DNA from: a virus | IMG/VR virus record: IMGVR_UViG_3300031951_000236 | Span: 1 to 51,571 of that record | Direction: 5' to 3' (one strand) | DNA length: 51,571 nt | Shown: positions 1 through 51,571 of the stretch, in pieces | Position numbering within the stretch: the first letter of the stretch is position 1 | Layout of the letters: every line of letters starts with the position of its first letter | Made by a program: the position numbers and the translations under genes | Notes under the pieces: generated by a model | The model's input: the letters and a program-made list of their open reading frames with translations, nothing else | Told to the model about the DNA's origin: nothing | Databases searched by the model: none

Positions 1-125
1 GCACCTTTGCTCTTGGAGAGTATATGGAGGTTGATCGTGCTGAAATGGCAGACGGTATTCTTAGCGTCTTTGTGGAAAGAAACATCCCCGAAGAAAAGAA
101 ACCAAAAACAATCAAAATAAAATAA
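1..125 (+). CDS. Hsp20/IbpA-family small heat-shock protein, C-terminal fragment
   Basis: This is the 3' end of a gene that starts before the window; the reading frame runs from base 3 to the TAA at 123-125. The last 40 residues match the end of an alpha-crystallin domain: a FALGEY strand, then DGILSVFVER, then IPEEKKPKTIKI, which resembles the IPEAKKPRRIEI tail of IbpA-type chaperones. Such proteins are ATP-independent holdases that stop aggregation of unfolded proteins, and some phages carry them. Only the C-terminus is visible, so subfamily and length cannot be judged. It is followed by a hairpin (129-152) and by pseudoknot copy 1 (153-180). Confidence 0.75.
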   Translation, partial: TFALGEYMEVDRAEMADGILSVFVERNIPEEKKPKTIKIK

Positions 126-128
126 ATT

Positions 129-152
129 GAGTTAGGTATTGATACTTAACTC
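129..152 (+). terminator. Hairpin after the Hsp20 gene
   Basis: GAGTTAGGTAT and ATACTTAACTC form an 11-bp stem with one G-T pair and a 2-nt turn. It begins four bases after the Hsp20 stop. There is no T-run behind it; instead pseudoknot copy 1 follows directly. It may act as a 3'-end or terminator structure together with that pseudoknot. Confidence 0.45.
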
Positions 153-180
153 CGTCCTGAGCATGACGACAAACTGCTCA
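153..180 (+). ncRNA. Pseudoknot element, copy 1
   Basis: Stem 1 is CGTC (153-156) with GACG (165-168). The loop between them is CTGAGCAT, and its TGAGCA (158-163) can pair with TGCTCA (175-180) to make a 6-bp stem 2, giving an H-type pseudoknot. The linker before TGCTCA is ACAAAC. It is the only copy outside 20.5-23.6 kb and the only one on the + strand. It lies 3' of Hsp20 and 35 bases upstream of the pstS promoter. Confidence 0.7.
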
Positions 181-214
181 CTATTCATTTAAAGTTTGCT
201 TTAATTTAATGTAC

Positions 215-243
215 TTGAAAAAAAGACAAGATACTCTTATAAT
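215..243 (+). promoter_or_regulatory. Sigma70-type promoter of pstS
   Basis: TTGAAA (215-220), a 17-bp spacer and a perfect TATAAT (238-243). The -10 box directly abuts the pstS ATG at 244, so a start site 6-7 bases downstream would fall inside the first codons. Either the transcript begins slightly upstream of the usual distance or an additional promoter supplies the gene. Confidence 0.6.
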
Positions 244-1257
244 ATGAAACTTAAAGCCTTTATTATTTCTTTAGTGCTTTTATTAGGCACTTTTACTAAT
301 TCAGCAGCACAAGCAACAGACTTAAAAGGTGCTGGATCTACCTTCTCTGCAAACTTTATGGATAAGTGCAGAGTAATGTACGGACAACAAACAGGAAAAG
401 TTTTAAACTATACACCAAATGGTTCTGGAGCAGGAAGAAACTTTTTTAATAATAAACTTGTAGATTTTGCTGTATCAGATACACCATATTCAAATCTAGA
501 TAGAAAGCCATCTGAAGATTTTGTATATGTTCCATTGGTTGCTGGTCCAATAGCGGTTGTTTATAACTTAAAAGAATATAAAATAACTCTTAAACTAACT
601 AAGGAAGTACTAGCAAAAATATTTGCTGGACAAATTACAATGTGGAATGACCCAGCAATTCAAAAACTAAATGTTGGAAAGTTGCCAAAAACAAAAATAA
701 CAGTGTTATATAGAATAGATGGATCTGGAACTTCTGAAGTGTTCACATCTTATTTAAACTCAGTTGCTCCAAACATTTGGACTAAACCAGGTAACAAAAC
801 TTTCTCAACAGCATTTCCAGGTAATATAAATAATTATGTTGGAGCGTTTCAGTCTGCAAGCGGATCAACTCAGATTGCATTTTTGCAGTCTACATTAAAT
901 GGATCTATTTCATATAATGAGGTTTCTTATGCTAAGGGATTTAAGTCTGCCTCAATTGAAAACGAATCTGGCAGATTTATGAACCCTACCCCCTCTGCAG
1001 CATCATCGTTTTTATCTAACTTTAAATTTAATCAAGATGGGTCTGCAGTACTAGATTATAAAAATACTAATAGGTTTGCATATAACATATCAACCTTTGC
1101 ATATGGTGTTGCTTACACTAATGGTGGATCAAATGCTGCAACAATTAGAGAATTTTTAACATTTGCTATAACAAAATGTAATAAAATAGAGGGCTATGCT
1201 CCAGTTACTGGAAACGCACTTAAAGTTGCAAAAGCGCAAATAGCAAAGATAAAGTAG
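244..1257 (+). CDS. pstS: Phosphate ABC transporter substrate-binding protein PstS
   Basis: A 337-residue PstS, the secreted high-affinity phosphate-binding component of the PstSCAB importer. Residues 1-24 form a signal peptide (KLK, hydrophobic stretch, SAAQA). The phosphate-binding landmarks are present: GAGSTF at 29-34, NGSGAGR at 58-64, SDTP at 77-80 and DGSGTSE at 158-164. The length is normal for the family. No pstC, pstA or pstB is nearby, so it would have to work with the host permease. PstS is a known auxiliary metabolic gene in aquatic phages, where it boosts phosphate uptake during infection. There is no lipobox cysteine, so it should be exported or freed rather than lipid-anchored. 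Confidence 0.93.
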   Translation: MKLKAFIISLVLLLGTFTNSAAQATDLKGAGSTFSANFMDKCRVMYGQQTGKVLNYTPNGSGAGRNFFNNKLVDFAVSDTPYSNLDRKPSEDFVYVPLVAGPIAVVYNLKEYKITLKLTKEVLAKIFAGQITMWNDPAIQKLNVGKLPKTKITVLYRIDGSGTSEVFTSYLNSVAPNIWTKPGNKTFSTAFPGNINNYVGAFQSASGSTQIAFLQSTLNGSISYNEVSYAKGFKSASIENESGRFMNPTPSAASSFLSNFKFNQDGSAVLDYKNTNRFAYNISTFAYGVAYTNGGSNAATIREFLTFAITKCNKIEGYAPVTGNALKVAKAQIAKIK

Positions 1258-1269
1258 TATAATTATAGT

Positions 1270-1348
1270 AGTCCTCCGCAGGACCTTGGGATGATTAGTT
1301 ACCATCTTACTTAACCTGGCCATCGTGCCTGAATTTCCTGCGGGGGAT
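1270..1348 (+). other. Structured intergenic element (long-range stem)
   Basis: Between pstS and the HNH gene, TCCTCCGCAGGA near 1270 can pair with TCCTGCGGGGGA near 1337-1348 as a 12-bp stem with one G-T pair, closing a loop of about 55 bases. The 5' half also contains a small internal hairpin (GTCCT/AGGAC). It is not a tRNA, because no T-arm is visible. It could terminate pstS transcription or be a small regulatory RNA. Confidence 0.4.
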
Positions 1349-1362
1349 TTATAATTCTCCTG

Positions 1363-1368
1363 TATAAT
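1363..1368 (+). promoter_or_regulatory. -10 box of the HNH gene
   Basis: TATAAT lies 10 bases upstream of the ATG at 1379, with no Shine-Dalgarno sequence between. This suggests a very short or absent leader. Confidence 0.45.
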
Positions 1369-1378
1369 AATATTATCT

Positions 1379-1642
1379 ATGACTGACAAAGAACTTCATA
1401 GGCAAAAGCAGGCTTACAAGCAAAGACTGGTAGAAATAAAAGAGTCCAGTGGGTGTAAAGACTGCGGAGAAAACAATCCAATAGTCTTAGACTTTGATCA
1501 CCTCAAAGATAAAAAATATAATGTTTCAAGAATGATTCACGATGGTTTTTCCTGGAAGGCTATCAAAAAAGAAATAGATAAGTGCGAAGTAGTTTGTGCT
1601 AACTGCCACAGAATAAGAACTTATAATAGACTAGTATCTTAA
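1379..1642 (+). CDS. Small HNH endonuclease
   Basis: An 87-residue protein with the compact phage HNH layout: CKDC at 26-29, DFDH at 38-41 carrying the catalytic histidine, and CANCH at 73-77. The two CxxC pairs form the structural zinc site and the D-x-DH and C-H elements the beta-beta-alpha metal finger. Small free-standing HNH proteins in phages act as homing or packaging-associated nucleases. It is convergent with the oxygenase gene that ends at 1643, with no space between the stops. I cannot tell which site it cuts. Confidence 0.85.
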   Translation: MTDKELHRQKQAYKQRLVEIKESSGCKDCGENNPIVLDFDHLKDKKYNVSRMIHDGFSWKAIKKEIDKCEVVCANCHRIRTYNRLVS

Positions 1643-2218
1643 TTACCTAGTCCACCAAGCAAGGCTATACCTTATTGAACCAGAAACATCTTTTACTCCA
1701 TGTTCGTATTCCTTGTTTCCTGGATGCATGACTAAAGATCTTGCCTTTGGTTTAATTGATATATTTTTTTGTGGATAAAATATTTCTCCGCCAGAGTAAT
1801 TATCGTTTAGATAAACAACAAAACCATGGGTTATGATTTTTTCATACGGGTTATATTGTGGATGGTTTGGAGATATCTCATCTGTATGTACTCCAAGCCC
1901 TGGCCCTTGTCTTCTAGATATGTAGTTTATTGGCAAATAGTCAAAGTCTGATATATTATATTCTTTCATAAAAATAGGTTTAGACCTATCGGATATTTTA
2001 TCTACTATTGTTTTATAATAAATAAAACTATCTTTTAGGTTCATACGACTAATATGCAATTGGTTTCCATACCATTCTGATAGCCCAGACCCGTCATCTG
2101 ACATATCCCATAACGATGGATCTTTTGTTGATATTTCTATCAAAATATCTGCTTCTTCCTTTGATAAAAAATCTTCAACCACAACAATATCATTATTAAA
2201 AGGTCTTTTTATAAGCAT
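1643..2218 (-). CDS. 2-oxoglutarate/Fe(II)-dependent oxygenase, prolyl-4-hydroxylase-like (copy 1)
   Basis: A 191-residue double-stranded beta-helix oxygenase. The iron facial triad is H111-x-D113 and H173, and R183 is placed to bind the 2-oxoglutarate carboxylate. The YLNDNYSGGEIFYP strand before the distal histidine is typical of the P4H-like group. Family members hydroxylate proline or other side chains with O2 and 2-oxoglutarate; the substrate here is unknown. The start is supported by TATAAT at 2225-2230 (minus strand), exactly six bases before the ATG, a leaderless arrangement that recurs in this genome. It is divergent from the gene at 2260. Confidence 0.85.
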   Translation of the reverse strand: MLIKRPFNNDIVVVEDFLSKEEADILIEISTKDPSLWDMSDDGSGLSEWYGNQLHISRMNLKDSFIYYKTIVDKISDRSKPIFMKEYNISDFDYLPINYISRRQGPGLGVHTDEISPNHPQYNPYEKIITHGFVVYLNDNYSGGEIFYPQKNISIKPKARSLVMHPGNKEYEHGVKDVSGSIRYSLAWWTR

Positions 2219-2224
2219 ATATAG

Positions 2225-2253
2225 ATTATACCTTATTGATATTGTGATATAAT
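2225..2253. promoter_or_regulatory. Divergent leaderless promoters
   Basis: A minus-strand TATAAT (2225-2230) lies six bases before the ATG at 2218. A plus-strand TATAAT (2248-2253) lies six bases before the ATG at 2260. Neither gene has a ribosome binding site, so both transcripts probably start at or next to the start codon. Confidence 0.6.
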
Positions 2254-2259
2254 TTAGGT

Positions 2260-3000
2260 ATGCCGTATCATGTAGGTGCTAAAGGGTCTTCTGGTTGTTC
2301 TGGATACCCTGCCGTAAAAGACACAGGAGAGGTTATGGGCTGCCATAAGACTCGTCGTGAGGCTGCAGCACAGATCTACGCTATAAACCGTTCTGAGGGC
2401 AATATAGGTAAGTCTATGGTCAAAGAGGGCGACATGGTAATGGCCCCACATGAAGAAGAAATGTATGTTGGTCGTGTAGTTCATGTTATGACAGAGGGCA
2501 TGCTTGGTATGCCAGGATCAGAATATTCCCTTGAGGCATCTGCAGAAGAGCCTGCTATTTTAATTCAATTATTTGAAATGGAAGAAGGCGAACTTGAAGA
2601 GACAGAATATTTTGTTGGAGCAATGGCTAAAGATGTAATGGTTTTACCTGAGATGGCAAATGATGAAGAGATGGATAAGTCTATGTCTTCAGGATCTTCT
2701 GACGATGAAGAAGATGACGAAGAAGATGAAATAGACAAAGCATATGCAGGATGTGGATGTCCGATGTGCAAGCAATTAGATGTAACCTGCGAACAATGTC
2801 CACAATGTCAATCTGGGGAAATGAAATCAGATTGTTGTGCTAATGTAGTTAAGCAAGCACCTTGCTGGGAAGGATATGTACAAAGAGGAATGAAAGAACA
2901 AAATGGTAAGATGGTTCCTAATTGTATCCCAGTCGAAAAAGTATTGTTTGAAAATTTTGGTAGAACAATAGCCAAAACAGAAAGAATCAAAGGTTGGTAA
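2260..3000 (+). CDS. Phage protein with acidic linker and Cys-rich C-terminal part
   Basis: A 246-residue protein. Residues 1-45 carry GCSGYPAVKDTGEVMGCHKT, a module I recognise from actinophage head or protease-region proteins. The middle is a folded acidic part followed by a very acidic linker (DDEEDDEEDE near 149-158). The C-terminal part has CGCPMC, CEQCPQC and CC clusters and ends with PCWEGY..GMK...GKMVPNC, a short motif seen in several phage structural proteins. The Cys pairs suggest zinc binding. Function is unknown; it may be a structural or scaffold-associated protein. The start is set by a leaderless TATAAT six bases upstream, and the 54-residue gene begins two bases after its stop. 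Confidence 0.75.
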   Translation: MPYHVGAKGSSGCSGYPAVKDTGEVMGCHKTRREAAAQIYAINRSEGNIGKSMVKEGDMVMAPHEEEMYVGRVVHVMTEGMLGMPGSEYSLEASAEEPAILIQLFEMEEGELEETEYFVGAMAKDVMVLPEMANDEEMDKSMSSGSSDDEEDDEEDEIDKAYAGCGCPMCKQLDVTCEQCPQCQSGEMKSDCCANVVKQAPCWEGYVQRGMKEQNGKMVPNCIPVEKVLFENFGRTIAKTERIKGW

Positions 3001-3001
3001 T

Positions 3002-3166
3002 ATGCCTGGTCATAAATCATCTGGAAAATATAAAACAAAACATCCTTTTAATCCAGTACAAATTAAAGATGGCATGATTGTTCGTTTGAGAAAAGATGGA
3101 ACAATAAAGGCTGTTCTTGGAAAATATGGCGAATATAATAAAAATAACAAAGATCGACTTGCATAA
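3002..3166 (+). CDS. Small basic protein (54 aa)
   Basis: Starts with ATG one base after the preceding stop and encodes 54 residues beginning MPGHKSSGKY, rich in Lys, with a KDGMIVRLRKDGTIKAVLGKYG core. Its tight coupling to the upstream gene and coding character support it. I do not recognise a function; small KH-rich proteins of this kind occur near head genes in actinophages. Confidence 0.65.
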   Translation: MPGHKSSGKYKTKHPFNPVQIKDGMIVRLRKDGTIKAVLGKYGEYNKNNKDRLA

Positions 3167-3196
3167 GTCACTCTTTTGCTATATAATTATTAGGTT

Positions 3197-3270
3197 GGTC
3201 CGTTAGTTCAGTTGGTCAGAACGCTACCCTGTCACGGTAGAGGTCGTCGGTTCAAGTCCGATACGGATCG
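3197..3270 (+). tRNA. tRNA-Asp (GTC)
   Basis: A full cloverleaf of 74 nt: acceptor GGTCCGT/ACGGATC with discriminator G, D-arm, anticodon loop CTGTCAC giving GTC, and T-arm GTCGG-TTCAAGT-CCGAT. The 3' CCA is not encoded. It heads a rightward tRNA group; a TATAAT lies about 12 bases upstream. Confidence 0.92.
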
Positions 3271-3272
3271 CA

Positions 3273-3344
3273 GAGAGGGTAGGAGGAGTGTATGCATAAG
3301 GGAAAAGGGAATGTGTGCACTCTTTGTTGCAACCCTACCCTCTC
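3273..3344 (+). ncRNA. Structured RNA between tRNA genes
   Basis: A 72-nt element right after tRNA-Asp. An outer 10-bp stem (GAGAGGGTAG 3273-3282 with CTACCCTCTC 3335-3344) encloses an inner 12-bp stem (GAGTGTATGCAT 3286-3297 with ATGTGTGCACTC 3311-3322, including G-T pairs) with a purine-rich loop. Its length matches a tRNA and the outer stem resembles an acceptor, but D- and T-arms are absent. It may be a processing signal, a tRNA-derived RNA or a small regulatory RNA. Confidence 0.55.
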
Positions 3345-3348
3345 CTGT

Positions 3349-3421
3349 GGGGCTATTGTCTAATGGTGCAGGACGGCGACCTTCAGATTCGCAGGTGAGA
3401 GTTCAATTCTCTCTAGCCCTA
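3349..3421 (+). tRNA. tRNA with predicted anticodon UCA (candidate opal suppressor)
   Basis: A 73-nt cloverleaf: acceptor GGGGCTA/TAGCCCT with A73, D-stem GTCT/GGAC, and T-arm GAGAG-TTCAATT-CTCTC. The anticodon arm is GCGAC-CTTCAGA-TTCGC, so with U33 in place the anticodon is TCA, which reads UGA. The C31-T39 pair is mismatched and position 37 is G rather than the A usual for UGA or UNN readers, so decoding efficiency is uncertain. The D-arm resembles the tRNA-Glu that follows it. A tRNA-Sec is excluded by arm lengths. It may serve readthrough of the TGA at 50231. Confidence 0.6.
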
Positions 3422-3432
3422 CTACAAATTAT

Positions 3433-3504
3433 GGCACTATCGTCTATCGGATAGGACATCGCCCTTTCACGGCGGAAAGACGGGTTCGATTCCCGTTAGT
3501 GCTA
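3433..3504 (+). tRNA. tRNA-Glu (TTC)
   Basis: 72 nt: acceptor GGCACTA/TAGTGCT with discriminator A, anticodon loop CTTTCAC giving TTC, and T-arm ACGGG-TTCGATT-CCCGT. Eleven bases separate it from the UCA tRNA, whose D-arm is closely similar. Confidence 0.93.
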
Positions 3505-3547
3505 CGATTTGATACAATAGAATAACTACTAGTAGAAAGAGTAACTA

Positions 3548-4120
3548 ATGAAAACAATTGGTTATAAATTAGAACCATTTTCAGTTATTGGCGTAAAGCC
3601 AGGTGCACTATCTGGAGATGATTCATTTCAAGAAATTACAGAAAAATCCTTTTCAGGAAAATGGAAAGTGATTGTATTTTATCCAAAGGACTTTACTTTT
3701 GTATGCCCAACAGAAATTGTGGCATATGACAAGTTAGTTAATGACTTTAATGATCGTGATGCAATTCTTATGACAGGCTCAACAGACAACGAGTTCTGTA
3801 AAATTGCATGGCGTAATGCACATGAAGATCTAAAGAAGACAAACTCATGGATGTTTGCAGATCAGATTCGTGATTGGAATTGGGAAAGTGAAGACGATAG
3901 AGGTTATACTGGTCTTGCAAACCAACTTGGTATTTTAAACAAAGATGGCGTAGCACTTCGTGCAACATTTATTGTTGATCCAGAAAATGTTATTCAGCAT
4001 GTAACAGTAAATAACCTTAATGTTGGTCGCAGTCCAGAAGAAACTCTTCGTATTCTTGACGCACTTCAAACTGGTGAACTTTGTGCCTGCAACAGAACAG
4101 TTGGCGGAGAAACTTTGTGA
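3548..4120 (+). CDS. ahpC: Alkyl hydroperoxide reductase AhpC (2-Cys peroxiredoxin)
   Basis: A 190-residue peroxiredoxin that reduces hydrogen peroxide, organic peroxides and peroxynitrite. The peroxidatic cysteine is C53 in FTFVCPTEI. The resolving cysteines are in the C-terminal tail LCACNRTVGG (C179, C181), an arrangement known from the AhpD-dependent actinobacterial AhpC. An AGAAAGAG ribosome binding site precedes the ATG and a TACAAT -10 lies further upstream. The TGA stop overlaps the GTG start of ahpD. An ahpC-ahpD operon is a bacterial antioxidant unit and is unusual in a phage. Confidence 0.93.
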   Translation: MKTIGYKLEPFSVIGVKPGALSGDDSFQEITEKSFSGKWKVIVFYPKDFTFVCPTEIVAYDKLVNDFNDRDAILMTGSTDNEFCKIAWRNAHEDLKKTNSWMFADQIRDWNWESEDDRGYTGLANQLGILNKDGVALRATFIVDPENVIQHVTVNNLNVGRSPEETLRILDALQTGELCACNRTVGGETL

Positions 4121-4629
4121 GTTGGGTAGATGAAATTAAGGAACTTGTTCCTGAATATGCAAAAGATATTAAACTAAATCTTGATGCAGTTATTAATAGA
4201 AGTTCAATCGATTACGATTATGCTTCAGCATTGTCACTTGCAGCAGCACTTGCTACAGGTAATCAAGATATCGTTGCAATGATCTCTTCAGGTGTTTCTG
4301 ATGATGTAGAAAAAAATGCAGCATTTACTGCAGCAGCATTGATGGCACAAAATAATGTTTGGTATCCATATACCGAGATGGCAGATGATCCTAATCTAAC
4401 TGGATTACCTGCACAACTTAGAATGAATGCCATCGCATCTCATGGTGGAACAACAAAGGCTAAGTTTGAATCTTATGCTTTGATTGCTTCTATTATTGGT
4501 AAATGTCATTTTTGTGTAAAAGCACATTATGAAACATTAAAGCAAGAAGGCTATACTACTGAACAGTTGCGTGATATCGGAAGAATTGCAGCAACAATCA
4601 ATGCAATTGCAAAGGTTGTAGTAGCGTAG
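4117..4629 (+). CDS. ahpD: Alkylhydroperoxidase AhpD
   Basis: About 170 residues from GTG at 4117, which overlaps the ahpC stop as GTGA; this start gives SWVDEIKELVPEYAKDIKLN, matching the usual AhpD N-terminus. The active site CHFCVKAH has the CxxC pair and the downstream His of the AhpD proton-relay motif, with the alpha-helical DUF-like fold expected. AhpD recycles oxidised AhpC using lipoamide and dihydrolipoamide dehydrogenase, which the host would supply. Translational coupling suggests equal production of both proteins. Confidence 0.92.
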   Translation: MSWVDEIKELVPEYAKDIKLNLDAVINRSSIDYDYASALSLAAALATGNQDIVAMISSGVSDDVEKNAAFTAAALMAQNNVWYPYTEMADDPNLTGLPAQLRMNAIASHGGTTKAKFESYALIASIIGKCHFCVKAHYETLKQEGYTTEQLRDIGRIAATINAIAKVVVA

Positions 4630-4635
4630 TGGATT

Positions 4636-4707
4636 GCCTCCTTAACTCAGGGGTAGAGTACCCGCCTTGTAAGCGGGTTGTCGTAGGTTCAAATCCTACA
4701 GGAGGCT
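4636..4707 (+). tRNA. tRNA-Thr (TGT)
   Basis: 72 nt: acceptor GCCTCCT/AGGAGGC with discriminator T, anticodon loop CTTGTAA giving TGT, T-arm GTAGG-TTCAAAT-CCTAC. It begins seven bases after the ahpD stop, so it may be cut from the ahpCD transcript. Confidence 0.93.
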
Positions 4708-4711
4708 CAAA

Positions 4712-4867
4712 GTGGAAAAAGAAAAATTAGAAAACGATATAAGGCAAATATTGTTTGAAATTGGAACAGATATAAAGGTTCACAAACTAGCAGATGGACA
4801 CCTAATATTAGATATTGATTATGAAAAATATGTAGAAAAAATAATTAAATTATTATATAATCATTAA
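4712..4867 (+). CDS. Small hypothetical protein (51 aa)
   Basis: Starts at GTG five bases after tRNA-Thr and encodes MEKEKLENDIRQILFEIG..., a charged protein with a DGHLILDIDYEKYVEKI segment that looks like a small alpha/beta fold. Its 3' end overlaps the convergent oxygenase gene by 23 bases. No function is recognised. Support is coding character and spacing only. Confidence 0.55.
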   Translation: MEKEKLENDIRQILFEIGTDIKVHKLADGHLILDIDYEKYVEKIIKLLYNH

Positions 4868-5432
4868 AGTCTTGTTTGGATATCGCAAATGTCCAAGTCA
4901 TATACCTGCTGCCACTTAAAATATTATTCACTCCATGTGTTGTATTTTTAGGTAAAATTATTATACTTCCAGGCTTTGGAGTAACAATTAAATCATTGTC
5001 AGACAAAGTAAGTTCTCCTCCAACAAAGTCATCATTGAAGTAGCATAATATTGTAAACTCTGGAATAATTTGTACTCCTTTAAATCCATCCTTAAAATAA
5101 ATATCTGTATGATCACTTATTCCATCAAAAAATCCAGACTGTTCTCTAATTAAAAATCCACTATCAATTAAATAATAATCATTTCTTTTATAGTTTTTTT
5201 CATCTAAATATTTTAAAAAACAAATACTTATTGCGCTTTTTATTTTTTTATAAATTTTTTCAAAATTATCAGAGTTTATTGATATTTCTTTGCCAAATAA
5301 ATCTCCGTTTTGTCTTAAAGATTCATTCCATAAATTATTTTGATTCTTAACTTCATCTATAATTTCTTTTGGGTTATCAAAAACATTTTCCCAAAACCAA
5401 ATATCTTCTGTTAGTTTTTTAATTTCAAACAT
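4845..5432 (-). CDS. 2-oxoglutarate/Fe(II)-dependent oxygenase (copy 2)
   Basis: A 195-residue oxygenase with H108-x-D110, distal H166 and R176. The core strand FNDDFVGGELTL precedes PKPGSIIILPKNTTHGV, the usual P4H-like distal half. The ATG at 5432 sits one base after the TAA of the upstream oxygenase, so the two are co-translated; a longer frame upstream is less likely because it would overlap that gene. Substrate unknown. Confidence 0.85.
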   Translation of the reverse strand: MFEIKKLTEDIWFWENVFDNPKEIIDEVKNQNNLWNESLRQNGDLFGKEISINSDNFEKIYKKIKSAISICFLKYLDEKNYKRNDYYLIDSGFLIREQSGFFDGISDHTDIYFKDGFKGVQIIPEFTILCYFNDDFVGGELTLSDNDLIVTPKPGSIIILPKNTTHGVNNILSGSRYMTWTFAISKQDFNDYIII

Positions 5433-5433
5433 A

Positions 5434-6120
5434 TTATGATGGAAGGTTTTCTTGTTTCTTGTATGTTCTTTCATTTTTAAATAAAGGAGCACACCAACTA
5501 TCAAAATTATTTTTTATCTGATCATTATATTCTTCGGTTCCATAGTTATAAAAAGACCCTGGATTTTTTTCTGACTTCATGCAGAATGTTGAGTATGCAT
5601 ATCTAATGCCAGATAAAACTTCCCTGACTCCATGTTTTTCTCTTGAATGTGCCCCATGAATAACTAAATCACCAGGTTCTGGTTGTATTTCTATTCCAAG
5701 TTCGGGATAATAAACTTGACCACCAGTAAAATCACCAAAATATCCAATAATCCCATAATCTAAAACGCAGCATGTACCCCAAGTATCTTCATTGGTTAAT
5801 TCTTCATGATTCCCTTCTCCAGGACTATCTTCATGAACAAACATGCTTTCACCTGGTTTTAAAACTATCATGTTAAGTTGAGGGTGTATGACATGTGTAG
5901 GAGCAATAAACTCAGATATTTTTTGCCATACTTCGAATAATTCAGTGATGCCCATGTGTGCTTTTTCACGATACCAAGGGATCATATTTTCTTGATGTGT
6001 TGTAAATTCTTGATCGCTTTGCATTATTTTATTTATTTTTTCTACAAAATCAGCATCAAAAAAATTTTTATATACTGCAATTCTTTCGTCATATTTAATT
6101 ATATTGGGATGCTCGAACAT
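5434..6120 (-). CDS. 2-oxoglutarate/Fe(II)-dependent oxygenase (copy 3)
   Basis: A 228-residue oxygenase with H96-x-D98 in FVHEDSPG, distal H163 in REKHGV and R173. The strands GDFTGGQVYYPELG and PEPGDLVIHGAHS are typical P4H-like. A leaderless start is supported by TATAAT (minus strand, 6127-6132) six bases before the ATG. It forms a two-gene operon with the oxygenase at 4845-5432. Confidence 0.87.
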   Translation of the reverse strand: MFEHPNIIKYDERIAVYKNFFDADFVEKINKIMQSDQEFTTHQENMIPWYREKAHMGITELFEVWQKISEFIAPTHVIHPQLNMIVLKPGESMFVHEDSPGEGNHEELTNEDTWGTCCVLDYGIIGYFGDFTGGQVYYPELGIEIQPEPGDLVIHGAHSREKHGVREVLSGIRYAYSTFCMKSEKNPGSFYNYGTEEYNDQIKNNFDSWCAPLFKNERTYKKQENLPS

Positions 6121-6126
6121 GATCTA

Positions 6127-6151
6127 ATTATAGCATATTTTAGTGTATACT
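6127..6151. promoter_or_regulatory. Divergent leaderless promoters
   Basis: A minus-strand TATAAT (6127-6132) serves the oxygenase starting at 6120. A plus-strand TATACT (6146-6151) serves the gene starting at 6158. Each is exactly six bases from its start codon. Confidence 0.55.
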
Positions 6152-6157
6152 TTATAT

Positions 6158-6808
6158 ATGAAAAAGGCTCTTTTTGTAGGGGATTGTCATTTAGCCAGGG
6201 TATATGAGTACCATGATGAAACAAATTGCCCTATTGATATAAAGTTTTGGGGACTTGCTGGACTAAAGGTATTTAATTTAGATTTTTTTGAACTAGAAAA
6301 AAATAAAAAAGTATCTTCTGGAACAGAAATAGGAAATAAAGATGCTATTATTTTTGAACCTATAGAAGATGAAACCTTAGTCATTTTATGGATAGGATAT
6401 GTTGATATCAGGCAGTATCTTCCTAAATATAATAATGCAAAAGAGTTAATAAAAAATTATGTGGACAACGCAATAAAATATTTTAAAAATTGCAAAATTT
6501 TATTTATTGAGCCTTTGCCTCAATTTGACAAAATGTATTTAAAGTATGAGGGCATAAGTCCATCTTATACATACGAAGAAAGAGAAACACAAAATAAATT
6601 ATTTAATAAATACCTTGACGAATATCTAAATGAGTTAGGATTAACTAAGTCAGTTAAGCAAGAAAAACTATTTGATGTTTTAGGTGTTAAACAACTTGAT
6701 GAAAATGTTTTAAGAAAAATTGCACCGCATCCAGTAGATTCTTTATCAGAAGAATATAATAAAAAACTTTATGATTTTTTTACAGATTTAGCAATTAAAA
6801 ATTTATAA
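6158..6808 (+). CDS. SGNH/GDSL-like hydrolase
   Basis: A 216-residue protein starting FVGDCHLARV, in which GDCH (8-11) occupies the GDSL block I position, so the nucleophile would be Cys or is missing. Later blocks include VILWIGYVDIRQYL and ILFIEPLPQF, and an APHPVD motif near 189-194 could supply the catalytic His. SGNH enzymes remove or transfer acyl groups on sugars and other substrates. The Cys in place of Ser makes the activity uncertain. The start is chosen at the ATG six bases after TATACT. It is convergent with the oxygenase ending at 6803, overlapping by six bases. Confidence 0.6.
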   Translation: MKKALFVGDCHLARVYEYHDETNCPIDIKFWGLAGLKVFNLDFFELEKNKKVSSGTEIGNKDAIIFEPIEDETLVILWIGYVDIRQYLPKYNNAKELIKNYVDNAIKYFKNCKILFIEPLPQFDKMYLKYEGISPSYTYEERETQNKLFNKYLDEYLNELGLTKSVKQEKLFDVLGVKQLDENVLRKIAPHPVDSLSEEYNKKLYDFFTDLAIKNL

Positions 6809-7372
6809 AGGAACTTTAATTTTAGAATAAGCATATGTCGGTATACATATTCTTACATCAGATTTTAATGGATTTACTCCGTGAGTGCAGTGTTCTTCTG
6901 CACTATGAATAACCAAGTCACCAGGATAAGGTTCGTACAATATATTTTGTTTTGAATAAAATAATTCTCCTCCAGAAACTTTATTTAAATAAATTACAAT
7001 CCCGTACCTTGGCTGATTTATTATTTTATATGGGGTACCCTCTTTGTATGTTTTTGATAGTTCTATTTGATCTAAAACTTTGTTGTCATCTTGATGTTGG
7101 CCCATATTGCCACCCATGTGATATTTTTGAAAATAACAGGCATCATCTAATACAATATCTCCAAAAAATTTTTCAGAAAGTTTTTTAATTACAGGCTCAA
7201 TTTCTTTTATATGTGTGTTACTTGTATAATGGTATGTTCTATTATCCCAAAATGAATCATCCATAGAAATTGCTAAATTAAATAAGTCTAATGCTTGTTT
7301 TTCAGAAATAAAATTTTTAAATAAAAATATGTCTTTTCCTAAAAGGATTGAACCATCACTATTAAAAGACAT
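6803..7372 (-). CDS. 2-oxoglutarate/Fe(II)-dependent oxygenase (copy 4)
   Basis: A 189-residue P4H-like oxygenase with H93-x-D95 in GQHQDD, distal H164 in CTHGV and R174. The YLNKVSGGELFYS and EPYPGDLVIHSAEEH strands match the other copies. Its ATG overlaps the TAA of the upstream DUF2061 gene (TAATG), so the two are translationally coupled. Confidence 0.86.
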   Translation of the reverse strand: MSFNSDGSILLGKDIFLFKNFISEKQALDLFNLAISMDDSFWDNRTYHYTSNTHIKEIEPVIKKLSEKFFGDIVLDDACYFQKYHMGGNMGQHQDDNKVLDQIELSKTYKEGTPYKIINQPRYGIVIYLNKVSGGELFYSKQNILYEPYPGDLVIHSAEEHCTHGVNPLKSDVRICIPTYAYSKIKVPL

Positions 7373-7575
7373 TATTTTCTACCCCACTGAATATAGTTCC
7401 AACCACGCTCATGTGCGTAATAGATAAATACTTTAACTACCGTTTCCCAAAATGCAATGGCACCAGAAAGAGTAGCATTTCCTGTTAAAGCATACGCAAC
7501 AACAAATGATGAAAGCGTTCCCCAAATACGGTAACTTAATGCTTTAGCAAATGATCTTGCCCTTGTTACTGTCAT
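7372..7575 (-). CDS. DUF2061 membrane protein
   Basis: About 67 residues with RARSFAKALSYRIWGTLSSFVVAYALTG, a GAIAFWETVVKVFIYYAHER segment and final W..IQWGR, the pattern of DUF2061 small membrane proteins (two membrane segments). In bacteria this domain occurs alone or next to CysC/sulfate-activation genes, which fits the APS-kinase-like gene just upstream. The ATG at 7575 is chosen; an in-frame GTG at 7584 is possible. Function is unknown. Confidence 0.8.
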   Translation of the reverse strand: MTVTRARSFAKALSYRIWGTLSSFVVAYALTGNATLSGAIAFWETVVKVFIYYAHERGWNYIQWGRK

Positions 7576-7617
7576 GATGGCCACTCTAATTTATCATTGC
7601 CAATTTTATCTATTATT

Positions 7618-8379
7618 TTATATACCCATTTCTTTACGCTTTTGCGTAGCCGATATAGCATGAATCTCCGCCCCCAAATCTACTTGTTCAATCTTGTATC
7701 CTACATCACGACCATAAACAATGTTTGTAATGTTAGGTAATCTTAGTACTAATGCCCCGTCCATAAAATCATCTTTTGCAATATATCCCTTAACCTCGTC
7801 AAAAGTTAGTGGATCTTTTTCGCTTGTATTGTAAGTATTGCGGACTCCAAGAAGCACTTGGTCAGTTCTCTTTCCAGCCTCTTTGTAAAGGGCGTGGTGA
7901 CCTTCATGCCATGGCTGGTATCTTCCAAGCATTAAGGTTGTTGGCGCTGACCAATCATGTAGATTAAATTGTTTAATTATTTCTGTTGCCTTTTCATTTG
8001 CATTCCATTCATGACTAATAAATGCCATGTCGAAATCACTTGGTGGTTCAAACATCTTATTAGTATCTTCAAATCTACCTTTTTCAATTGTTTCCATATA
8101 AATTAAAATGTCTGGCTTACCAAATGCTGCACGAGTTAGATCTGTGGGACATACAAAGTCTACAATTACTGGGGCAACTCCTTGCTTAGAGATTAATCTT
8201 GCCATCTCTCCCATGCGTCTTGCTTGCTCAATCCTATCTTCTGGGGTAAAGCCTAAATCTGAATTAACTGTTGCACGAACCTCATCAGCATTAAGATGAA
8301 TAGCATTGATGCGTTCTTTTAGGGCTTTTGCTAATTCTGTTTTTCCAGAACCAGGAAGCCCAATAATTTGAATAATCAC
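7618..8379 (-). CDS. APS-kinase-like / nucleotidyltransferase fusion
   Basis: A 253-residue two-domain enzyme. Residues 1-145 resemble adenylylsulfate kinase: Walker A GLPGSGKT (7-14), LNADEVR, and DLGFTPEDRIEQARRMGE, the CysC signature region. Residues 146-253 are a nucleotidyltransferase with GRYQPWHEGH (HxGH at 158-161) and ISATQKRK near the end. Together they could make APS and then PAPS, or adenylylate another substrate. A sulfotransferase lies at 11107-11886, so a PAPS supply role is attractive but inferred. The start is a GTG with GGAG seven bases upstream and a TATAAT further up. Confidence 0.72.
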   Translation of the reverse strand: MIIQIIGLPGSGKTELAKALKERINAIHLNADEVRATVNSDLGFTPEDRIEQARRMGEMARLISKQGVAPVIVDFVCPTDLTRAAFGKPDILIYMETIEKGRFEDTNKMFEPPSDFDMAFISHEWNANEKATEIIKQFNLHDWSAPTTLMLGRYQPWHEGHHALYKEAGKRTDQVLLGVRNTYNTSEKDPLTFDEVKGYIAKDDFMDGALVLRLPNITNIVYGRDVGYKIEQVDLGAEIHAISATQKRKEMGI

Positions 8380-8421
8380 AAAGTCTCCAATCCTATTCCA
8401 TTATAGCATTAAACAATTTTG

Positions 8422-8494
8422 CTGGTCTGGCAGGTCTCGATCCTGCGACATCTCGATTAACAGTCGAGTGTTCTACCAACTGAACTACAGACCA
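8422..8494 (-). tRNA. tRNA-Asn (GTT)
   Basis: 73 nt: acceptor TGGTCTG/CAGACCA with discriminator G, anticodon loop CTGTTAA giving GTT, T-arm GCAGG-ATCGAGA-CCTGC. It is the last of five leftward tRNA genes that are spaced 5-14 bases apart. Confidence 0.92.
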
Positions 8495-8508
8495 ATATTT
8501 AATTGTAG

Positions 8509-8581
8509 CACCCCTGATTGGATTTGAACCAACGACAAACGGATTAGAAGTCCGCTACTCTATCCACTGAGTTACAGGGGT
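8509..8581 (-). tRNA. tRNA-Arg (TCT)
   Basis: 73 nt: acceptor ACCCCTG/CAGGGGT with discriminator G, anticodon loop CTTCTAA giving TCT, T-arm GTTGG-TTCAAAT-CCAAT. It reads AGA/AGG, codons this AT-rich phage uses heavily. Confidence 0.92.
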
Positions 8582-8585
8582 TTAG

Positions 8586-8658
8586 TGCCCCTGGTTGGAT
8601 TCGAACCAACGCTTGCACGATTTTAAGTCGTGTGCCTCTGCCACTGGGCTACAAGGGC
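8586..8658 (-). tRNA. tRNA-Leu (TAA), short variable arm
   Basis: 73 nt: acceptor GCCCTTG/CAGGGGC with A73, anticodon stem CACGA/TCGTG with loop CTTAAAA giving TAA (reads UUA), T-arm GTTGG-TTCGAAT-CCAAC. The variable region is only about five bases, whereas bacterial tRNA-Leu normally has a long class II arm. Identity by anticodon is therefore Leu, but the body is class I. Confidence 0.8.
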
Positions 8659-8659
8659 G

Positions 8660-8733
8660 TAGAATATTTTGGAATTGAACCAAACTCTAAGATGCTTATA
8701 AGACACCTTCTGACCACCAGCCAGCCATATTCC
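8660..8733 (-). tRNA. tRNA-Ile (TAT)
   Basis: 74 nt: acceptor GGAATAT/ATATTCT with A73, anticodon stem GGTGT/GCATC with loop CTTATAA giving TAT, T-arm TTTGG-TTCAATT-CCAAA. A TAT anticodon reads AUA directly, whereas most bacteria use a lysidine-modified CAT tRNA; it suits the many ATA codons here. Confidence 0.88.
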
Positions 8734-8737
8734 AAAG

Positions 8738-8811
8738 TAGAGCAGGTAGGACTTGAACCTACGATAGCCGAATTATGAGTTCGGGGCCTTGACCAACTTG
8801 GCTACTGCTCC
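8738..8811 (-). tRNA. tRNA-Met (CAT)
   Basis: 74 nt: acceptor GGAGCAG/CTGCTCT with A73, anticodon stem CCGAA/TTCGG with loop CTCATAA giving CAT, T-arm GTAGG-TTCAAGT-CCTAC. The paired 1-72 end points to an elongator. A lysidine-modified Ile2 identity cannot be excluded, but a separate Ile(TAT) gene makes it less likely. Confidence 0.88.
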
Positions 8812-8818
8812 TTAAACC

Positions 8819-9277
8819 TTATTGAACTACTTCTTCTGTTTTTACACCAACTAGAGAAGGATATTGTGCAGCAAATCTAACAAACTTATTAAACAACCAT
8901 GTCGGCACCATTATAATTAACCAGGCCCAACCTACCCATTCTGCTACAAATACACTTAGCAAAATCCAAGGAAGTATTACAGAAAAAATTCCAATATTTG
9001 GAATATCATCTACAGATGGAAGTTCTGCCCCTGTTTCAGTCATAATAGTTTTTGTTGTTCCTGTAGATTGAGTGGAAGACTTTTTAGATTTACCGCTCAA
9101 AGTTTCTGTAGCATAAATACCTGTTCCAGGAATACCAGCACTGCCACGAACTTTGCCATCTGCGCCTAAAGATACTCTTGCACCTTTAACTCCAGTAGAT
9201 AGTCCAACTCCGCCCTTGCTTAGATTCATACTAAGACCTGGCATGACTTTAATTCTTTTTCTAAATCGTAGCCCCAT
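8819..9277 (-). CDS. DUF4236 protein with C-terminal membrane segments
   Basis: About 152 residues from the ATG at 9277. The N-terminal 55 residues (MGLRFRKRIKVMPGLSMNLS, GVGLSTGVKGARVSLG, GIPGTGIYATETL) are the DUF4236 module, a short beta-rich domain of unknown function common in bacteria and phages. After a Ser/Thr-rich linker, residues from about 105 on are hydrophobic (FSVILPWILLSVFVAEWVGW, LIIMVPTWLF), suggesting two membrane passes. It follows the secreted-protein gene, whose stop is two bases upstream. Confidence 0.82.
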   Translation of the reverse strand: MGLRFRKRIKVMPGLSMNLSKGGVGLSTGVKGARVSLGADGKVRGSAGIPGTGIYATETLSGKSKKSSTQSTGTTKTIMTETGAELPSVDDIPNIGIFSVILPWILLSVFVAEWVGWAWLIIMVPTWLFNKFVRFAAQYPSLVGVKTEEVVQ

Positions 9278-9279
9278 TA

Positions 9280-9564
9280 TTATGATCTGCACTTTCTATA
9301 ATATCCAGCAACCTGTGTTCCATCTTTTCTGGTATAACCATTTACATAACATTTACCAGAAGTCTGCTTAGATTGTATTTTTTTTATTTGTGCAGTAATT
9401 TCTTTGTATAATTTTGAATTTTTATCTCCCTGTTTTTCAAGCAAAGACTTTGCTGCGCTAAGTTGAATAATATCAGCATCATTAATTCCAGGAATATGAT
9501 GAGCGTATGAAGATTGCGGAGCAATCAAAGAAACTGCAAAAACAATAGCGATTAACTTTTTCAT
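9280..9564 (-). CDS. Small secreted protein
   Basis: 94 residues with a clear signal peptide (MKKLIAIVFAVSLIAPQSSYA, probable cleavage before HHIPG). The mature part has a Lys-rich helix and ends with GKCYVNGYTRKDGTQVAGYYRKCRS, resembling the RKDGT-V-GYYR motif of various secreted basic proteins. An AGAAAG ribosome binding site lies eight bases before the ATG. It is probably exported or lytic-stage; function unknown. Confidence 0.72.
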   Translation of the reverse strand: MKKLIAIVFAVSLIAPQSSYAHHIPGINDADIIQLSAAKSLLEKQGDKNSKLYKEITAQIKKIQSKQTSGKCYVNGYTRKDGTQVAGYYRKCRS

Positions 9565-9628
9565 TCTATATCTTTCTGTTAGGTTGTGTGCTTACAATAC
9601 TAATTATAGAACAGAGTGGGGGTAGTTG

Positions 9629-9952
9629 TCAAATACCATTATCTTCAAGTCTTCGTAATATCTCAGCAGTATTAGGGTCATTGATCATTTTAGCAATTGC
9701 CTCATTAACTTCCTGTCTGATTGGCGGTATAGAATATTTGCTGTCTTTAGTAATCTTATTTAATATATTCATTACCCTTACACAGTCATCATGCTTCCAC
9801 CAAGTACCACAATATAAATAATCGTCAATTTCCTCTATATTGGGACATGATCTATAGTCATTAAGGATAAGATCTACAATTAACATCTTCATACCTATAC
9901 CATTTAATTTACCATTAGGATCCTCTAATCCATTGATAAAATCTAGTATCAT
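9629..9952 (-). CDS. Hypothetical protein (107 aa)
   Basis: 107 residues, acidic, with C-x12-C-x7-C spacing (SCPNIEEIDDYLYCGTWWKHDDC). The C-terminal half is helical. Its first half resembles the C-terminal half of the CDGSH protein at 11883-12134 (IVDLILNDYRSCPNIEEID.YLYC..W..H..C versus IATQIVEEYKKCPDVVEDD.RLYC..W..H..C), so the two share an unnamed domain. The start is immediately after the stop of the upstream oxygenase. The TGA stop stands alone. Confidence 0.7.
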   Translation of the reverse strand: MILDFINGLEDPNGKLNGIGMKMLIVDLILNDYRSCPNIEEIDDYLYCGTWWKHDDCVRVMNILNKITKDSKYSIPPIRQEVNEAIAKMINDPNTAEILRRLEDNGI

Positions 9953-10525
9953 CTATTCAACAACTTTCCACTCATTATCACTTGGAATAATGTCTACGAT
10001 TAACTGATATCTATCGTCATCACTTTCATTTTTGACTGAATGCATTTTTGCATTATTAATTTCATAACACATGCCCTCTTTCATAGATATTGTTGTTTCT
10101 CCAACACTAAAATATATTTTTTCATTAGTAACAACTGGTATGTGGTTTCTGTGAACTGTCCAAAGATAAAATCCAGAATCAGAATGCTCTGGAATATTTC
10201 TTTGTCCTGGCAAATTTACCAACAAAACTCTACCTCTTTTGCCATCATAAAATTTTTCTAACTCTATAATAATAGGTTCAATACTTTCCACTAATTGCGG
10301 ATACAAGCATACCGATTCTGCTACTTCTTCCTCTCCAATCCAAGATAATGGAAAGTCATATATTAATTGAGAACTTGTTGCAGAATGAGTGGTGAATTTA
10401 AATCTATCGTTATTATTTTTTATTTCACCATCAGTTTCTAATATACTTACTATATCTTTTTGTATTTGAGATATATCAAATTGTACTCTTTCCTTTATTT
10501 CAAAGTCTGCATTCTTTTTATCCAT
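9953..10525 (-). CDS. Aspartyl/asparaginyl beta-hydroxylase-like oxygenase (copy 5)
   Basis: 190 residues from the ATG at 10525, which has AAGGAG seven bases upstream. The motifs IPEHSDSG (H114-x-D116), HRNHIPVVTNE, and MCYEINNAKMHSV (H162) with DDR (R172) mark the AspH/LpxO-type 2-oxoglutarate oxygenase family, a different branch from the P4H-like copies. Family members hydroxylate Asp/Asn residues in proteins or lipid A acyl chains. It overlaps the end of the preceding oxygenase by eight bases. Substrate here is unknown. Confidence 0.85.
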   Translation of the reverse strand: MDKKNADFEIKERVQFDISQIQKDIVSILETDGEIKNNNDRFKFTTHSATSSQLIYDFPLSWIGEEEVAESVCLYPQLVESIEPIIIELEKFYDGKRGRVLLVNLPGQRNIPEHSDSGFYLWTVHRNHIPVVTNEKIYFSVGETTISMKEGMCYEINNAKMHSVKNESDDDRYQLIVDIIPSDNEWKVVE

Positions 10526-11123
10526 TGTCATTCTCCTTAAATATATCAAACTTTTCTTCAACAGAAGCCCAGATTGGAAGTGCAAACCTAATGCCGTCAC
10601 TCACAATATTTATTCTATGTGAGTATTTAGATGGAAAGAATATTGCACTATATTTGACTGGTTGATACAAAAAATTATTCCTCTCAAACTGTATTGATCC
10701 ACCATCATAATCTTCATTTAGGTAAATAACAGCACTTCTAAAAAGATGTTCTGCTCCAACATGATTATCAACATGATAAGGCAATCTTGTGTCTTTACCA
10801 AGCATTGTCATCCAAAACGCAGAGATATAAAGTTCTTCGTCTCCATATAAATCTTTAAAGGTATTTATAACTTTTTCTGAATATTTTTTTATTAATTCTA
10901 TTTGAGTCATATGTTGTGATAATGGCACTGTTTCTGGTATGTTTGCTTCATGTCTTAATCTTCCATAATCACGCTCACCTCTAGTCATGGGGAACTTATC
11001 TCTGTCAAGATAATTTTCTTTTATATATGACAGAAATAAATCTGCATCTTCTTCAGAAATGTAGTTTTCTAAAATATGTATATTAGAATCCATTTGTGTT
11101 GCTGCGTCAGTGTTGTTTGACAT
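10518..11123 (-). CDS. 2-oxoglutarate/Fe(II)-dependent oxygenase (copy 6)
   Basis: 201 residues with H117-x-D119 in LPYHVDNHVG, distal H169 in KYSHRI and R179. Core strands AVIYLNEDYDGGSIQF and IFFPSKYSH fit the P4H-like group. The ATG overlaps the stop of the sulfotransferase gene by 17 bases, and the AspH-like gene follows in overlap, so this is one tightly coupled operon. Confidence 0.85.
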   Translation of the reverse strand: MSNNTDAATQMDSNIHILENYISEEDADLFLSYIKENYLDRDKFPMTRGERDYGRLRHEANIPETVPLSQHMTQIELIKKYSEKVINTFKDLYGDEELYISAFWMTMLGKDTRLPYHVDNHVGAEHLFRSAVIYLNEDYDGGSIQFERNNFLYQPVKYSAIFFPSKYSHRINIVSDGIRFALPIWASVEEKFDIFKENDNG

Positions 11124-11886
11124 ATTCGTATACCTCCATGTCCATGCTGTTTGCTTCTAATATTTTATCATATTCTTTGCTAGTAAGCATATCTTTTAAT
11201 GTTTTTGTTGTTATCATTTTGCCATTTTGACTATTAAATGTAACATTTTTTTTAATGTTTTCATTATGAATAATGTTAATTCCGTAATTATCATTAAACC
11301 ACTGGTATAGATTGATTGCAAAATCATTAAACTTTTCTATAGTTCCAACTATCTTAAAAGAATTTATTTGTGATTTTGCGTATTCTACACTCGACATATC
11401 GTCTGGAACAAACCAATCTCTCATATGCAAATACTGCCCTACCTTATCTCTATTTTCAATAGCAAGATAATCTGATAGATTAAAAATAGATTCATCGCAA
11501 GGATTACACAAAAATCTTGTTTGTAAATTTTGGTGTAGTATAAAATTAGGATCTTCTAATAAATAAAACAACATTCTTTCTTTGATCCCATTAAGTTGCT
11601 GATACTCTGGCCTTTTAAGTAAAAGTTTATACAGGTAGTTAAAATTGCTTAAGCATCTATCTAAAGGATCTCTTAATACTGTTGCAACATCTATGTCAGG
11701 GTTTTGTATAATTGGATAAGTGCCAAAATGTGCAGATATAAAAATCTTGTTAGAAAAATTTACATCATGTGGTGGAATATTATTAATATAAATTGGAACA
11801 TCTAAATTTTTTGTTTGTTCCAAAACATTTAATGCAATTGTTCTTCCAGCAGTTTTTGGTATATGTAAAAAATATAATTGCTTCAT
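11107..11886 (-). CDS. Sulfotransferase-like protein
   Basis: 259 residues. FLHIPKTAGRT (7-17) is the 5'-phosphosulfate-binding loop for PAPS, and VLRDPLDRCLSNF (70-82, with R72 and S80) matches the 3'-phosphate-binding motif of the Sulfotransfer_2-type family. Such enzymes move sulfate from PAPS to hydroxyl groups on carbohydrates. The ATG overlaps the stop of the CDGSH gene (ATGA). The APS-kinase-like gene at 7618-8379 could supply PAPS. The acceptor is unknown; a surface glycan or tail glycan is possible. Confidence 0.82.
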   Translation of the reverse strand: MKQLYFLHIPKTAGRTIALNVLEQTKNLDVPIYINNIPPHDVNFSNKIFISAHFGTYPIIQNPDIDVATVLRDPLDRCLSNFNYLYKLLLKRPEYQQLNGIKERMLFYLLEDPNFILHQNLQTRFLCNPCDESIFNLSDYLAIENRDKVGQYLHMRDWFVPDDMSSVEYAKSQINSFKIVGTIEKFNDFAINLYQWFNDNYGINIIHNENIKKNVTFNSQNGKMITTKTLKDMLTSKEYDKILEANSMDMEVYEYVKQH

Positions 11887-12134
11887 TGAGATTCTTCTGG
11901 AAATTTATATAATTTCTTTTTAGTTATCTTTAGCAATAAATCGCCAGTATTTTTGCAAACAGGATGATCTTTCCAGTTTGTACAATATAGTCTTACATCA
12001 TCTTCTACAACATCTGGACACTTCTTGTATTCTTCTACAATTTGGGTTGCTATACCAATTGTTACTTCACGAACAATACCATGGGTACCATCACAAACTG
12101 GATAATTTCTTGAATAACCACAAGCACACGGCAT
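11883..12134 (-). CDS. CDGSH-type iron-sulfur protein
   Basis: 83 residues starting MPCACGYSRNYPVCDGTH, an intact CDGSH signature with three Cys and one His (C3, C5, C14, H18) that binds a [2Fe-2S] cluster. The rest (IATQIVEEYKKCPD, RLYCTNWKDHPVC) resembles the protein at 9629-9952. The signature is at the very N-terminus, so this is a minimal CDGSH domain joined to a small unknown domain. It sits between oxygenase and sulfotransferase genes and may have a redox role. Confidence 0.75.
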   Translation of the reverse strand: MPCACGYSRNYPVCDGTHGIVREVTIGIATQIVEEYKKCPDVVEDDVRLYCTNWKDHPVCKNTGDLLLKITKKKLYKFPEESQ

Positions 12135-12136
12135 AA

Positions 12137-12382
12137 TTAAAATTCCTCTTCTCTATCTTTTATTTTATAATAAGTTCCCCACTTATTATAAATTTTAAAT
12201 GTGCAATCAAATATAAAACAATAAAGTTTTGCTTTTTTAAATTGTTTTTTTTCATCAGCAATATGTGCTCTTAATATATAATAAGAACCTATACTGCCAA
12301 ACAAATTTGCAATCCATCTTAGTGGTGGCTTTGATTGGTTATATTTTTTAAATTCAAAATCAACATCATCTTCAAATGTCAT
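12137..12382 (-). CDS. Hypothetical protein (81 aa)
   Basis: Starts MTFEDDVDFEFKKYNQ at the ATG at 12382, which overlaps the TGA of the upstream small membrane protein (ATGA), with AGGA eight bases upstream. It has a possibly membrane-associated segment WIANLFGSIGSYYILRAHI and a basic C-terminal half. No family is recognised. Confidence 0.65.
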   Translation of the reverse strand: MTFEDDVDFEFKKYNQSKPPLRWIANLFGSIGSYYILRAHIADEKKQFKKAKLYCFIFDCTFKIYNKWGTYYKIKDREEEF

Positions 12383-12543
12383 ATTATAATTCCTAGCAAT
12401 ATGCCAACTATTAAAGAAAAAAGCCCTACAGACCAATAATATGTTTTTCTTAAATATTCAAGAATGATATCTTTAACTACCTCTGTTGGAACAACAATTT
12501 CATAACCCTCGTAATCTGGGTCTGGAAATTTATACTCTCTCAT
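12379..12543 (-). CDS. Small tail-anchored membrane protein (54 aa)
   Basis: Encodes MREYKFPDPDYEGYEIVVPT, an amphipathic region, then a C-terminal hydrophobic segment SVGLFSLIVGILLGIII. The start overlaps the TGA of the zinc-finger gene upstream and the stop overlaps the next start, so it is part of a coupled chain. It is likely inserted by its C-terminus in the inner membrane; function unknown. Confidence 0.65.
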   Translation of the reverse strand: MREYKFPDPDYEGYEIVVPTEVVKDIILEYLRKTYYWSVGLFSLIVGILLGIII

Positions 12544-12647
12544 TTATGCTCCTTCATATGCCTATTAAGCGTATTATGTGCAAATATACCAGAACGCACT
12601 TCTATTTCTTTTTTGCATATATCACAGATAACAAATTTATTTGACAT
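12540..12647 (-). CDS. C2H2-type zinc-finger microprotein (35 aa)
   Basis: MSNKFVICDICKKEIEV followed by FAHNTLNRHMKEHK gives a CxxC plus His-rich helix, as in C2H2 fingers. TATAAT (12654-12659, minus strand) lies exactly six bases before the ATG, so it is probably leaderless. It leads the coupled chain 12647-11107. Confidence 0.65.
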   Translation of the reverse strand: MSNKFVICDICKKEIEVRSGIFAHNTLNRHMKEHK

Positions 12648-12661
12648 ATATTCATTATACC

Positions 12662-13159
12662 TTACTTGGCTTTATTAGTCAATCGATCTTCGTGTGTTAC
12701 CCAATAATATTTACATGTTGGACAGCATGGATTATTGTATATACTATGTTTTGCATATCCAAATTTAGCATAATATAATGGATCTTTGTCAAATAAACTT
12801 GCTTTATGTGTTGTAATAACACGCATTAATTTAGCCCTATCATTCCAAAATGAGGGCGGATTGTCTCCCCAATCATCCCAGCACTGATTTTTTAAATTGT
12901 TTAGGTTAGATTCATTGTTTTCTGTTTTAATGCCTCTTTTACGAGCCTCATAGATCATGGCCTGAACATAATGCCACAATCCCCGCTCATAGCCTTTCCA
13001 CATCAAAACTGCTGGATGGTTTCGCCACCCACCGCCTTTGGATTTACCAGATAGAACATTAAGAATTTGATAACACTCAAGGATTTGCTTATTTAATCTT
13101 TTACTATCAAGCCATTGAGCGGAGATTATGGGGTTAGAAGAAGGTAGAAATGTTTGCAT
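12662..13159 (-). CDS. Pyrimidine-dimer-glycosylase-like protein (Pyr_excise family)
   Basis: 165 residues beginning MQTFLPSSNPIISAQWLDSKRLNKQ, with NHPAVLMWKGYERGLWHYV. This is the pattern of the T4 endonuclease V / Pyr_excise-like family, where the N-terminal Thr and the LD.KRL.KQ..E region form the DNA repair active site. The protein ends in a Cys-containing tail (CCPTCKYYW). It may excise UV-damaged pyrimidines, useful for a phage in sunlit water. A TAATAT sits six bases before the ATG, so the transcript may be leaderless. Confidence 0.75.
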   Translation of the reverse strand: MQTFLPSSNPIISAQWLDSKRLNKQILECYQILNVLSGKSKGGGWRNHPAVLMWKGYERGLWHYVQAMIYEARKRGIKTENNESNLNNLKNQCWDDWGDNPPSFWNDRAKLMRVITTHKASLFDKDPLYYAKFGYAKHSIYNNPCCPTCKYYWVTHEDRLTNKAK

Positions 13160-13201
13160 ATATACATATTACACCCTATGGCCTTGTTTGTCAAGTAATG
13201 G

Positions 13202-13207
13202 TATAAT
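13202..13207 (+). promoter_or_regulatory. Extended -10 promoter
   Basis: ATGGTATAAT gives an extended -10 (TGgTATAAT) exactly six bases before the ATG at 13214, with no good -35 hexamer. Confidence 0.55.
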
Positions 13208-13213
13208 GGATTC

Positions 13214-13744
13214 ATGCATATAGGTATAATGGGTTTTGGCAGCGTTGCTAAAGAATTGGTTATTTTATTAAAAGATTCTAATCATAAATTATTTTCTTAT
13301 CAAAGAAAGGCATCAAGCGATAAGCCAAGAGACGAAAATTTTAAAAAAATTTGGCCAGATGTTGAGCCTATGATTAAATATAATCAAATTGAAATTGTCG
13401 TTGATTGTTTGTCGGATGATGATCAAGCAATGTTAGTTGCCAAACCAGCAATAGAAACATCTTTAAAATGTGGTAAAAATGTTATAATTTGCAATAAAAG
13501 AATGATGGATATTTATGGAAAAGAACTTTGTGAGTATTCAAAAACTACTTCTGGAAAGTTGTGGATTAATTCTTTAGTAGCATCTTCAGAAGAGTTTGAA
13601 CCTTATGAAACATATGTATCTGTAGATAATTTTAATGAGATGTATGAAAAAAGAGATCTTTTCATATACCGTGGGGCAGGTCCAAAAGAAACTGCAGAAT
13701 TTATTTATCAAGAAATATTAAGGATAGTTGATAATCATGAATAG
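13214..13744 (+). CDS. NAD(P)-binding protein resembling homoserine dehydrogenase
   Basis: 176 residues. HIGIMGFGSVAKELV is a Rossmann GxGxxA loop, followed by VVDCLSDDD and GKNVIICNKRMMDIYG, as in homoserine-dehydrogenase-like enzymes. A FIYRGAGPKETAEFIYQEIL motif near the end matches their GAGxxxTA region. At about half normal length it lacks most of the catalytic domain, so the activity is unclear. It overlaps the following oxygenase start by eight bases and leads a three-gene operon. Confidence 0.68.
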   Translation: MHIGIMGFGSVAKELVILLKDSNHKLFSYQRKASSDKPRDENFKKIWPDVEPMIKYNQIEIVVDCLSDDDQAMLVAKPAIETSLKCGKNVIICNKRMMDIYGKELCEYSKTTSGKLWINSLVASSEEFEPYETYVSVDNFNEMYEKRDLFIYRGAGPKETAEFIYQEILRIVDNHE

Positions 13745-14318
13745 AAAAGAAATATACCCAGGAATTGAGATATGGGAAGACTTTATCACAGAAAAAGAAT
13801 GCGAATATTTGCTTAATTTTTGCAAATCTTTAACAGAGGATGGCTGGAAAGAACTATTTACAAAAAATGCTCCTATGGCATACGAAAGAGATGGGCACGA
13901 GCAAGATAACTTTTGGTCAGATAAAGTAGCAGAGTTAGAGTGGTCAGATCCAAATCTTGAATCTTTAAATGACAGACTAAGGGAAGTCGGGGTTCTTGGT
14001 GAAAATGAATGGCATTCAAGATTAATGAGAGTACAAAGACAATACCCAGGAACAGCACTTCCAAATCATTACGATGCTACACAAAGTGAAAGAATTGTTG
14101 GAGCGGTTATTGTTTATTTAAATGACGATTATGTTGATGGAGAATTAATATTTGACAAATTGGGTTTAAAATTTAGACCGCCGAAGCGCTCTTTATTGAA
14201 GTTTAAAGCAACAGAAGACTATACCCATGAAACTGCTGTTGTAGGAGAGGGTCCAGAAAGGTATGTTATGGCAACATTTACATGGGATAATGAGTTGTCA
14301 TCTCAGATAGGAAAATAA
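13737..14318 (+). CDS. 2-oxoglutarate/Fe(II)-dependent oxygenase (copy 7)
   Basis: 193 residues from the ATG at 13737. The triad is H111-x-D113 in NHYDATQ and H164, with R175 near the C-terminus. Strands AVIVYLNDDYVDGELIF and PKRSLLKFKATEDYTHET fit the P4H-like fold. It overlaps the upstream gene by eight bases and is one base from the next oxygenase, so both are co-expressed. Confidence 0.85.
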   Translation: MNRKEIYPGIEIWEDFITEKECEYLLNFCKSLTEDGWKELFTKNAPMAYERDGHEQDNFWSDKVAELEWSDPNLESLNDRLREVGVLGENEWHSRLMRVQRQYPGTALPNHYDATQSERIVGAVIVYLNDDYVDGELIFDKLGLKFRPPKRSLLKFKATEDYTHETAVVGEGPERYVMATFTWDNELSSQIGK

Positions 14319-14319
14319 A

Positions 14320-14988
14320 ATGGCAGACATAAAAGTAATAAAGAACTTTATAAGTGATGATGATTCTAATTTTATTATATCTTATATTGACAATAATTGT
14401 GAAGATGTTAATGTTTTTAGATCTCAGCAAGGCGTTGCCTGGAAAGAAGGAACTGCATATAGATCAATATTTCCATTAGAGAAGCCTTATGAGGTTCATA
14501 GCAAGGAAATCATAGAAGGCCTTATTGGTATTGCAAATAAAATAATTAATATAGCAAAAGATCACTATAAATATGAAAATGAACTTTATATTGAGGGTTT
14601 TTCACTAACAAAGTTGACCCCTGGAATACAGTTAAGAATACATAAAGATGATCATCATCATGATTTTGTAACCAGCAAGGTAAAAAAGGTGCACGGAGAA
14701 GATGCAACATGGGAAACTTTATTTAGCGCAATGGTATATTTAAATGACGACTACTCAGATGGAGAAATTATATTTTTAAATGATTGGGAAGAAAAATCTA
14801 ATTTTGACATATATGAAGATGAAATGAATGGTACAGTTTATAAGCCATCAAAAAATGATTTAGTTCTATTTGAATCAAAAACTTGGCACGGCAGCAGAAA
14901 GGTTAATGGAGATTTACCAAGATATGCTGTAGCATTTTGGTTTTCAGATAAAAACTACTGGCCTTACACGCCATCACTTAATTCTTAA
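14320..14988 (+). CDS. 2-oxoglutarate/Fe(II)-dependent oxygenase (copy 8)
   Basis: 222 residues with H108-x-D110 in RIHKDDHHH, H190 in TWHGSR and R201. A longer loop between the proximal and distal motifs (about 125-145) sets it apart from the shorter copies. AMVYLNDDYSDGEIIF and KPSKNDLVLFES are conserved P4H-like strands. It follows copy 7 with one base between and is convergent with the gene at 14974-15204. Confidence 0.85.
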   Translation: MADIKVIKNFISDDDSNFIISYIDNNCEDVNVFRSQQGVAWKEGTAYRSIFPLEKPYEVHSKEIIEGLIGIANKIINIAKDHYKYENELYIEGFSLTKLTPGIQLRIHKDDHHHDFVTSKVKKVHGEDATWETLFSAMVYLNDDYSDGEIIFLNDWEEKSNFDIYEDEMNGTVYKPSKNDLVLFESKTWHGSRKVNGDLPRYAVAFWFSDKNYWPYTPSLNS

Positions 14989-15204
14989 TTTAGTTTTTAA
15001 TAAAGAGCCAATTAAACCAGCCCTAGTTCTTTTTCTTAGTTCTTCGCCGTATATAGGATGTGGCAGACCACTCCCTAAATACTCTTCTCCTGTTTCAAGA
15101 TCAGTAAACTTCCACTTGGCTGGAGCCTTAGTATGTATAATTATATTGATAGGTTCCTCAAATTCTTCAACCTCTGACCCATCTAAAAGCCTTCTTTTAC
15201 TCAT
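14974..15204 (-). CDS. Hypothetical protein (76 aa)
   Basis: Encodes MSKRRLLDGSEVEEFEEPIN with a basic C-terminus (LRKRTRAGLIGSLLKTKLRIK). TATAAT lies nine bases before the ATG. The last 15 bases overlap the convergent oxygenase gene. No family is recognised. Confidence 0.6.
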   Translation of the reverse strand: MSKRRLLDGSEVEEFEEPINIIIHTKAPAKWKFTDLETGEEYLGSGLPHPIYGEELRKRTRAGLIGSLLKTKLRIK

Positions 15205-15265
15205 TATTTATACATTATACCAGTAAAACATCGTGTTATAATTGATGTAAATATAGGGGGTTTGT

Positions 15266-15982
15266 ATGTCTATCTATGATATACCTTTAAAGTCTTGGGA
15301 TGGAAAAGAAAACATTCTTGACAATTACAAGGGTAAGGTTACATTAATTATTAATGTGACAGCAGATTGTGGAAATGCTCCACAGTTTGGAGTAATTGAA
15401 ACCATTTATGAAAAATATAAAAATTTAGGGTTTGATGTTTTGGCAATACCAACAAATGATTATTGCGGTGATGGCATTACATACGGTGACTACGCATGTG
15501 GAATTGCCAGTGCCGAAGAGGCCAGGGAATATGCCCAAGAAACATACGATGTAACTTATGATTTTTCTGAGTTAGTAGTCTCTAAGCCTGGAGAACCAAT
15601 TGATTCAGAGATGGCAAAGTCTCTATATGGTGGAAGAACAGATGTATTCCCTAGACAATTATCTGAAAATGAAACCACACATGAGGTTTTTGAAAAGTTA
15701 TGCGATGCTACAAATACAAAGGGAATGTATGGAAACTTCGAAAAATGGCTTCTTAATCGTGATGGCGTAGTTATGAGACGATATACAAATGCCACATTAT
15801 TAGATTTTGGACATAAAACAGATCCAAATGCTGTAGGAACTGCGGAAGAAGAGTATGAAAGACTATGCAATGATATCGAAGATATTCTTGAAGATAACTA
15901 CATAGTTCCTGATAAAGCAGATAACTGGCGATCAGATTGGGATAAGTTTTATTCAAACGAATCAAACAAAGAAAGCGTCTGA
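15266..15982 (+). CDS. Glutathione-peroxidase-like protein
   Basis: 238 residues with a thioredoxin-like GPx core: IYDIPLKSWDGKENIL, LIINVTADCGNAPQF, and LGFDVLAIPTNDYCGDG. C35 (ADCG) is the peroxidatic position and Q40 the conserved Gln. The middle is enlarged with several insertions relative to ordinary GPx (about 160 residues), including an EAREYAQETYDVTYDF helix. Such Cys-GPx proteins reduce hydroperoxides, often with thioredoxin. Together with AhpC/AhpD it suggests a peroxide-defence set. The GTG of an extended -10 (TGTTATAAT) lies upstream. Confidence 0.8.
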   Translation: MSIYDIPLKSWDGKENILDNYKGKVTLIINVTADCGNAPQFGVIETIYEKYKNLGFDVLAIPTNDYCGDGITYGDYACGIASAEEAREYAQETYDVTYDFSELVVSKPGEPIDSEMAKSLYGGRTDVFPRQLSENETTHEVFEKLCDATNTKGMYGNFEKWLLNRDGVVMRRYTNATLLDFGHKTDPNAVGTAEEEYERLCNDIEDILEDNYIVPDKADNWRSDWDKFYSNESNKESV

Positions 15983-16001
15983 ATATAAATAAAATAAATA
16001 T

Positions 16002-16036
16002 ACACAGCCTGCACTAAATGTTCGGGCTGTGTTTTT
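16002..16036 (+). terminator. Rho-independent terminator after the GPx-like gene
   Basis: ACACAGCC (16002-16009) pairs with GGCTGTGT (16025-16032), and a T-rich run follows. It begins 20 bases after the stop of the peroxidase-like gene. Confidence 0.85.
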
Positions 16037-16075
16037 ATTTGTTTTTAAGTTCGGCGGAAAATAGAAATGTAAAAC

Positions 16076-16207
16076 CTATTCCTGACCTACAAGGTCAATA
16101 TGGTTTAATATCTCTTGTTTTTGCCAACCACATATGTTGCAAAAATGTATAACATAATCTATGCTATCTTTTGTGGTTTGATAAGATGTTGTCCTGTGTA
16201 GATGCAC
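16076..16207 (-). CDS. Small hypothetical protein, start uncertain
   Basis: A frame ending at 16076 encodes MHLHRTTSYQTTKDSIDYVIHFCNICGWQKQ..., with a CxxC that may bind a metal. The GTG at 16207 is one possible start; a longer frame from TTG at 16273 is open but overlaps the membrane-peptide gene. I cannot decide between them. Identity unknown. Confidence 0.4.
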   Translation of the reverse strand: MHLHRTTSYQTTKDSIDYVIHFCNICGWQKQEILNHIDLVGQE

Positions 16208-16229
16208 AGTTATATATTCTACAACCTTT

Positions 16230-16331
16230 TTAGATAAGTGAAAAGAAAATTGCTGCTGCAAAAATAACAGCAATGGAAAGTATTACCTTTATCTTAGTTT
16301 CTTTAGGCCACTCTTCCATACTCATTCCCAT
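16230..16331 (-). CDS. Small membrane protein (33 aa)
   Basis: MGMSMEEWPKETKIKVILSI followed by AVIFAAAIFFSLI: a short basic region and one membrane segment. GGAG lies six bases before the ATG and overlaps the TAG of the upstream gene. This arrangement supports it as a real coupled gene; the role is unknown. Confidence 0.55.
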   Translation of the reverse strand: MGMSMEEWPKETKIKVILSIAVIFAAAIFFSLI

Positions 16332-16339
16332 GGTTTCTC

Positions 16340-16450
16340 CTATCCAGCATGCATCCAACTAAAATGCTTTTTACAAACATCAATAATAGCACCAGAGTCC
16401 TTGTCTGGTTGGGTAAATTCTGCCTTGCTATCGCAATAATAACATTTCAT
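16340..16450 (-). CDS. Zinc-ribbon-like microprotein (36 aa)
   Basis: MKCYYCDSKAEFTQPDKD...VCKKHFSWMHAG carries CxxC and a distal C-x3-H, a minimal zinc knuckle. TATAAT lies nine bases before the ATG. It leads into the membrane peptide gene at 16331. Confidence 0.6.
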   Translation of the reverse strand: MKCYYCDSKAEFTQPDKDSGAIIDVCKKHFSWMHAG

Positions 16451-16453
16451 GAT

Positions 16454-16564
16454 CTATTTATTATAGCATAGATCACATTGTTTGGTTATCTGCGGGGTAT
16501 CGATAGAAACCTTATACATAGACCCACAGTTATAACATAAGACATTAACCTTTAAAATAGACAT
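16454..16564 (-). CDS. Zinc-ribbon-like microprotein (36 aa)
   Basis: MSILKVNVLCYNCGSMYKV then QITKQCDLCYNK: two CxxC pairs about 20 residues apart, a classic minimal zinc ribbon. TATAAT lies nine bases upstream of the ATG. It is divergent from the GIY-YIG gene. Confidence 0.62.
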   Translation of the reverse strand: MSILKVNVLCYNCGSMYKVSIDTPQITKQCDLCYNK

Positions 16565-16600
16565 AGCCAAACCATTATATCAGCATAGTATAATCTTGTT

Positions 16601-16921
16601 GTGAACCCTACCATCCTATATATAATCTATCATCCAAACTATAATGCCATAAAGATAGGGATTGGGGATATAACTGGTAAAAGGTTTCGCCAGCATAGGA
16701 CCAAGGGATGGGAATTGGTTTGTTATTGGTATTTTCAAAATCGGGCGGGAGCCAGAAGAACCGAATCTATAGTACTACAAACCCTAAGAGAGAGATATGG
16801 ACATTATCTGGATAAGAGGGATATGCCATATGGGGGATATACGGAGACATTTAATGCATCCAAAATAACCAAGAGAAGGTTAATTGGTTTGGTCAATAAG
16901 GCTATAAAGGATCTATCGTAA
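16601..16921 (+). CDS. GIY-YIG-like / T5orf172-type nuclease
   Basis: 106 residues starting at GTG 16601, exactly six bases after TATAAT (16589-16594). LYIIYHPNYNAIKIGIGD with GKRFRQHRTKGWELV matches the N-terminal GIY-YIG-like core of T5orf172/MUG113 proteins, and Arg and Glu residues follow in the expected positions (RRTESIVLQTLRE). These small nucleases occur in phages and mobile elements. Substrate unknown. Confidence 0.7.
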   Translation: MNPTILYIIYHPNYNAIKIGIGDITGKRFRQHRTKGWELVCYWYFQNRAGARRTESIVLQTLRERYGHYLDKRDMPYGGYTETFNASKITKRRLIGLVNKAIKDLS

Positions 16922-17325
16922 TCTCTTTATACCCGCTTTTGTATACCCTGGTTTGATAGATATCCACAGGTTTATCCACAAATAAATCTTACTGAATATA
17001 TTTATGTGGAGTAAAGTGGAGTATTGTGGAGAGATATGGGTGATGGTGCGCTTTTATAGAGGGCGTCGTAATCTCGACGGGACAAACCATCTATCCCAAA
17101 CCATCAAACCTTATATCCTTATACCATATATGCCCCATATCTGTCAAACCATCATATAAAGGTTTGGGCATTATACATTCAAAACCATGGTTTGTCAAGT
17201 CTTTTATGAATGAATTTGCCCTAAACTTTCTGGGATTTTTTGGAAAATTTCGTAATAAAATCGTAATAAATCCAAATAAGATTTAAAAGGTTTGAAAAAG
17301 TTTTAAAACCAGAAAATATGGTTTG
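16922..17325. other. Noncoding region with DnaA-box-like sites
   Basis: No convincing gene is seen here. It contains a perfect TTATCCACA (16972-16980), a second TATCCACA at 16961-16968, a run of GTGGAG units near 17007-17031, several AAACCAT heptamers and AT-rich stretches with repeated CGTAATAAA. The content is compatible with a replication origin or a regulatory region. No origin has been demonstrated. Confidence 0.4.
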
Positions 17326-17409
17326 TTATTGTTTATTAGTACACTTGTTGCATACACAACATGAAGAGTGTGGTAGTTCTTTCTTTATAGGGGTTTGTTC
17401 TGTTGTCAT
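17326..17409 (-). CDS. Cys-rich microprotein (27 aa)
   Basis: MTTEQTPIKKELPHSSCCVCNKCTNKQ. The ATG overlaps the TGA of the gene upstream (ATGA), which supports translation. Four Cys in CCVCNKC suggest metal binding. It is very short, so the call rests on the overlap. Confidence 0.45.
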   Translation of the reverse strand: MTTEQTPIKKELPHSSCCVCNKCTNKQ

Positions 17410-17609
17410 TCTTTATCCCCCGCCTCTTTTGCGCCCTCGTCGCCCGTCCAAATTTTGGCGGGGGATTTAGGAAAGAAAGCCTTAAGACTTATAACACTAT
17501 ATAACATACCACATAGATGATCCATATCTCTATTAAATATTTCTGCATCATATGGTTGATCATGTCTATGTGTTTTTTGTTTGATCATACGAGAAAAGTG
17601 ATGAACCAT
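17406..17609 (-). CDS. Hypothetical protein (67 aa)
   Basis: MVHHFSRMIKQKTHRHDQPY with NRDMDHLCGMLYSVISLKAF. TATAAT (17616-17621, minus strand) is six bases before the ATG, as in other leaderless genes here. Basic N-terminal half and acidic C-terminal tail. No family is recognised. Confidence 0.6.
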   Translation of the reverse strand: MVHHFSRMIKQKTHRHDQPYDAEIFNRDMDHLCGMLYSVISLKAFFPKSPAKIWTGDEGAKEAGDKE

Positions 17610-17755
17610 ATATCAATTATAACATGGTTTGACAATACAAGGGTTTGGAGATATAATGGTTTGGAAAATTCTGGGATTTTTCGTAATGTTTCGTAATAAA
17701 AATGGTTAAATGGTTTGGATGGTTTTGTACCATATGTCCAATTTACGTGGCGTTT

Positions 17756-18052
17756 TTACGGCTCCTGGTTGCGCTTTTTATTATATGCGAAAACCATTAT
17801 CGACCCTAGATTTTTCTCTGGCAAGAATTCTACTTCTTGTTCCTCTACTTCTAAAACACTTAGAAGCATACTAAATGATTCGTCTATATACTGCTCTCCT
17901 AGTGGTGTGAGTTCTTTTACTAAACCCTCAGCCACATAGTACGCCATAGGCAGCCCAATATCGTTGTACTCTACAAATGTTTCAAAATGTTCGTCGTCTC
18001 TAAAGTCGATCCAGCATTGTGCCAAAATACCAGTCTTATCTGCGAAGTCCAT
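17756..18052 (-). CDS. Hypothetical phage protein (98 aa)
   Basis: MDFADKTGILAQCWIDFRDD, EHFETFVEYNDIGLPMAYYV, then a helical acidic tail. This looks like a small protein type found in actinobacteriophages, often with DUF932 and gp88 genes. The start overlaps the stop of the upstream gene by 17 bases. Function unknown. Confidence 0.72.
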   Translation of the reverse strand: MDFADKTGILAQCWIDFRDDEHFETFVEYNDIGLPMAYYVAEGLVKELTPLGEQYIDESFSMLLSVLEVEEQEVEFLPEKNLGSIMVFAYNKKRNQEP

Positions 18053-18290
18053 AGTTTATTCCCCTGCCTCTTTCCTTTTCGTACTCTCCCATAAGTATAG
18101 CAGATTCTTCTTGGGCTGAATCAGCCATTACCTCAAATCTATGAAATACAATACGAGGAAGATTTCTAACTAAATAATATCCAACACGCTCTAGGTCTAG
18201 AGCCATATCCTGAGTAAGCAACTTAGCAATTTGCTCTGCTGCTCTAGTTTCTTTATTATGTGTAGGCCGTCTAACACTATATCTAGACAT
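18036..18290 (-). CDS. Hypothetical phage protein (84 aa)
   Basis: MSRYSVRRPTHNKETRAAEQIAKLLTQ... helical and charged, with ERVGYYLVRNLPRIVFHRFEV in the middle. GGAG precedes the ATG and a TATAAT lies about 20 bases further upstream. It is translationally coupled to the 98-residue protein. Function unknown. Confidence 0.7.
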   Translation of the reverse strand: MSRYSVRRPTHNKETRAAEQIAKLLTQDMALDLERVGYYLVRNLPRIVFHRFEVMADSAQEESAILMGEYEKERGRGINYGLRR

Positions 18291-18389
18291 GATTCTCCGT
18301 TCCTATAGATTATATCAAAAAAATGAGGAGGGCGCAAGTCGCAATGGCAAGATTACTCACGCCCCCCGTAGAGGGGACCCAACCCTCTT

Positions 18390-18746
18390 TTATGATGTGA
18401 CCGTCGTCACCAAACCATGGTAATTAATAAATTCATTAATAGAATGGCTGCCAGTGTCATCAGTAATAGTATTATCTGTCATATCAATCAGCACTGGGTG
18501 GTCCATGAATCCTAGGTCGTTAGGGTTACACGAGTAAAGGCCAAAGCCAGTCTCATCCAGAATACTATCCTTAATTAAATAACTAATTGCCATACGGGTG
18601 TAATAAGAATAATCGTTCATTCTTGGTGCTGCATGCTGTAATGCTGCTGCCAGGTCTTGGTACATAGAGTCTTCGCCCCAGTGGCTGTACAGCGCAATGG
18701 CTGTCGACTCAGAGTCTTTAAAAACGAATGTGCACCGTGCTCCCAT
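18390..18746 (-). CDS. Conserved phage protein (118 aa)
   Basis: MGARCTFVFKDSESTAIALY, SHWGEDSMYQDLAAALQ, YLIKDSILDETGFGLYSCNP, NDLGFMDHPVLIDM. I recognise it as a widespread actinophage protein of unknown function. The ATG is embedded in TAATG with the upstream gene's stop. It closes the leftward operon that begins at 20204. Confidence 0.75.
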   Translation of the reverse strand: MGARCTFVFKDSESTAIALYSHWGEDSMYQDLAAALQHAAPRMNDYSYYTRMAISYLIKDSILDETGFGLYSCNPNDLGFMDHPVLIDMTDNTITDDTGSHSINEFINYHGLVTTVTS

Positions 18747-18874
18747 TAGTCTTGCTCCTCTTCCTCTGCAGAGAATACAACTTCTCCGTCCTCATCAATT
18801 AAAATAGATAGTTCTAACATGCCTTGCTCCATTTCTGTAGGGTTTATTTCAATGTTATCATTATTCGTCATCAT
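18746..18874 (-). CDS. Small acidic protein (42 aa)
   Basis: MMTNNDNIEINPTEMEQGML followed by ILIDEDGEVVFSAEEEEQD. Very acidic. Its TAA overlaps the start of the next gene and its start overlaps the end of the gene before it; GGGA lies seven bases upstream. A start three bases later is possible. Confidence 0.6.
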   Translation of the reverse strand: MMTNNDNIEINPTEMEQGMLELSILIDEDGEVVFSAEEEEQD

Positions 18875-19019
18875 TGTCAAGTCCCGTCTTAAATGCTACA
18901 ACTGATAGATCTGAAAGGACCTCATTCCAAACATCGCCTTCCTCAGCGTCAGATTCAACAATAAAGTTCATATAGGTACCAGAAGGCTCGTGAATAACCT
19001 CTATATCATATGTTGGCAT
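18861..19019 (-). CDS. Hypothetical protein (52 aa)
   Basis: MPTYDIEVIHEPSGTYMNFI then VESDAEEGDVWNEVLSDLSV. A small acidic beta-alpha protein. AAAGG lies upstream of the ATG at 19019, which overlaps the previous gene by 14 bases. Confidence 0.62.
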   Translation of the reverse strand: MPTYDIEVIHEPSGTYMNFIVESDAEEGDVWNEVLSDLSVVAFKTGLDNDDE

Positions 19020-19281
19020 TTTTATCCCTTTCTGCCTCTGCAAACGATAAGTCATAAGTTAGTTTATAAAGGTGTACTAGTGCGTCCAAGAATCCTTCGG
19101 CATAGGTTCGTTCCATAGAGTTTATTGCCTCCCCAGATTCACTCTCAATGCGCTGTGCTTGTTCAAGTTCTAATTCTGCTTCATACATTAGATTCTTTAA
19201 TTCTCCATGCATGATATCTAAACCAGGCACACGCATATTAACTGCTAACTGTAAATGTTCAGGCAATTCAGTTGTCTGCAT
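19006..19281 (-). CDS. Hypothetical helical protein (91 aa)
   Basis: MQTTELPEHLQLAVNMRVPG then a long helix (YEAELELEQAQRIESESGEA) and RTYAEGFLDALVHLYKLTYD. GGAG lies six bases before this ATG, and the start overlaps the preceding gene. The helical pattern is like small actinophage operon proteins. Function unknown. Confidence 0.65.
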   Translation of the reverse strand: MQTTELPEHLQLAVNMRVPGLDIMHGELKNLMYEAELELEQAQRIESESGEAINSMERTYAEGFLDALVHLYKLTYDLSFAEAERDKNANI

Positions 19282-19471
19282 TCTCTTCTCCAATCTTTAT
19301 AAAATGGCGGGTAGCAATAATCTGACCAGATAGCCAGTTATATTCGTAGTCTAATTCTTTACAGTCTTTAGATTCAGGGTCAAGCATTTCCATTTCTTCG
19401 GCAATGCCCTCCAAATCCTGCTCTAAACTAATTAGATGTATCTTCATATATTCTAATAAGTAATTAGACAT
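19268..19471 (-). CDS. Hypothetical helical protein (67 aa)
   Basis: MSNYLLEYMKIHLISLEQDL with a probable coiled coil through about residue 60. It overlaps the Api92-like gene's stop and the next start, so it is in the same coupled chain. Confidence 0.62.
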   Translation of the reverse strand: MSNYLLEYMKIHLISLEQDLEGIAEEMEMLDPESKDCKELDYEYNWLSGQIIATRHFIKIGEENADN

Positions 19472-20204
19472 TTACTTCATCCATTCTGTAGTCAGGTACA
19501 TATTCATTAGTTAAGAATACCTTATGTACCTCGCATTCCGCAACTGCTTCTAGGTCTGCCTCGCCTAAATAGTGACAAGAATCACATATCTCGCCACATT
19601 CATTTTCACAGTACTCTAATGTGTTCTCTTCATCACAATCACGACATTTGTTTTCGTAATTAGAATCTTCAATAATAACACCAGCAAGATAATCTGTTTC
19701 TCCGCCCCAGCCTGTTTCTTCTTCATAAGATAAACTAATGCTAAGGGTTGGATAATTAAAAGATAGTCTTTGGATAATTGGATGTGGTGGTGACCATGCT
19801 GTATTGAACTTATATGCTAAAGAGGTTTCGCTCTCATCATATAACTCAGTATCAGGATACTTATCTTCATCACCTACGCCTACATCCCACTTGGTTCCCC
19901 AATTACGAACATTCCAGTCATACCAGCAGTTACCCTTGAACTGTAGTTGCTCTGCCATTGGCAGGGTATGGTCAGGTTGTTGAATATAAACCTCATCAGG
20001 CACATTGTCTTGAATATGGTTATAGATGTTATGGAAAGCAAACACAGGATTACTATATGTGTAATCCCTTACTTCCATTTTCTGTGTTTCTGAATTCCAT
20101 TGGTCGTGCTTCTTGACATATGGTCTGTTTAGTATGCGCTTTACATCTGCAATGAGTGCAGTTTCGCCTGAAATAATTAGGCTGTTATATACCCAGTTGG
20201 GCAT
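19464..20204 (-). CDS. Api92-like ferredoxin-fold phage protein
   Basis: 246 residues beginning MPNWVYNSLIISGETALIAD, the signature opening of Api92/DUF1281-like ferredoxin-fold proteins of phages and plasmids. NWGTKWDVGVGD and FNTAWSPPHPII match the family core. The C-terminal 60 residues add CRDCDEEN...CENECGEICDSCH, a probable zinc site. AGAAAGG lies upstream of the ATG. Function unknown, but the family is common in actinophage early operons. Confidence 0.8.
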   Translation of the reverse strand: MPNWVYNSLIISGETALIADVKRILNRPYVKKHDQWNSETQKMEVRDYTYSNPVFAFHNIYNHIQDNVPDEVYIQQPDHTLPMAEQLQFKGNCWYDWNVRNWGTKWDVGVGDEDKYPDTELYDESETSLAYKFNTAWSPPHPIIQRLSFNYPTLSISLSYEEETGWGGETDYLAGVIIEDSNYENKCRDCDEENTLEYCENECGEICDSCHYLGEADLEAVAECEVHKVFLTNEYVPDYRMDEVNV

Positions 20205-20259
20205 TGTGGGTCCTTTCTGTTGTTTCGTAATTAAATTTTAGCAAAAATGCAAGGGAATG

Positions 20260-20421
20260 TCAAACATCCCAATACCGCATGATAGTATTCATAGTATGAT
20301 GTAGGTCACAGTCACAGTCCCCGCCATTCATGTTTTCCATGAACTCAAAGTGGCCTAGATTATCCTCATAGATCTCTGTAACTAATTCATCTATTGTGTA
20401 TGGTTTATATTTTAGGGTCAT
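20260..20421 (-). CDS. Hypothetical protein (53 aa)
   Basis: MTLKYKPYTIDELVTEIYED then MENMNGGDCDCDLHHTMNTI. A promoter places TATA six bases before the ATG, so the mRNA is probably leaderless. The CDCDLHH segment may bind a metal. Confidence 0.62.
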   Translation of the reverse strand: MTLKYKPYTIDELVTEIYEDNLGHFEFMENMNGGDCDCDLHHTMNTIMRYWDV

Positions 20422-20427
20422 AAATTT

Positions 20428-20456
20428 ATTATCCCAAATTTCGGGAAAAAAGTCAA
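20428..20456 (-). promoter_or_regulatory. Sigma70-type promoter
   Basis: TTGACT (20451-20456), 17-bp spacer, GATAAT (20428-20433) on the minus strand, six bases before the ATG at 20421. Confidence 0.75.
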
Positions 20457-20564
20457 GTCGTCCGTAATAAAAAATTATAAAAATGTTATGTCCGATATGT
20501 CCGAATTTGACGTGGATTTTTTTGCAATTTTTATTTTATGATCTGCAATTGCAAAATAAAAAAG

Positions 20565-20592
20565 TGAGCAGTTTATACTCTTACTCAGGAGT
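20565..20592 (-). ncRNA. Pseudoknot element, copy 2
   Basis: On the minus strand: ACTC/GAGT stem 1, loop CTGAGTAA, linker ATAAAC, then TGCTCA. The stem 2 arms are TGAGTA and TGCTCA, which pair with one G-U, so a change in the conserved loop still preserves pairing. It starts nine bases after the DUF932 stop and is followed by CTTTTTT, so it resembles a terminator here. Confidence 0.7.
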
Positions 20593-20601
20593 TGAAATTA
20601 C

Positions 20602-21621
20602 TTACGCAGCAATTTCTAGAACATTGCGAACAACATTTAGCAAACGATTTTTTTCTGCTGTAATCGCAGGGTCAAAACCAGAAGCAGCAGCAAGCATTGC
20701 CTCAGTATTACCACCACGAGCAGAGCGGTGCCAATCTAAACGCTCAGTTAGAGCATTGAGTGCGCCCCAAGCATTGCCAGCAATCATGCCATTGAATTCA
20801 CCTGTGTAAATATCGTTGATGGTATCAACTTTATTTGTCCACTTAGTGATAGCAATTTTCTTGCCATCTTCAGGCTTTGGATAAGCAGCGAGAACAATAT
20901 CATTGAATTGTTGTGCTGTAATTTCCTTAGCAATCATCGCATGAGCCATCTTATCGAATTCGTCCATATAAGAATTAGCCATGCCAAGTGCTGTACGAGC
21001 AATTTGAACTTTGCCATTGGCTGTCTGTGTGTGACGAATTTTGAAAGATTGCTTTACACCATCTTTTTTCTTGATACGACCAAGAGCCATATTTAGAGTG
21101 TTAGCGCATACAACACGAACAGGTGTGATAGACGCTTGAATAGCAATAGACCCATCGTGTGATGTGTTGATGAGAAGATAAGTTTTGATTTTATCTGCTA
21201 CACCATTTGGGTCAAGGATAGTTTCACGCTCAAGAGCAAGAGAGCCAAATACAACACGACCTCCACGAATTGAGCCAGCAGTTTCCCAACGACCTCCGCC
21301 ATCAAGAATATTGTCACCGAATGAGAATAAATCTTCATTCTGTAAAACATGGTAACGCTCACCTACAACACCAAGAATATCGGTCTGTGAGTTATCCGTA
21401 GGGTTAGTACGAACAACATATTGGTAAGACTTATCTGATGATAAGTGAGATGGAATATTTACATCTTCTAATCTAACATTCCAATTATTTAGATTAGCAG
21501 CAGCCAGCATTTCTGCTGTATTTTTTTCTTCTGTGAAAACTGTGCCTAAGCCATGCCAAGCAGGTTCTCTGAAAGAAGCAAAAGAAGCAACACCATTTTG
21601 TGTTTCTAATTCATGAGCCAT
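20602..21621 (-). CDS. DUF932 phage/plasmid-like protein
   Basis: 339 residues. GVASFASFREPAWHGLGTVF is the DUF932/TIGR03299 N-terminus, with VVGERYHVLQNEDLFSFGDN and RVVCANTLNMAL further on. The family is common in phages and plasmids near replication genes; its role is unknown. Length matches the family. AGAAAGG precedes the ATG and a promoter lies at 21653-21681; pseudoknot copy 2 follows the stop. Confidence 0.9.
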   Translation of the reverse strand: MAHELETQNGVASFASFREPAWHGLGTVFTEEKNTAEMLAAANLNNWNVRLEDVNIPSHLSSDKSYQYVVRTNPTDNSQTDILGVVGERYHVLQNEDLFSFGDNILDGGGRWETAGSIRGGRVVFGSLALERETILDPNGVADKIKTYLLINTSHDGSIAIQASITPVRVVCANTLNMALGRIKKKDGVKQSFKIRHTQTANGKVQIARTALGMANSYMDEFDKMAHAMIAKEITAQQFNDIVLAAYPKPEDGKKIAITKWTNKVDTINDIYTGEFNGMIAGNAWGALNALTERLDWHRSARGGNTEAMLAAASGFDPAITAEKNRLLNVVRNVLEIAA

Positions 21622-21652
21622 TTTTTTTCCTTTCTGTGGTCATTTACAAACA

Positions 21653-21681
21653 ATCTTAGCACAACCCACCGACAAAAGCAA
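21653..21681 (-). promoter_or_regulatory. Sigma70-type promoter of the DUF932 gene
   Basis: TTGCTT (21676-21681), 17-bp spacer, TAAGAT (21653-21658). A CGACACGCC box lies about 20 bases further upstream. Confidence 0.75.
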
Positions 21682-21759
21682 ATCCTATTAGGGAAATGTC
21701 CCGACACGCCGTAAACTTGACAAAATCAAAATTTTGCGGGACGTGCAAAATTTGAGGGA

Positions 21760-21788
21760 GAGCAGTTTACATGGACATGCTCAGGTCC
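21760..21788 (-). ncRNA. Pseudoknot element, copy 3
   Basis: On the minus strand: GGAC/GTCC stem 1, loop CTGAGCAT, linker ATGTAAAC, then TGCTC, giving a five-bp stem 2. It lies about 80 bases downstream of the gene ending at 21868 and about 80 upstream of the DUF932 promoter. Confidence 0.72.
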
Positions 21789-21867
21789 CTTGCAGATCCC
21801 TTTAAGAAAGGATGAAAGAGGAATCATGCATACATTGCAGGGCCTTTCATGAACCCTGCAAATATTT

Positions 21868-22326
21868 TTAGCATTCGTCTACTGAATTTACATCCCAATC
21901 ATTAATTTCGACATTGCCATTATATGAATCAATTGAAATAGTCTCATAGACAAATGAATCCAAATCGAAGTCTTCTACTTCATTCATTGGAATTTCAACC
22001 ACACCGTTAATTGTTACATTTGCAGTGAACTCAATTGTCTTTACTGGGGTGTGGCCAAGGATTTCGCAGAGGTCATTTAAAATTTCTGCAGCCTCTGTAT
22101 TTGGATTGTACCAAGATTCCTCAGTCATATTATCGATGATTCTACTAATTGTATAATTAAGTTCATCGATTCTTGTTGTCATCTTGCGTTGACGGTCCAA
22201 CTCCCATTCTAGGTCGTTAACCTTGATAGTTGGAAAAGAGACTACATCATTCTCAATCTTCTTGTAAGTTACAAGTTGATTTGCATTGTAGTGCTCAGGT
22301 GCCTGCACCTCATTAGTTGTCTCCAT
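21868..22326 (-). CDS. Hypothetical phage protein (152 aa)
   Basis: METTNEVQAPEHYNANQLVT start, a central helix, then FTANVTINGVVEIPMNEVED and DWDVNSVDEC. The C-terminal beta/acidic part resembles other actinophage proteins. AAAGG lies upstream of this ATG, which overlaps the end of the upstream gene by 14 bases. Function unknown. Confidence 0.68.
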   Translation of the reverse strand: METTNEVQAPEHYNANQLVTYKKIENDVVSFPTIKVNDLEWELDRQRKMTTRIDELNYTISRIIDNMTEESWYNPNTEAAEILNDLCEILGHTPVKTIEFTANVTINGVVEIPMNEVEDFDLDSFVYETISIDSYNGNVEINDWDVNSVDEC

Positions 22327-22588
22327 TTGTGATATCCTTTCCCATTTCGTCCATTTCTTTAATAGTATCAACCATAGCATTTAATTCTGATTCTGTCAAT
22401 AATACATGAGTAACGAGTGTAGTTGTCATAGCAGATAAGGCTGCTGAATACTGGAACATAGCCACAGCGAATTCATCGCTTGACATGCTGTCTTTGTTAT
22501 GGTAAATAGCAGAAGCCATGCTCATTATCATTTCATCATGAACGGCTTCCTGTGTTGCGTTTTGTAGTTCTAGCATTGTTGCTATCAT
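22313..22588 (-). CDS. Hypothetical helical protein (91 aa)
   Basis: MIATMLELQNATQEAVHDEM; MSMASAIYHNKDSMSSDEFA; then a long Met/Thr-rich helix. AGAAAGGAAAAG lies upstream. Its promoter is at 22617-22645. Function unknown. Confidence 0.65.
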   Translation of the reverse strand: MIATMLELQNATQEAVHDEMIMSMASAIYHNKDSMSSDEFAVAMFQYSAALSAMTTTLVTHVLLTESELNAMVDTIKEMDEMGKDITNGDN

Positions 22589-22616
22589 TCTTTTCCTTTC
22601 TTTGGGTCTTATACTA

Positions 22617-22645
22617 AGTTTAGCAAAAATTAGGGAAAAATACAA
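22617..22645 (-). promoter_or_regulatory. Sigma70-type promoter
   Basis: TTGTAT (22640-22645), 17-bp spacer, TAAACT (22617-22622). Confidence 0.7.
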
Positions 22646-22693
22646 ATCCTGGCTTAAAGATTCTTCGGCGTGTCGATGTGATAAAGATCACAG

Positions 22694-22712
22694 GCCCACG
22701 TGGGCTTTTTTG
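22694..22712 (+). terminator. Palindrome followed by T-run on the plus strand
   Basis: GCCCACGTGGGC is a perfect 12-base palindrome followed by TTTTTT on the plus strand. Flanking genes run leftward, so it would stop antisense transcription, or serve as a protein site (CACGTG core). Confidence 0.4.
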
Positions 22713-22717
22713 AGGTG

Positions 22718-22744
22718 GAGCAGTTTTACATCATGCTCAGGATG
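22718..22744 (-). ncRNA. Pseudoknot element, copy 4
   Basis: On the minus strand: CATC/GATG stem 1, loop CTGAGCAT, linker TAAAAC, then TGCTC. It is about 70 bases downstream of the 50-residue gene and upstream of the promoter at 22617-22645. Confidence 0.72.
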
Positions 22745-22813
22745 ATCTCTCTAGGAATACCCGCAAGGACTTTCGCCACTTCATTTTTTAGCGGGGCTTA
22801 TCAAGAGAGAAGA

Positions 22814-22966
22814 TTATGGTTTGATGTATGCGTATGTATACGAATACTTAGCACCACTCTTGACACTCTTGTTTGCGTTTTTTACAAGTGCGTGAGCAGC
22901 AACAGCATTTCTATCTACAAAAGATAGCATTTCTTTCTTGCCTTTGCTAATAGTTAGTTTATACAT
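22814..22966 (-). CDS. Small basic protein (50 aa)
   Basis: MYKLTISKGKKEMLSFVDRN then AVAAHALVKNANKSVKSGAK and a Tyr-rich end. AGAAAGG lies upstream of the ATG. Spacing and composition support coding. It is flanked by pseudoknot copies 4 and 5 and has no promoter of its own, so it is likely transcribed through copy 5. Confidence 0.6.
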   Translation of the reverse strand: MYKLTISKGKKEMLSFVDRNAVAAHALVKNANKSVKSGAKYSYTYAYIKP

Positions 22967-22995
22967 TTGTTTTGCCTTTCTGTTGGGTTGTTGGT

Positions 22996-23023
22996 TGAGC
23001 AGTTTTATTTCATGCTCAGGAAA
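22996..23023 (-). ncRNA. Pseudoknot element, copy 5
   Basis: On the minus strand: TTTC/GAAA stem 1, loop CTGAGCAT, linker TAAAAC, then TGCTCA (6-bp stem 2). It starts about seven bases after the stop at 23030 and lies 30 bases upstream of the 50-residue gene, without a visible promoter between. Confidence 0.75.
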
Positions 23024-23029
23024 GTAATT

Positions 23030-23452
23030 TTACAAGTATCGGGCGATAGCGTTGTAAGTAGAAGTAGAAACTACTTCCTCATCTGTCATCTTGAGAATAC
23101 GAATAGCGTTCTCAAGTTCCTCTTTCATCTCTGTATAAGAGTGGCGATGGATTTGCTCAAACTCTCGTTGTGGTTCAGCAGGAAACTCCTTCTCATCACA
23201 TTGTAAATCAAAATCTACATTGAGAGTCTTGTTCCAAGAACGATAGTTAGTGCGGAAGTTTTCTGCCTTTGCCACATTAGCAATAGCAAACTTACCAAGT
23301 TCCTTTTTCCACTTCTCATAGGACTTTTGATACTTTGCTTCGTTTTCCTCTTGCGTAGCATAGTCTTTTTCTAGTTTTGCTAGACGAGTTTCTAGTGCCT
23401 TGATTACCTTAGTTGTTGCGATTTTTACATTTATCGCTTTTCCTCTTGCCAT
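23030..23452 (-). CDS. Coiled-coil protein (140 aa)
   Basis: MARGKAINVKIATTKVIKAL and an extended Lys/Glu-rich helix (TRLAKLEKDYATQEENEAKY). AGAAAGG precedes the ATG and the promoter is at 23490-23518. No family is recognised; it looks like a small helical or oligomerising protein. Confidence 0.7.
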   Translation of the reverse strand: MARGKAINVKIATTKVIKALETRLAKLEKDYATQEENEAKYQKSYEKWKKELGKFAIANVAKAENFRTNYRSWNKTLNVDFDLQCDEKEFPAEPQREFEQIHRHSYTEMKEELENAIRILKMTDEEVVSTSTYNAIARYL

Positions 23453-23489
23453 TTGTTTTTTCCTTTCTTATGGGTTTTGGGTTATTTAT

Positions 23490-23518
23490 AGTTTAGCATT
23501 TTTAGTGCTAAAAATCAA
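23490..23518 (-). promoter_or_regulatory. Sigma70-type promoter adjoining pseudoknot copy 6
   Basis: TTGATT (23513-23518), 17-bp spacer, TAAACT (23490-23495). The -35 begins one base after the 3' end of pseudoknot copy 6, so the pseudoknot belongs to the upstream transcript. Confidence 0.72.
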
Positions 23519-23519
23519 G

Positions 23520-23549
23520 TGAGCAGTTTTAGTAGTCATGCTCAGGACT
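23520..23549 (-). ncRNA. Pseudoknot element, copy 6
   Basis: On the minus strand: AGTC/GACT stem 1, loop CTGAGCAT, linker ACTAAAAC, then TGCTCA. It starts about 18 bases after the stop of the 55-residue gene. Confidence 0.74.
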
Positions 23550-23567
23550 TTTCCTGTTATTTAGGAA

Positions 23568-23735
23568 TTACTTTGCTGTCCAAGTTGTCCAGCGAGGTGT
23601 GCCATTTACATCAAGTTTTACACGAACAGAAGTTCCGTCTGTGTTTGGCTTGATTTCTGTAATTGTGCCTGTGACCTTTGACTTCTGTGAAGTGTAGAGG
23701 TCGCCTACCTTGTAAGTTGCTGTATTTACTGCCAT
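23568..23735 (-). CDS. Hypothetical protein (55 aa)
   Basis: MAVNTATYKVGDLYTSQKSK, VTGTITEIKPNTDGTSVRVK, ending RWTTWTAK. Appears as a small beta-barrel. AAAGGAG lies upstream of this ATG. Its promoter is at 23769-23797. Confidence 0.65.
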   Translation of the reverse strand: MAVNTATYKVGDLYTSQKSKVTGTITEIKPNTDGTSVRVKLDVNGTPRWTTWTAK

Positions 23736-23768
23736 TTGTTTTTCTCCTTTGTTGTTGGTTATGTTATT

Positions 23769-23797
23769 ATTATGACATTTATTTTTTGGGTTGTCAA
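23769..23797 (-). promoter_or_regulatory. Sigma70-type promoter
   Basis: TTGACA (23792-23797), 17-bp spacer, CATAAT (23769-23774). Confidence 0.78.
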
Positions 23798-23829
23798 GTC
23801 CAAAATCTAAAAATCTCATTATTTGAGAT

Positions 23830-23901
23830 TTATAGCCCATTACTGCCTGCTAGGGATAGCAGTACAAGTAATAAACTTATTATTATCCAATAGGTGTCCA
23901 T
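23830..23901 (-). CDS. Membrane micropeptide (23 aa)
   Basis: MDTYWIIISLLLVLLSLAGS ending NGL: essentially one hydrophobic helix. AGGA lies upstream of the ATG, seven bases after the gp88-family stop. A hairpin CTGCTA-GGGA-TAGCAG (23847-23862) sits within its coding sequence. The call rests on the RBS and composition. Confidence 0.45.
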   Translation of the reverse strand: MDTYWIIISLLLVLLSLAGSNGL

Positions 23902-23907
23902 TTTGTC

Positions 23908-24627
23908 CTATTTCTTCTTAGCCGAGAATACTATGTCTGCCTTATTATCTACGCATAGACTACATTTTACACAAGCAGACCCGTCTTTGTCAATTAGTGG
24001 AATAGCCTTTTTATTCTCAGGACACTTAGCACCCACTTTGCCTATCATTGCCTTTAGATCTGCCTGCCCAATTGCGAAGGTATCTGCAAGGTATGCTAAT
24101 CTAATTCCATTATCCTTATTTAGTCTAATAGCGGTTTCAGTGTTATCTTTATCTGTAGAGTAATAGAGGCTAAGATTTTCGATACCCTGCAGAATTTCTG
24201 CTGCGCTATCTACACGGGTGTATACCCAAAACTTAATATCAGGATTATCTAGAATAACTGTTTTCCAGGCATTAGTATAAGTATCATTAAAGAAATCGCC
24301 ATCCCAGTGAATACGAAATAGTTTAGGGGCGTCTTTCTTATCACAATCTTGCTTGAAATCATTTATCATTTCCTGCAATAGGTTTTGCATTGTTTCTAGA
24401 TCTGCGTCTTTCAACAATTCCCAGTTGTGTAATAGTACAGCCTTTACGCCTTTGTAGATTCTTTCAAGTTTTCCTGCATAGCAAACGCTCTCACAAGTGT
24501 TAGTGGCACCAGGACACGAGAAAGCCTTTCCAGCAGGCAATCCAAAGGTGTTGGCAATTGTTGGGGTTTTTCCATTTTTTGAGACAGCATTAGTCACCTT
24601 CCTATCCATTGAACGCTTTAGTTTCAT
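23908..24627 (-). CDS. Gp88-family phage protein
   Basis: 239 residues. KTPTIANTFGLPAGKAFSCP, GATNTCESVCYAGKLERIYK, HWDGDFFNDTYTNAW and FWVYTRVDSA match the phage gene product 88 family, which has a conserved Cys set (CPGATNTCESVCYAG) and a C-terminal CVKCSLC. The cysteines may bind a metal or cluster; biochemical role unknown. A promoter at 24648-24676 and AGAAAGG precede it. Confidence 0.85.
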   Translation of the reverse strand: MKLKRSMDRKVTNAVSKNGKTPTIANTFGLPAGKAFSCPGATNTCESVCYAGKLERIYKGVKAVLLHNWELLKDADLETMQNLLQEMINDFKQDCDKKDAPKLFRIHWDGDFFNDTYTNAWKTVILDNPDIKFWVYTRVDSAAEILQGIENLSLYYSTDKDNTETAIRLNKDNGIRLAYLADTFAIGQADLKAMIGKVGAKCPENKKAIPLIDKDGSACVKCSLCVDNKADIVFSAKKK

Positions 24628-24647
24628 TGGGTCCTTTCTTTATTTTT

Positions 24648-24676
24648 ATTGTATCATTTATTTTCAGTGAGGTCAA
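24648..24676 (-). promoter_or_regulatory. Sigma70-type promoter of the gp88-family gene
   Basis: TTGACC (24671-24676), 17-bp spacer, TACAAT (24648-24653). It lies inside the end of the preceding 45-residue gene. Confidence 0.72.
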
Positions 24677-24791
24677 ATTTTTTGTGCTTAATCTTTCGGG
24701 AATATTGTTTTTTATTCCTTAATGGGGTGGCAGCATTAGATCTGCGTAGGTCTTGCAATCTACGAATTTCCTCAGCACTTTTCTTAAACAT
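24654..24791 (-). CDS. Small basic protein (45 aa)
   Basis: MFKKSAEEIRRLQDLRRSNA, then Lys/Arg-rich to the end (KKQYSRKIKHKKFDLTENK). A TAAGAT six bases upstream of the ATG with a -35 at 24821-24826 makes it a leaderless gene. Its composition suggests nucleic-acid binding. Confidence 0.55.
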   Translation of the reverse strand: MFKKSAEEIRRLQDLRRSNAATPLRNKKQYSRKIKHKKFDLTENK

Positions 24792-24797
24792 AAATTA

Positions 24798-24826
24798 ATC
24801 TTATCATAAAAATATTAAAAATGCAA
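24798..24826 (-). promoter_or_regulatory. Sigma70-type promoter, leaderless
   Basis: TTGCAT (24821-24826), 17-bp spacer, TAAGAT (24798-24803), six bases before the ATG at 24791. Confidence 0.7.
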
Positions 24827-24875
24827 ATGTGGAGTTTCTACTCAAATCGGACATTTCGGACGGGACGTGGGCTTT

Positions 24876-25100
24876 TTAGCGAATTACAAATAATTTAAAA
24901 GTTGCATAGTCATCAAACTCTTGAATATCTTTTTCACCAAATTCATTTTGATAACCTATTGCAAATCCACTTGGCAAAGAAGTGATTGCAATTACTTGCA
25001 CCACTTCCTCATCAATCTCAATTAAATCATTTTCCATTAACTGATCTATATTGAGTATATCAACAAAAGCATATTCCATGCCTTTTATTGTAGCAGACAT
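24876..25100 (-). CDS. Hypothetical protein (74 aa)
   Basis: MSATIKGMEYAFVDILNIDQ, a small acidic protein with beta strands (VVQVIAITSLPSGFAIGYQN). Start placed at 25100, immediately after the upstream stop; the internal Met at residue 8 is an alternative. Function unknown. Confidence 0.62.
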   Translation of the reverse strand: MSATIKGMEYAFVDILNIDQLMENDLIEIDEEVVQVIAITSLPSGFAIGYQNEFGEKDIQEFDDYATFKLFVIR

Positions 25101-25310
25101 TTAGCGAATGCTTACCTCTCCGTTACGATAAAATGTTTTTGTATACATTTTTCCTAGTGGGTCAGATAGGTTATAGGTTGCGTATTCTTTAGCATCTCCA
25201 AAGTCCACGCATTTAGTCCAAGCATCTACCGCTTCAAGCATGTCAGATACTCGCAGCGTATTTACCAATTCTCCGTCATACGAAGTAGTTAGAGCATAAG
25301 TGTATTCCAT
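25101..25310 (-). CDS. Hypothetical protein (69 aa)
   Basis: MEYTYALTTSYDGELVNTLR, then DMLEAVDAWTKCVDFGDAKE and a short basic tail. AGAGG precedes the ATG at 25310, two bases after the upstream stop. Function unknown. Confidence 0.65.
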   Translation of the reverse strand: MEYTYALTTSYDGELVNTLRVSDMLEAVDAWTKCVDFGDAKEYATYNLSDPLGKMYTKTFYRNGEVSIR

Positions 25311-25311
25311 T

Positions 25312-25593
25312 TTAGTATTCCTCTCTTTCAATAATCCACGCATCTAGGTGGTGTTGTTCAATAATAGCCCACGCAGGAGCAGTAGTCAAACCCTTATAGG
25401 TCACGCCTTCAGGCATAGGTATTTCTAAATCCCAAAGTCCAGCATCATTAACCGCATCTATGGCTTCAACGCAGGGCTGAACCATAAACTTAGGAACGGG
25501 CGGGTAATGATTAGCAGATAGGTGTATCGCTATCTGACTTTCAATATCTAAATTATCAGCAAGAGCCAAATCACTAGCAAAATTACTTCCCAT
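25312..25593 (-). CDS. Conserved phage protein (93 aa)
   Basis: DIESQIAIHLSANHYPPVPK and FMVQPCVEAIDAVNDAGLWD with a final AIIEQHHLDAWI. This matches a small protein type I associate with actinophage operons. It is preceded by a CxxC gene and followed by a coupled gene. Function unknown. Confidence 0.7.
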   Translation of the reverse strand: MGSNFASDLALADNLDIESQIAIHLSANHYPPVPKFMVQPCVEAIDAVNDAGLWDLEIPMPEGVTYKGLTTAPAWAIIEQHHLDAWIIEREEY

Positions 25594-25594
25594 A

Positions 25595-25810
25595 TTAGTT
25601 AGCCTCCATACTCATTAGCAATTCAGGCTCGGAGAGTAGCCCATTATCCCAAATTACATCTCCGTCATCATCAAGAATAATATCATAGATATTACACTCG
25701 CAACTTTCAATTTCATATTCGTCATCACTAGACCCCCAATATGAGTAGCCTTTACCATTACACAAATCGCAGTTAGCGATTAGTTTTAGAGCAATTTCCA
25801 ATTTATCCAT
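25595..25810 (-). CDS. Zinc-ribbon-like protein (71 aa)
   Basis: CDLCNGKGYSYWG and SCECN: a DnaJ-like CxxCxGxG half plus a CxC pair, probably one zinc site. Acidic C-terminal half. AGAAAGG and a promoter (25839-25867) precede it. Confidence 0.68.
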   Translation of the reverse strand: MDKLEIALKLIANCDLCNGKGYSYWGSSDDEYEIESCECNIYDIILDDDGDVIWDNGLLSEPELLMSMEAN

Positions 25811-25838
25811 TTTTCATTTCCTTTCTTTCAATACTGAA

Positions 25839-25867
25839 ATCCTATCAGAGAGGGCTGACAAAATCAA
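25839..25867 (-). promoter_or_regulatory. Sigma70-type promoter with GCGTGTC box
   Basis: TTGATT (25862-25867), 17-bp spacer, TAGGAT (25839-25844). A GCGTGTC box lies four bases upstream of the -35. Confidence 0.72.
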
Positions 25868-25902
25868 ATCTGACACGCCCTGTCCGATATGTCCGTTTTG
25901 TC

Positions 25903-26400
25903 CTACCATGAGGACTGATAGTAGAATGATAGATTTTCAAAGTCAGGTCTATCAATAAGGGGCTGCAATTGATTAATAGTATCCATTAAGTCTTTCCAAT
26001 ACCATTCATCAATATCAGTATTACCAAAGAAAAATCCTTCTCTTGGCGGTAGCAAATTAGGGTCTTTATTAGTAATTGCCAAAGTGCAAGTATTTACTAA
26101 TTCCTTTATCTTATTATGAGATACATAGTATTCACCGCAGTCATCTTCACCACGCTGAACATTGATAACAAACCAATTGTGTATCTGATTAGACTTACGC
26201 CAATAGGCTACATTTACAGATACATCTACACCATAGATACTTTCTACATCTACAAGAGTAGCAACACCAGCAGCATTTACCACATCAGTCCATTGTGAAG
26301 CGGTAGCCTCAGAATATCTTGTATCGCTATCACGATCAAGTTTATCCCATTCAATTTTATTAATGTGCTTACGAGCACTTAAATACATATCTAATCCCAT
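25903..26400 (-). CDS. Conserved phage protein (165 aa)
   Basis: MGLDMYLSARKHINKIEWDK, then VNVAYWRKSNQIHNWFVINV, GEDDCGEYYVSHNKIKELVN and LLPPREGFFFGNTDIDEWYW. This is a recognisable family widely found in phages (YWRKxNxIHxWF motif). Function unknown. No clear promoter of its own is visible within 60 bases. Confidence 0.78.
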   Translation of the reverse strand: MGLDMYLSARKHINKIEWDKLDRDSDTRYSEATASQWTDVVNAAGVATLVDVESIYGVDVSVNVAYWRKSNQIHNWFVINVQRGEDDCGEYYVSHNKIKELVNTCTLAITNKDPNLLPPREGFFFGNTDIDEWYWKDLMDTINQLQPLIDRPDFENLSFYYQSSW

Positions 26401-26418
26401 TTTATTTATTTTCCTTTC

Positions 26419-26619
26419 TTATAGGTCTGATACTTTTACAGCAATAGTAGCCCAACGATTTCCATTGAACCGAATTGAATAGGCTTGATAATCTGTACCT
26501 ACCCATACATCATCACGCTTTTCAGCAAAATTTATTTCTCCGCCCTGATATTTACGAGCAAAAGAAGTCGGTCTGTAATACTGTCCGACAAGTAAATCTT
26601 CAATTGAATAACTTCTCAT
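26419..26619 (-). CDS. Hypothetical protein, paralogue A (66 aa)
   Basis: MRSYSIEDLLVGQYYRPTSF then AEKRDDVWVGTDYQAYSIRF and TIAVKVSDL. It is paralogous to the protein at 27438-27638 (Y-I-LL-G--YR start, ISAEKHPACVW/FAEKRDDVW, TLAVR/TIAVK end). A small beta-rich domain of unknown function. Promoter at 26650-26678. Confidence 0.68.
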   Translation of the reverse strand: MRSYSIEDLLVGQYYRPTSFARKYQGGEINFAEKRDDVWVGTDYQAYSIRFNGNRWATIAVKVSDL

Positions 26620-26649
26620 TGAATTTCCTTTCTTTATTTTTAGGCTTCC

Positions 26650-26678
26650 AGCCTATCATTTTTTATCCGTAAAAACAA
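26650..26678 (-). promoter_or_regulatory. Sigma70-type promoter with GCGTGTCG box
   Basis: TTGTTT (26673-26678), 17-bp spacer, TAGGCT (26650-26655). A GCGTGTCG box (26681-26688) lies two bases upstream of the -35. Confidence 0.68.
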
Positions 26679-26721
26679 ATCGACACGCCGTAAAACTAAA
26701 TAATTGTGTCCTAATTCACAT

Positions 26722-26741
26722 TGTGGATAACCTGTGGATAA
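26722..26741 (-). promoter_or_regulatory. Tandem DnaA-box-like sites
   Basis: Two perfect TGTGGATAA (TTATCCACA on the other strand) at 26722-26730 and 26733-26741, spaced by two bases. Such boxes bind DnaA in bacteria, and this spacing is typical of an origin or regulatory site. Confidence 0.45.
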
Positions 26742-26750
26742 CGCCACGTG

Positions 26751-26788
26751 AATTTTTTCCCAGAAAATTTTAGGGAAAAAATTTTTTT
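26751..26788. terminator. Bidirectional terminator-like inverted repeat
   Basis: AATTTTTTCCC (26751-26761) and GGGAAAAAATT (26773-26783) form an 11-bp stem followed by T-rich sequence. It lies downstream of the leftward gene ending at 26874. Confidence 0.6.
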
Positions 26789-26873
26789 GTTACTTAATTA
26801 TTTTTTGCGCCTCTTAGTATAAAATAAATTGAGAGCAATAAAAATAATTGTGTAAGTATTGTTAGAAATCTGC

Positions 26874-27065
26874 TCATACAGGGATCAACCCTAACTCATC
26901 AACACCGCAAGCCTTTTCAAATTTTGCTTTATCAAATCTTTCGTTATCGCTTGCGAAGTATTGAGCGAATTCCTCCACTAAATCCTCAAAGACTTGGGGA
27001 TGAATTTCATCCGCAAATCCTTTTAGAATGTTTGAAGTTTGAACATAGTCTTTTCGTGTCATCAT
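26874..27065 (-). CDS. Hypothetical protein (63 aa)
   Basis: MMTRKDYVQTSNILKGFADE then QVFEDLVEEFAQYFASDNER. Small acidic helical protein resembling actinophage operon members with an MTRKDYV start. Coupled to the upstream gene by TAATG. Function unknown. Confidence 0.66.
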   Translation of the reverse strand: MMTRKDYVQTSNILKGFADEIHPQVFEDLVEEFAQYFASDNERFDKAKFEKACGVDELGLIPV

Positions 27066-27322
27066 TAGAGAGTTCCCCCTAATAGAATAAACGCATGGCT
27101 TCCACCTTCATTTATTCTTTCTAGTTCTCTGATTAGTTCATCAGTAGAAAGTTTGGATGGGTCACCAATTATGTCACGCACCGCATCCTCATTTAGTTTT
27201 TCAAATACGCCTGCTGGCAAGTTTTGAATTTGTGGTAGAAATTCTGAGTTAGAATAAACTCGTGAAATAAAATTTACACCCTGAGCGGTGAATGGGAAAT
27301 CTGTGTAAGTTGTTGTAGTCAT
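27065..27322 (-). CDS. Hypothetical protein (85 aa)
   Basis: MTTTTYTDFPFTAQGVNFIS then LPAGVFEKLNEDAVRDIIGD. The start overlaps the upstream 38-residue gene's stop by TAATG. Function unknown. Confidence 0.66.
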   Translation of the reverse strand: MTTTTYTDFPFTAQGVNFISRVYSNSEFLPQIQNLPAGVFEKLNEDAVRDIIGDPSKLSTDELIRELERINEGGSHAFILLGGTL

Positions 27323-27438
27323 TAGTTTTTACCTTTCTTAGTTGTTGTTTCTACAATTTTAGCGATTTTCTCTAAGTTTGTCAATTGTTGCGCTTTCTGT
27401 TGCGCCTTGATTAGTTCTTGAAATTCGTGTAATTTCAT
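27322..27438 (-). CDS. Small helical protein (38 aa)
   Basis: MKLHEFQELIKAQQKAQQLT followed by a Lys/Thr-rich end. It begins inside TAATG of the upstream gene and ends in TAATG with the next, a chain of stop-start overlaps that strongly supports translation of this very short frame. Probably a helical peptide. Confidence 0.62.
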   Translation of the reverse strand: MKLHEFQELIKAQQKAQQLTNLEKIAKIVETTTKKGKN

Positions 27439-27638
27439 TAGTCATTAGTCCTAACTGCTAGTGTGCGGTAAGCATAACCGCCATTTTGATTTCTAACTTC
27501 TACAAGATACGCCTCAGCGTTCTCATACCATACACAAGCAGGGTGTTTTTCTGCTGAGATGATTTCACCTGTTAGAGTTTTTGAGCGATAGGTTTTGCCA
27601 ATAAGTAGGCTTTCGATAGTGTATAGATTTGCTGACAT
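27438..27638 (-). CDS. Hypothetical protein, paralogue B (66 aa)
   Basis: MSANLYTIESLLIGKTYRSK then SAEKHPACVWYENAEAYLVE, RTLAVRTND. Paralogue of 26419-26619. Promoter at 27673-27701. Confidence 0.68.
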   Translation of the reverse strand: MSANLYTIESLLIGKTYRSKTLTGEIISAEKHPACVWYENAEAYLVEVRNQNGGYAYRTLAVRTND

Positions 27639-27672
27639 TAGTTGTCACCTTTCTTTAGTTTCTAATAATTCT

Positions 27673-27701
27673 ATTATTTCATTTTTTGGTCAAAAAGTCA
27701 A
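27673..27701 (-). promoter_or_regulatory. Sigma70-type promoter
   Basis: TTGACT (27696-27701), 17-bp spacer, AATAAT (27673-27678). A variant box GCGTGTGTC lies four bases upstream of the -35. Confidence 0.65.
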
Positions 27702-27714
27702 ATTTGACACACGC

Positions 27715-27813
27715 TTAGGCGGTGTGATTATGCTCACACTTAGCCTCAATTTCGTGTCCGAATTCTTCCACGAGTTCCTCGTAGATTTCGTCCATATAGT
27801 CTAAATAGTCCAT
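27715..27813 (-). CDS. Acidic microprotein (32 aa)
   Basis: MDYLDYMDEIYEELVEEFGH then EIEAKCEHNHTA. Almost entirely acidic helix with a C-terminal CEHNH. AAAGG lies about 13 bases upstream of the ATG. It is the first gene after the leader RNA at 27844-27897, so it, not a protein of known role, is the first product of this operon. Confidence 0.55.
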   Translation of the reverse strand: MDYLDYMDEIYEELVEEFGHEIEAKCEHNHTA

Positions 27814-27843
27814 GAGTTGAACCAACCTTTCTTTAGTAGTTTT

Positions 27844-27897
27844 AGGGTCTTATTTGCTAGGCTCACCCTTTCGGTTTATTTGCTAGGCTCATACCCT
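27844..27897 (-). ncRNA. Leader RNA with duplicated TGAGCC..GCAAATAA motif (twin 1)
   Basis: On the minus strand the leader has AGGGT, TGAGCCTAGCAAATAA, a short hairpin ACC..GGT, a second TGAGCCTAGCAAATAA, then ACCCT closing the outer stem. The two 16-nt copies are at 27876-27891 and 27850-27865 and lie in a symmetric internal loop. It begins about 20 bases after the promoter's -10. A matching structure occurs upstream of the divergent operon at 28875-28942. Confidence 0.62.
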
Positions 27898-27917
27898 TAT
27901 TTAATTGTTATAGTAGA

Positions 27918-27946
27918 ATACTAGCAGAAAAATCTCAAAAAGTCAA
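27918..27946 (-). promoter_or_regulatory. Promoter of leader RNA twin 1
   Basis: TTGACT (27941-27946), 17-bp spacer, TAGTAT (27918-27923), with a GCGTGTCG box (27949-27956) two bases upstream. The -35 to +15 region is nearly identical to the divergent promoter at 28817-28845. Confidence 0.8.
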
Positions 27947-28026
27947 ATCGACACGCTGGACAATTCGGACATTTTAAAGTGATTTACACCACATCTTATG
28001 CGACACGCCCGACTGCGGGGGACGTG

Positions 28027-28054
28027 AAAATTTTGCGGTTTTTATTCCGCAAAA
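28027..28054 (-). terminator. Rho-independent terminator
   Basis: On the minus strand TTTTGCGG (28047-28054) pairs with CCGCAAAA (28031-28038), followed by TTTT. It follows the stop of the 49-residue gene at 28063-28212. Confidence 0.8.
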
Positions 28055-28062
28055 GTTTTTAT

Positions 28063-28212
28063 TTATTCTACAACATCTAGAACATCAAACACATCAAACT
28101 TTTTCAAATCGTTTTCTGACAACGCTAGAAAAATTTTGTTTAAATCAAAAACAGCATTTAGATCTGTTTCTGCTTCAGTAACGAAACTGATAAGAACATT
28201 TTTCTTAGTCAA
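28063..28212 (-). CDS. Hypothetical protein (49 aa), TTG start
   Basis: Encodes MTKKNVLISFVTEAETDLNA, then VFDLNKIFLALSENDLKKFD and VLDVVE. AGGAGG lies seven bases before a TTG start, a perfect Shine-Dalgarno distance. It overlaps the preceding gene's stop by eight bases. Function unknown. Confidence 0.6.
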   Translation of the reverse strand: MTKKNVLISFVTEAETDLNAVFDLNKIFLALSENDLKKFDVFDVLDVVE

Positions 28213-28411
28213 AGTAAATACCTCCTTTTACATTTTTATGATTTACACAAACATTACCACGAGGAATAACTACATGGCACTTGAAACAATGCATAGTCAC
28301 TTGATTAGTGATTATACCTAATTCAATGTCTAGTGTTTCTGAAGTAGTAGCCTCAGATAGTGGTACCCAACCAGCACCATTTTCATCTATACGAAAGATT
28401 TCAATACTCAT
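28205..28411 (-). CDS. Zinc-binding-like protein (68 aa)
   Basis: MSIEIFRIDENGAGWVPLSE then HCFKCHVVIPRGNVCVNHKN: CxxC and a C-x2-H pair form a probable zinc knuckle. The ATG follows the upstream stop by three bases with GGGAG upstream. Function unknown. Confidence 0.63.
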   Translation of the reverse strand: MSIEIFRIDENGAGWVPLSEATTSETLDIELGIITNQVTMHCFKCHVVIPRGNVCVNHKNVKGGIYFD

Positions 28412-28416
28412 TATTA

Positions 28417-28611
28417 CTACTCCCAACTTCTAGTAGTAGCATACACCTTGCGATTGCTAGGTGTGTAGTTAGGTAGATAGGTAAGTGTTACCTCATCTAT
28501 TACTTGCTTTTCAGCAACTAAGTCGAGGAAACTATTTGCGTATTCCTCAGAAGGTACTAGTAGAGTAGTGGAACTATTACCACCATTTGTTTTATAGTTT
28601 AGTGAAAACAT
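28417..28611 (-). CDS. Hypothetical protein (64 aa)
   Basis: MFSLNYKTNGGNSSTTLLVP then SEEYANSFLDLVAEKQVIDE and VTLTYLPNYTPSNRKVYATT. AGAAAGG precedes the ATG, and a hairpin TTGAGAA-AGG-TTCTCAA lies in the leader (28631-28647 region). First gene of the leftward operon; function unknown. Confidence 0.64.
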   Translation of the reverse strand: MFSLNYKTNGGNSSTTLLVPSEEYANSFLDLVAEKQVIDEVTLTYLPNYTPSNRKVYATTRSWE

Positions 28612-28647
28612 TTTGTTTTCCTTTCTTTTGTTGAGAACCTTTCTCAA

Positions 28648-28816
28648 CCTTTCAATGACTAAAGTCTAACATAGACCACTGACATTTTGAGGGGTATAAA
28701 TAGGGCAATTCGGACATTGTGAGGTACATCACATGTGACCTACACCACATCGGGACGTGAAATTCGGACATATTGGACATGTGACCAACACCACATGCGA
28801 CACGCCGTGTTAGGAC
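28648..28816. promoter_or_regulatory. Regulatory region between divergent operons
   Basis: No gene is seen. It carries ACACCACAT near 28741 and 28791, TTCGGACAT near 28706 and 28761, a TACATCACATGTGA dyad, a CGGGACGTG box and a CGACACGCCGTGT dyad near 28797. The motifs recur in other intergenic regions of the leftward operons. This looks like a dense regulator-binding region. Confidence 0.5.
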
Positions 28817-28845
28817 TTGACTTTTTGAGATTTTTATGTTAGGAT
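28817..28845 (+). promoter_or_regulatory. Promoter of leader RNA twin 2
   Basis: TTGACT (28817-28822), 17-bp spacer, TAGGAT (28840-28845). It shares -35, spacer and downstream sequence with the promoter at 27918-27946. Confidence 0.8.
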
Positions 28846-28874
28846 ACTCCTATAACAATTAAATAAAGGACAAA

Positions 28875-28942
28875 TTGGCTAATGAGCCTAAGCAAATAAA
28901 TGTGAGATAAATCACAGTGAGCCTTAGCAAATAAGTAGCCAA
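28875..28942 (+). ncRNA. Leader RNA with duplicated TGAGCC..GCAAATAA motif (twin 2)
   Basis: TTGGCTA (28875-28881) pairs with TAGCCAA (28936-28942). Inside, TGTGA (28901-28905) pairs with TCACA (28912-28916). Between the helices lie two 17-nt copies, TGAGCCTAAGCAAATAA (28883-28899) and TGAGCCTTAGCAAATAA (28918-28934). The structure therefore has two-fold symmetry. It precedes the Cys-rich microprotein operon at 28999. Confidence 0.65.
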
Positions 28943-28998
28943 AATGTCAGACCCCCCTGCTAGACTAAGGGCATAGAAAAAAGAAAGGTAGGTCTAAA

Positions 28999-29196
28999 AT
29001 GACTACACTAAATAAAAACGAAATAATTGAATACCTAGTAGAAAATAACTACTGTGTAACAGATAAAATCTGCGTATTCTGCTCATCTCTTACAGACGGG
29101 TGGAACGCTATCTGCTACTCATGCCGAGATTACAAGGGTATGATGAGATTACCTGAAGCCGTAGAATACTACGGAATAGATGTTCTACCTAACTAA
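28999..29196 (+). CDS. Zinc-ribbon-like protein (65 aa)
   Basis: MTTLNKNEIIEYLVENNYCV then DKICVFCSSLTDGWNAICYSC: two CxxC pairs about 16 residues apart, a small zinc ribbon. GAAAGG lies upstream of the ATG. First gene of a rightward chain of small proteins. Function unknown. Confidence 0.66.
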   Translation: MTTLNKNEIIEYLVENNYCVTDKICVFCSSLTDGWNAICYSCRDYKGMMRLPEAVEYYGIDVLPN

Positions 29197-29210
29197 GAAA
29201 GGATAAATAA

Positions 29211-29321
29211 ATGATAAACGCAATAACTAGAATTGAATGTCAAGAGTGTAACGGACATGGCGTTATCTTTTGGGGTAACGATACTGATTATGATGTTGAG
29301 CCTTGTGAGTGTGTGTTATGA
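29211..29321 (+). CDS. Cys-rich microprotein (36 aa)
   Basis: MINAITRIECQECNGHGVIF then EPCECVL: a DnaJ-like CxxCxGxG half and a CxC pair. AGAAAGGA lies nine bases upstream. Its TGA overlaps the start of the next gene. Confidence 0.58.
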   Translation: MINAITRIECQECNGHGVIFWGNDTDYDVEPCECVL

Positions 29322-29443
29322 CATACTCACATGAACAACAACTAAGGTTAGCATGGATAACTAAATACGGAAGCCCAGCAGGGTATCACAAAGCAACACA
29401 ACAAGAGAAAGAGGAATTGCTAAATGAAAATGATTATAACTAG
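29318..29443 (+). CDS. Hypothetical protein (41 aa)
   Basis: MTYSHEQQLRLAWITKYGSP then AGYHKATQQEKEELLNENDY. Start overlaps the preceding TGA (ATGA) and its 3' end overlaps the next gene by 20 bases. Charged helical protein, function unknown. Confidence 0.55.
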   Translation: MTYSHEQQLRLAWITKYGSPAGYHKATQQEKEELLNENDYN

Positions 29444-29609
29444 TATGAATGGTAAGACTATGAACATGGACTTGCCTACAAAAGAAAATGTTTATTACTT
29501 TATTGACATGTATAAGAAATCACTAAAGAAAAATCAACGAGTAAAAATTACTTGCGATTTACTTGGTATTGACGGATACATACAGGGCACCCTTCCCCTT
29601 CACAATTAG
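29424..29609 (+). CDS. Hypothetical protein (61 aa)
   Basis: MKMIITSMNGKTMNMDLPTK then ENVYYFIDMYKKSLKKNQRV and a short beta end. It overlaps the previous gene by 20 bases in another frame. A terminator-like hairpin follows. Function unknown. Confidence 0.58.
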   Translation: MKMIITSMNGKTMNMDLPTKENVYYFIDMYKKSLKKNQRVKITCDLLGIDGYIQGTLPLHN

Positions 29610-29611
29610 AA

Positions 29612-29658
29612 AAACAAAGGTGGCACGGGTCTCTTCCCCGATCCGTGTTACTTTTATT
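29612..29658 (+). terminator. Terminator after the microprotein operon
   Basis: A stem made of AAAG.TGGCACGG and CCGTGTTA.CTTT with two G-T pairs and one bulge, followed by a T-rich run. Confidence 0.6.
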
Positions 29659-29762
29659 TTTTATTTTATTATTATGTGCTCACTATTATTTTTTGTTTTA
29701 TTTTTTTATTTCTTGCATCATACATCTCAGCAAAAAATTCAGATTTTTGGTATAATGAAATC

Positions 29763-29939
29763 ATGAGCAATTATCCACTTCCAAAAGATCCGTATGTAGC
29801 ACAATACTTGGAATTTCTAAAAGAAAGAAATATTGATCGTGCAAGCAAATGTCAATTTTGCAATAATCCAAGTGCGGGAATAAATTCAGACGGGTACTTA
29901 ATAATTTTTGTATGTAAGGATCACTACAAAGATGAGTAA
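29763..29939 (+). CDS. Zinc-knuckle protein (58 aa)
   Basis: MSNYPLPKDPYVAQYLEFLK then KCQFCNNPSAGINSDGYLII and CKDHYKDE: CxxC plus a distal C-x2-H. TATAAT (29751-29756) is exactly six bases before the ATG, so it is probably leaderless. Function unknown. Confidence 0.66.
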   Translation: MSNYPLPKDPYVAQYLEFLKERNIDRASKCQFCNNPSAGINSDGYLIIFVCKDHYKDE

Positions 29940-30090
29940 GTGCATACATATATACAAAGATATGAAAGAAGATGTATGTTCATTATGTGGCGGGTATACA
30001 CATGAAACTAATTGGCCTTATCAACATGAACTACATAGAGAATGGATAGCATCAGGTAAAGCCGAACTACAAGGATGGACATCAATATGA
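29932..30090 (+). CDS. Zinc-ribbon-like protein (52 aa)
   Basis: MSKCIHIYKDMKEDVCSLCG then QHELHREWIASGKAELQGWT. C and CxxC suggest a metal site near the N-terminus. The ATG overlaps the preceding gene's stop; its TGA overlaps the next start. Function unknown. Confidence 0.6.
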   Translation: MSKCIHIYKDMKEDVCSLCGGYTHETNWPYQHELHREWIASGKAELQGWTSI

Positions 30091-30233
30091 CAGAATCACA
30101 AAAAATTTCAGAAACTGACAATATGGGACGAGAAAAGTTTTGGGAAGATATTGGCAGACCAGAAAACGATGGTTTGGCATTAAAACTTTTTAAAGAACAG
30201 TGTTGCGATGATTGTTCTTGTGAAAAGAATTAA
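30087..30233 (+). CDS. Cys-rich C-terminal protein (48 aa)
   Basis: MTESQKISETDNMGREKFWE then LFKEQCCDDCSCEKN: a cluster of four cysteines at the C-terminus. The start overlaps the previous TGA. It is convergent with the next leftward gene by four bases. Function unknown. Confidence 0.57.
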   Translation: MTESQKISETDNMGREKFWEDIGRPENDGLALKLFKEQCCDDCSCEKN

Positions 30234-30433
30234 TCTTCTATTAACTCCCACATACGGATATCAGTAATACCCATACGAATCTTTTCAGATTCTTCTGGTG
30301 TTTCTGCATCTACTATAAGTTCTGCTTTAGTGAAATCAACCTGACCAAGTGATTCATAAATATCTCGTTCTGTATTTCGAGTATATTCTGCTTCAACGTT
30401 GGAAGGAATTGCACGGTATCTAAATTTAGGCAA
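30230..30433 (-). CDS. Hypothetical protein (67 aa)
   Basis: MPKFRYRAIPSNVEAEYTRN then DAETPEESEKIRMGITDIRM. Small basic-to-acidic protein; start overlaps the stop of the next leftward gene by eight bases. Function unknown. Confidence 0.62.
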   Translation of the reverse strand: MPKFRYRAIPSNVEAEYTRNTERDIYESLGQVDFTKAELIVDAETPEESEKIRMGITDIRMWELIED

Positions 30434-30611
30434 GTAAACCCTCCTCCTTCATTCTAGTATAAAGATTAGACATCATATGAGAAAGACTCTGCTGGCTTTG
30501 CTGTATCTGCATGTCAATTTGATCAGAAGGCATACCATTGGCTTCACATATTTCACGATTATCTCTATTAATGCTATCTAGCATAAAATCAACAATCTCT
30601 TCTTTGTTCAT
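30426..30611 (-). CDS. Hypothetical helical protein (61 aa)
   Basis: MNKEEIVDFMLDSINRDNRE then QQSQQSLSHMMSNLYTRMKE. Gln/Met-rich helical protein. In the same leftward chain as the DHH-like gene. Function unknown. Confidence 0.6.
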   Translation of the reverse strand: MNKEEIVDFMLDSINRDNREICEANGMPSDQIDMQIQQSQQSLSHMMSNLYTRMKEEGLLA

Positions 30612-30614
30612 ATT

Positions 30615-30815
30615 TCACCACTTTCCTATTGGACATTTTGCACTTTTTAAGGTTGTCTTAAGTTTCATAAAACAGCCACACTTCTTACATTTTACCATAG
30701 TTCTGCTAAACCATTCACAGGTATTGCATATTTCTAGGCGGGACTCAATTAAATCTCTATCACTTCTTGGCTGAGAAGGATCAAACAGATCAGTAAATTT
30801 AACATCATCGCTCAC
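30615..30815 (-). CDS. Zinc-ribbon protein, paralogue A (66 aa)
   Basis: From GTG at 30815, which overlaps the stop of the DHH-like gene as GTGA. RLEICNTCEWF...MVKCKKCGCFM..K...AKCPIGKW has the C-x2-C, C-x2-C-x-C pattern of DUF6171-like zinc ribbons. It is paralogous to the protein at 37840-38079, which has the same CKKCGCFM core and the same final GKW. Function unknown. Confidence 0.7.
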   Translation of the reverse strand: MSDDVKFTDLFDPSQPRSDRDLIESRLEICNTCEWFSRTMVKCKKCGCFMKLKTTLKSAKCPIGKW

Positions 30816-31579
30816 CAATCCATTTTATCATAATACGTAACAGAATACTCTCCTCCAAACACTTCAGCATATGAGAAAATATCACACATATATTTCTTCA
30901 TAGTGGTCAAACCAACTTTATCGGTTTGGTATTTATATCCCCTATTGAGAATATCGTGAGATAACCCCTCTTGGACAAATGCCTCATTAAGGGTTTGTAT
31001 ATACCGCTCCTTGCCATATCTTTTGGACGAAAATGATTGGTTTGGATACTTGATTCGTATACCGTCGTCAATTTGTCTGGCATACTCGGTTTCATAAATA
31101 ACATACTCAACTGCAGGACATATCATCCTATCAGACCATGTTCGCATGTTATCGCTGTAATTATCCATATTGCGTAGGGTAGAGTCAGCGTAGGCCATGC
31201 GTATCATCTCTGTCGCCGATGTTTGAATTCCTGTTGCAAAAGCAATTAAATAAGCGGTTGCGAATGGAAACTTGTCGCTGTACTTAGTTATGCCGAAATG
31301 AATATTGGGGTTAAAACTTTTCGACGACATATTATCATTTGCCAAACGCATATGATTGCCAATCGAAACATAATCTGGGTGATTCATATCGCAATCAACG
31401 AACAAACAATCCCTGGGACTTACACCTTCCGAAAGACAAAGAATATTTTTGTCATATGTGCCTACGACCTTAGATCCGTTATAGCGATTTAGTAACTGCG
31501 CCGAAACGAAACCATCCATATCTGGGGATATTATCAAATTTGTAGAGTACTCCAATGTGCGTAGTATCTCAGTTTTCAT
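30812..31579 (-). CDS. DHH-phosphoesterase-like protein
   Basis: 255 residues. The N-terminal LIISPDMDGFVSAQLLNRYN has an Asp-rich D-x-DG pattern like DHH-family nucleases and RecJ-like proteins, followed by CLFVDCDMNHPDYVSIGNHM, which has the position of the DHH-type Asp/His residues. A central MRTWSDRMICPAVEYVIYET and a C-terminal half of unknown fold follow. I call it a DHH-like hydrolase at low certainty. The ATG lies near a divergent promoter region. Confidence 0.5.
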   Translation of the reverse strand: MKTEILRTLEYSTNLIISPDMDGFVSAQLLNRYNGSKVVGTYDKNILCLSEGVSPRDCLFVDCDMNHPDYVSIGNHMRLANDNMSSKSFNPNIHFGITKYSDKFPFATAYLIAFATGIQTSATEMIRMAYADSTLRNMDNYSDNMRTWSDRMICPAVEYVIYETEYARQIDDGIRIKYPNQSFSSKRYGKERYIQTLNEAFVQEGLSHDILNRGYKYQTDKVGLTTMKKYMCDIFSYAEVFGGEYSVTYYDKMDW

Positions 31580-31612
31580 TTTTATAAAATTCCCCTTATA
31601 ATATGTTTTATC

Positions 31613-31867
31613 ATGTCAATTGAATCCTGGGCAGCGCTAATTGTTTCAATATGTACCATTGTAGCATTTGCTGCAGGAAGTATCAAGTGGATGGTAAAAC
31701 ATTATTTAGAAGAATTAAAACCAAATTCTGGATCTTCTATGAAAGATCAAATTACACGTTTAGAACAAACATCAAAAATTGCTGAAGAGGACAGAAAAGA
31801 ACTTCACAGAAAGATAGATAAGATGTTTGATGTTTTGCTAGATCATATCTCTAAAACCACTAAGTAA
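31613..31867 (+). CDS. Membrane protein with coiled coil (holin-like candidate)
   Basis: 84 residues: MSIESWAALIVSICTIVAFA (one membrane segment), then KHYLEELKPNSGSSMKDQIT and a charged helix. The SIESWAALIV.....KHYLEELKPN..SSMKDQI pattern resembles small actinophage membrane proteins that sit near the lysis or tail genes. It could be a holin, but there is only one membrane segment and no endolysin next to it. TATAAT lies ten bases upstream of the ATG. Confidence 0.6.
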   Translation: MSIESWAALIVSICTIVAFAAGSIKWMVKHYLEELKPNSGSSMKDQITRLEQTSKIAEEDRKELHRKIDKMFDVLLDHISKTTK

Positions 31868-31894
31868 TATATATAATATATAAGAGTTTATCTT

Positions 31895-32023
31895 TTAGGG
31901 AAAGCCCCCCCTCCCCCCATAGATTTTTATTACATCTATTGGTGGAAGTAAGATTGCATCTCTCAGTGCAAAGCCCCCTACAAACCCTGTAATCACTATA
32001 CCATATAGAATTTTATAATGCAA
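31895..32023 (-). CDS. Small membrane protein (42 aa), TTG start
   Basis: MHYKILYGIVITGFVGGFAL then LLPPIDVIKIYGGRGGFP: a basic start, one hydrophobic segment and a Gly-rich C-terminus. A TTG start at 32023 is assumed; a longer upstream frame looks unlike protein. The region before the tail genes holds nothing else I can support. Confidence 0.45.
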   Translation of the reverse strand: MHYKILYGIVITGFVGGFALRDAILLPPIDVIKIYGGRGGFP

Positions 32024-32150
32024 ACACTTACAATACCAAATGTCCGTTTTATACCTATATGATATACTTTTAATTGCTTGCCCCTTTGGTCTGTCTCTCA
32101 TACCCACCGACCTTGGGGCAAGTCTATATTCATGGTATAATCTTTCTATT

Positions 32151-32549
32151 ATGGTAAATTCTTGCGGTCCTGAAATATTTGGTGCAGATCCAGCATCGCT
32201 TCAATGGAGAGTTGTACGTGGAGATACCGCAACATTAAAAATTGAATTTTTTGAAAATGACGAAGTTACATATTACAATACTGATGGATGGACCTATAAA
32301 GCAACAGCATATGACCAATCTGGAGATGTATTAGACGCACTAGAATGTAGCGCATCAGAAGGTTATGTCACAGTTACCGCTCTTCCATCAGTAACAGAAA
32401 ACTGGGGTACAAAATATACCTCAACAGTTGCAGAATTACCATTTGATTTACAGATTATAATTCCAGATGATATAAACGATATTACTTGGACTCCAGTAAT
32501 AGGTACTATTTATGTACTTGGAGATGTTTCTCCTGGAGGAAGTTTGTAA
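32151..32549 (+). CDS. LtfC-like tail protein (132 aa)
   Basis: MVNSCGPEIFGADPASLQWR and VVRGDTATLKIEFFENDEVT: the xRGDT motif followed by a beta-sandwich marks the LtfC-like domain that occurs in long tail fibres and baseplates of actinophages. Two similar proteins are at 34147 and 44338. TATAAT lies nine bases before the ATG, which is chosen because the upstream frame lacks coding character. Confidence 0.7.
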   Translation: MVNSCGPEIFGADPASLQWRVVRGDTATLKIEFFENDEVTYYNTDGWTYKATAYDQSGDVLDALECSASEGYVTVTALPSVTENWGTKYTSTVAELPFDLQIIIPDDINDITWTPVIGTIYVLGDVSPGGSL

Positions 32550-32632
32550 TGGCGGTAGTTAAGGTAACTGACAAAAAAGACAATGTTCCTTCAATAATAA
32601 AAATAAATGGAAAAACCTACAAGGTTAAATAA
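32549..32632 (+). CDS. Small basic protein (27 aa)
   Basis: MAVVKVTDKKDNVPSIIKIN then GKTYKVK. Its ATG overlaps the preceding TAA (TAATG). A tiny beta hairpin protein; role unknown. It is supported only by the overlap and position. Confidence 0.5.
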   Translation: MAVVKVTDKKDNVPSIIKINGKTYKVK

Positions 32633-32641
32633 GGAGTAATT

Positions 32642-32923
32642 ATGGACCACGGATTAACAGTTTTATCAAACACTACACCTACAAGACTTACTCCAAATGG
32701 TAAGCATTCTGGAATCGACATTACATTACAAAATGTAAATTCTACTGGTTATATTTATATTGGTGGATCCGACACAGTTTCATCAACAAACTACGGATTT
32801 AGAATTATGCCAAATCATTCTTTATCGATTGAACTAAACGGTAATGATGCAATATATGCAGTCGCATCTTCTAATGGTATGTCACTTGCAGTTCTAAAAG
32901 CAAGACTGGAGTCTGGTTCGTAA
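32642..32923 (+). CDS. Tail-region protein (93 aa)
   Basis: MDHGLTVLSNTTPTRLTPNG, GIDITLQNVNSTGYIYIGGS and SIELNGNDAIYAVASSNGMS, an all-beta protein of the kind found between tail fibre genes. AAGGAG precedes the ATG. Function unknown. Confidence 0.66.
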   Translation: MDHGLTVLSNTTPTRLTPNGKHSGIDITLQNVNSTGYIYIGGSDTVSSTNYGFRIMPNHSLSIELNGNDAIYAVASSNGMSLAVLKARLESGS

Positions 32924-33390
32924 TGGCACGTTTTACACATCCTAATATTGGTTCACTTGATGTATCTCCAATTGATGATGGTCTAGTAACTTCTACAATT
33001 CATTCATATTCACCAGTATGGTCTGGAACTGGATTAACTTTTACTGGAACTCCAGCAACAGGATCTTATATTAAGATTGGAAATTTAGTAACTGTTCAAA
33101 TAGATGTTTTATTTACTACCGTTACTAATTTTGGAACTGGACAGTATTCTTTAACAATCCCATTTGCATCAAAGTATCACACAGATGTTTATGGTGGATC
33201 AATTCATAATTCAAATAACGGTGCAACAGATCACTATAGCATTAAAGGGCATCTTGCACCATCAAGCACCACTATGACAGTTTGGAATTTAAAGTCTAGT
33301 TCTTTAGATGAGCCATTTGATCATAATTCTCCTTTTGTATTAGATCAGGCAGATAAATTTCACATGTCTTTCTCGTATATCTGTGAATAA
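32923..33390 (+). CDS. Tail fibre-like protein (155 aa)
   Basis: MARFTHPNIGSLDVSPIDDG, GNLVTVQIDVLFTTVTNFGT and a beta-rich head. It starts in TAATG with the previous stop. The pattern resembles phage fibre head domains; ligand unknown. Confidence 0.66.
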   Translation: MARFTHPNIGSLDVSPIDDGLVTSTIHSYSPVWSGTGLTFTGTPATGSYIKIGNLVTVQIDVLFTTVTNFGTGQYSLTIPFASKYHTDVYGGSIHNSNNGATDHYSIKGHLAPSSTTMTVWNLKSSSLDEPFDHNSPFVLDQADKFHMSFSYICE

Positions 33391-33398
33391 TACTGTGA

Positions 33399-33404
33399 GA
33401 TAAT
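33399..33404 (+). promoter_or_regulatory. -10 box of the collagen-like gene
   Basis: GATAAT sits exactly six bases before the ATG at 33411, the leaderless arrangement again. Confidence 0.5.
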
Positions 33405-33410
33405 GTCACC

Positions 33411-34130
33411 ATGGCTGTTTCTAAATCAATGGACTTCCCTGGTGCAAAAAAATCAAGTTATGCTGCACAAGTTGTAGAAACTCAAAATACCAATACAGAT
33501 GTTTTAGTTAATTATGTACCAGTTCCTGGCCCGATGGGGCCACAAGGACCACAAGGTGTACCTGGACCCCAGGGGCCAGCAGGAAAAGACGGCAGTCAGG
33601 GTCCTAGAGGTGAAAAAGGAGTACCTGGAAGAGATGGCACAAGTTCTTTATCATCTTCTGGCCAACAGTCTGGATGGGCTGCATACTTTAATAAAGATAA
33701 AAAAGAAATAAGGTTAGGTGTAAATCAAGGTGATGATGGCTGGGTAAGTGTTTGGGTGGATTCTGAAGGAATAAATACTAACGAGAAATATTTACCAGAG
33801 GGATCGGTAAGTCTCTGGAATCCTCATACTAGACAGTTTAGTTTTAAACGACTAAAAGAGGGAGCGCAGGTTTTTATAACATATAATTTTGAACTTACTA
33901 CATATTCTAACAATACAGAGGTTTGGATTAGGACACTTTTCCCTAAATCTACCACCGAAATTTCTCAATTTGTTGCTTCTTTAAAATATCAGTATGTTTA
34001 TAATATTTATGTTACACAGCACTTTTTTATTGAAAATGGTGCAATGTTGGAGGGCGGGGCTATTCCTCAAATAAGAGCAGACTATGACTCTTCTGTTTTG
34101 ATGAATTCTATATACGTCAGCGTGGTATAA
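33411..34130 (+). CDS. Collagen-like tail fibre
   Basis: 239 residues. Residues 40-80 are Gly-X-Y repeats (GPMGPQGPQGVPGPQGPAGK, then GSQGPRGEKGVPGRDG), forming a triple helix. N-terminal 36 residues are an attachment domain and the C-terminal 150 residues a beta-rich head. Collagen-like fibres are common phage adhesins. Its Gly-Pro repeats could be substrates of the prolyl-hydroxylase-like oxygenases at 38081-39246. It opens the tail-fibre region. Confidence 0.85.
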   Translation: MAVSKSMDFPGAKKSSYAAQVVETQNTNTDVLVNYVPVPGPMGPQGPQGVPGPQGPAGKDGSQGPRGEKGVPGRDGTSSLSSSGQQSGWAAYFNKDKKEIRLGVNQGDDGWVSVWVDSEGINTNEKYLPEGSVSLWNPHTRQFSFKRLKEGAQVFITYNFELTTYSNNTEVWIRTLFPKSTTEISQFVASLKYQYVYNIYVTQHFFIENGAMLEGGAIPQIRADYDSSVLMNSIYVSVV

Positions 34131-34146
34131 TTAAGGAGGAGGAATT

Positions 34147-34500
34147 ATGGCATTTCCAGGAACACTAGATATAAACTATTACCGTGGAGACTCACACGAA
34201 TTTAATGTGTACCCAAAAAGAAGTAATGGCACTGTTTTTTCGTTAAACGGATATACAGCAGAATTTACAATTGCAGAAACAAGGGGTACTGTTGAAACTG
34301 GAGAAGGATTAGCGATAGTCTCTGATGATTATACTCACATCAAGTGCGTAATACCATCTGGACTAGGTTCAACTTTAGATCCATTAAAAACATATGTTTA
34401 TGATATTGAAATAAGAAAAACTGATACACCTTATAATAAGGTTTATACTTTGCTTACTGGAAATATTAATGTTACCGATGAAGTAACTATAAATCCATAA
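34147..34500 (+). CDS. LtfC-like tail protein (117 aa)
   Basis: MAFPGTLDINYYRGDSHEFN, then a beta-sandwich (VFSLNGYTAEFTIAETRGTV) ending NINVTDEVTINP. RGDS replaces RGDT in this copy. A strong AGGAGG lies before the ATG. Similar to 32151 and 44338. Confidence 0.72.
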   Translation: MAFPGTLDINYYRGDSHEFNVYPKRSNGTVFSLNGYTAEFTIAETRGTVETGEGLAIVSDDYTHIKCVIPSGLGSTLDPLKTYVYDIEIRKTDTPYNKVYTLLTGNINVTDEVTINP

Positions 34501-34507
34501 ATATAAA

Positions 34508-35107
34508 ATGCCAACATTTGATGAAGTAATATTAGGAACTGAAGATGTGGATGTACTTGGTCCTCCATCAGAAATTAGCGTAGATGTTGATTTTGGTCCA
34601 GATGGAGAAAGAGGAAGCAAAATCTTTATTGGTGCAGGAAGTCCAAATACAACAGTACCAAACCCAATAAGTGAAGACCCTCTTGTTTATGATCTTTATA
34701 TTAATACAAGCACACAAGATCCAGAAAACTATTTGGCAGTTTATCAATATGTAAAATCTCCTACAGAAACATGGGAAAAAAGATTTAAGTTAGTTCCAAA
34801 TACCCTCATAAAAAATTATGAAGACGAACAATTTGATAGTGGACAGTTAACTTTAAATATACCACTAGTTGATATAGTCTCTTCATCTTCAGTCGAGGAT
34901 TATGTTTCTTCACAATTTAATGTGCAATGCACAGTTGTTGGAGGAAATTATCCAATATCGCAGGTCATCAGTATATCTTCCATAGTAGAGCAGCCAGGAG
35001 GTATATTTGTGTTACCAATATCGATAAAGGCTATAGAATTTGACGGTTCTACCTGGCAAAATGTAGACGGTCAAAGAACAATTCATTTATCTATTAATGT
35101 GGTATAA
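34508..35107 (+). CDS. Tail-region protein (199 aa)
   Basis: MPTFDEVILGTEDVDVLGPP then DVDFGPDGERGSKIFIGAGS, a small tail-associated domain, followed by a beta-rich remainder. It sits between two tail proteins. Function unknown. Confidence 0.68.
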   Translation: MPTFDEVILGTEDVDVLGPPSEISVDVDFGPDGERGSKIFIGAGSPNTTVPNPISEDPLVYDLYINTSTQDPENYLAVYQYVKSPTETWEKRFKLVPNTLIKNYEDEQFDSGQLTLNIPLVDIVSSSSVEDYVSSQFNVQCTVVGGNYPISQVISISSIVEQPGGIFVLPISIKAIEFDGSTWQNVDGQRTIHLSINVV

Positions 35108-35126
35108 TCTAAAGTGGTGATCCCAC

Positions 35127-35564
35127 ATGGCTGCTAAAAATATAGATGGTACAAATGACGGTTCTGGTATTTATAACACAAAGATACCTGGATACGAAGA
35201 TGCTGCTGATATTCAGGATGCTTTAAGGCTTTATCACTATGGATCATCTACAATTCCAGAAACTACAGAACAGATTGCAGAAGATTCAATAGCAGGATAT
35301 CTAAAGGTAGTAGAGTCTGACATACAAACACTTTTTGATTTAGGATACGGTGCAGCATATCAGCCAGAAGCACCAACAGGCGTTACTAATGGATATATTT
35401 GGGTAGATTCCAATTCATCAGCGTTGCCACTAGGATCTTCCTTTTTTCAAGAAGAGGCTCCAATATCAGAAATAACAGTTGGAACCCTATGGGTAGATTC
35501 AGATTCATCTCCATTAAAACTTTATGTCTATGATGGAAGTATTTGGAGAGAGATTGGTGCGTAA
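35127..35564 (+). CDS. Tail-region protein (145 aa)
   Basis: MAAKNIDGTNDGSGIYNTKI, AADIQDALRLYHYGSSTIPE and two repeated GxxWVDSxSSxLxL units (GYIWVDSNSSALPL and GTLWVDSDSSPLKL), which resemble repeat tail-fibre domains. Likely structural. Confidence 0.68.
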   Translation: MAAKNIDGTNDGSGIYNTKIPGYEDAADIQDALRLYHYGSSTIPETTEQIAEDSIAGYLKVVESDIQTLFDLGYGAAYQPEAPTGVTNGYIWVDSNSSALPLGSSFFQEEAPISEITVGTLWVDSDSSPLKLYVYDGSIWREIGA

Positions 35565-35677
35565 TGGAATCAAAAGAGACACAAATTTTAAAAGAAAGAG
35601 CAATAGCAAAATTGGTGTCTTTGGGTTTAACAGAAGCAGAATTAAGAGCGTTGGGGTTGATATCTGATGCCAATTGA
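35564..35677 (+). CDS. Small helical protein (37 aa)
   Basis: MESKETQILKERAIAKLVSL then GLTEAELRALGLISDAN. Starts in TAATG of the preceding gene and its TGA overlaps the next start by 11 bases. The ELRALG pattern is a short helix common at tail-gene junctions. It may be an adapter or chaperone peptide. Confidence 0.6.
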   Translation: MESKETQILKERAIAKLVSLGLTEAELRALGLISDAN

Positions 35678-37598
35678 GTCTAATGGTAAAACAGCATACA
35701 TATATTCTAACGGCAACTGGTATCCAATTGCTGGAAGCATAAATACATCACAAAACTATAACTGGACTGGAGAGCATACTTTTGCTTCAGAGGTTACATT
35801 TAATGATGTACTTAATGCAAAAGCAGGAATAAACAATTTTCAAAATTTTACAGAAAGAGATTCTGTACTTTCATCACCAACTAACGGAATTGTATGTTTT
35901 GTAAGACAAGACAACGATGGCGGATTATATAATCAGTTGCAGTATTACTATAACGGCGTATGGAAAAATGTATACGGATACTCCCTAATATTGCCAAAAC
36001 TTGGTAGTTATACTGTTACAGAAAAAGATGCAGGTAAAATTATAACCGTTTCAAGTTCTTCATCATCTGTAATTACATTACCAGCAAATTCTACAGAAGC
36101 AATATCGTCTGGATATAAAATAGAAGTAGTAAGACTTGGTACTGGAAGTGTTCAGGTTACAGGAGAATCTGGCGTAACCATTAATGCTAAGGGAACGTCT
36201 GGTGCTTTAATAGATTCTCAATATGGAAAGATTACAGTTTTAAAAACAGATACAAATACATGGGTTGCCTATGGAGATATATCAGAAGGATCTTCTTCTC
36301 CATCACCAGCACCAACACCAGCCCCAGTTTCACCTTCACCAGTTTCCCCTTCACCTGTAGCACCTAGCCCTGTAGCCCCTTCGCCAACTCCAACACCAGT
36401 GCCTGCTCCAGTTGCACCTTCACCAGTTTCACCTGTTGCACCAGTAGTGCCAGTTGCTCCATCACCTATTGCACCTTCACCTGCTCCTTCACCTGCTCCC
36501 TCACCTGCTCCTTCACCTGCTGCACCAGCACCTATTTCACCAGCACCTGTAGCACCTCAATATACTAATTATTATGGATATTGTGATTTAAGTAATAACC
36601 CAGTAGGACCTTTCGGACCATATGATTATAGTTGTGAACAACTTTATGCTACACAAGAAAGCGCAAATGGATATCCACCAATTGGATGGGCTTGCGGACC
36701 AACTCCTACTGCTGGAACACCTAGTTGTACAGTAACCCCAGCACCAGTTGCTCCTTCCCCTGCTGCACCATCCCCTGCTGCACCAGCACCAGTCTCTTCA
36801 TGTAACCCAGCAGACGCATGGTCTTATACACAAGGAATGTGTCAGGCTTGTGGATACTACTGGTCTTCAACATTTGGCGAATGCTCAACTACACCATGGG
36901 CACCAGTAACTCCAGCACCAGTAGCACCAAGTCCAGTAGCACCTGCTCCAGCAGCCCCTTCACCAGCATCTTCTTGTAACTCAGCAGACGCATGGTCTTA
37001 TACACAGTCAATGTGTCAGGCTTGTGGTTATTATTGGTCATCAACATTTGGAGAGTGTTCAACTACACCTTGGGCACCAGTAGCACCATCGCCAGCAGCA
37101 CCATCGCCAGCAGCACCATCGCCAGCGCCTTCACCTGCTGCCCCATCTCCTACGCCAGTATCTTCATGTAACCCAGCAAATGCCTGGTCCTATAACCAAT
37201 CAACATGTCAGGCTTGCGGATACTATTGGTCTTCAACATTTGGAGAGTGCTCAACTACACCGTGGACTCCATCACCTTCACCAGTAGCACCTTCACCAGT
37301 AGCACCTTCACCAGTAGCGCCTAGCCCTGTAGCGCCTAGCCCAGTTGCTCCGTCACCTGTTGCACCAGTAGCACCTTCACCAGCATCACCTAGCCCAGTA
37401 GCCCCTAGCCCAGTAGCGCCTAGCCCTGTAGCGCCTAGCCCTGTAGCCCCTAGCCCAGCAGCGCCTAGCCCAGCAGCGCCTAGCCCTGTAGCGCCTAGCC
37501 CAGTTGCTTCATGCGATTGTGAAACACAAGGATGTACAACTACATGCTGTATCCCATGTGGAGGTATGATGAGCGGTGGATCATGCGTCTTCTGTTAA
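35667..37598 (+). CDS. Pro-rich tail protein with Cys-rich modules
   Basis: 643 residues. The N-terminal 210 residues form a beta-rich shaft ending NTWVAYGDISEG. Pro-rich repeats of the type PSPVAPSP and PAPSPA then alternate with three copies of a 33-residue module (starting CNPADAWSYTQGMCQACGYY, codons 379, 437 and 501) that has four Cys. The end has eight Cys in a pattern CDC..QGC...CC..CGG..SGG.C..C. The homologous C-terminus in the gene at 47879 is separated from its body by a TGA. Extensin-like composition suggests modification by nearby oxygenases and glycosyltransferases. Likely a receptor-binding protein. Confidence 0.85.
   Translation: MPIESNGKTAYIYSNGNWYPIAGSINTSQNYNWTGEHTFASEVTFNDVLNAKAGINNFQNFTERDSVLSSPTNGIVCFVRQDNDGGLYNQLQYYYNGVWKNVYGYSLILPKLGSYTVTEKDAGKIITVSSSSSSVITLPANSTEAISSGYKIEVVRLGTGSVQVTGESGVTINAKGTSGALIDSQYGKITVLKTDTNTWVAYGDISEGSSSPSPAPTPAPVSPSPVSPSPVAPSPVAPSPTPTPVPAPVAPSPVSPVAPVVPVAPSPIAPSPAPSPAPSPAPSPAAPAPISPAPVAPQYTNYYGYCDLSNNPVGPFGPYDYSCEQLYATQESANGYPPIGWACGPTPTAGTPSCTVTPAPVAPSPAAPSPAAPAPVSSCNPADAWSYTQGMCQACGYYWSSTFGECSTTPWAPVTPAPVAPSPVAPAPAAPSPASSCNSADAWSYTQSMCQACGYYWSSTFGECSTTPWAPVAPSPAAPSPAAPSPAPSPAAPSPTPVSSCNPANAWSYNQSTCQACGYYWSSTFGECSTTPWTPSPSPVAPSPVAPSPVAPSPVAPSPVAPSPVAPVAPSPASPSPVAPSPVAPSPVAPSPVAPSPAAPSPAAPSPVAPSPVASCDCETQGCTTTCCIPCGGMMSGGSCVFC
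36801..37265 (+). repeat. Three Cys-rich 33-residue modules
   Basis: Modules at 36801-36899, 36975-37073 and 37167-37265 are nearly identical (CxPADAWSY, MCQACGYYWSSTF, GECSTTPW), each with four Cys, separated by Pro-rich linkers. Confidence 0.8.
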
Positions 37599-37638
37599 TG
37601 TTTAATGGTATACTATAAAGAAAAGAGGAGGATAAAAA

Positions 37639-37836
37639 ATGCAAAGAAAATTTATTTTAGTAATTGATGGAGAGTCTGGTCCAGATTTAGTTCTTGATGA
37701 TCAGGCTACTTCACAAAGTACAGCACTATGTGCAGCATTATCTTCTAACCCAACTATTGTTGAGGTTAGTCCAGATTTGCAAATAGGCATAGGCTGGTCA
37801 TGGGATGGTTCAAACTTTACTGCTCCACAGGAGTAA
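37639..37836 (+). CDS. Hypothetical protein (65 aa)
   Basis: MQRKFILVIDGESGPDLVLD then STALCAALSSNPTIVEVSPD and GWSWDGSNFTAPQE. A small protein after the Pro-rich tail gene, preceded by GAGGA. Function unknown. Confidence 0.64.
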   Translation: MQRKFILVIDGESGPDLVLDDQATSQSTALCAALSSNPTIVEVSPDLQIGIGWSWDGSNFTAPQE

Positions 37837-37839
37837 GTA

Positions 37840-38079
37840 ATGTCTGAAGAACTAACCCCCTGGCAAAAATATAAACAAAATCTAGGAGATACAAGACCCT
37901 GGGATTTGGTAAACCCAAATACAGAATGGGCATCTGAAGATATTTCTAGTAATAGATATTCCATATGTCAGTCTTGTCCAGAATTACTAAGATTAACAAA
38001 ACAATGTAAAAAATGTGGATGTTTTATGTATGCAAAAACAAAATTACAAGCAGCAACTTGTCCTTTAGGTAAATGGTAA
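37840..38079 (+). CDS. Zinc-ribbon protein, paralogue B (79 aa)
   Basis: MSEELTPWQKYKQNLGDTRP then CQSCPELLRLTKQCKKCGCF ending TCPLGKW. It shares CKKCGCFM and GKW with 30615-30815. A four-base gap joins it to the preceding gene, and the oxygenase follows one base after its stop. Zinc-ribbon; possibly an adapter in the modification cassette. Confidence 0.72.
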   Translation: MSEELTPWQKYKQNLGDTRPWDLVNPNTEWASEDISSNRYSICQSCPELLRLTKQCKKCGCFMYAKTKLQAATCPLGKW

Positions 38080-38080
38080 T

Positions 38081-38683
38081 ATGGAAAAAATAGAATTAGC
38101 ACCAGGAATAGTATCTTATAAAAATGTTTTAGATCAGTCTGATTTAAATACATTAACAGATGATATAGAAGAAAGTTTAAAAGCCTTAAACATTGACTGG
38201 CAACTTTCAGAAGTTCAGGGTTCACAATATGTCGAGGTAGACACAAATTCTAGAGATACACATATTATAGGAGTTCCGTATTACGATAAAATAGTTGAAG
38301 AATTTCATAGTCCATCAGATGCATTCTTTATAAGTTTATCTAATTTATTTTTTTCAGCATTTAATCCAAGAGAAATAGATTATAAAAATATGTATCAATT
38401 TGCAACAGACTGGCATGATCAATATGGACTTTTAAAATACGGGGTAGGTCAAAAGTTTACAAACCATATAGATGATCATATAAATCATCATAGAAGAATG
38501 TCTACAACATTTTATTTAAATGATAATTATGAGGGTGGCGAAATTTTATTTCCAAGATTTGGAATAGATCACAAACCAGAAAAAAATGAATTATTGGTTT
38601 TTCCATCTACATATGTTTATAATCATTCTGTACTTCCAGTAAAAAGTGGAACAAGATATGCTGTTGTGAGTTGGTTAAAATGA
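38081..38683 (+). CDS. 2-oxoglutarate/Fe(II)-dependent oxygenase, P4H-like (copy 9)
   Basis: 200 residues with H129-x-D131 in TNHIDDHINHH, H182 in YNHSV and R192. AVVS near the C-terminus and FYLNDNYEGGEILFP are classic P4H-like elements. It is the first enzyme gene after the Pro-rich tail protein. Prolyl-4-hydroxylase activity on PSP or collagen-like repeats is an inference. TGA overlaps the next ATG. Confidence 0.86.
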   Translation: MEKIELAPGIVSYKNVLDQSDLNTLTDDIEESLKALNIDWQLSEVQGSQYVEVDTNSRDTHIIGVPYYDKIVEEFHSPSDAFFISLSNLFFSAFNPREIDYKNMYQFATDWHDQYGLLKYGVGQKFTNHIDDHINHHRRMSTTFYLNDNYEGGEILFPRFGIDHKPEKNELLVFPSTYVYNHSVLPVKSGTRYAVVSWLK

Positions 38684-39246
38684 TTAAAATTAAAGATCCA
38701 GAAATAATGTCAAATGTTTTTAATGATATTGATTATTTTACTTTTAAAAAATATTTATTTGAAAAACCAAAATTAGCAAAAGACTATTCTGCTGGATTTG
38801 GAAGATATTGTTTTAATGATTCATTAATTAATGAATATTCTGAAAAACTATTGCCAATTGCTAGAAAACATTTTGATAGTGAAACTTTAGTTCCATCATA
38901 TTCTTTGTTTGCACATTATCAAGGAAATGAAGCATCTTTATATAAACATAGAGATGATAATGCTTGCACATATACAATTGATTATTGTGTATATCAAACA
39001 GAACCGTGGGATTTATATGTTGATAATAAAGCATATACACTTAAAGAAAATGAAGCATTAGCATATTTTGGAAACGACCAATTACACTGGAGAGAAAAAT
39101 TTCCAAACCCAGAATCTGGTCATGTTGCGATGATATTTTTTCATTTTGTTGAACCAGACCATTGGTGGGTACAAAAAGGTCCAGGTTATTTAGAAGTAAT
39201 TCGTGGAAACATAACGGAGGAACAATGGAATCAAAATCAGCACTAG
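38680..39246 (+). CDS. 2-oxoglutarate/Fe(II)-dependent oxygenase-like protein (copy 10)
   Basis: 188 residues from the ATG at 38680. LYKHRDDNACTYTIDYCVYQ supplies H90-x-D92, and QLHWREKFP (H136) the distal His. The spacing is shorter and no clear Arg matches, so it is a divergent oxygenase, similar to a group with the W-x-L-Y-V-D and AYFGNDQLHWR motifs. It overlaps the epimerase gene by 22 bases. Confidence 0.68.
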   Translation: MIKIKDPEIMSNVFNDIDYFTFKKYLFEKPKLAKDYSAGFGRYCFNDSLINEYSEKLLPIARKHFDSETLVPSYSLFAHYQGNEASLYKHRDDNACTYTIDYCVYQTEPWDLYVDNKAYTLKENEALAYFGNDQLHWREKFPNPESGHVAMIFFHFVEPDHWWVQKGPGYLEVIRGNITEEQWNQNQH

Positions 39247-40193
39247 TACTTGGAGCAGGTGGATTCATCGGAAGCCATCTTGTCAAAAAATTAAAAGAAG
39301 AAGGTTTTTGGGTTCGTGGAGTTGATTTAAAATATCCAGAACACTGGAAAACATATGCAGATGATTTTGTTATTGGAGACCTAAGACTTAAAGATGTTGT
39401 TGAGGATGTTTTAGATAAAAGATTTGACGAAGTTTACCAATTAGCAGCAGATATGGGTGGTGCAGGATACATAAACTCTGGAGATAACGATGCAGAGGTT
39501 ATGGGAAATTCAATTTTAATAAATGTAAATGTTTTAAAGCAAGCAGAAAAGGTAGGAATTAAATCAGTATTCTTTTCATCTACCGCTTGTGTATATCCAG
39601 AATACAATCAGATGGATCCAGGGTCTATAAATACCAAGGAAGATTCTGTATATCCAGCAGCACCAGATACAGAGTATGGCTGGGAAAAACTTTTTAGTGA
39701 AAGACTTTACTTAGCATACAATCGTAATTACGGAATGAAAAATAAAATTGCTCGTTACCATAATGTATACGGACCATATGGAACTTGGGATGGAGGCAAA
39801 GAGAAGGCCCCAGCAGCAATTTGTCGCAAGGTAGCAAAAGCAATAGACGAAATAGAAATTTGGGGTAATGGAGAACAACACAGATCATTTTTATATATAG
39901 ATGAGGCGGTAAAGGCAACTATAGATTTTTATAGAGAAGATAAATATTTTCAGCCAATTAATATAGGATCTGAGAGAAATGTTTCAATCAATGAGTTGGT
40001 AGATATAGTTTCTACAATAGCAGATAAAAAATTAACAAAAAGATATGTGGATGGCCCATTAGGAGTACATGCAAGAACATCTCATAATGAACTTATAAAA
40101 AATATTTTAGGCTATAGACCAAGCGAAGATTTAGAATACGGATTAAAGCAAACCTATGATTGGATTAAAGGCCAGATAGATAATGTCAGGTAA
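39225..40193 (+). CDS. GDP-mannose 3,5-epimerase-like NAD-dependent epimerase
   Basis: 322 residues from ATG 39225 with GGAGG upstream. The Rossmann loop is GAGGFIG (10-16), the Ser-Ser-Thr-Ala-Cys-Val-Tyr stretch at 118-124 precedes Y151-x3-K155 in the SDR active site, and DMGGAGYI, ARYHNVYGPYGTWDGGKEK and GEQHRSFLYIDEAV match GDP-mannose 3,5-epimerase. This enzyme makes GDP-L-galactose (or GDP-L-gulose) from GDP-mannose. That nucleotide sugar could feed the two fucosyltransferase-like enzymes after it. Confidence 0.85.
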   Translation: MESKSALVLGAGGFIGSHLVKKLKEEGFWVRGVDLKYPEHWKTYADDFVIGDLRLKDVVEDVLDKRFDEVYQLAADMGGAGYINSGDNDAEVMGNSILINVNVLKQAEKVGIKSVFFSSTACVYPEYNQMDPGSINTKEDSVYPAAPDTEYGWEKLFSERLYLAYNRNYGMKNKIARYHNVYGPYGTWDGGKEKAPAAICRKVAKAIDEIEIWGNGEQHRSFLYIDEAVKATIDFYREDKYFQPINIGSERNVSINELVDIVSTIADKKLTKRYVDGPLGVHARTSHNELIKNILGYRPSEDLEYGLKQTYDWIKGQIDNVR

Positions 40194-41220
40194 GATATTT
40201 TTTCAATTATACAATCCAACAGGAATGATAAATCAGGTAATGAGTTTAGAACTTGCTGTAGGCCTTGCACATGAAACGAATAAAAATTTAATTGTTCATT
40301 ATGTTAGTAATAATGGAGATAATCTGTATGACTTTAGACCAGTTCCAATTTATACACCTAGTAGATGGCATAATGCTCAAAGAGAAAGTTTTACAAATCC
40401 AGATCAGTTTCCACATTTATTAGACTTGGTTGATTTTAATAAAGATTTAATTTTTATAGATCAAAAGATAGATTTTTTTAAACAACAAGAGTTTTTGGCA
40501 GAAGATGTTACATCAAACTATTATTATAGTAAAGAAAGCAATATTTCTGATGATGAATTATTATTTGCTGAAAATAGACAAAGGATACCTCTAGATAAAA
40601 ATGTTCATTTAAAGAGAACTCTTGGTTGGTACTCAAGATTTTTTTATAATAGAAGTTCGGAATTAGATAACACTTTATCTTCTATAAAATTTAAAAATTG
40701 TTATGTTTCTTTGGCAAACAAAATTTCTAATTCTTTAGGATCTTTTCAGGGCATGCACCTAAGATTATCTGATCACATAAAGATGTTTGATACCACACAA
40801 GATATGTTTGAGTCATGGTTAAATAAATTTGAAGAAAATAATATTCCAATAGTCGTTTCAACATGTGAACCAAATCATAAAATGGTTCAAGATAATAAGC
40901 ATAGGTTTATTTTGCTAGACGAATATATTGTAAATAACTTTAGAGAAGATTTTATGGCGTTGCCATTTCAGGATGAGGTTGTTTTTGGATTAATCTGTAA
41001 TCTAATACTACATGACTCAATTAATTTTGTAGGAACTTCTGGAAGCACATATACTGCATATATTCATAGAATAAGAAATCAAAAAGGAATAGAAACTTGG
41101 GATTTTTTTGATAATCCAGAAAAGGCAGAAGGAAAGCCTTACTCATGGAATAATTATAAACTTGACTTAGGAAGAAAGATGTGGTGGAGAGAATGGCCAG
41201 AATCCAAATTAAATTTATAA
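40183..41220 (+). CDS. O-fucosyltransferase-like glycosyltransferase
   Basis: 345 residues. FFQLYNPTGMINQVMSLELA near the start, GMHLRLSDH around 190-198, and VGTSGSTYTAYIHRIR near 290 fit the GDP-sugar binding pattern of O-fucosyltransferase-like enzymes (family GT65/68-like). Such enzymes transfer a GDP-activated deoxy sugar to Ser or Thr. It overlaps the epimerase by 11 bases. The donor could be GDP-L-galactose or GDP-fucose. Confidence 0.65.
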   Translation: MSGKIFFQLYNPTGMINQVMSLELAVGLAHETNKNLIVHYVSNNGDNLYDFRPVPIYTPSRWHNAQRESFTNPDQFPHLLDLVDFNKDLIFIDQKIDFFKQQEFLAEDVTSNYYYSKESNISDDELLFAENRQRIPLDKNVHLKRTLGWYSRFFYNRSSELDNTLSSIKFKNCYVSLANKISNSLGSFQGMHLRLSDHIKMFDTTQDMFESWLNKFEENNIPIVVSTCEPNHKMVQDNKHRFILLDEYIVNNFREDFMALPFQDEVVFGLICNLILHDSINFVGTSGSTYTAYIHRIRNQKGIETWDFFDNPEKAEGKPYSWNNYKLDLGRKMWWREWPESKLNL

Positions 41221-41296
41221 AAAGACTTATACTTAAATATAGAATGTGGAAAAAGTATAGAAAAATTAAAAAGTCTAATCTGATATACTAATATTT

Positions 41297-42229
41297 ATGT
41301 TTGAAACACTCTATAATTCAGGATTAATTCCAGCAGGTCCAATAAACTCAAAAACAGATTTTATTGCTGCACATGCTGAAGTACCTAGACCAGAATATAA
41401 TTACACATGGAATAGTGATGGTTTGAGATCTATTGATTTTGCTACAAAGCCAGAAATTATAGCGTTAGGTTGTTCCTTAACATTAGGACAAGGACTTCCA
41501 GTTAACCTAAGATGGACAGATCTATTATCTAAAAAAATAAATAAACCTATAGGAAATATTTCATATAGCGGAGCAGCGATCAACAAACTAGTTTCTAGTT
41601 TTTTTGGATTAATTAATAAATATGACTATGTTCCAAAAACAGTTATTTGTAATTTTGCTAATTTTGAAAGATTTTATTTTGTTACACCAAGCGGTGAGTC
41701 TATGCAAGATTGGTATATAAATTATTCTCCAAAAGTTACAAAAGCATCAGCACCATGGAATTATGAAGAAATACTACCATACGAATGGGTATATTATCAA
41801 AATTTAGAGCACATAAAAATGCTTGAAGTCTTTTGTAAAACTAATAATATTAATTTAATTTGGAGCACATGGTCAAATGCTTTATCTGAAAACAATGAAT
41901 TATTTTTATCAACAGAATTTAAGAATTATGTTAAAGATATTACCAGAGCAGATTTTCCAAAAGATTTTGAGTTTACCATCAATGGCGTTAAAATAGAAAA
42001 TTTACTGCCTCACTACAAAATGATTAATTGGGAACATCACGGCTGCCATAAAGATTATTATGAAAACTATAAAGATATATTTGATTATGGATATGATTAT
42101 CACGCAATACCATACGATTATGGAAGAGTTAAAGGACCAGGATCTCACAGACCACATCCTGGACTACACAGACAATTACACTGGGCAGACTTTTATTATC
42201 AAGAATTAACAAAAAGAAATTGGCTATGA
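41297..42229 (+). CDS. SGNH-hydrolase-like protein (large)
   Basis: 310 residues. ALGCSLTLGQGL carries a GCS-type block I with S60; Gly-rich region VPKTVICNFANFERF has the Asn block, and HRPHPGLHRQLHWADF near the C-terminus supplies Asp/His residues. Acts on acyl or carbohydrate substrates. A TATACT seven bases before the ATG suggests a promoter. It lies inside the glycan cassette, so it may be a sugar O-acetyl-modifying enzyme. Confidence 0.7.
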   Translation: MFETLYNSGLIPAGPINSKTDFIAAHAEVPRPEYNYTWNSDGLRSIDFATKPEIIALGCSLTLGQGLPVNLRWTDLLSKKINKPIGNISYSGAAINKLVSSFFGLINKYDYVPKTVICNFANFERFYFVTPSGESMQDWYINYSPKVTKASAPWNYEEILPYEWVYYQNLEHIKMLEVFCKTNNINLIWSTWSNALSENNELFLSTEFKNYVKDITRADFPKDFEFTINGVKIENLLPHYKMINWEHHGCHKDYYENYKDIFDYGYDYHAIPYDYGRVKGPGSHRPHPGLHRQLHWADFYYQELTKRNWL

Positions 42230-43119
42230 CAGAAATAGTTAAAGAATTTAAAACAACAGACGGACTTGGTGCTATGCTGTGGAAAAAAATTTATGCAATG
42301 TCATATGCAAAACATTATAGAAAGTTATTTCAAGACACCCCAATTGAATGGTTTTTAATTCATGAGTCAGACGGTATAGATGGAGAGTCAGATCCTAAAT
42401 ATTTTGAGTTAATGAATAAATTTAATAACCTTCTTTACAATCCATGGAAAAATATAGATTTTGACAATATACCATATAAAGTATTATGTCCAGATATAGG
42501 ATTAGGAACAGAGCCTCCAGGTTTTGCAAAAAATAATAATGATAAAGAATTTATAAAAGAAGCCACTGCATTTAATAAATTTTCTGATATTGTGCATAAT
42601 TCTATAGTAATACATATTAGAAGAGGAAATGCAATACCTGAAAATCCAAGATATACGCCAGATCATTTTTATGAAAATGTTTTGAGGCAAATAGAAAGAA
42701 TTGTTAATAGATGTCAATTAGAAAATCCAGATGTGTTTATTTGTACTGATTCTACAAATAAAAATTTTGTTCCAAAAGGAATAAAGCAAGAGAGAATGTG
42801 GCATCAGCCACACTTACATAAAGATTCTTCTGGTTACTATCCACACACTAGTATAGATTTTGATTTACTTAAAAATGTTTTTCCAAATTTAAAAATAAAA
42901 AATGACTTAGATACCTACGATTCTTTTATTTTTATGTTAACTGCAAAAGTCCTTGTAGTTGGAAACTCTGCATTTAGTCAGTCTGCAGGTATGCTATCTA
43001 CAAACCATGTAATCGGTATGCCAGAAAAAAATGGTCTGGACTCCAGGCACAACCATTTTAAAAATAAAATAGGAGGCCTGGATCCAGCAGGCAATTTATT
43101 GTGGGAAGCCCCGCATTAA
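42226..43119 (+). CDS. Fucosyltransferase-like glycosyltransferase
   Basis: 297 residues from ATG 42226, which overlaps the preceding TGA. VIHIRRGNAIPENPRYTPDH contains the HxRRG motif of alpha-1,2/1,6-fucosyltransferases (GT11-like), and VLVVGNSAFSQSAGMLSTN is the second GDP-binding element. It could transfer L-fucose or L-galactose from GDP-sugars. It is the last enzyme of the cassette and converges with the endolysin gene, overlapping by 24 bases. Confidence 0.68.
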   Translation: MTEIVKEFKTTDGLGAMLWKKIYAMSYAKHYRKLFQDTPIEWFLIHESDGIDGESDPKYFELMNKFNNLLYNPWKNIDFDNIPYKVLCPDIGLGTEPPGFAKNNNDKEFIKEATAFNKFSDIVHNSIVIHIRRGNAIPENPRYTPDHFYENVLRQIERIVNRCQLENPDVFICTDSTNKNFVPKGIKQERMWHQPHLHKDSSGYYPHTSIDFDLLKNVFPNLKIKNDLDTYDSFIFMLTAKVLVVGNSAFSQSAGMLSTNHVIGMPEKNGLDSRHNHFKNKIGGLDPAGNLLWEAPH

Positions 43120-43659
43120 ATGCTTAGTCCTTGGAGTAATGCCTTTCCAGGCAATCCAGTTTTCACCGCCATTTGACATGTGAAATGCAACTTGGGCATT
43201 TAATACTGGATTAAATAACTCATAGTTTGACTCTAATTTAAACTTATCTCTACGTTCAGGACCAAGGTCGCCAATCATATTTATTTGAAATAAGCCATAA
43301 GAACTATCTCCAGTTCTTTTGCTAAGGTTCAGCGCCATTGGTCTACCGCCAGATTCTTTCTTGGCAATAGCCCAAGCCTCTCTTAGTTTTTGACCTTCAA
43401 AACCTACTAAACGTAGTAGATTTTTAAGATCTTTGTCAGATAGATTTACAGCATTTTTGTATTTTTCTAACTGATCTTCTTTAGCCTCAGAAACACTTTT
43501 GGCCACTTCCGTGGCCTCAATAGTCTCTTCAAGCACGATATTTTTACTATCGTTTAATCGGTTTTCAGAAGCATTAGCGACATTTGAGTAAACCCCAAAA
43601 ATAGCCAATATGCTGAGTGTGCCAATGATGTTCCTATTATTATTCATAAAGTTAATCAT
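43096..43659 (-). CDS. Lytic transglycosylase-like endolysin, secreted
   Basis: 187 residues from ATG 43659 with GGAGG upstream. A signal-peptide-like start (NIIGTLSILAIFGVYSNVANA) is followed by an acidic linker and a lysozyme-like domain: AWAIAKKESGG with E102 as the likely catalytic acid, then SYGLFQIN (120-127). It resembles SLT/resuscitation-type lysozyme domains. A signal peptide could allow holin-independent export. It lies on the opposite strand in the tail region and has its own promoter. Confidence 0.82.
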   Translation of the reverse strand: MINFMNNNRNIIGTLSILAIFGVYSNVANASENRLNDSKNIVLEETIEATEVAKSVSEAKEDQLEKYKNAVNLSDKDLKNLLRLVGFEGQKLREAWAIAKKESGGRPMALNLSKRTGDSSYGLFQINMIGDLGPERRDKFKLESNYELFNPVLNAQVAFHMSNGGENWIAWKGITPRTKHLMRGFPQ

Positions 43660-43683
43660 AGTTTCCTCCTTAGAAACGAATAA

Positions 43684-43698
43684 CACCCTTTTGGGGTG
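43684..43698. terminator. Hairpin in the endolysin leader
   Basis: CACCC-TTTTG-GGGTG: a short hairpin between the promoter and the endolysin ATG on the minus strand. It may affect leader stability or attenuate transcription. Confidence 0.4.
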
Positions 43699-43712
43699 CT
43701 ATATTACTTCCA

Positions 43713-43742
43713 AGTATAACATATGTTATTTTTGTTTGTCAA
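43713..43742 (-). promoter_or_regulatory. Promoter of the endolysin gene
   Basis: TTGACA (43737-43742), 18-bp spacer, TATACT (43713-43718). Confidence 0.75.
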
Positions 43743-43771
43743 CTTTATAAAAATGGTATAATAATAGTATC

Positions 43772-44320
43772 ATGGCAACAATAAATAATACAAATGACGG
43801 TGTTTTTAATCTCCCATACCCCTTATCAACAGATCCAGTAGATGTTCATGGAGATATTGAATCTTTAGTTGAAAGACTTTTAGTTGTTTTGCCACCATTA
43901 GGATTGTCACAATTTCAGATAGCAGTTAGAAATAATACAGCGTCAAGTTTAGTTGCAGGAACCCCAGTAATAGGCACTGGCTCAATTACAGTTAATGGAA
44001 ATCCAAAAGTTTATGTAGAGATAGCAACCACAGATACAGATTCACCAATACTTGGATTAATTAAAACAGACATCGATGCTGGAGAAGATGGAATAGCGGT
44101 GGTTGCTGGTGTTATGGAAAACATTAATTTATCAGACGGTACTTTTGAAAATGGATCTGCCATTTATGTTAGTTCAAGTGGATGGATTACTGGAACGAGA
44201 CCAGTAACAGGAAATGCAATAGCAGTCGGAGTAGTGGCACACTCTGGAAGTAATGGGGTTATTGTAGTTCAGGCAAAAGGTAATGGAACATGGGGAGCAT
44301 TAAAAGACGGATTGTCTTAA
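43772..44320 (+). CDS. Tail-region protein (182 aa)
   Basis: MATINNTNDGVFNLPYPLST, then a repeat-rich beta body (GTPVIGTGSITVNGNPKVYV) and GVIVVQAKGNGTWGALKDGL. TATAAT lies nine bases before the ATG. Structural protein of unknown site. Confidence 0.68.
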   Translation: MATINNTNDGVFNLPYPLSTDPVDVHGDIESLVERLLVVLPPLGLSQFQIAVRNNTASSLVAGTPVIGTGSITVNGNPKVYVEIATTDTDSPILGLIKTDIDAGEDGIAVVAGVMENINLSDGTFENGSAIYVSSSGWITGTRPVTGNAIAVGVVAHSGSNGVIVVQAKGNGTWGALKDGLS

Positions 44321-44337
44321 TATGATATAATCAACAT

Positions 44338-44742
44338 ATGGCAACTTATCGTGGATCCGCTTCTTCGTATGATATAGGTGAAAAACCACCAACAGTTATT
44401 TGGACTGTAGTTCGTGGAGACACATCTGGTTTTAAGGTTTATGTAGTAGATGATGCGGGGGACCCATTAATTATTCCAGATTGGAATATTAATATGAAAA
44501 TTAAGCGTCCAAACAATACAGCAGATCTTGGAATTATCACAGATGATGCCACGCTAATTATGGATTTATATCCAGCAGCAGATGCAGATGATCTTGTAGG
44601 AGAATTTACAGTTTGGTTAACTTCTTCAGAATCTTTTATTTTACAAACTGGAGACATCTTTGATATTCAGTTATCAGATGCTACAAGAGTATGGACAGTT
44701 GCTCAGGGTAGCATGAAGATTCTTGAAGATGTAACAGATTAA
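44338..44742 (+). CDS. LtfC-like tail protein (134 aa)
   Basis: MATYRGSASSYDIGEKPPTV and VVRGDTSGFKVYVVDDAGDP, then a beta-sandwich ending AQGSMKILEDVTD. RGDT is present as in 32151. TATAAT is six bases before the ATG; its TAATG couples it to the next gene. Confidence 0.74.
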   Translation: MATYRGSASSYDIGEKPPTVIWTVVRGDTSGFKVYVVDDAGDPLIIPDWNINMKIKRPNNTADLGIITDDATLIMDLYPAADADDLVGEFTVWLTSSESFILQTGDIFDIQLSDATRVWTVAQGSMKILEDVTD

Positions 44743-44963
44743 TGGCAAGAGCAACACTATCAAACCTGCAACATAAAACAAAATATATAAAACCAATTGA
44801 CTACTCTGTAAAACAAATAAACTTAATTGCTCCAACAGTAACAATAAAGCACGACTTACCATTTAGGGTAAGATTCAAATCTATACAAATTGAAGGATAC
44901 AGTGCTTCTAATCCACCCCCAATTCCGCTACAAGTGATTGGCTTTAGTAACTGGATTCTCTAA
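44742..44963 (+). CDS. Tail-region protein (73 aa)
   Basis: MARATLSNLQHKTKYIKPID then VTIKHDLPFRVRFKSIQIEG ending QVIGFSNWIL. Start overlaps the preceding stop. Small structural protein, function unknown. Confidence 0.62.
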   Translation: MARATLSNLQHKTKYIKPIDYSVKQINLIAPTVTIKHDLPFRVRFKSIQIEGYSASNPPPIPLQVIGFSNWIL

Positions 44964-44992
44964 AAATATAAAAAAGGAGTTATAATAAGGTC

Positions 44993-45439
44993 ATGGCAAA
45001 AATCTCAGTCCCAACACTAAAAACCAAGTTTCAAACTGGTGATCGTCCTTCACAACAGGATTACGAAGATTTAATTGATTCAACCTCAGCCCGTTCCACA
45101 GATCTCGGAACAATGGGTAATAATGAAAATACAATTACTGGTATTGAGAATGCCACAGTGATTGATAATTTTGATGCCACAGAGTGGCGAATGGTTAAGT
45201 ATATTGTTTCCATTGCTAAGACAACAGCAGGAGATAATAAATTTTATGCAACAGAGTTGACCATCTTGGTAGACGGTACAAATGTAAATGTCTCTGAGTA
45301 TGGCACGATAGACAATGATGGGAATATTGGCACCATTAGCGTCTCTAGGGTAGGAAATACAGTTTCGTTAACTGTTACTCCAGACCCTGCAATTAAGCCA
45401 GTCACAGTTCGTTATGCACGAATTGGACTTAAGGCATAA
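44993..45439 (+). CDS. Tail fibre-like protein (148 aa)
   Basis: MAKISVPTLKTKFQTGDRPS start, then a C-terminal 90 residues from WRMVKYIVSIAKTTAGDNKF that are paralogous to the end of the protein at 45455-47338. TATAAT lies six bases before the ATG; an AAGGAG is also close, so either mode of initiation is possible. Confidence 0.7.
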   Translation: MAKISVPTLKTKFQTGDRPSQQDYEDLIDSTSARSTDLGTMGNNENTITGIENATVIDNFDATEWRMVKYIVSIAKTTAGDNKFYATELTILVDGTNVNVSEYGTIDNDGNIGTISVSRVGNTVSLTVTPDPAIKPVTVRYARIGLKA

Positions 45440-45454
45440 ATAAGGAGATAAAAA

Positions 45455-47338
45455 ATGGCAACAGTAACAAAAGACTTTAAGGTAAAGAATGGTCTTATTG
45501 TTGAAGGCACAACAGGTACCATCGACGGTCAAGATATTCTTACAAAGAAAGTAGACGACCAAAACTATATTATTGGTCTTATTGGTGGAACAGCCACCTC
45601 AATAAACACACCAAATGCAGTTGTAAAGCGTGATGCTAATGGCAACTTTGCTGCTGGTGAAGTAACAGCAGATCTTGTTGGTGATGTAACTGGTCAAGTA
45701 TCAGATATTTCAAACCATGATACAGATGATCTTTCAGAAGGTGCATCAAATAAATATTTTACAGATGCAAGAGCAGTAACTGCAAACACTGGTTTGTGGG
45801 ACACAATTGGTGCAGCAGCAGATGCAGAGGCAGACGCAATTCTTGCAGCACAGCAGTACACAGATGGAGAAATTCAAGATGAAGTAACTGCTCGTGATGC
45901 AGCAATTCTTCTTGCTAAGAATGATGCAATTGCAGATGCAGCATCAGATGCTACAACAAAAGCAAATGCAGCAGAACAGAATGCAAAGGATTACACAGAT
46001 GACGAGATTGCTGCAGAAGTAACTCGTTCAAATAACTATGCAGATGCAGCAGCCACAACAGCAGAAAATAATGCTAAAGCATATGCAGATGGACTTTCAT
46101 CTGGTCTAAACTGGAAGCAAGCAGTTCATCTTCTATACGATGCAGCGATTCCAGTACTATCTGGTAGCGGAGCATCACAGTTAATTATTGATGGACATGA
46201 CCCACTAGGAGATGCAGATAGCGGATACAGAGTTCTTGTTACTCAGTCATCAGATGCTGGTATCTATGTTTTCAATAGCACAGGCGGAAACTGGACACTT
46301 ACTCGTCCAGAAGATGCAGACGCATTTGCTGAACTAGTTGGTGCAGCAGTATTCGTAATGGAAGGAACCAATTATGGTTCTACAGCATGGGTACAGGCTA
46401 ATCACTATCTAAGTGGTTTTTCTGGACAATCATGGACACAGTTCTCAGGTCAGGGTACATACCTTGCAGGAAATGGTTTAACACTTGATGGCACAACATT
46501 TGAAATTGATACAAATGTTACTGCTACAAAGTTGTATGCAGATGGTGTTGCACAAGATGCACAAGATGCAGCAATTGCACATACAGATGCTCGTGAAATT
46601 GCAATTACATCTGCTTACGAAGGATATGCCAATGGTGTAGCCCTTACTGCAGAACAAAATGCAAATCTTTACACAGATGGAAAGATTTCTGATGAAGTTG
46701 AAGATCGCAATGATGCAATTAACAATGCGATTAATGCTCTTACAACATCTGACATTGAAGAGGGTACAAACCAATACTACACAACCTCTCGTGCTAAGAC
46801 AGATGCAGCAGCACTTATCACAGGTGCAACAAAGACTAATATTGTTATCACAGGTGATGAGAATGGTCTTACAATTACCGCAGAAAATGGTGTTGCAGAT
46901 TCAACTACAAATGATCTTGTAGAAGGAACTGGTCCAGGAGCAAATCTATACTTCACAGATGCTCGTGCAGTATCTGCTCTTGAGGCAGTCACACCTGACT
47001 TCCCAGCAGTAGACATTGCTTCTGTTGCAAAGCAGGTAGCAGCATCACATAATGTACCAACAGCAAGCACACATACTGCATACGCATGGGCACACGCTTC
47101 ATACCGTTCTGCAGAATTCCTTGTGAAGATTGCTAATGGTTCACATACAGATGTTTCAAAGGTTATCTTAACACTTGACTCATCAAACAATGTAGCAATT
47201 ACAGAATATGCAATGGTTGGAACAAATGGCTCATTAGGATCTGTTTCTGCAGATATCGATGGATCAAATGTTCGTCTTCGTGTTGCAACCAACAACAATA
47301 ACTCAGATGTTCTTGTTGTAGGAACACTTTTAGCATAA
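45455..47338 (+). CDS. Large tail fibre (627 aa)
   Basis: MATVTKDFKVKNGLIVEGTT start (shared with 47368-47820), DTDDLSEGASNKYFTDARAV and Ala/Asp-rich repeats giving a helical shaft (roughly residues 80-210). A middle GYRVLVTQSSDAGIYVFNST module, then SDIEEGTNQYYTTSRAK. The last 85 residues form a head domain paralogous to the C-terminus of the 148-residue protein. A GGAG precedes the ATG. Trimeric long fibre is likely. Confidence 0.82.
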   Translation: MATVTKDFKVKNGLIVEGTTGTIDGQDILTKKVDDQNYIIGLIGGTATSINTPNAVVKRDANGNFAAGEVTADLVGDVTGQVSDISNHDTDDLSEGASNKYFTDARAVTANTGLWDTIGAAADAEADAILAAQQYTDGEIQDEVTARDAAILLAKNDAIADAASDATTKANAAEQNAKDYTDDEIAAEVTRSNNYADAAATTAENNAKAYADGLSSGLNWKQAVHLLYDAAIPVLSGSGASQLIIDGHDPLGDADSGYRVLVTQSSDAGIYVFNSTGGNWTLTRPEDADAFAELVGAAVFVMEGTNYGSTAWVQANHYLSGFSGQSWTQFSGQGTYLAGNGLTLDGTTFEIDTNVTATKLYADGVAQDAQDAAIAHTDAREIAITSAYEGYANGVALTAEQNANLYTDGKISDEVEDRNDAINNAINALTTSDIEEGTNQYYTTSRAKTDAAALITGATKTNIVITGDENGLTITAENGVADSTTNDLVEGTGPGANLYFTDARAVSALEAVTPDFPAVDIASVAKQVAASHNVPTASTHTAYAWAHASYRSAEFLVKIANGSHTDVSKVILTLDSSNNVAITEYAMVGTNGSLGSVSADIDGSNVRLRVATNNNNSDVLVVGTLLA

Positions 47339-47367
47339 TAAATAAATAAAAGAGGGAGTGGTAGATC

Positions 47368-47820
47368 TTGGCAACAGTAGATAAAGATTTTAAGGTCAAG
47401 AATGGACTAGTCGTCGCTAACGGCGGTAGTTTTGGAGGATCTGTAGTTGTAGGAGAACCTACACTAAGCACACATGCTGCTACCAAGGCATATGTAGATG
47501 CTATGGCTGGTGGAATACCAGTTGATTCTACCCCTCCCTCTTCACCAGAAAATGGTGATTTATGGTTTGATACATTAACAGAAAGAGTACATGTATATTA
47601 TAATTCTTCTTGGTTGGCTATTGCTACCCTTGAAGATGCTGAAACACTTCAAGATCACATACACGATACATCTATTGACGGAAATGGTTTAATTGTTACC
47701 ATGTTCGTTTCTGGCGGTACATATAGTGATCCAGGTGTAGTTATAGAAGGTGGCTCATACAACACCTCAAGTTGGTCAGAAACTTGGGATGGTGGAGTTG
47801 CTACAGATAATTTCAATTAA
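47368..47820 (+). CDS. Tail protein (150 aa), TTG start
   Basis: MATVDKDFKVKNGLVVANGG then HAATKAYVDAMAGGIPVDST and WFDTLTERVHVYYNSSWLAI. The N-terminal 17 residues match the large fibre at 45455. The start is TTG with GAGGGAG upstream. It is a short-fibre or adapter protein. Confidence 0.72.
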   Translation: MATVDKDFKVKNGLVVANGGSFGGSVVVGEPTLSTHAATKAYVDAMAGGIPVDSTPPSSPENGDLWFDTLTERVHVYYNSSWLAIATLEDAETLQDHIHDTSIDGNGLIVTMFVSGGTYSDPGVVIEGGSYNTSSWSETWDGGVATDNFN

Positions 47821-47878
47821 AAATTGATGTTATAATACATTTATAAAACGGTAGAAATACCATAAGGAGAGAAAAAAC

Positions 47879-50233
47879 ATGGCAACAAGAATGCAACAGC
47901 GCAGAGGAACAGCAGCACAATGGACTTCTGCAGATCCAATTTTAGCAGCAGGCGAAATCGGCTTTGAGTCCGATACAATCAAGTTTAAGATAGGTAATGG
48001 TGTTGATCACTGGTCAGACCTAAACTACTTCGTTGATGGAGCCACACTTGTTGACGGCGCTCCAGGATTATTAGATACTTTAAATGAACTTGCTGCAGCA
48101 ATTGGAGACGATCCAGCATTTTTTGCTACAGTAGCAAGTGATGTTAGTGCAGTTCAGTCTACTCTCTCCACACATGAAACTGACTCAACAAATGTTCACG
48201 GAATTACAAATACTGCAGATTTAGCAACAAAGTCTTATGCAGATACTGCAGTTTCAACTCATAATTCAGACACAACAAATATTCACGGTATTTCTGATAC
48301 AGCAGATTTAGTTTATGATGCTGACTTAGATGCACATACAAACTCAACAACAAGCGTACACGGAATTAATAATACGGCAGATCTTGCAACACAAACATAT
48401 GTAACTAATGCTATTTCTGATCACCACCTAGAAACAGAAAATATTCATGGAATTACAAATACAGCAGATTTAGCAGTACATTCTGATTTGTCTACACTTG
48501 AATCAAATCTTGAATCATACACAACTGATGCAATTGCAGATCACGAAGCAGATACCCTGGATGTTCACGGTATTGCAGACACAGCAGCATTGGCTACAAA
48601 GATATATGCTGACGGTAAGGCATCAGATGCAGAAACAGCAGCGACAAATGCAGCAGCATCTGCATTATCTTCACATAGTTCAGACACAACAGATGTTCAT
48701 GGAATCTCTGACACATCTCTATTGGCAAGAACTGACGGAGCAGTATTTACTGGTTATGTAACTGTTCCACAAACACCAGTTTTAAACGGACATGCTGCAA
48801 GCAAAAGATACGTAGATCAGGTTGCTGCTGGAATTAACTTCCACCAACCAGTTGTTGCAGCAACAACAGCAGCAATTACTCTTAGCGGAACACAAACAGT
48901 CGATGGAGTTTCTTTATCAGTTGGTGATCGTGTTCTTGTAAAGAATCAAGCATCACTACCAGATAACGGTATTTATGTAGTAGCATCAGGCTCATGGACA
49001 AGAGCAGAAGATGCAGATGGAAATCCAGAGGGAGAATTAGATACTGGAGACTTTGTTTATGTTTTGAATGGAACCTATAACAAGGGATTTGGATTTGTAT
49101 TATCATCACCTGGACCAATTGAAGTTGGAACATCAAATGTAAATTATGTTCCGTTTAACTCTACAGTTACAGTAGAACCAGGATATGGTTTAGAAGAGAC
49201 TGTTCCAGGAGAACTTGCCGTAGATGGATCAGTTATTGCTCCTTTGGCAAATCCAACATTTACTGGTACCGTAACATTGCCTAACTCTACAGTTTCAGAA
49301 GCAGTTATTGCAAATGATGCAGTTACAACTTCAAAGATATTAGACTCAGCAGTTACTACAGGCAAGATTAACGATTCTGCAGTTACAACTGGAAAGATTA
49401 ATGGCGGAGCAGTTACAGAAGATAAAATTGCAAATGGCTCAGTTACAACTGATAAAATTAATAATTTAGCAGTTACAACTGGAAAGATTAATGATTCTGC
49501 AGTAACAACTGATAAGGTACATGATTTAGCAATTACAACTGCTAAACTAGATGCATTATCAGTAACAACTGGAAAAATTACTGACTCTGCAGTTACTACA
49601 GACAAGATTAACGACTCTGCAGTTACTACTGCTAAGGTAAATGATCTAGCAATTACAACTGCAAAGATAGACGATGGAGCAGTTACATCTGCTAAAATTG
49701 CAGATGGAGCAATTGTTGACGCAGACATTAATGCAACAGCAGCAATTGCCCAGTCTAAGATTTCAGGTCTTACAACTGATCTAGGTCTTAAGGCACCAAA
49801 GGCAGACCCAACATTTACTGGTACAGCAACAGCAGCCAATTTAACTGCTACTGGTACAGTAACAGTATCATCATCTGGAATAGTATTTACAGATGGAACA
49901 CAAACAAAAGAAGGCGTTCCATCAAGAACTCCAATTGTGTCAAAAACAGTAAGTTATACATTAAGTGCACTAACAGAAAGAGATTCATTAATTGAAGTTA
50001 ACTCTTCTTCTGCAACAACAGTAACAATTCCAACAGACGCATCTGTGGCGTTCCCAGTAGGAACTTCCCTAGATATTCTTCAGGTTGGAACTGGACAAGT
50101 TACAATTGCAGGTGCATCTGGAGTAACTGTTAATGCAACTCCTGGACTTAAGTTAAGAACACAATGGTCTGGTGCTACATTATTCAAGAGAGCATCAAAC
50201 ACTTGGGTTGTTTACGGCGATCTATCTGCCTGA
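47879..50233 (+). CDS. Tail fibre ending at UGA, with in-frame extension
   Basis: 784 residues: MATRMQQRRGTAAQWTSADP (a shared receptor-end module), repeated H-rich VHGI-TADL units, a GINFHQPVVAATTAAITLSG segment, an array of A-V-T-T-x-K-I-N-D repeats (around nucleotides 49318-49740) and a head ending NTWVVYGDLSA. The stop is TGA (50231-50233) and the same frame continues without interruption to TAA at 50780. The homologous 643-residue tail protein has NTWVAYGDISEG joined directly to a Pro-rich tail. Readthrough would make a 967-residue product with a Pro-rich, eight-Cys C-terminus. Confidence 0.82.
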   Translation: MATRMQQRRGTAAQWTSADPILAAGEIGFESDTIKFKIGNGVDHWSDLNYFVDGATLVDGAPGLLDTLNELAAAIGDDPAFFATVASDVSAVQSTLSTHETDSTNVHGITNTADLATKSYADTAVSTHNSDTTNIHGISDTADLVYDADLDAHTNSTTSVHGINNTADLATQTYVTNAISDHHLETENIHGITNTADLAVHSDLSTLESNLESYTTDAIADHEADTLDVHGIADTAALATKIYADGKASDAETAATNAAASALSSHSSDTTDVHGISDTSLLARTDGAVFTGYVTVPQTPVLNGHAASKRYVDQVAAGINFHQPVVAATTAAITLSGTQTVDGVSLSVGDRVLVKNQASLPDNGIYVVASGSWTRAEDADGNPEGELDTGDFVYVLNGTYNKGFGFVLSSPGPIEVGTSNVNYVPFNSTVTVEPGYGLEETVPGELAVDGSVIAPLANPTFTGTVTLPNSTVSEAVIANDAVTTSKILDSAVTTGKINDSAVTTGKINGGAVTEDKIANGSVTTDKINNLAVTTGKINDSAVTTDKVHDLAITTAKLDALSVTTGKITDSAVTTDKINDSAVTTAKVNDLAITTAKIDDGAVTSAKIADGAIVDADINATAAIAQSKISGLTTDLGLKAPKADPTFTGTATAANLTATGTVTVSSSGIVFTDGTQTKEGVPSRTPIVSKTVSYTLSALTERDSLIEVNSSSATTVTIPTDASVAFPVGTSLDILQVGTGQVTIAGASGVTVNATPGLKLRTQWSGATLFKRASNTWVVYGDLSA
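49318..49740 (+). repeat. AVTTxKINDS repeat array
   Basis: About fourteen tandem units of ten residues (AVTTGKINDS and variants such as AVTTDKINDS and AITTAKIDDG) in the tail fibre, with a 30-base nucleotide period. Such repeats form beta-helical shafts. Confidence 0.75.
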
Positions 50234-50782
50234 ATAGGTAGTCCTTCACCCGCACCCGCTCCTGTAGCGCCTAGCCCAGTTGCACCTTCACCAGTTGCAC
50301 CTTCCCCTGTACCATCACCAGTAACACCACCATCATTCCCACCTGCACCAACACCTGCACCAACACCAGCACCTGTAGCACCGTCTCCAGTTGCACCAGC
50401 ACCTGTAGCACCGTCTCCAGTTGCACCAGCACCTGTAGCACCGTCTCCAGTTGCACCAACACCAACACCAACACCCGCACCTGCGCCAGTGGCACCTTCA
50501 CCAGTACCAACACCTGCACCTGCGCCAGTGGCACCTTCGCCAGTCTATGTAGCACCTACACCTGTAGCACCTACACCAGTACCAACACCTGCACCTACAC
50601 CAACCCCTACACCTGCTCCAGTTGCACCTTCACCAGTTCCAACACCAGTCCCAGCACCTGTAGCAGCACCTTCACCAACTCCAGTTGCTGCATCTTGTGA
50701 CTGTTCTTGGCAAGGATGTAGCGTATCATGTTGCTTACCATGCGGAGGTATAATGAGCGGAGGAGAATGTATAGTTTGTTAA
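50231..50782 (+). other. UGA readthrough region and Pro-rich Cys-rich extension
   Basis: From the TGA at 50231 the frame continues 182 codons to TAA (50780-50782). It opens IGSPSPAPAPVAPSP and has repeats of PAPVAPSP and PTPAP, then ends in eight Cys with the spacing of the 643-residue protein: CDC..QGC...CC..CGG..SGG.C..C. No start codon with a Shine-Dalgarno sequence lies near its beginning. The composition and Cys pattern show that this region is still under protein-level selection. Confidence 0.8.
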
Positions 50783-50859
50783 TTAATATTAATTAAAAAT
50801 AGTGTTATAATTAACACATCATATGCCTATAATAAATAGTCATATAAAAGGAGAAGATA

Positions 50860-51571
50860 ATGGCAACAAAGAAAACTGGAAGAAAATCTCAGGCAGCAAA
50901 TGACTTTTTAGAGCCTAAAGCACCAACTGGAGTATCTGCATCAGATGTAGGTACAAGTAGATCATTTAATGATGGTGCAGCAGTTGTTTCATTTTCTTTG
51001 CCAGCAGATTCTCCTGCAGCAACATCTTATACAGTAACTGCTAGTGATGGTAAAACAGCAACAGGTGCTTCTTCTCCAATAACAATTGCTGGACTTACAT
51101 CAAACACAAATTATACATTTACAGTAACTGCTACAAACAATGCTGGAACATCTTTATCTAGCGCTGCTTCAGCATCAACACTAATTACAACTGTACCAGG
51201 ACTTCCAACAGGAATTTCTGCTACTTCAACAGTAGCAAATCAAGACACAGTCTCATGGACTGCCCCATCAAATAATGGTGGAAAAACTATAACTGGATAC
51301 AAGGTAAAGTCTTCAGACGGACCAGTTTATACAGTAGGCAATGTAACATCAACTACAATTTCAGAAACTGGTGGAACAAGCCAGACATATCAGGTTTTAG
51401 CAATTAATGGTAATGGAGATGGAGCATACTCTGCAAGTTCTTCTTCAGTTACTACGGTTTCTCCATTCTTCCCGCCATTCTTCCCACCATTCTTCCCACC
51501 ATCATTCCCGTTCTTCCCACCATTCTTCCCACCTTACTTCCCACCATTCTTCCCACCATCATTCCCGTTCT
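50860..51571 (+). CDS. Fibronectin type III-like fibre protein, cut by window end
   Basis: Begins MATKKTGRKSQAANDFLEPK after AAGGAG, then two FN3-like domains (roughly residues 25-105 with TSYTVTASDGKTATGA; 110-205 with TGYKVKSSDGPVYTVG and QVLAINGNGDGAYS). It then enters a run of FFPPFFPP repeats to the window edge. FN3 domains in phage tail proteins help bind carbohydrate surfaces. The end of the gene is not seen. Confidence 0.82.
   Translation, partial: MATKKTGRKSQAANDFLEPKAPTGVSASDVGTSRSFNDGAAVVSFSLPADSPAATSYTVTASDGKTATGASSPITIAGLTSNTNYTFTVTATNNAGTSLSSAASASTLITTVPGLPTGISATSTVANQDTVSWTAPSNNGGKTITGYKVKSSDGPVYTVGNVTSTTISETGGTSQTYQVLAINGNGDGAYSASSSSVTTVSPFFPPFFPPFFPPSFPFFPPFFPPYFPPFFPPSFPF

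What the first reader, a model, noticed from the sequence alone, without database searches (positions are those of the whole stretch)
50231..50782. Tail fibre with in-frame UGA followed by a conserved Pro-rich, eight-Cys extension, plus a UCA-anticodon tRNA in the same phage
Seen: the 784-codon fibre frame stops at TGA (50231-50233) and continues 182 codons to TAA with no other stop. The extension ends with the same eight-Cys pattern (CDC..QGC...CC..CGG..SGG.C..C) and the same PAPS/PVAPSP repeats as the 643-residue tail protein at 35667. There the equivalent NTWVAYGDIS-EG joins the Pro-rich part without a stop. A tRNA at 3349-3421 has predicted anticodon UCA. Other TGA stops in the window mostly overlap a following start and are followed soon by another stop, so the extension is unusual. 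Inference: suppressed readthrough makes two forms of the fibre, short and extended. This has a parallel in phage Q-beta, whose readthrough protein is a minor virion component. A recent point mutation or sequencing error is the main alternative.
Basis: partly seen in the sequence, partly recalled or inferred. Interest (0 to 1): 0.9.

Follow-up and report, generated by a model that had tools for sequence, protein, structure and literature searches.

The report
Phage tail fibre extended beyond stop
In a freshwater-type bacterial virus, the gene for a tail fibre ends at a leaky kind of stop signal followed in frame by a conserved proline-rich stalk with a cysteine-rich tip, so the virus probably makes a few extended fibres among normal ones, although nobody has yet shown that protein.

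Summary
The 784-codon fibre (Mtd_N anchor, confidently folded C-terminal beta domain) stops at TGA 50231-50233; the same frame runs 182 more codons to TAA: a Pro-rich stalk plus an 8-Cys cap matching that of the tail protein at 35667. It is no sequencing error or nonsense mutation: the same TGA and open extension occur in four other contigs, and all 78 extension-less close relatives stop (TAA/TAG) at exactly this residue. The stop is ancestral; the extension was added behind it. Substitutions between two variants avoid second codon positions (9/2/12), gaps are multiples of three, and the cap keeps all 8 Cys relative to its paralogue. Stalk-cap modules are fused without a stop to neighbouring tail proteins in related phages. 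Best reading: low-level UGA readthrough makes a minor extended fibre, as in Q-beta A1. The tRNA link is weak: the UCA-anticodon tRNA is intact, but a sister phage has the identical tRNA and a TAA-ended fibre without extension, TGA is an ordinary stop elsewhere, and no second readthrough gene exists. A translationally silent module is not excluded. The extension has no Lys or Arg, so trypsin proteomics would miss it.

The parts
47879..50233 (+). Tail fibre ORF, 784 codons plus TGA (short form)
   Evidence: PHROG tail fiber/minor tail matches
47894..48004 (+). Mtd_N domain (virion-anchoring N-terminus, fibre residues 6-42)
   Evidence: Pfam PF18454 E=1.3e-11, above cut-off
49931..50230 (+). C-terminal beta domain of the fibre, complete at the codon before TGA
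   Evidence: AlphaFold2 with 50 homologues: pLDDT 92-98 from about residue 51 of the 150-aa piece to its last residue; phrog_8780 profile ends at residue 782; 82 family members end here
50231..50233 (+). In-frame TGA, context GCC TGA ATA (+4 A)
   Evidence: conserved in L003, L004, L005, L006
50234..50782 (+). Extension ORF, 182 codons plus TAA: Pro-rich stalk and 8-Cys cap
50696..50779 (+). 8-Cys C-terminal cap (28 codons)
   Evidence: same Cys register as 37512-37595; all 8 Cys kept over 28 substitutions
35667..37598 (+). Paralogous tail protein with the same C-terminal domain (39% over 98 aa) fused without a stop to a Pro-rich/Cys module
3349..3422 (+). tRNA with UCA anticodon, 4-bp anticodon stem; possible opal suppressor, link to the fibre unproven
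50860..51571 (+). Next gene (Fn3 domains plus FFPP repeats, runs off the window) with its own ribosome-binding site; in relatives it starts within about 45 nt of the fibre stop

Best explanation
The fibre gene makes two proteins. Most ribosomes stop at the ancestral stop position, now UGA, and give the normal 784-aa fibre with a complete C-terminal domain. A minority insert an amino acid at UGA and continue for 182 codons, giving a fibre that carries a long extended Pro-rich stalk tipped by an 8-Cys cap (disulphide-rich or metal-binding). Only a few subunits per virion would then carry the stalk, as with the A1 protein of Q-beta or the frameshift-added Ig domains of tailed phages. Shown: the TGA, its conservation, the ancestral stop position, the coding-like pattern of the extension, and in-frame use of the same module on another tail protein. 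Inferred: that readthrough occurs, by near-cognate host tRNA or by the phage UCA tRNA, and that the extended form is in the virion.
For: TGA plus open extension in five contigs, extension lengths 182/182/159/170/170 codons, never out of frame. 78 of 82 fibre-family C-termini stop at exactly this residue with TAA or TAG and have no extension; the 4 with TGA are the 4 with it, which is one lineage. DNA alignment of two variants: 23 substitutions at codon positions 9/2/12, gaps of 18 and 15 nt, no stop gained. The C-terminal domain is folded to the last residue before TGA. No start codon or Shine-Dalgarno-like sequence for separate translation near 50234. Stalk-cap modules are in frame on neighbouring tail proteins in this and related phages. 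UGA followed by A, and a UCA-anticodon tRNA with a 4-bp anticodon stem, are both compatible with leaky UGA (a 4-bp-stem tRNA-Trp increases UGA readthrough in E. coli, PMC13092985).
Against: No protein or ribosome data. All five contigs are one lineage, and the first 292 nt of the extension are identical between variants, so the divergence signal comes from the repetitive 3' half and the cap. Repeat units are multiples of 3, so in-frame gaps are expected anyway. No RNA structure lies behind the TGA (z = +0.8). The UCA tRNA also occurs in a sister phage without the extension.
Confidence: 0.55

Rival explanations
1. Silent passenger: recombination placed a copy of the stalk-cap module behind the fibre's ancestral stop, and it is not translated to any useful level. 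It looks coding because its source gene was coding and because the lineage is young.
For: Such modules move between tail proteins in this phage group; the fibre stop is ancestral; all copies are one lineage with an identical first 292 nt; cap changes between variants are near neutral.
Against: No gained stop or frameshift in five contigs; second codon positions are avoided (2 of 23); the stop is UGA with +4 A rather than the usual TAA of its close relatives; the module sits exactly in frame.
Confidence: 0.3
2. A special form of the best explanation: the phage-encoded UCA tRNA is a dedicated opal suppressor that drives fibre extension late in infection, as proposed for stop-recoded phages.
For: Intact UCA tRNA with canonical T-loop and 4-bp anticodon stem; suppressor tRNAs accompany recoding in other phages (PMC11210395).
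Against: Sister record G005 has the identical tRNA but a TAA-ended fibre with no extension; ordinary TGA stops are kept in the window; no other TGA-interrupted gene; the tRNA's amino acid is unknown.
Confidence: 0.13
3. The extension is translated separately from an internal start (GTG 50489 or a non-standard start just after TGA).
For: A 97-aa GTG ORF exists at 50489-50782.
Against: No Shine-Dalgarno-like sequence; the GTG lies inside the repeats; a free stalk fragment would have no anchor.
Confidence: 0.04
4. Sequencing or assembly error, or a recent nonsense mutation that truncated a longer fibre.
For: None found.
Against: Same TGA in five contigs from different metagenomes; all relatives stop at this residue.
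Confidence: 0.01
5. UGA is decoded as selenocysteine, or UGA is reassigned to an amino acid throughout this phage.
For: ARAGORN labels the tRNA SeC because of its anticodon.
Against: The tRNA is a 74-nt ordinary cloverleaf without the long variable arm of tRNA-Sec; no stem follows the TGA; TGA is a normal stop in about 17% of genes.
Confidence: 0.01

Closest known systems
Phage Q-beta A1 readthrough protein
   Same: A UGA at the end of a structural gene, an in-frame extension, and two forms expected from one gene. Readthrough of in-frame stops was first found there (PMC8310308).
   Different: RNA phage coat protein. Here it is a tail fibre of a dsDNA phage, the extension is a Pro-rich stalk with a Cys cap, and readthrough is not shown.
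Frameshift-added Ig-like domains of tailed phages (T3, A2, Listeria phages)
   Same: Mobile C-terminal domains that land in or out of frame on virion proteins and are then reached by recoding at a set ratio (PMC5009743).
   Different: Recoding here would be stop readthrough in frame, and the module is not Ig-like (no Pfam match).
Stop-recoded phages (codes 4 and 15) with suppressor tRNAs
   Same: A phage-encoded tRNA that can read a stop codon (PMC11210395).
   Different: Those reassign the codon in many genes; here one gene is affected and TGA stays a stop elsewhere.
Mtd-type tail fibres
   Same: Mtd_N anchor domain at the fibre N-terminus.
   Different: No diversity-generating cassette was looked for; the C-terminal domain is nearest phage spike and tailspike domains by fold.

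Membership tests
Programmed stop-codon readthrough (Q-beta A1 type) | Stop codon followed by a long in-frame ORF kept across relatives | tested here: met
   Five contigs, one lineage
Programmed stop-codon readthrough (Q-beta A1 type) | Protein-level selection on the extension | tested here: inconclusive
   Codon positions 9/2/12 and conserved Cys register, but repetitive sequence and few independent changes
Programmed stop-codon readthrough (Q-beta A1 type) | Extended protein made and present in virions | not testable with these tools
   No proteomics available
Programmed stop-codon readthrough (Q-beta A1 type) | Stimulatory RNA element 3' of the stop (not obligatory) | tested here: not met
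   Fold of 120 nt after TGA, z = +0.8
Stop-reassigned phage genome (code 4) | Many genes interrupted by TGA under the standard code | tested here: not met
   One candidate only; TGA is a normal stop
Stop-reassigned phage genome (code 4) | UCA-anticodon tRNA encoded | tested here: met
Selenoprotein | tRNA-Sec structure and a stem-loop after UGA | tested here: not met
   74-nt ordinary tRNA; no stem
Mtd-type tail fibre | Mtd_N domain | tested here: met
   PF18454 E=1.3e-11, 44.7 bits against cut-off 26.3
Ig-like domain extension by frameshift | Ig-like fold of the extension | tested here: not met
   Pro-rich plus Cys cap, no Pfam match

The most novel reading that the evidence does not exclude
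A dsDNA tailed phage encodes its own opal suppressor tRNA (UCA, 4-bp anticodon stem) and uses it to set the share of tail fibres that carry a proline-rich, cysteine-capped stalk: a phage-controlled translational switch in virion surface composition.
Probability: 0.12. Interest if true: 0.85.

Novelty: new variant of a known kind. Interest (0 to 1): 0.55.

Why it matters
Readthrough-extended structural proteins are classic in RNA phages, and frameshift-extended ones in tailed phages. A tail fibre of a dsDNA phage whose adhesive-looking module sits behind a conserved UGA was not found in the papers searched. It would be a natural case of bet-hedging in the receptor-facing part of the virion, and a snapshot of how mobile C-terminal modules are tried out behind a leaky stop before (or instead of) full fusion. 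It is directly testable. Because the extension has no Lys or Arg, existing trypsin-based virome proteomics would have missed it.

Tried and rejected
Sequencing or assembly error and nonsense mutation of a longer fibre: rejected. Selenocysteine and genome-wide UGA reassignment: rejected. Separate start for the extension: no ribosome-binding site. RNA stimulator after the TGA: none. Looking for other fibres with a TGA plus Pro-rich extension: three pattern scans gave only this lineage. Cys-cap pattern in viral contigs: this lineage plus one distant relative, L102, cut at its contig end. The same pattern in bacterial genomes: none. Host assignment through the AhpC-like gene failed; one conserved gene points to actinobacteriophages. 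The nearest tRNA to the UCA tRNA among the phage tRNAs is tRNA-Glu, only weakly similar, so its amino acid could not be inferred. A neutral simulation timed out once and was rerun; its protein-based alignment leans towards synonymous changes, so the DNA alignment is the one relied on for the two variants.

Full report
What was checked. The fibre ORF (47879-50233, 784 aa) ends in TGA, and the same frame continues 182 codons to TAA at 50782. The window is a 51.6-kb virus record, G+C 0.36, with nine tRNA genes including one with anticodon UCA at 3349-3422.

Not an error, and not a truncation. The search for relatives gave two contigs with an identical fibre (L003, L004) and two with a 98% identical fibre (L005, L006), from four metagenomes. 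All have the same TGA followed by an open extension of 182, 159, 170 and 170 codons. Of 82 fibre-family C-termini in the retrieved loci, 72 end in TAA, 6 in TAG and 4 in TGA. All end at the same residue, and only the four with TGA have a stalk-cap extension. So the stop position is ancestral and the extension is the later addition, the reverse of a nonsense mutation. In relatives the next gene starts within about 45 nt of the stop; here the extension plus 77 nt lies between them. TGA at this place does not by itself imply an extension.

The fibre is complete without the extension. It has an Mtd_N anchor (PF18454). The last 100 residues form a beta domain predicted with pLDDT 92-98 up to the last residue before TGA. 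By fold it is nearest to phage spike and tailspike domains (Pa223 capsid spike 9ny6, Klebsiella phage baseplate 9f4b, CBA120 TSP4), with modest TM-scores.

The extension looks like protein. It is a stalk of Ala/Ser/Thr/Val-Pro repeats with a 28-residue cap of eight Cys. The cap has the Cys register of the protein at 35667: 28 of 84 nt differ, 10 residues differ, no Cys is lost and five Cys codons differ silently. Simulated neutral change loses a Cys in more than 99.9% of runs. Part of that divergence may predate the move behind the TGA. Between the two variants of the extension, a DNA alignment shows 23 substitutions at codon positions 9/2/12 and gaps of 18 and 15 nt. Caveats: the first 292 nt are identical, the rest is repetitive, and the cap changes between variants are near neutral. 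There is no start codon or ribosome-binding site near 50234, so readthrough is the only ordinary way to translate it as part of an anchored protein.

The module belongs to a mobile set. The protein at 35667 has the fibre's C-terminal domain (39% over 98 aa) and continues without a stop into Pro-rich and Cys modules. Its relatives in other phages either stop at that place or continue into VTPVTP, PTPTPT or VAPTPV stalks, Cys modules or a Hint-like domain. The Fn3-FFPP gene next to the fibre often ends in a different Cys-rich cap. Tail proteins in this group thus appear to exchange stalk-cap ends, and in this lineage the fibre's copy sits behind a UGA.

The tRNA. It is an intact cloverleaf with a UCA anticodon, a 4-bp anticodon stem (C31.U39), G37, G1.U72 and A73. 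A 4-bp-stem tRNA-Trp raises UGA readthrough in E. coli (PMC13092985); there the unpaired position is at the top of the stem, here it is at the loop end and the anticodon is already cognate, so the parallel is loose. Among the window and 13 larger related records only the window and G005 have a UCA tRNA. G005's copy is identical, yet its fibre ends in TAA without an extension, and TGA is an ordinary stop in both. The other extension-bearing contigs are fragments that do not cover this region. The tRNA may help but is not tied to the fibre.

Mechanism and verdict. UGA followed by A with no downstream structure suggests low, unstimulated readthrough as in Q-beta, giving a minority of stalk-bearing fibres. 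I put 0.55 on this, about 0.12 of it on dedicated control by the phage tRNA, and 0.3 on a silent passenger module. The kind of thing is known from Q-beta A1 and from frameshift-added Ig domains in tailed phages (PMC8310308; PMC5009743). Its use on a dsDNA phage tail fibre through UGA, with this module, was not found in the papers searched.

Noticed in passing
L131 / G021:44557-47600 (minus strand): A homologue of the 35667 protein ends at TAA after a Cys module (CSSPFI*), and a 526-codon Pro-rich/Cys continuation lies in the -1 frame, overlapping at ACC TTT TAT CTA A; it could be a -1 frameshift at U_UUU_A or an assembly indel in repeats. The continuation ends in a Cys cap.
   Followed up: partly
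window 38081-38683, and G001 sequence beyond the window end: One 2OG-Fe(II) oxygenase gene (PF13640, the superfamily that includes prolyl 4-hydroxylases) in the window and a run of several similar genes just downstream of the fibre in G001. They could hydroxylate the Pro-rich stalks; nothing tested beyond the Pfam match.
   Followed up: partly
L007, L014, L019, L024, L032, L034, L038 and others: The Fn3-FFPP gene that follows the fibre often ends in a 20-40 residue cap with 6-10 Cys that differs strongly between phages; the window phage's copy lacks it.
   Followed up: partly
L132 (G010) and L133 (G030): Pro-rich tail proteins that end in a Hedgehog/intein-like (Hint) domain, recognised by eye from the sequence (CVEENTLVDTPNGQIPVKNLQVGD...).
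   Followed up: no
window 3548-4629: A peroxiredoxin (AhpC-like) and what looks like an AhpD-like gene beside the tRNA cluster; possible auxiliary metabolic genes (first gene 43-76% identical to bacterial genome hits).
   Followed up: partly
window 33411-34130: A protein with collagen-like repeats (PF01391) in the tail gene region.
   Followed up: no
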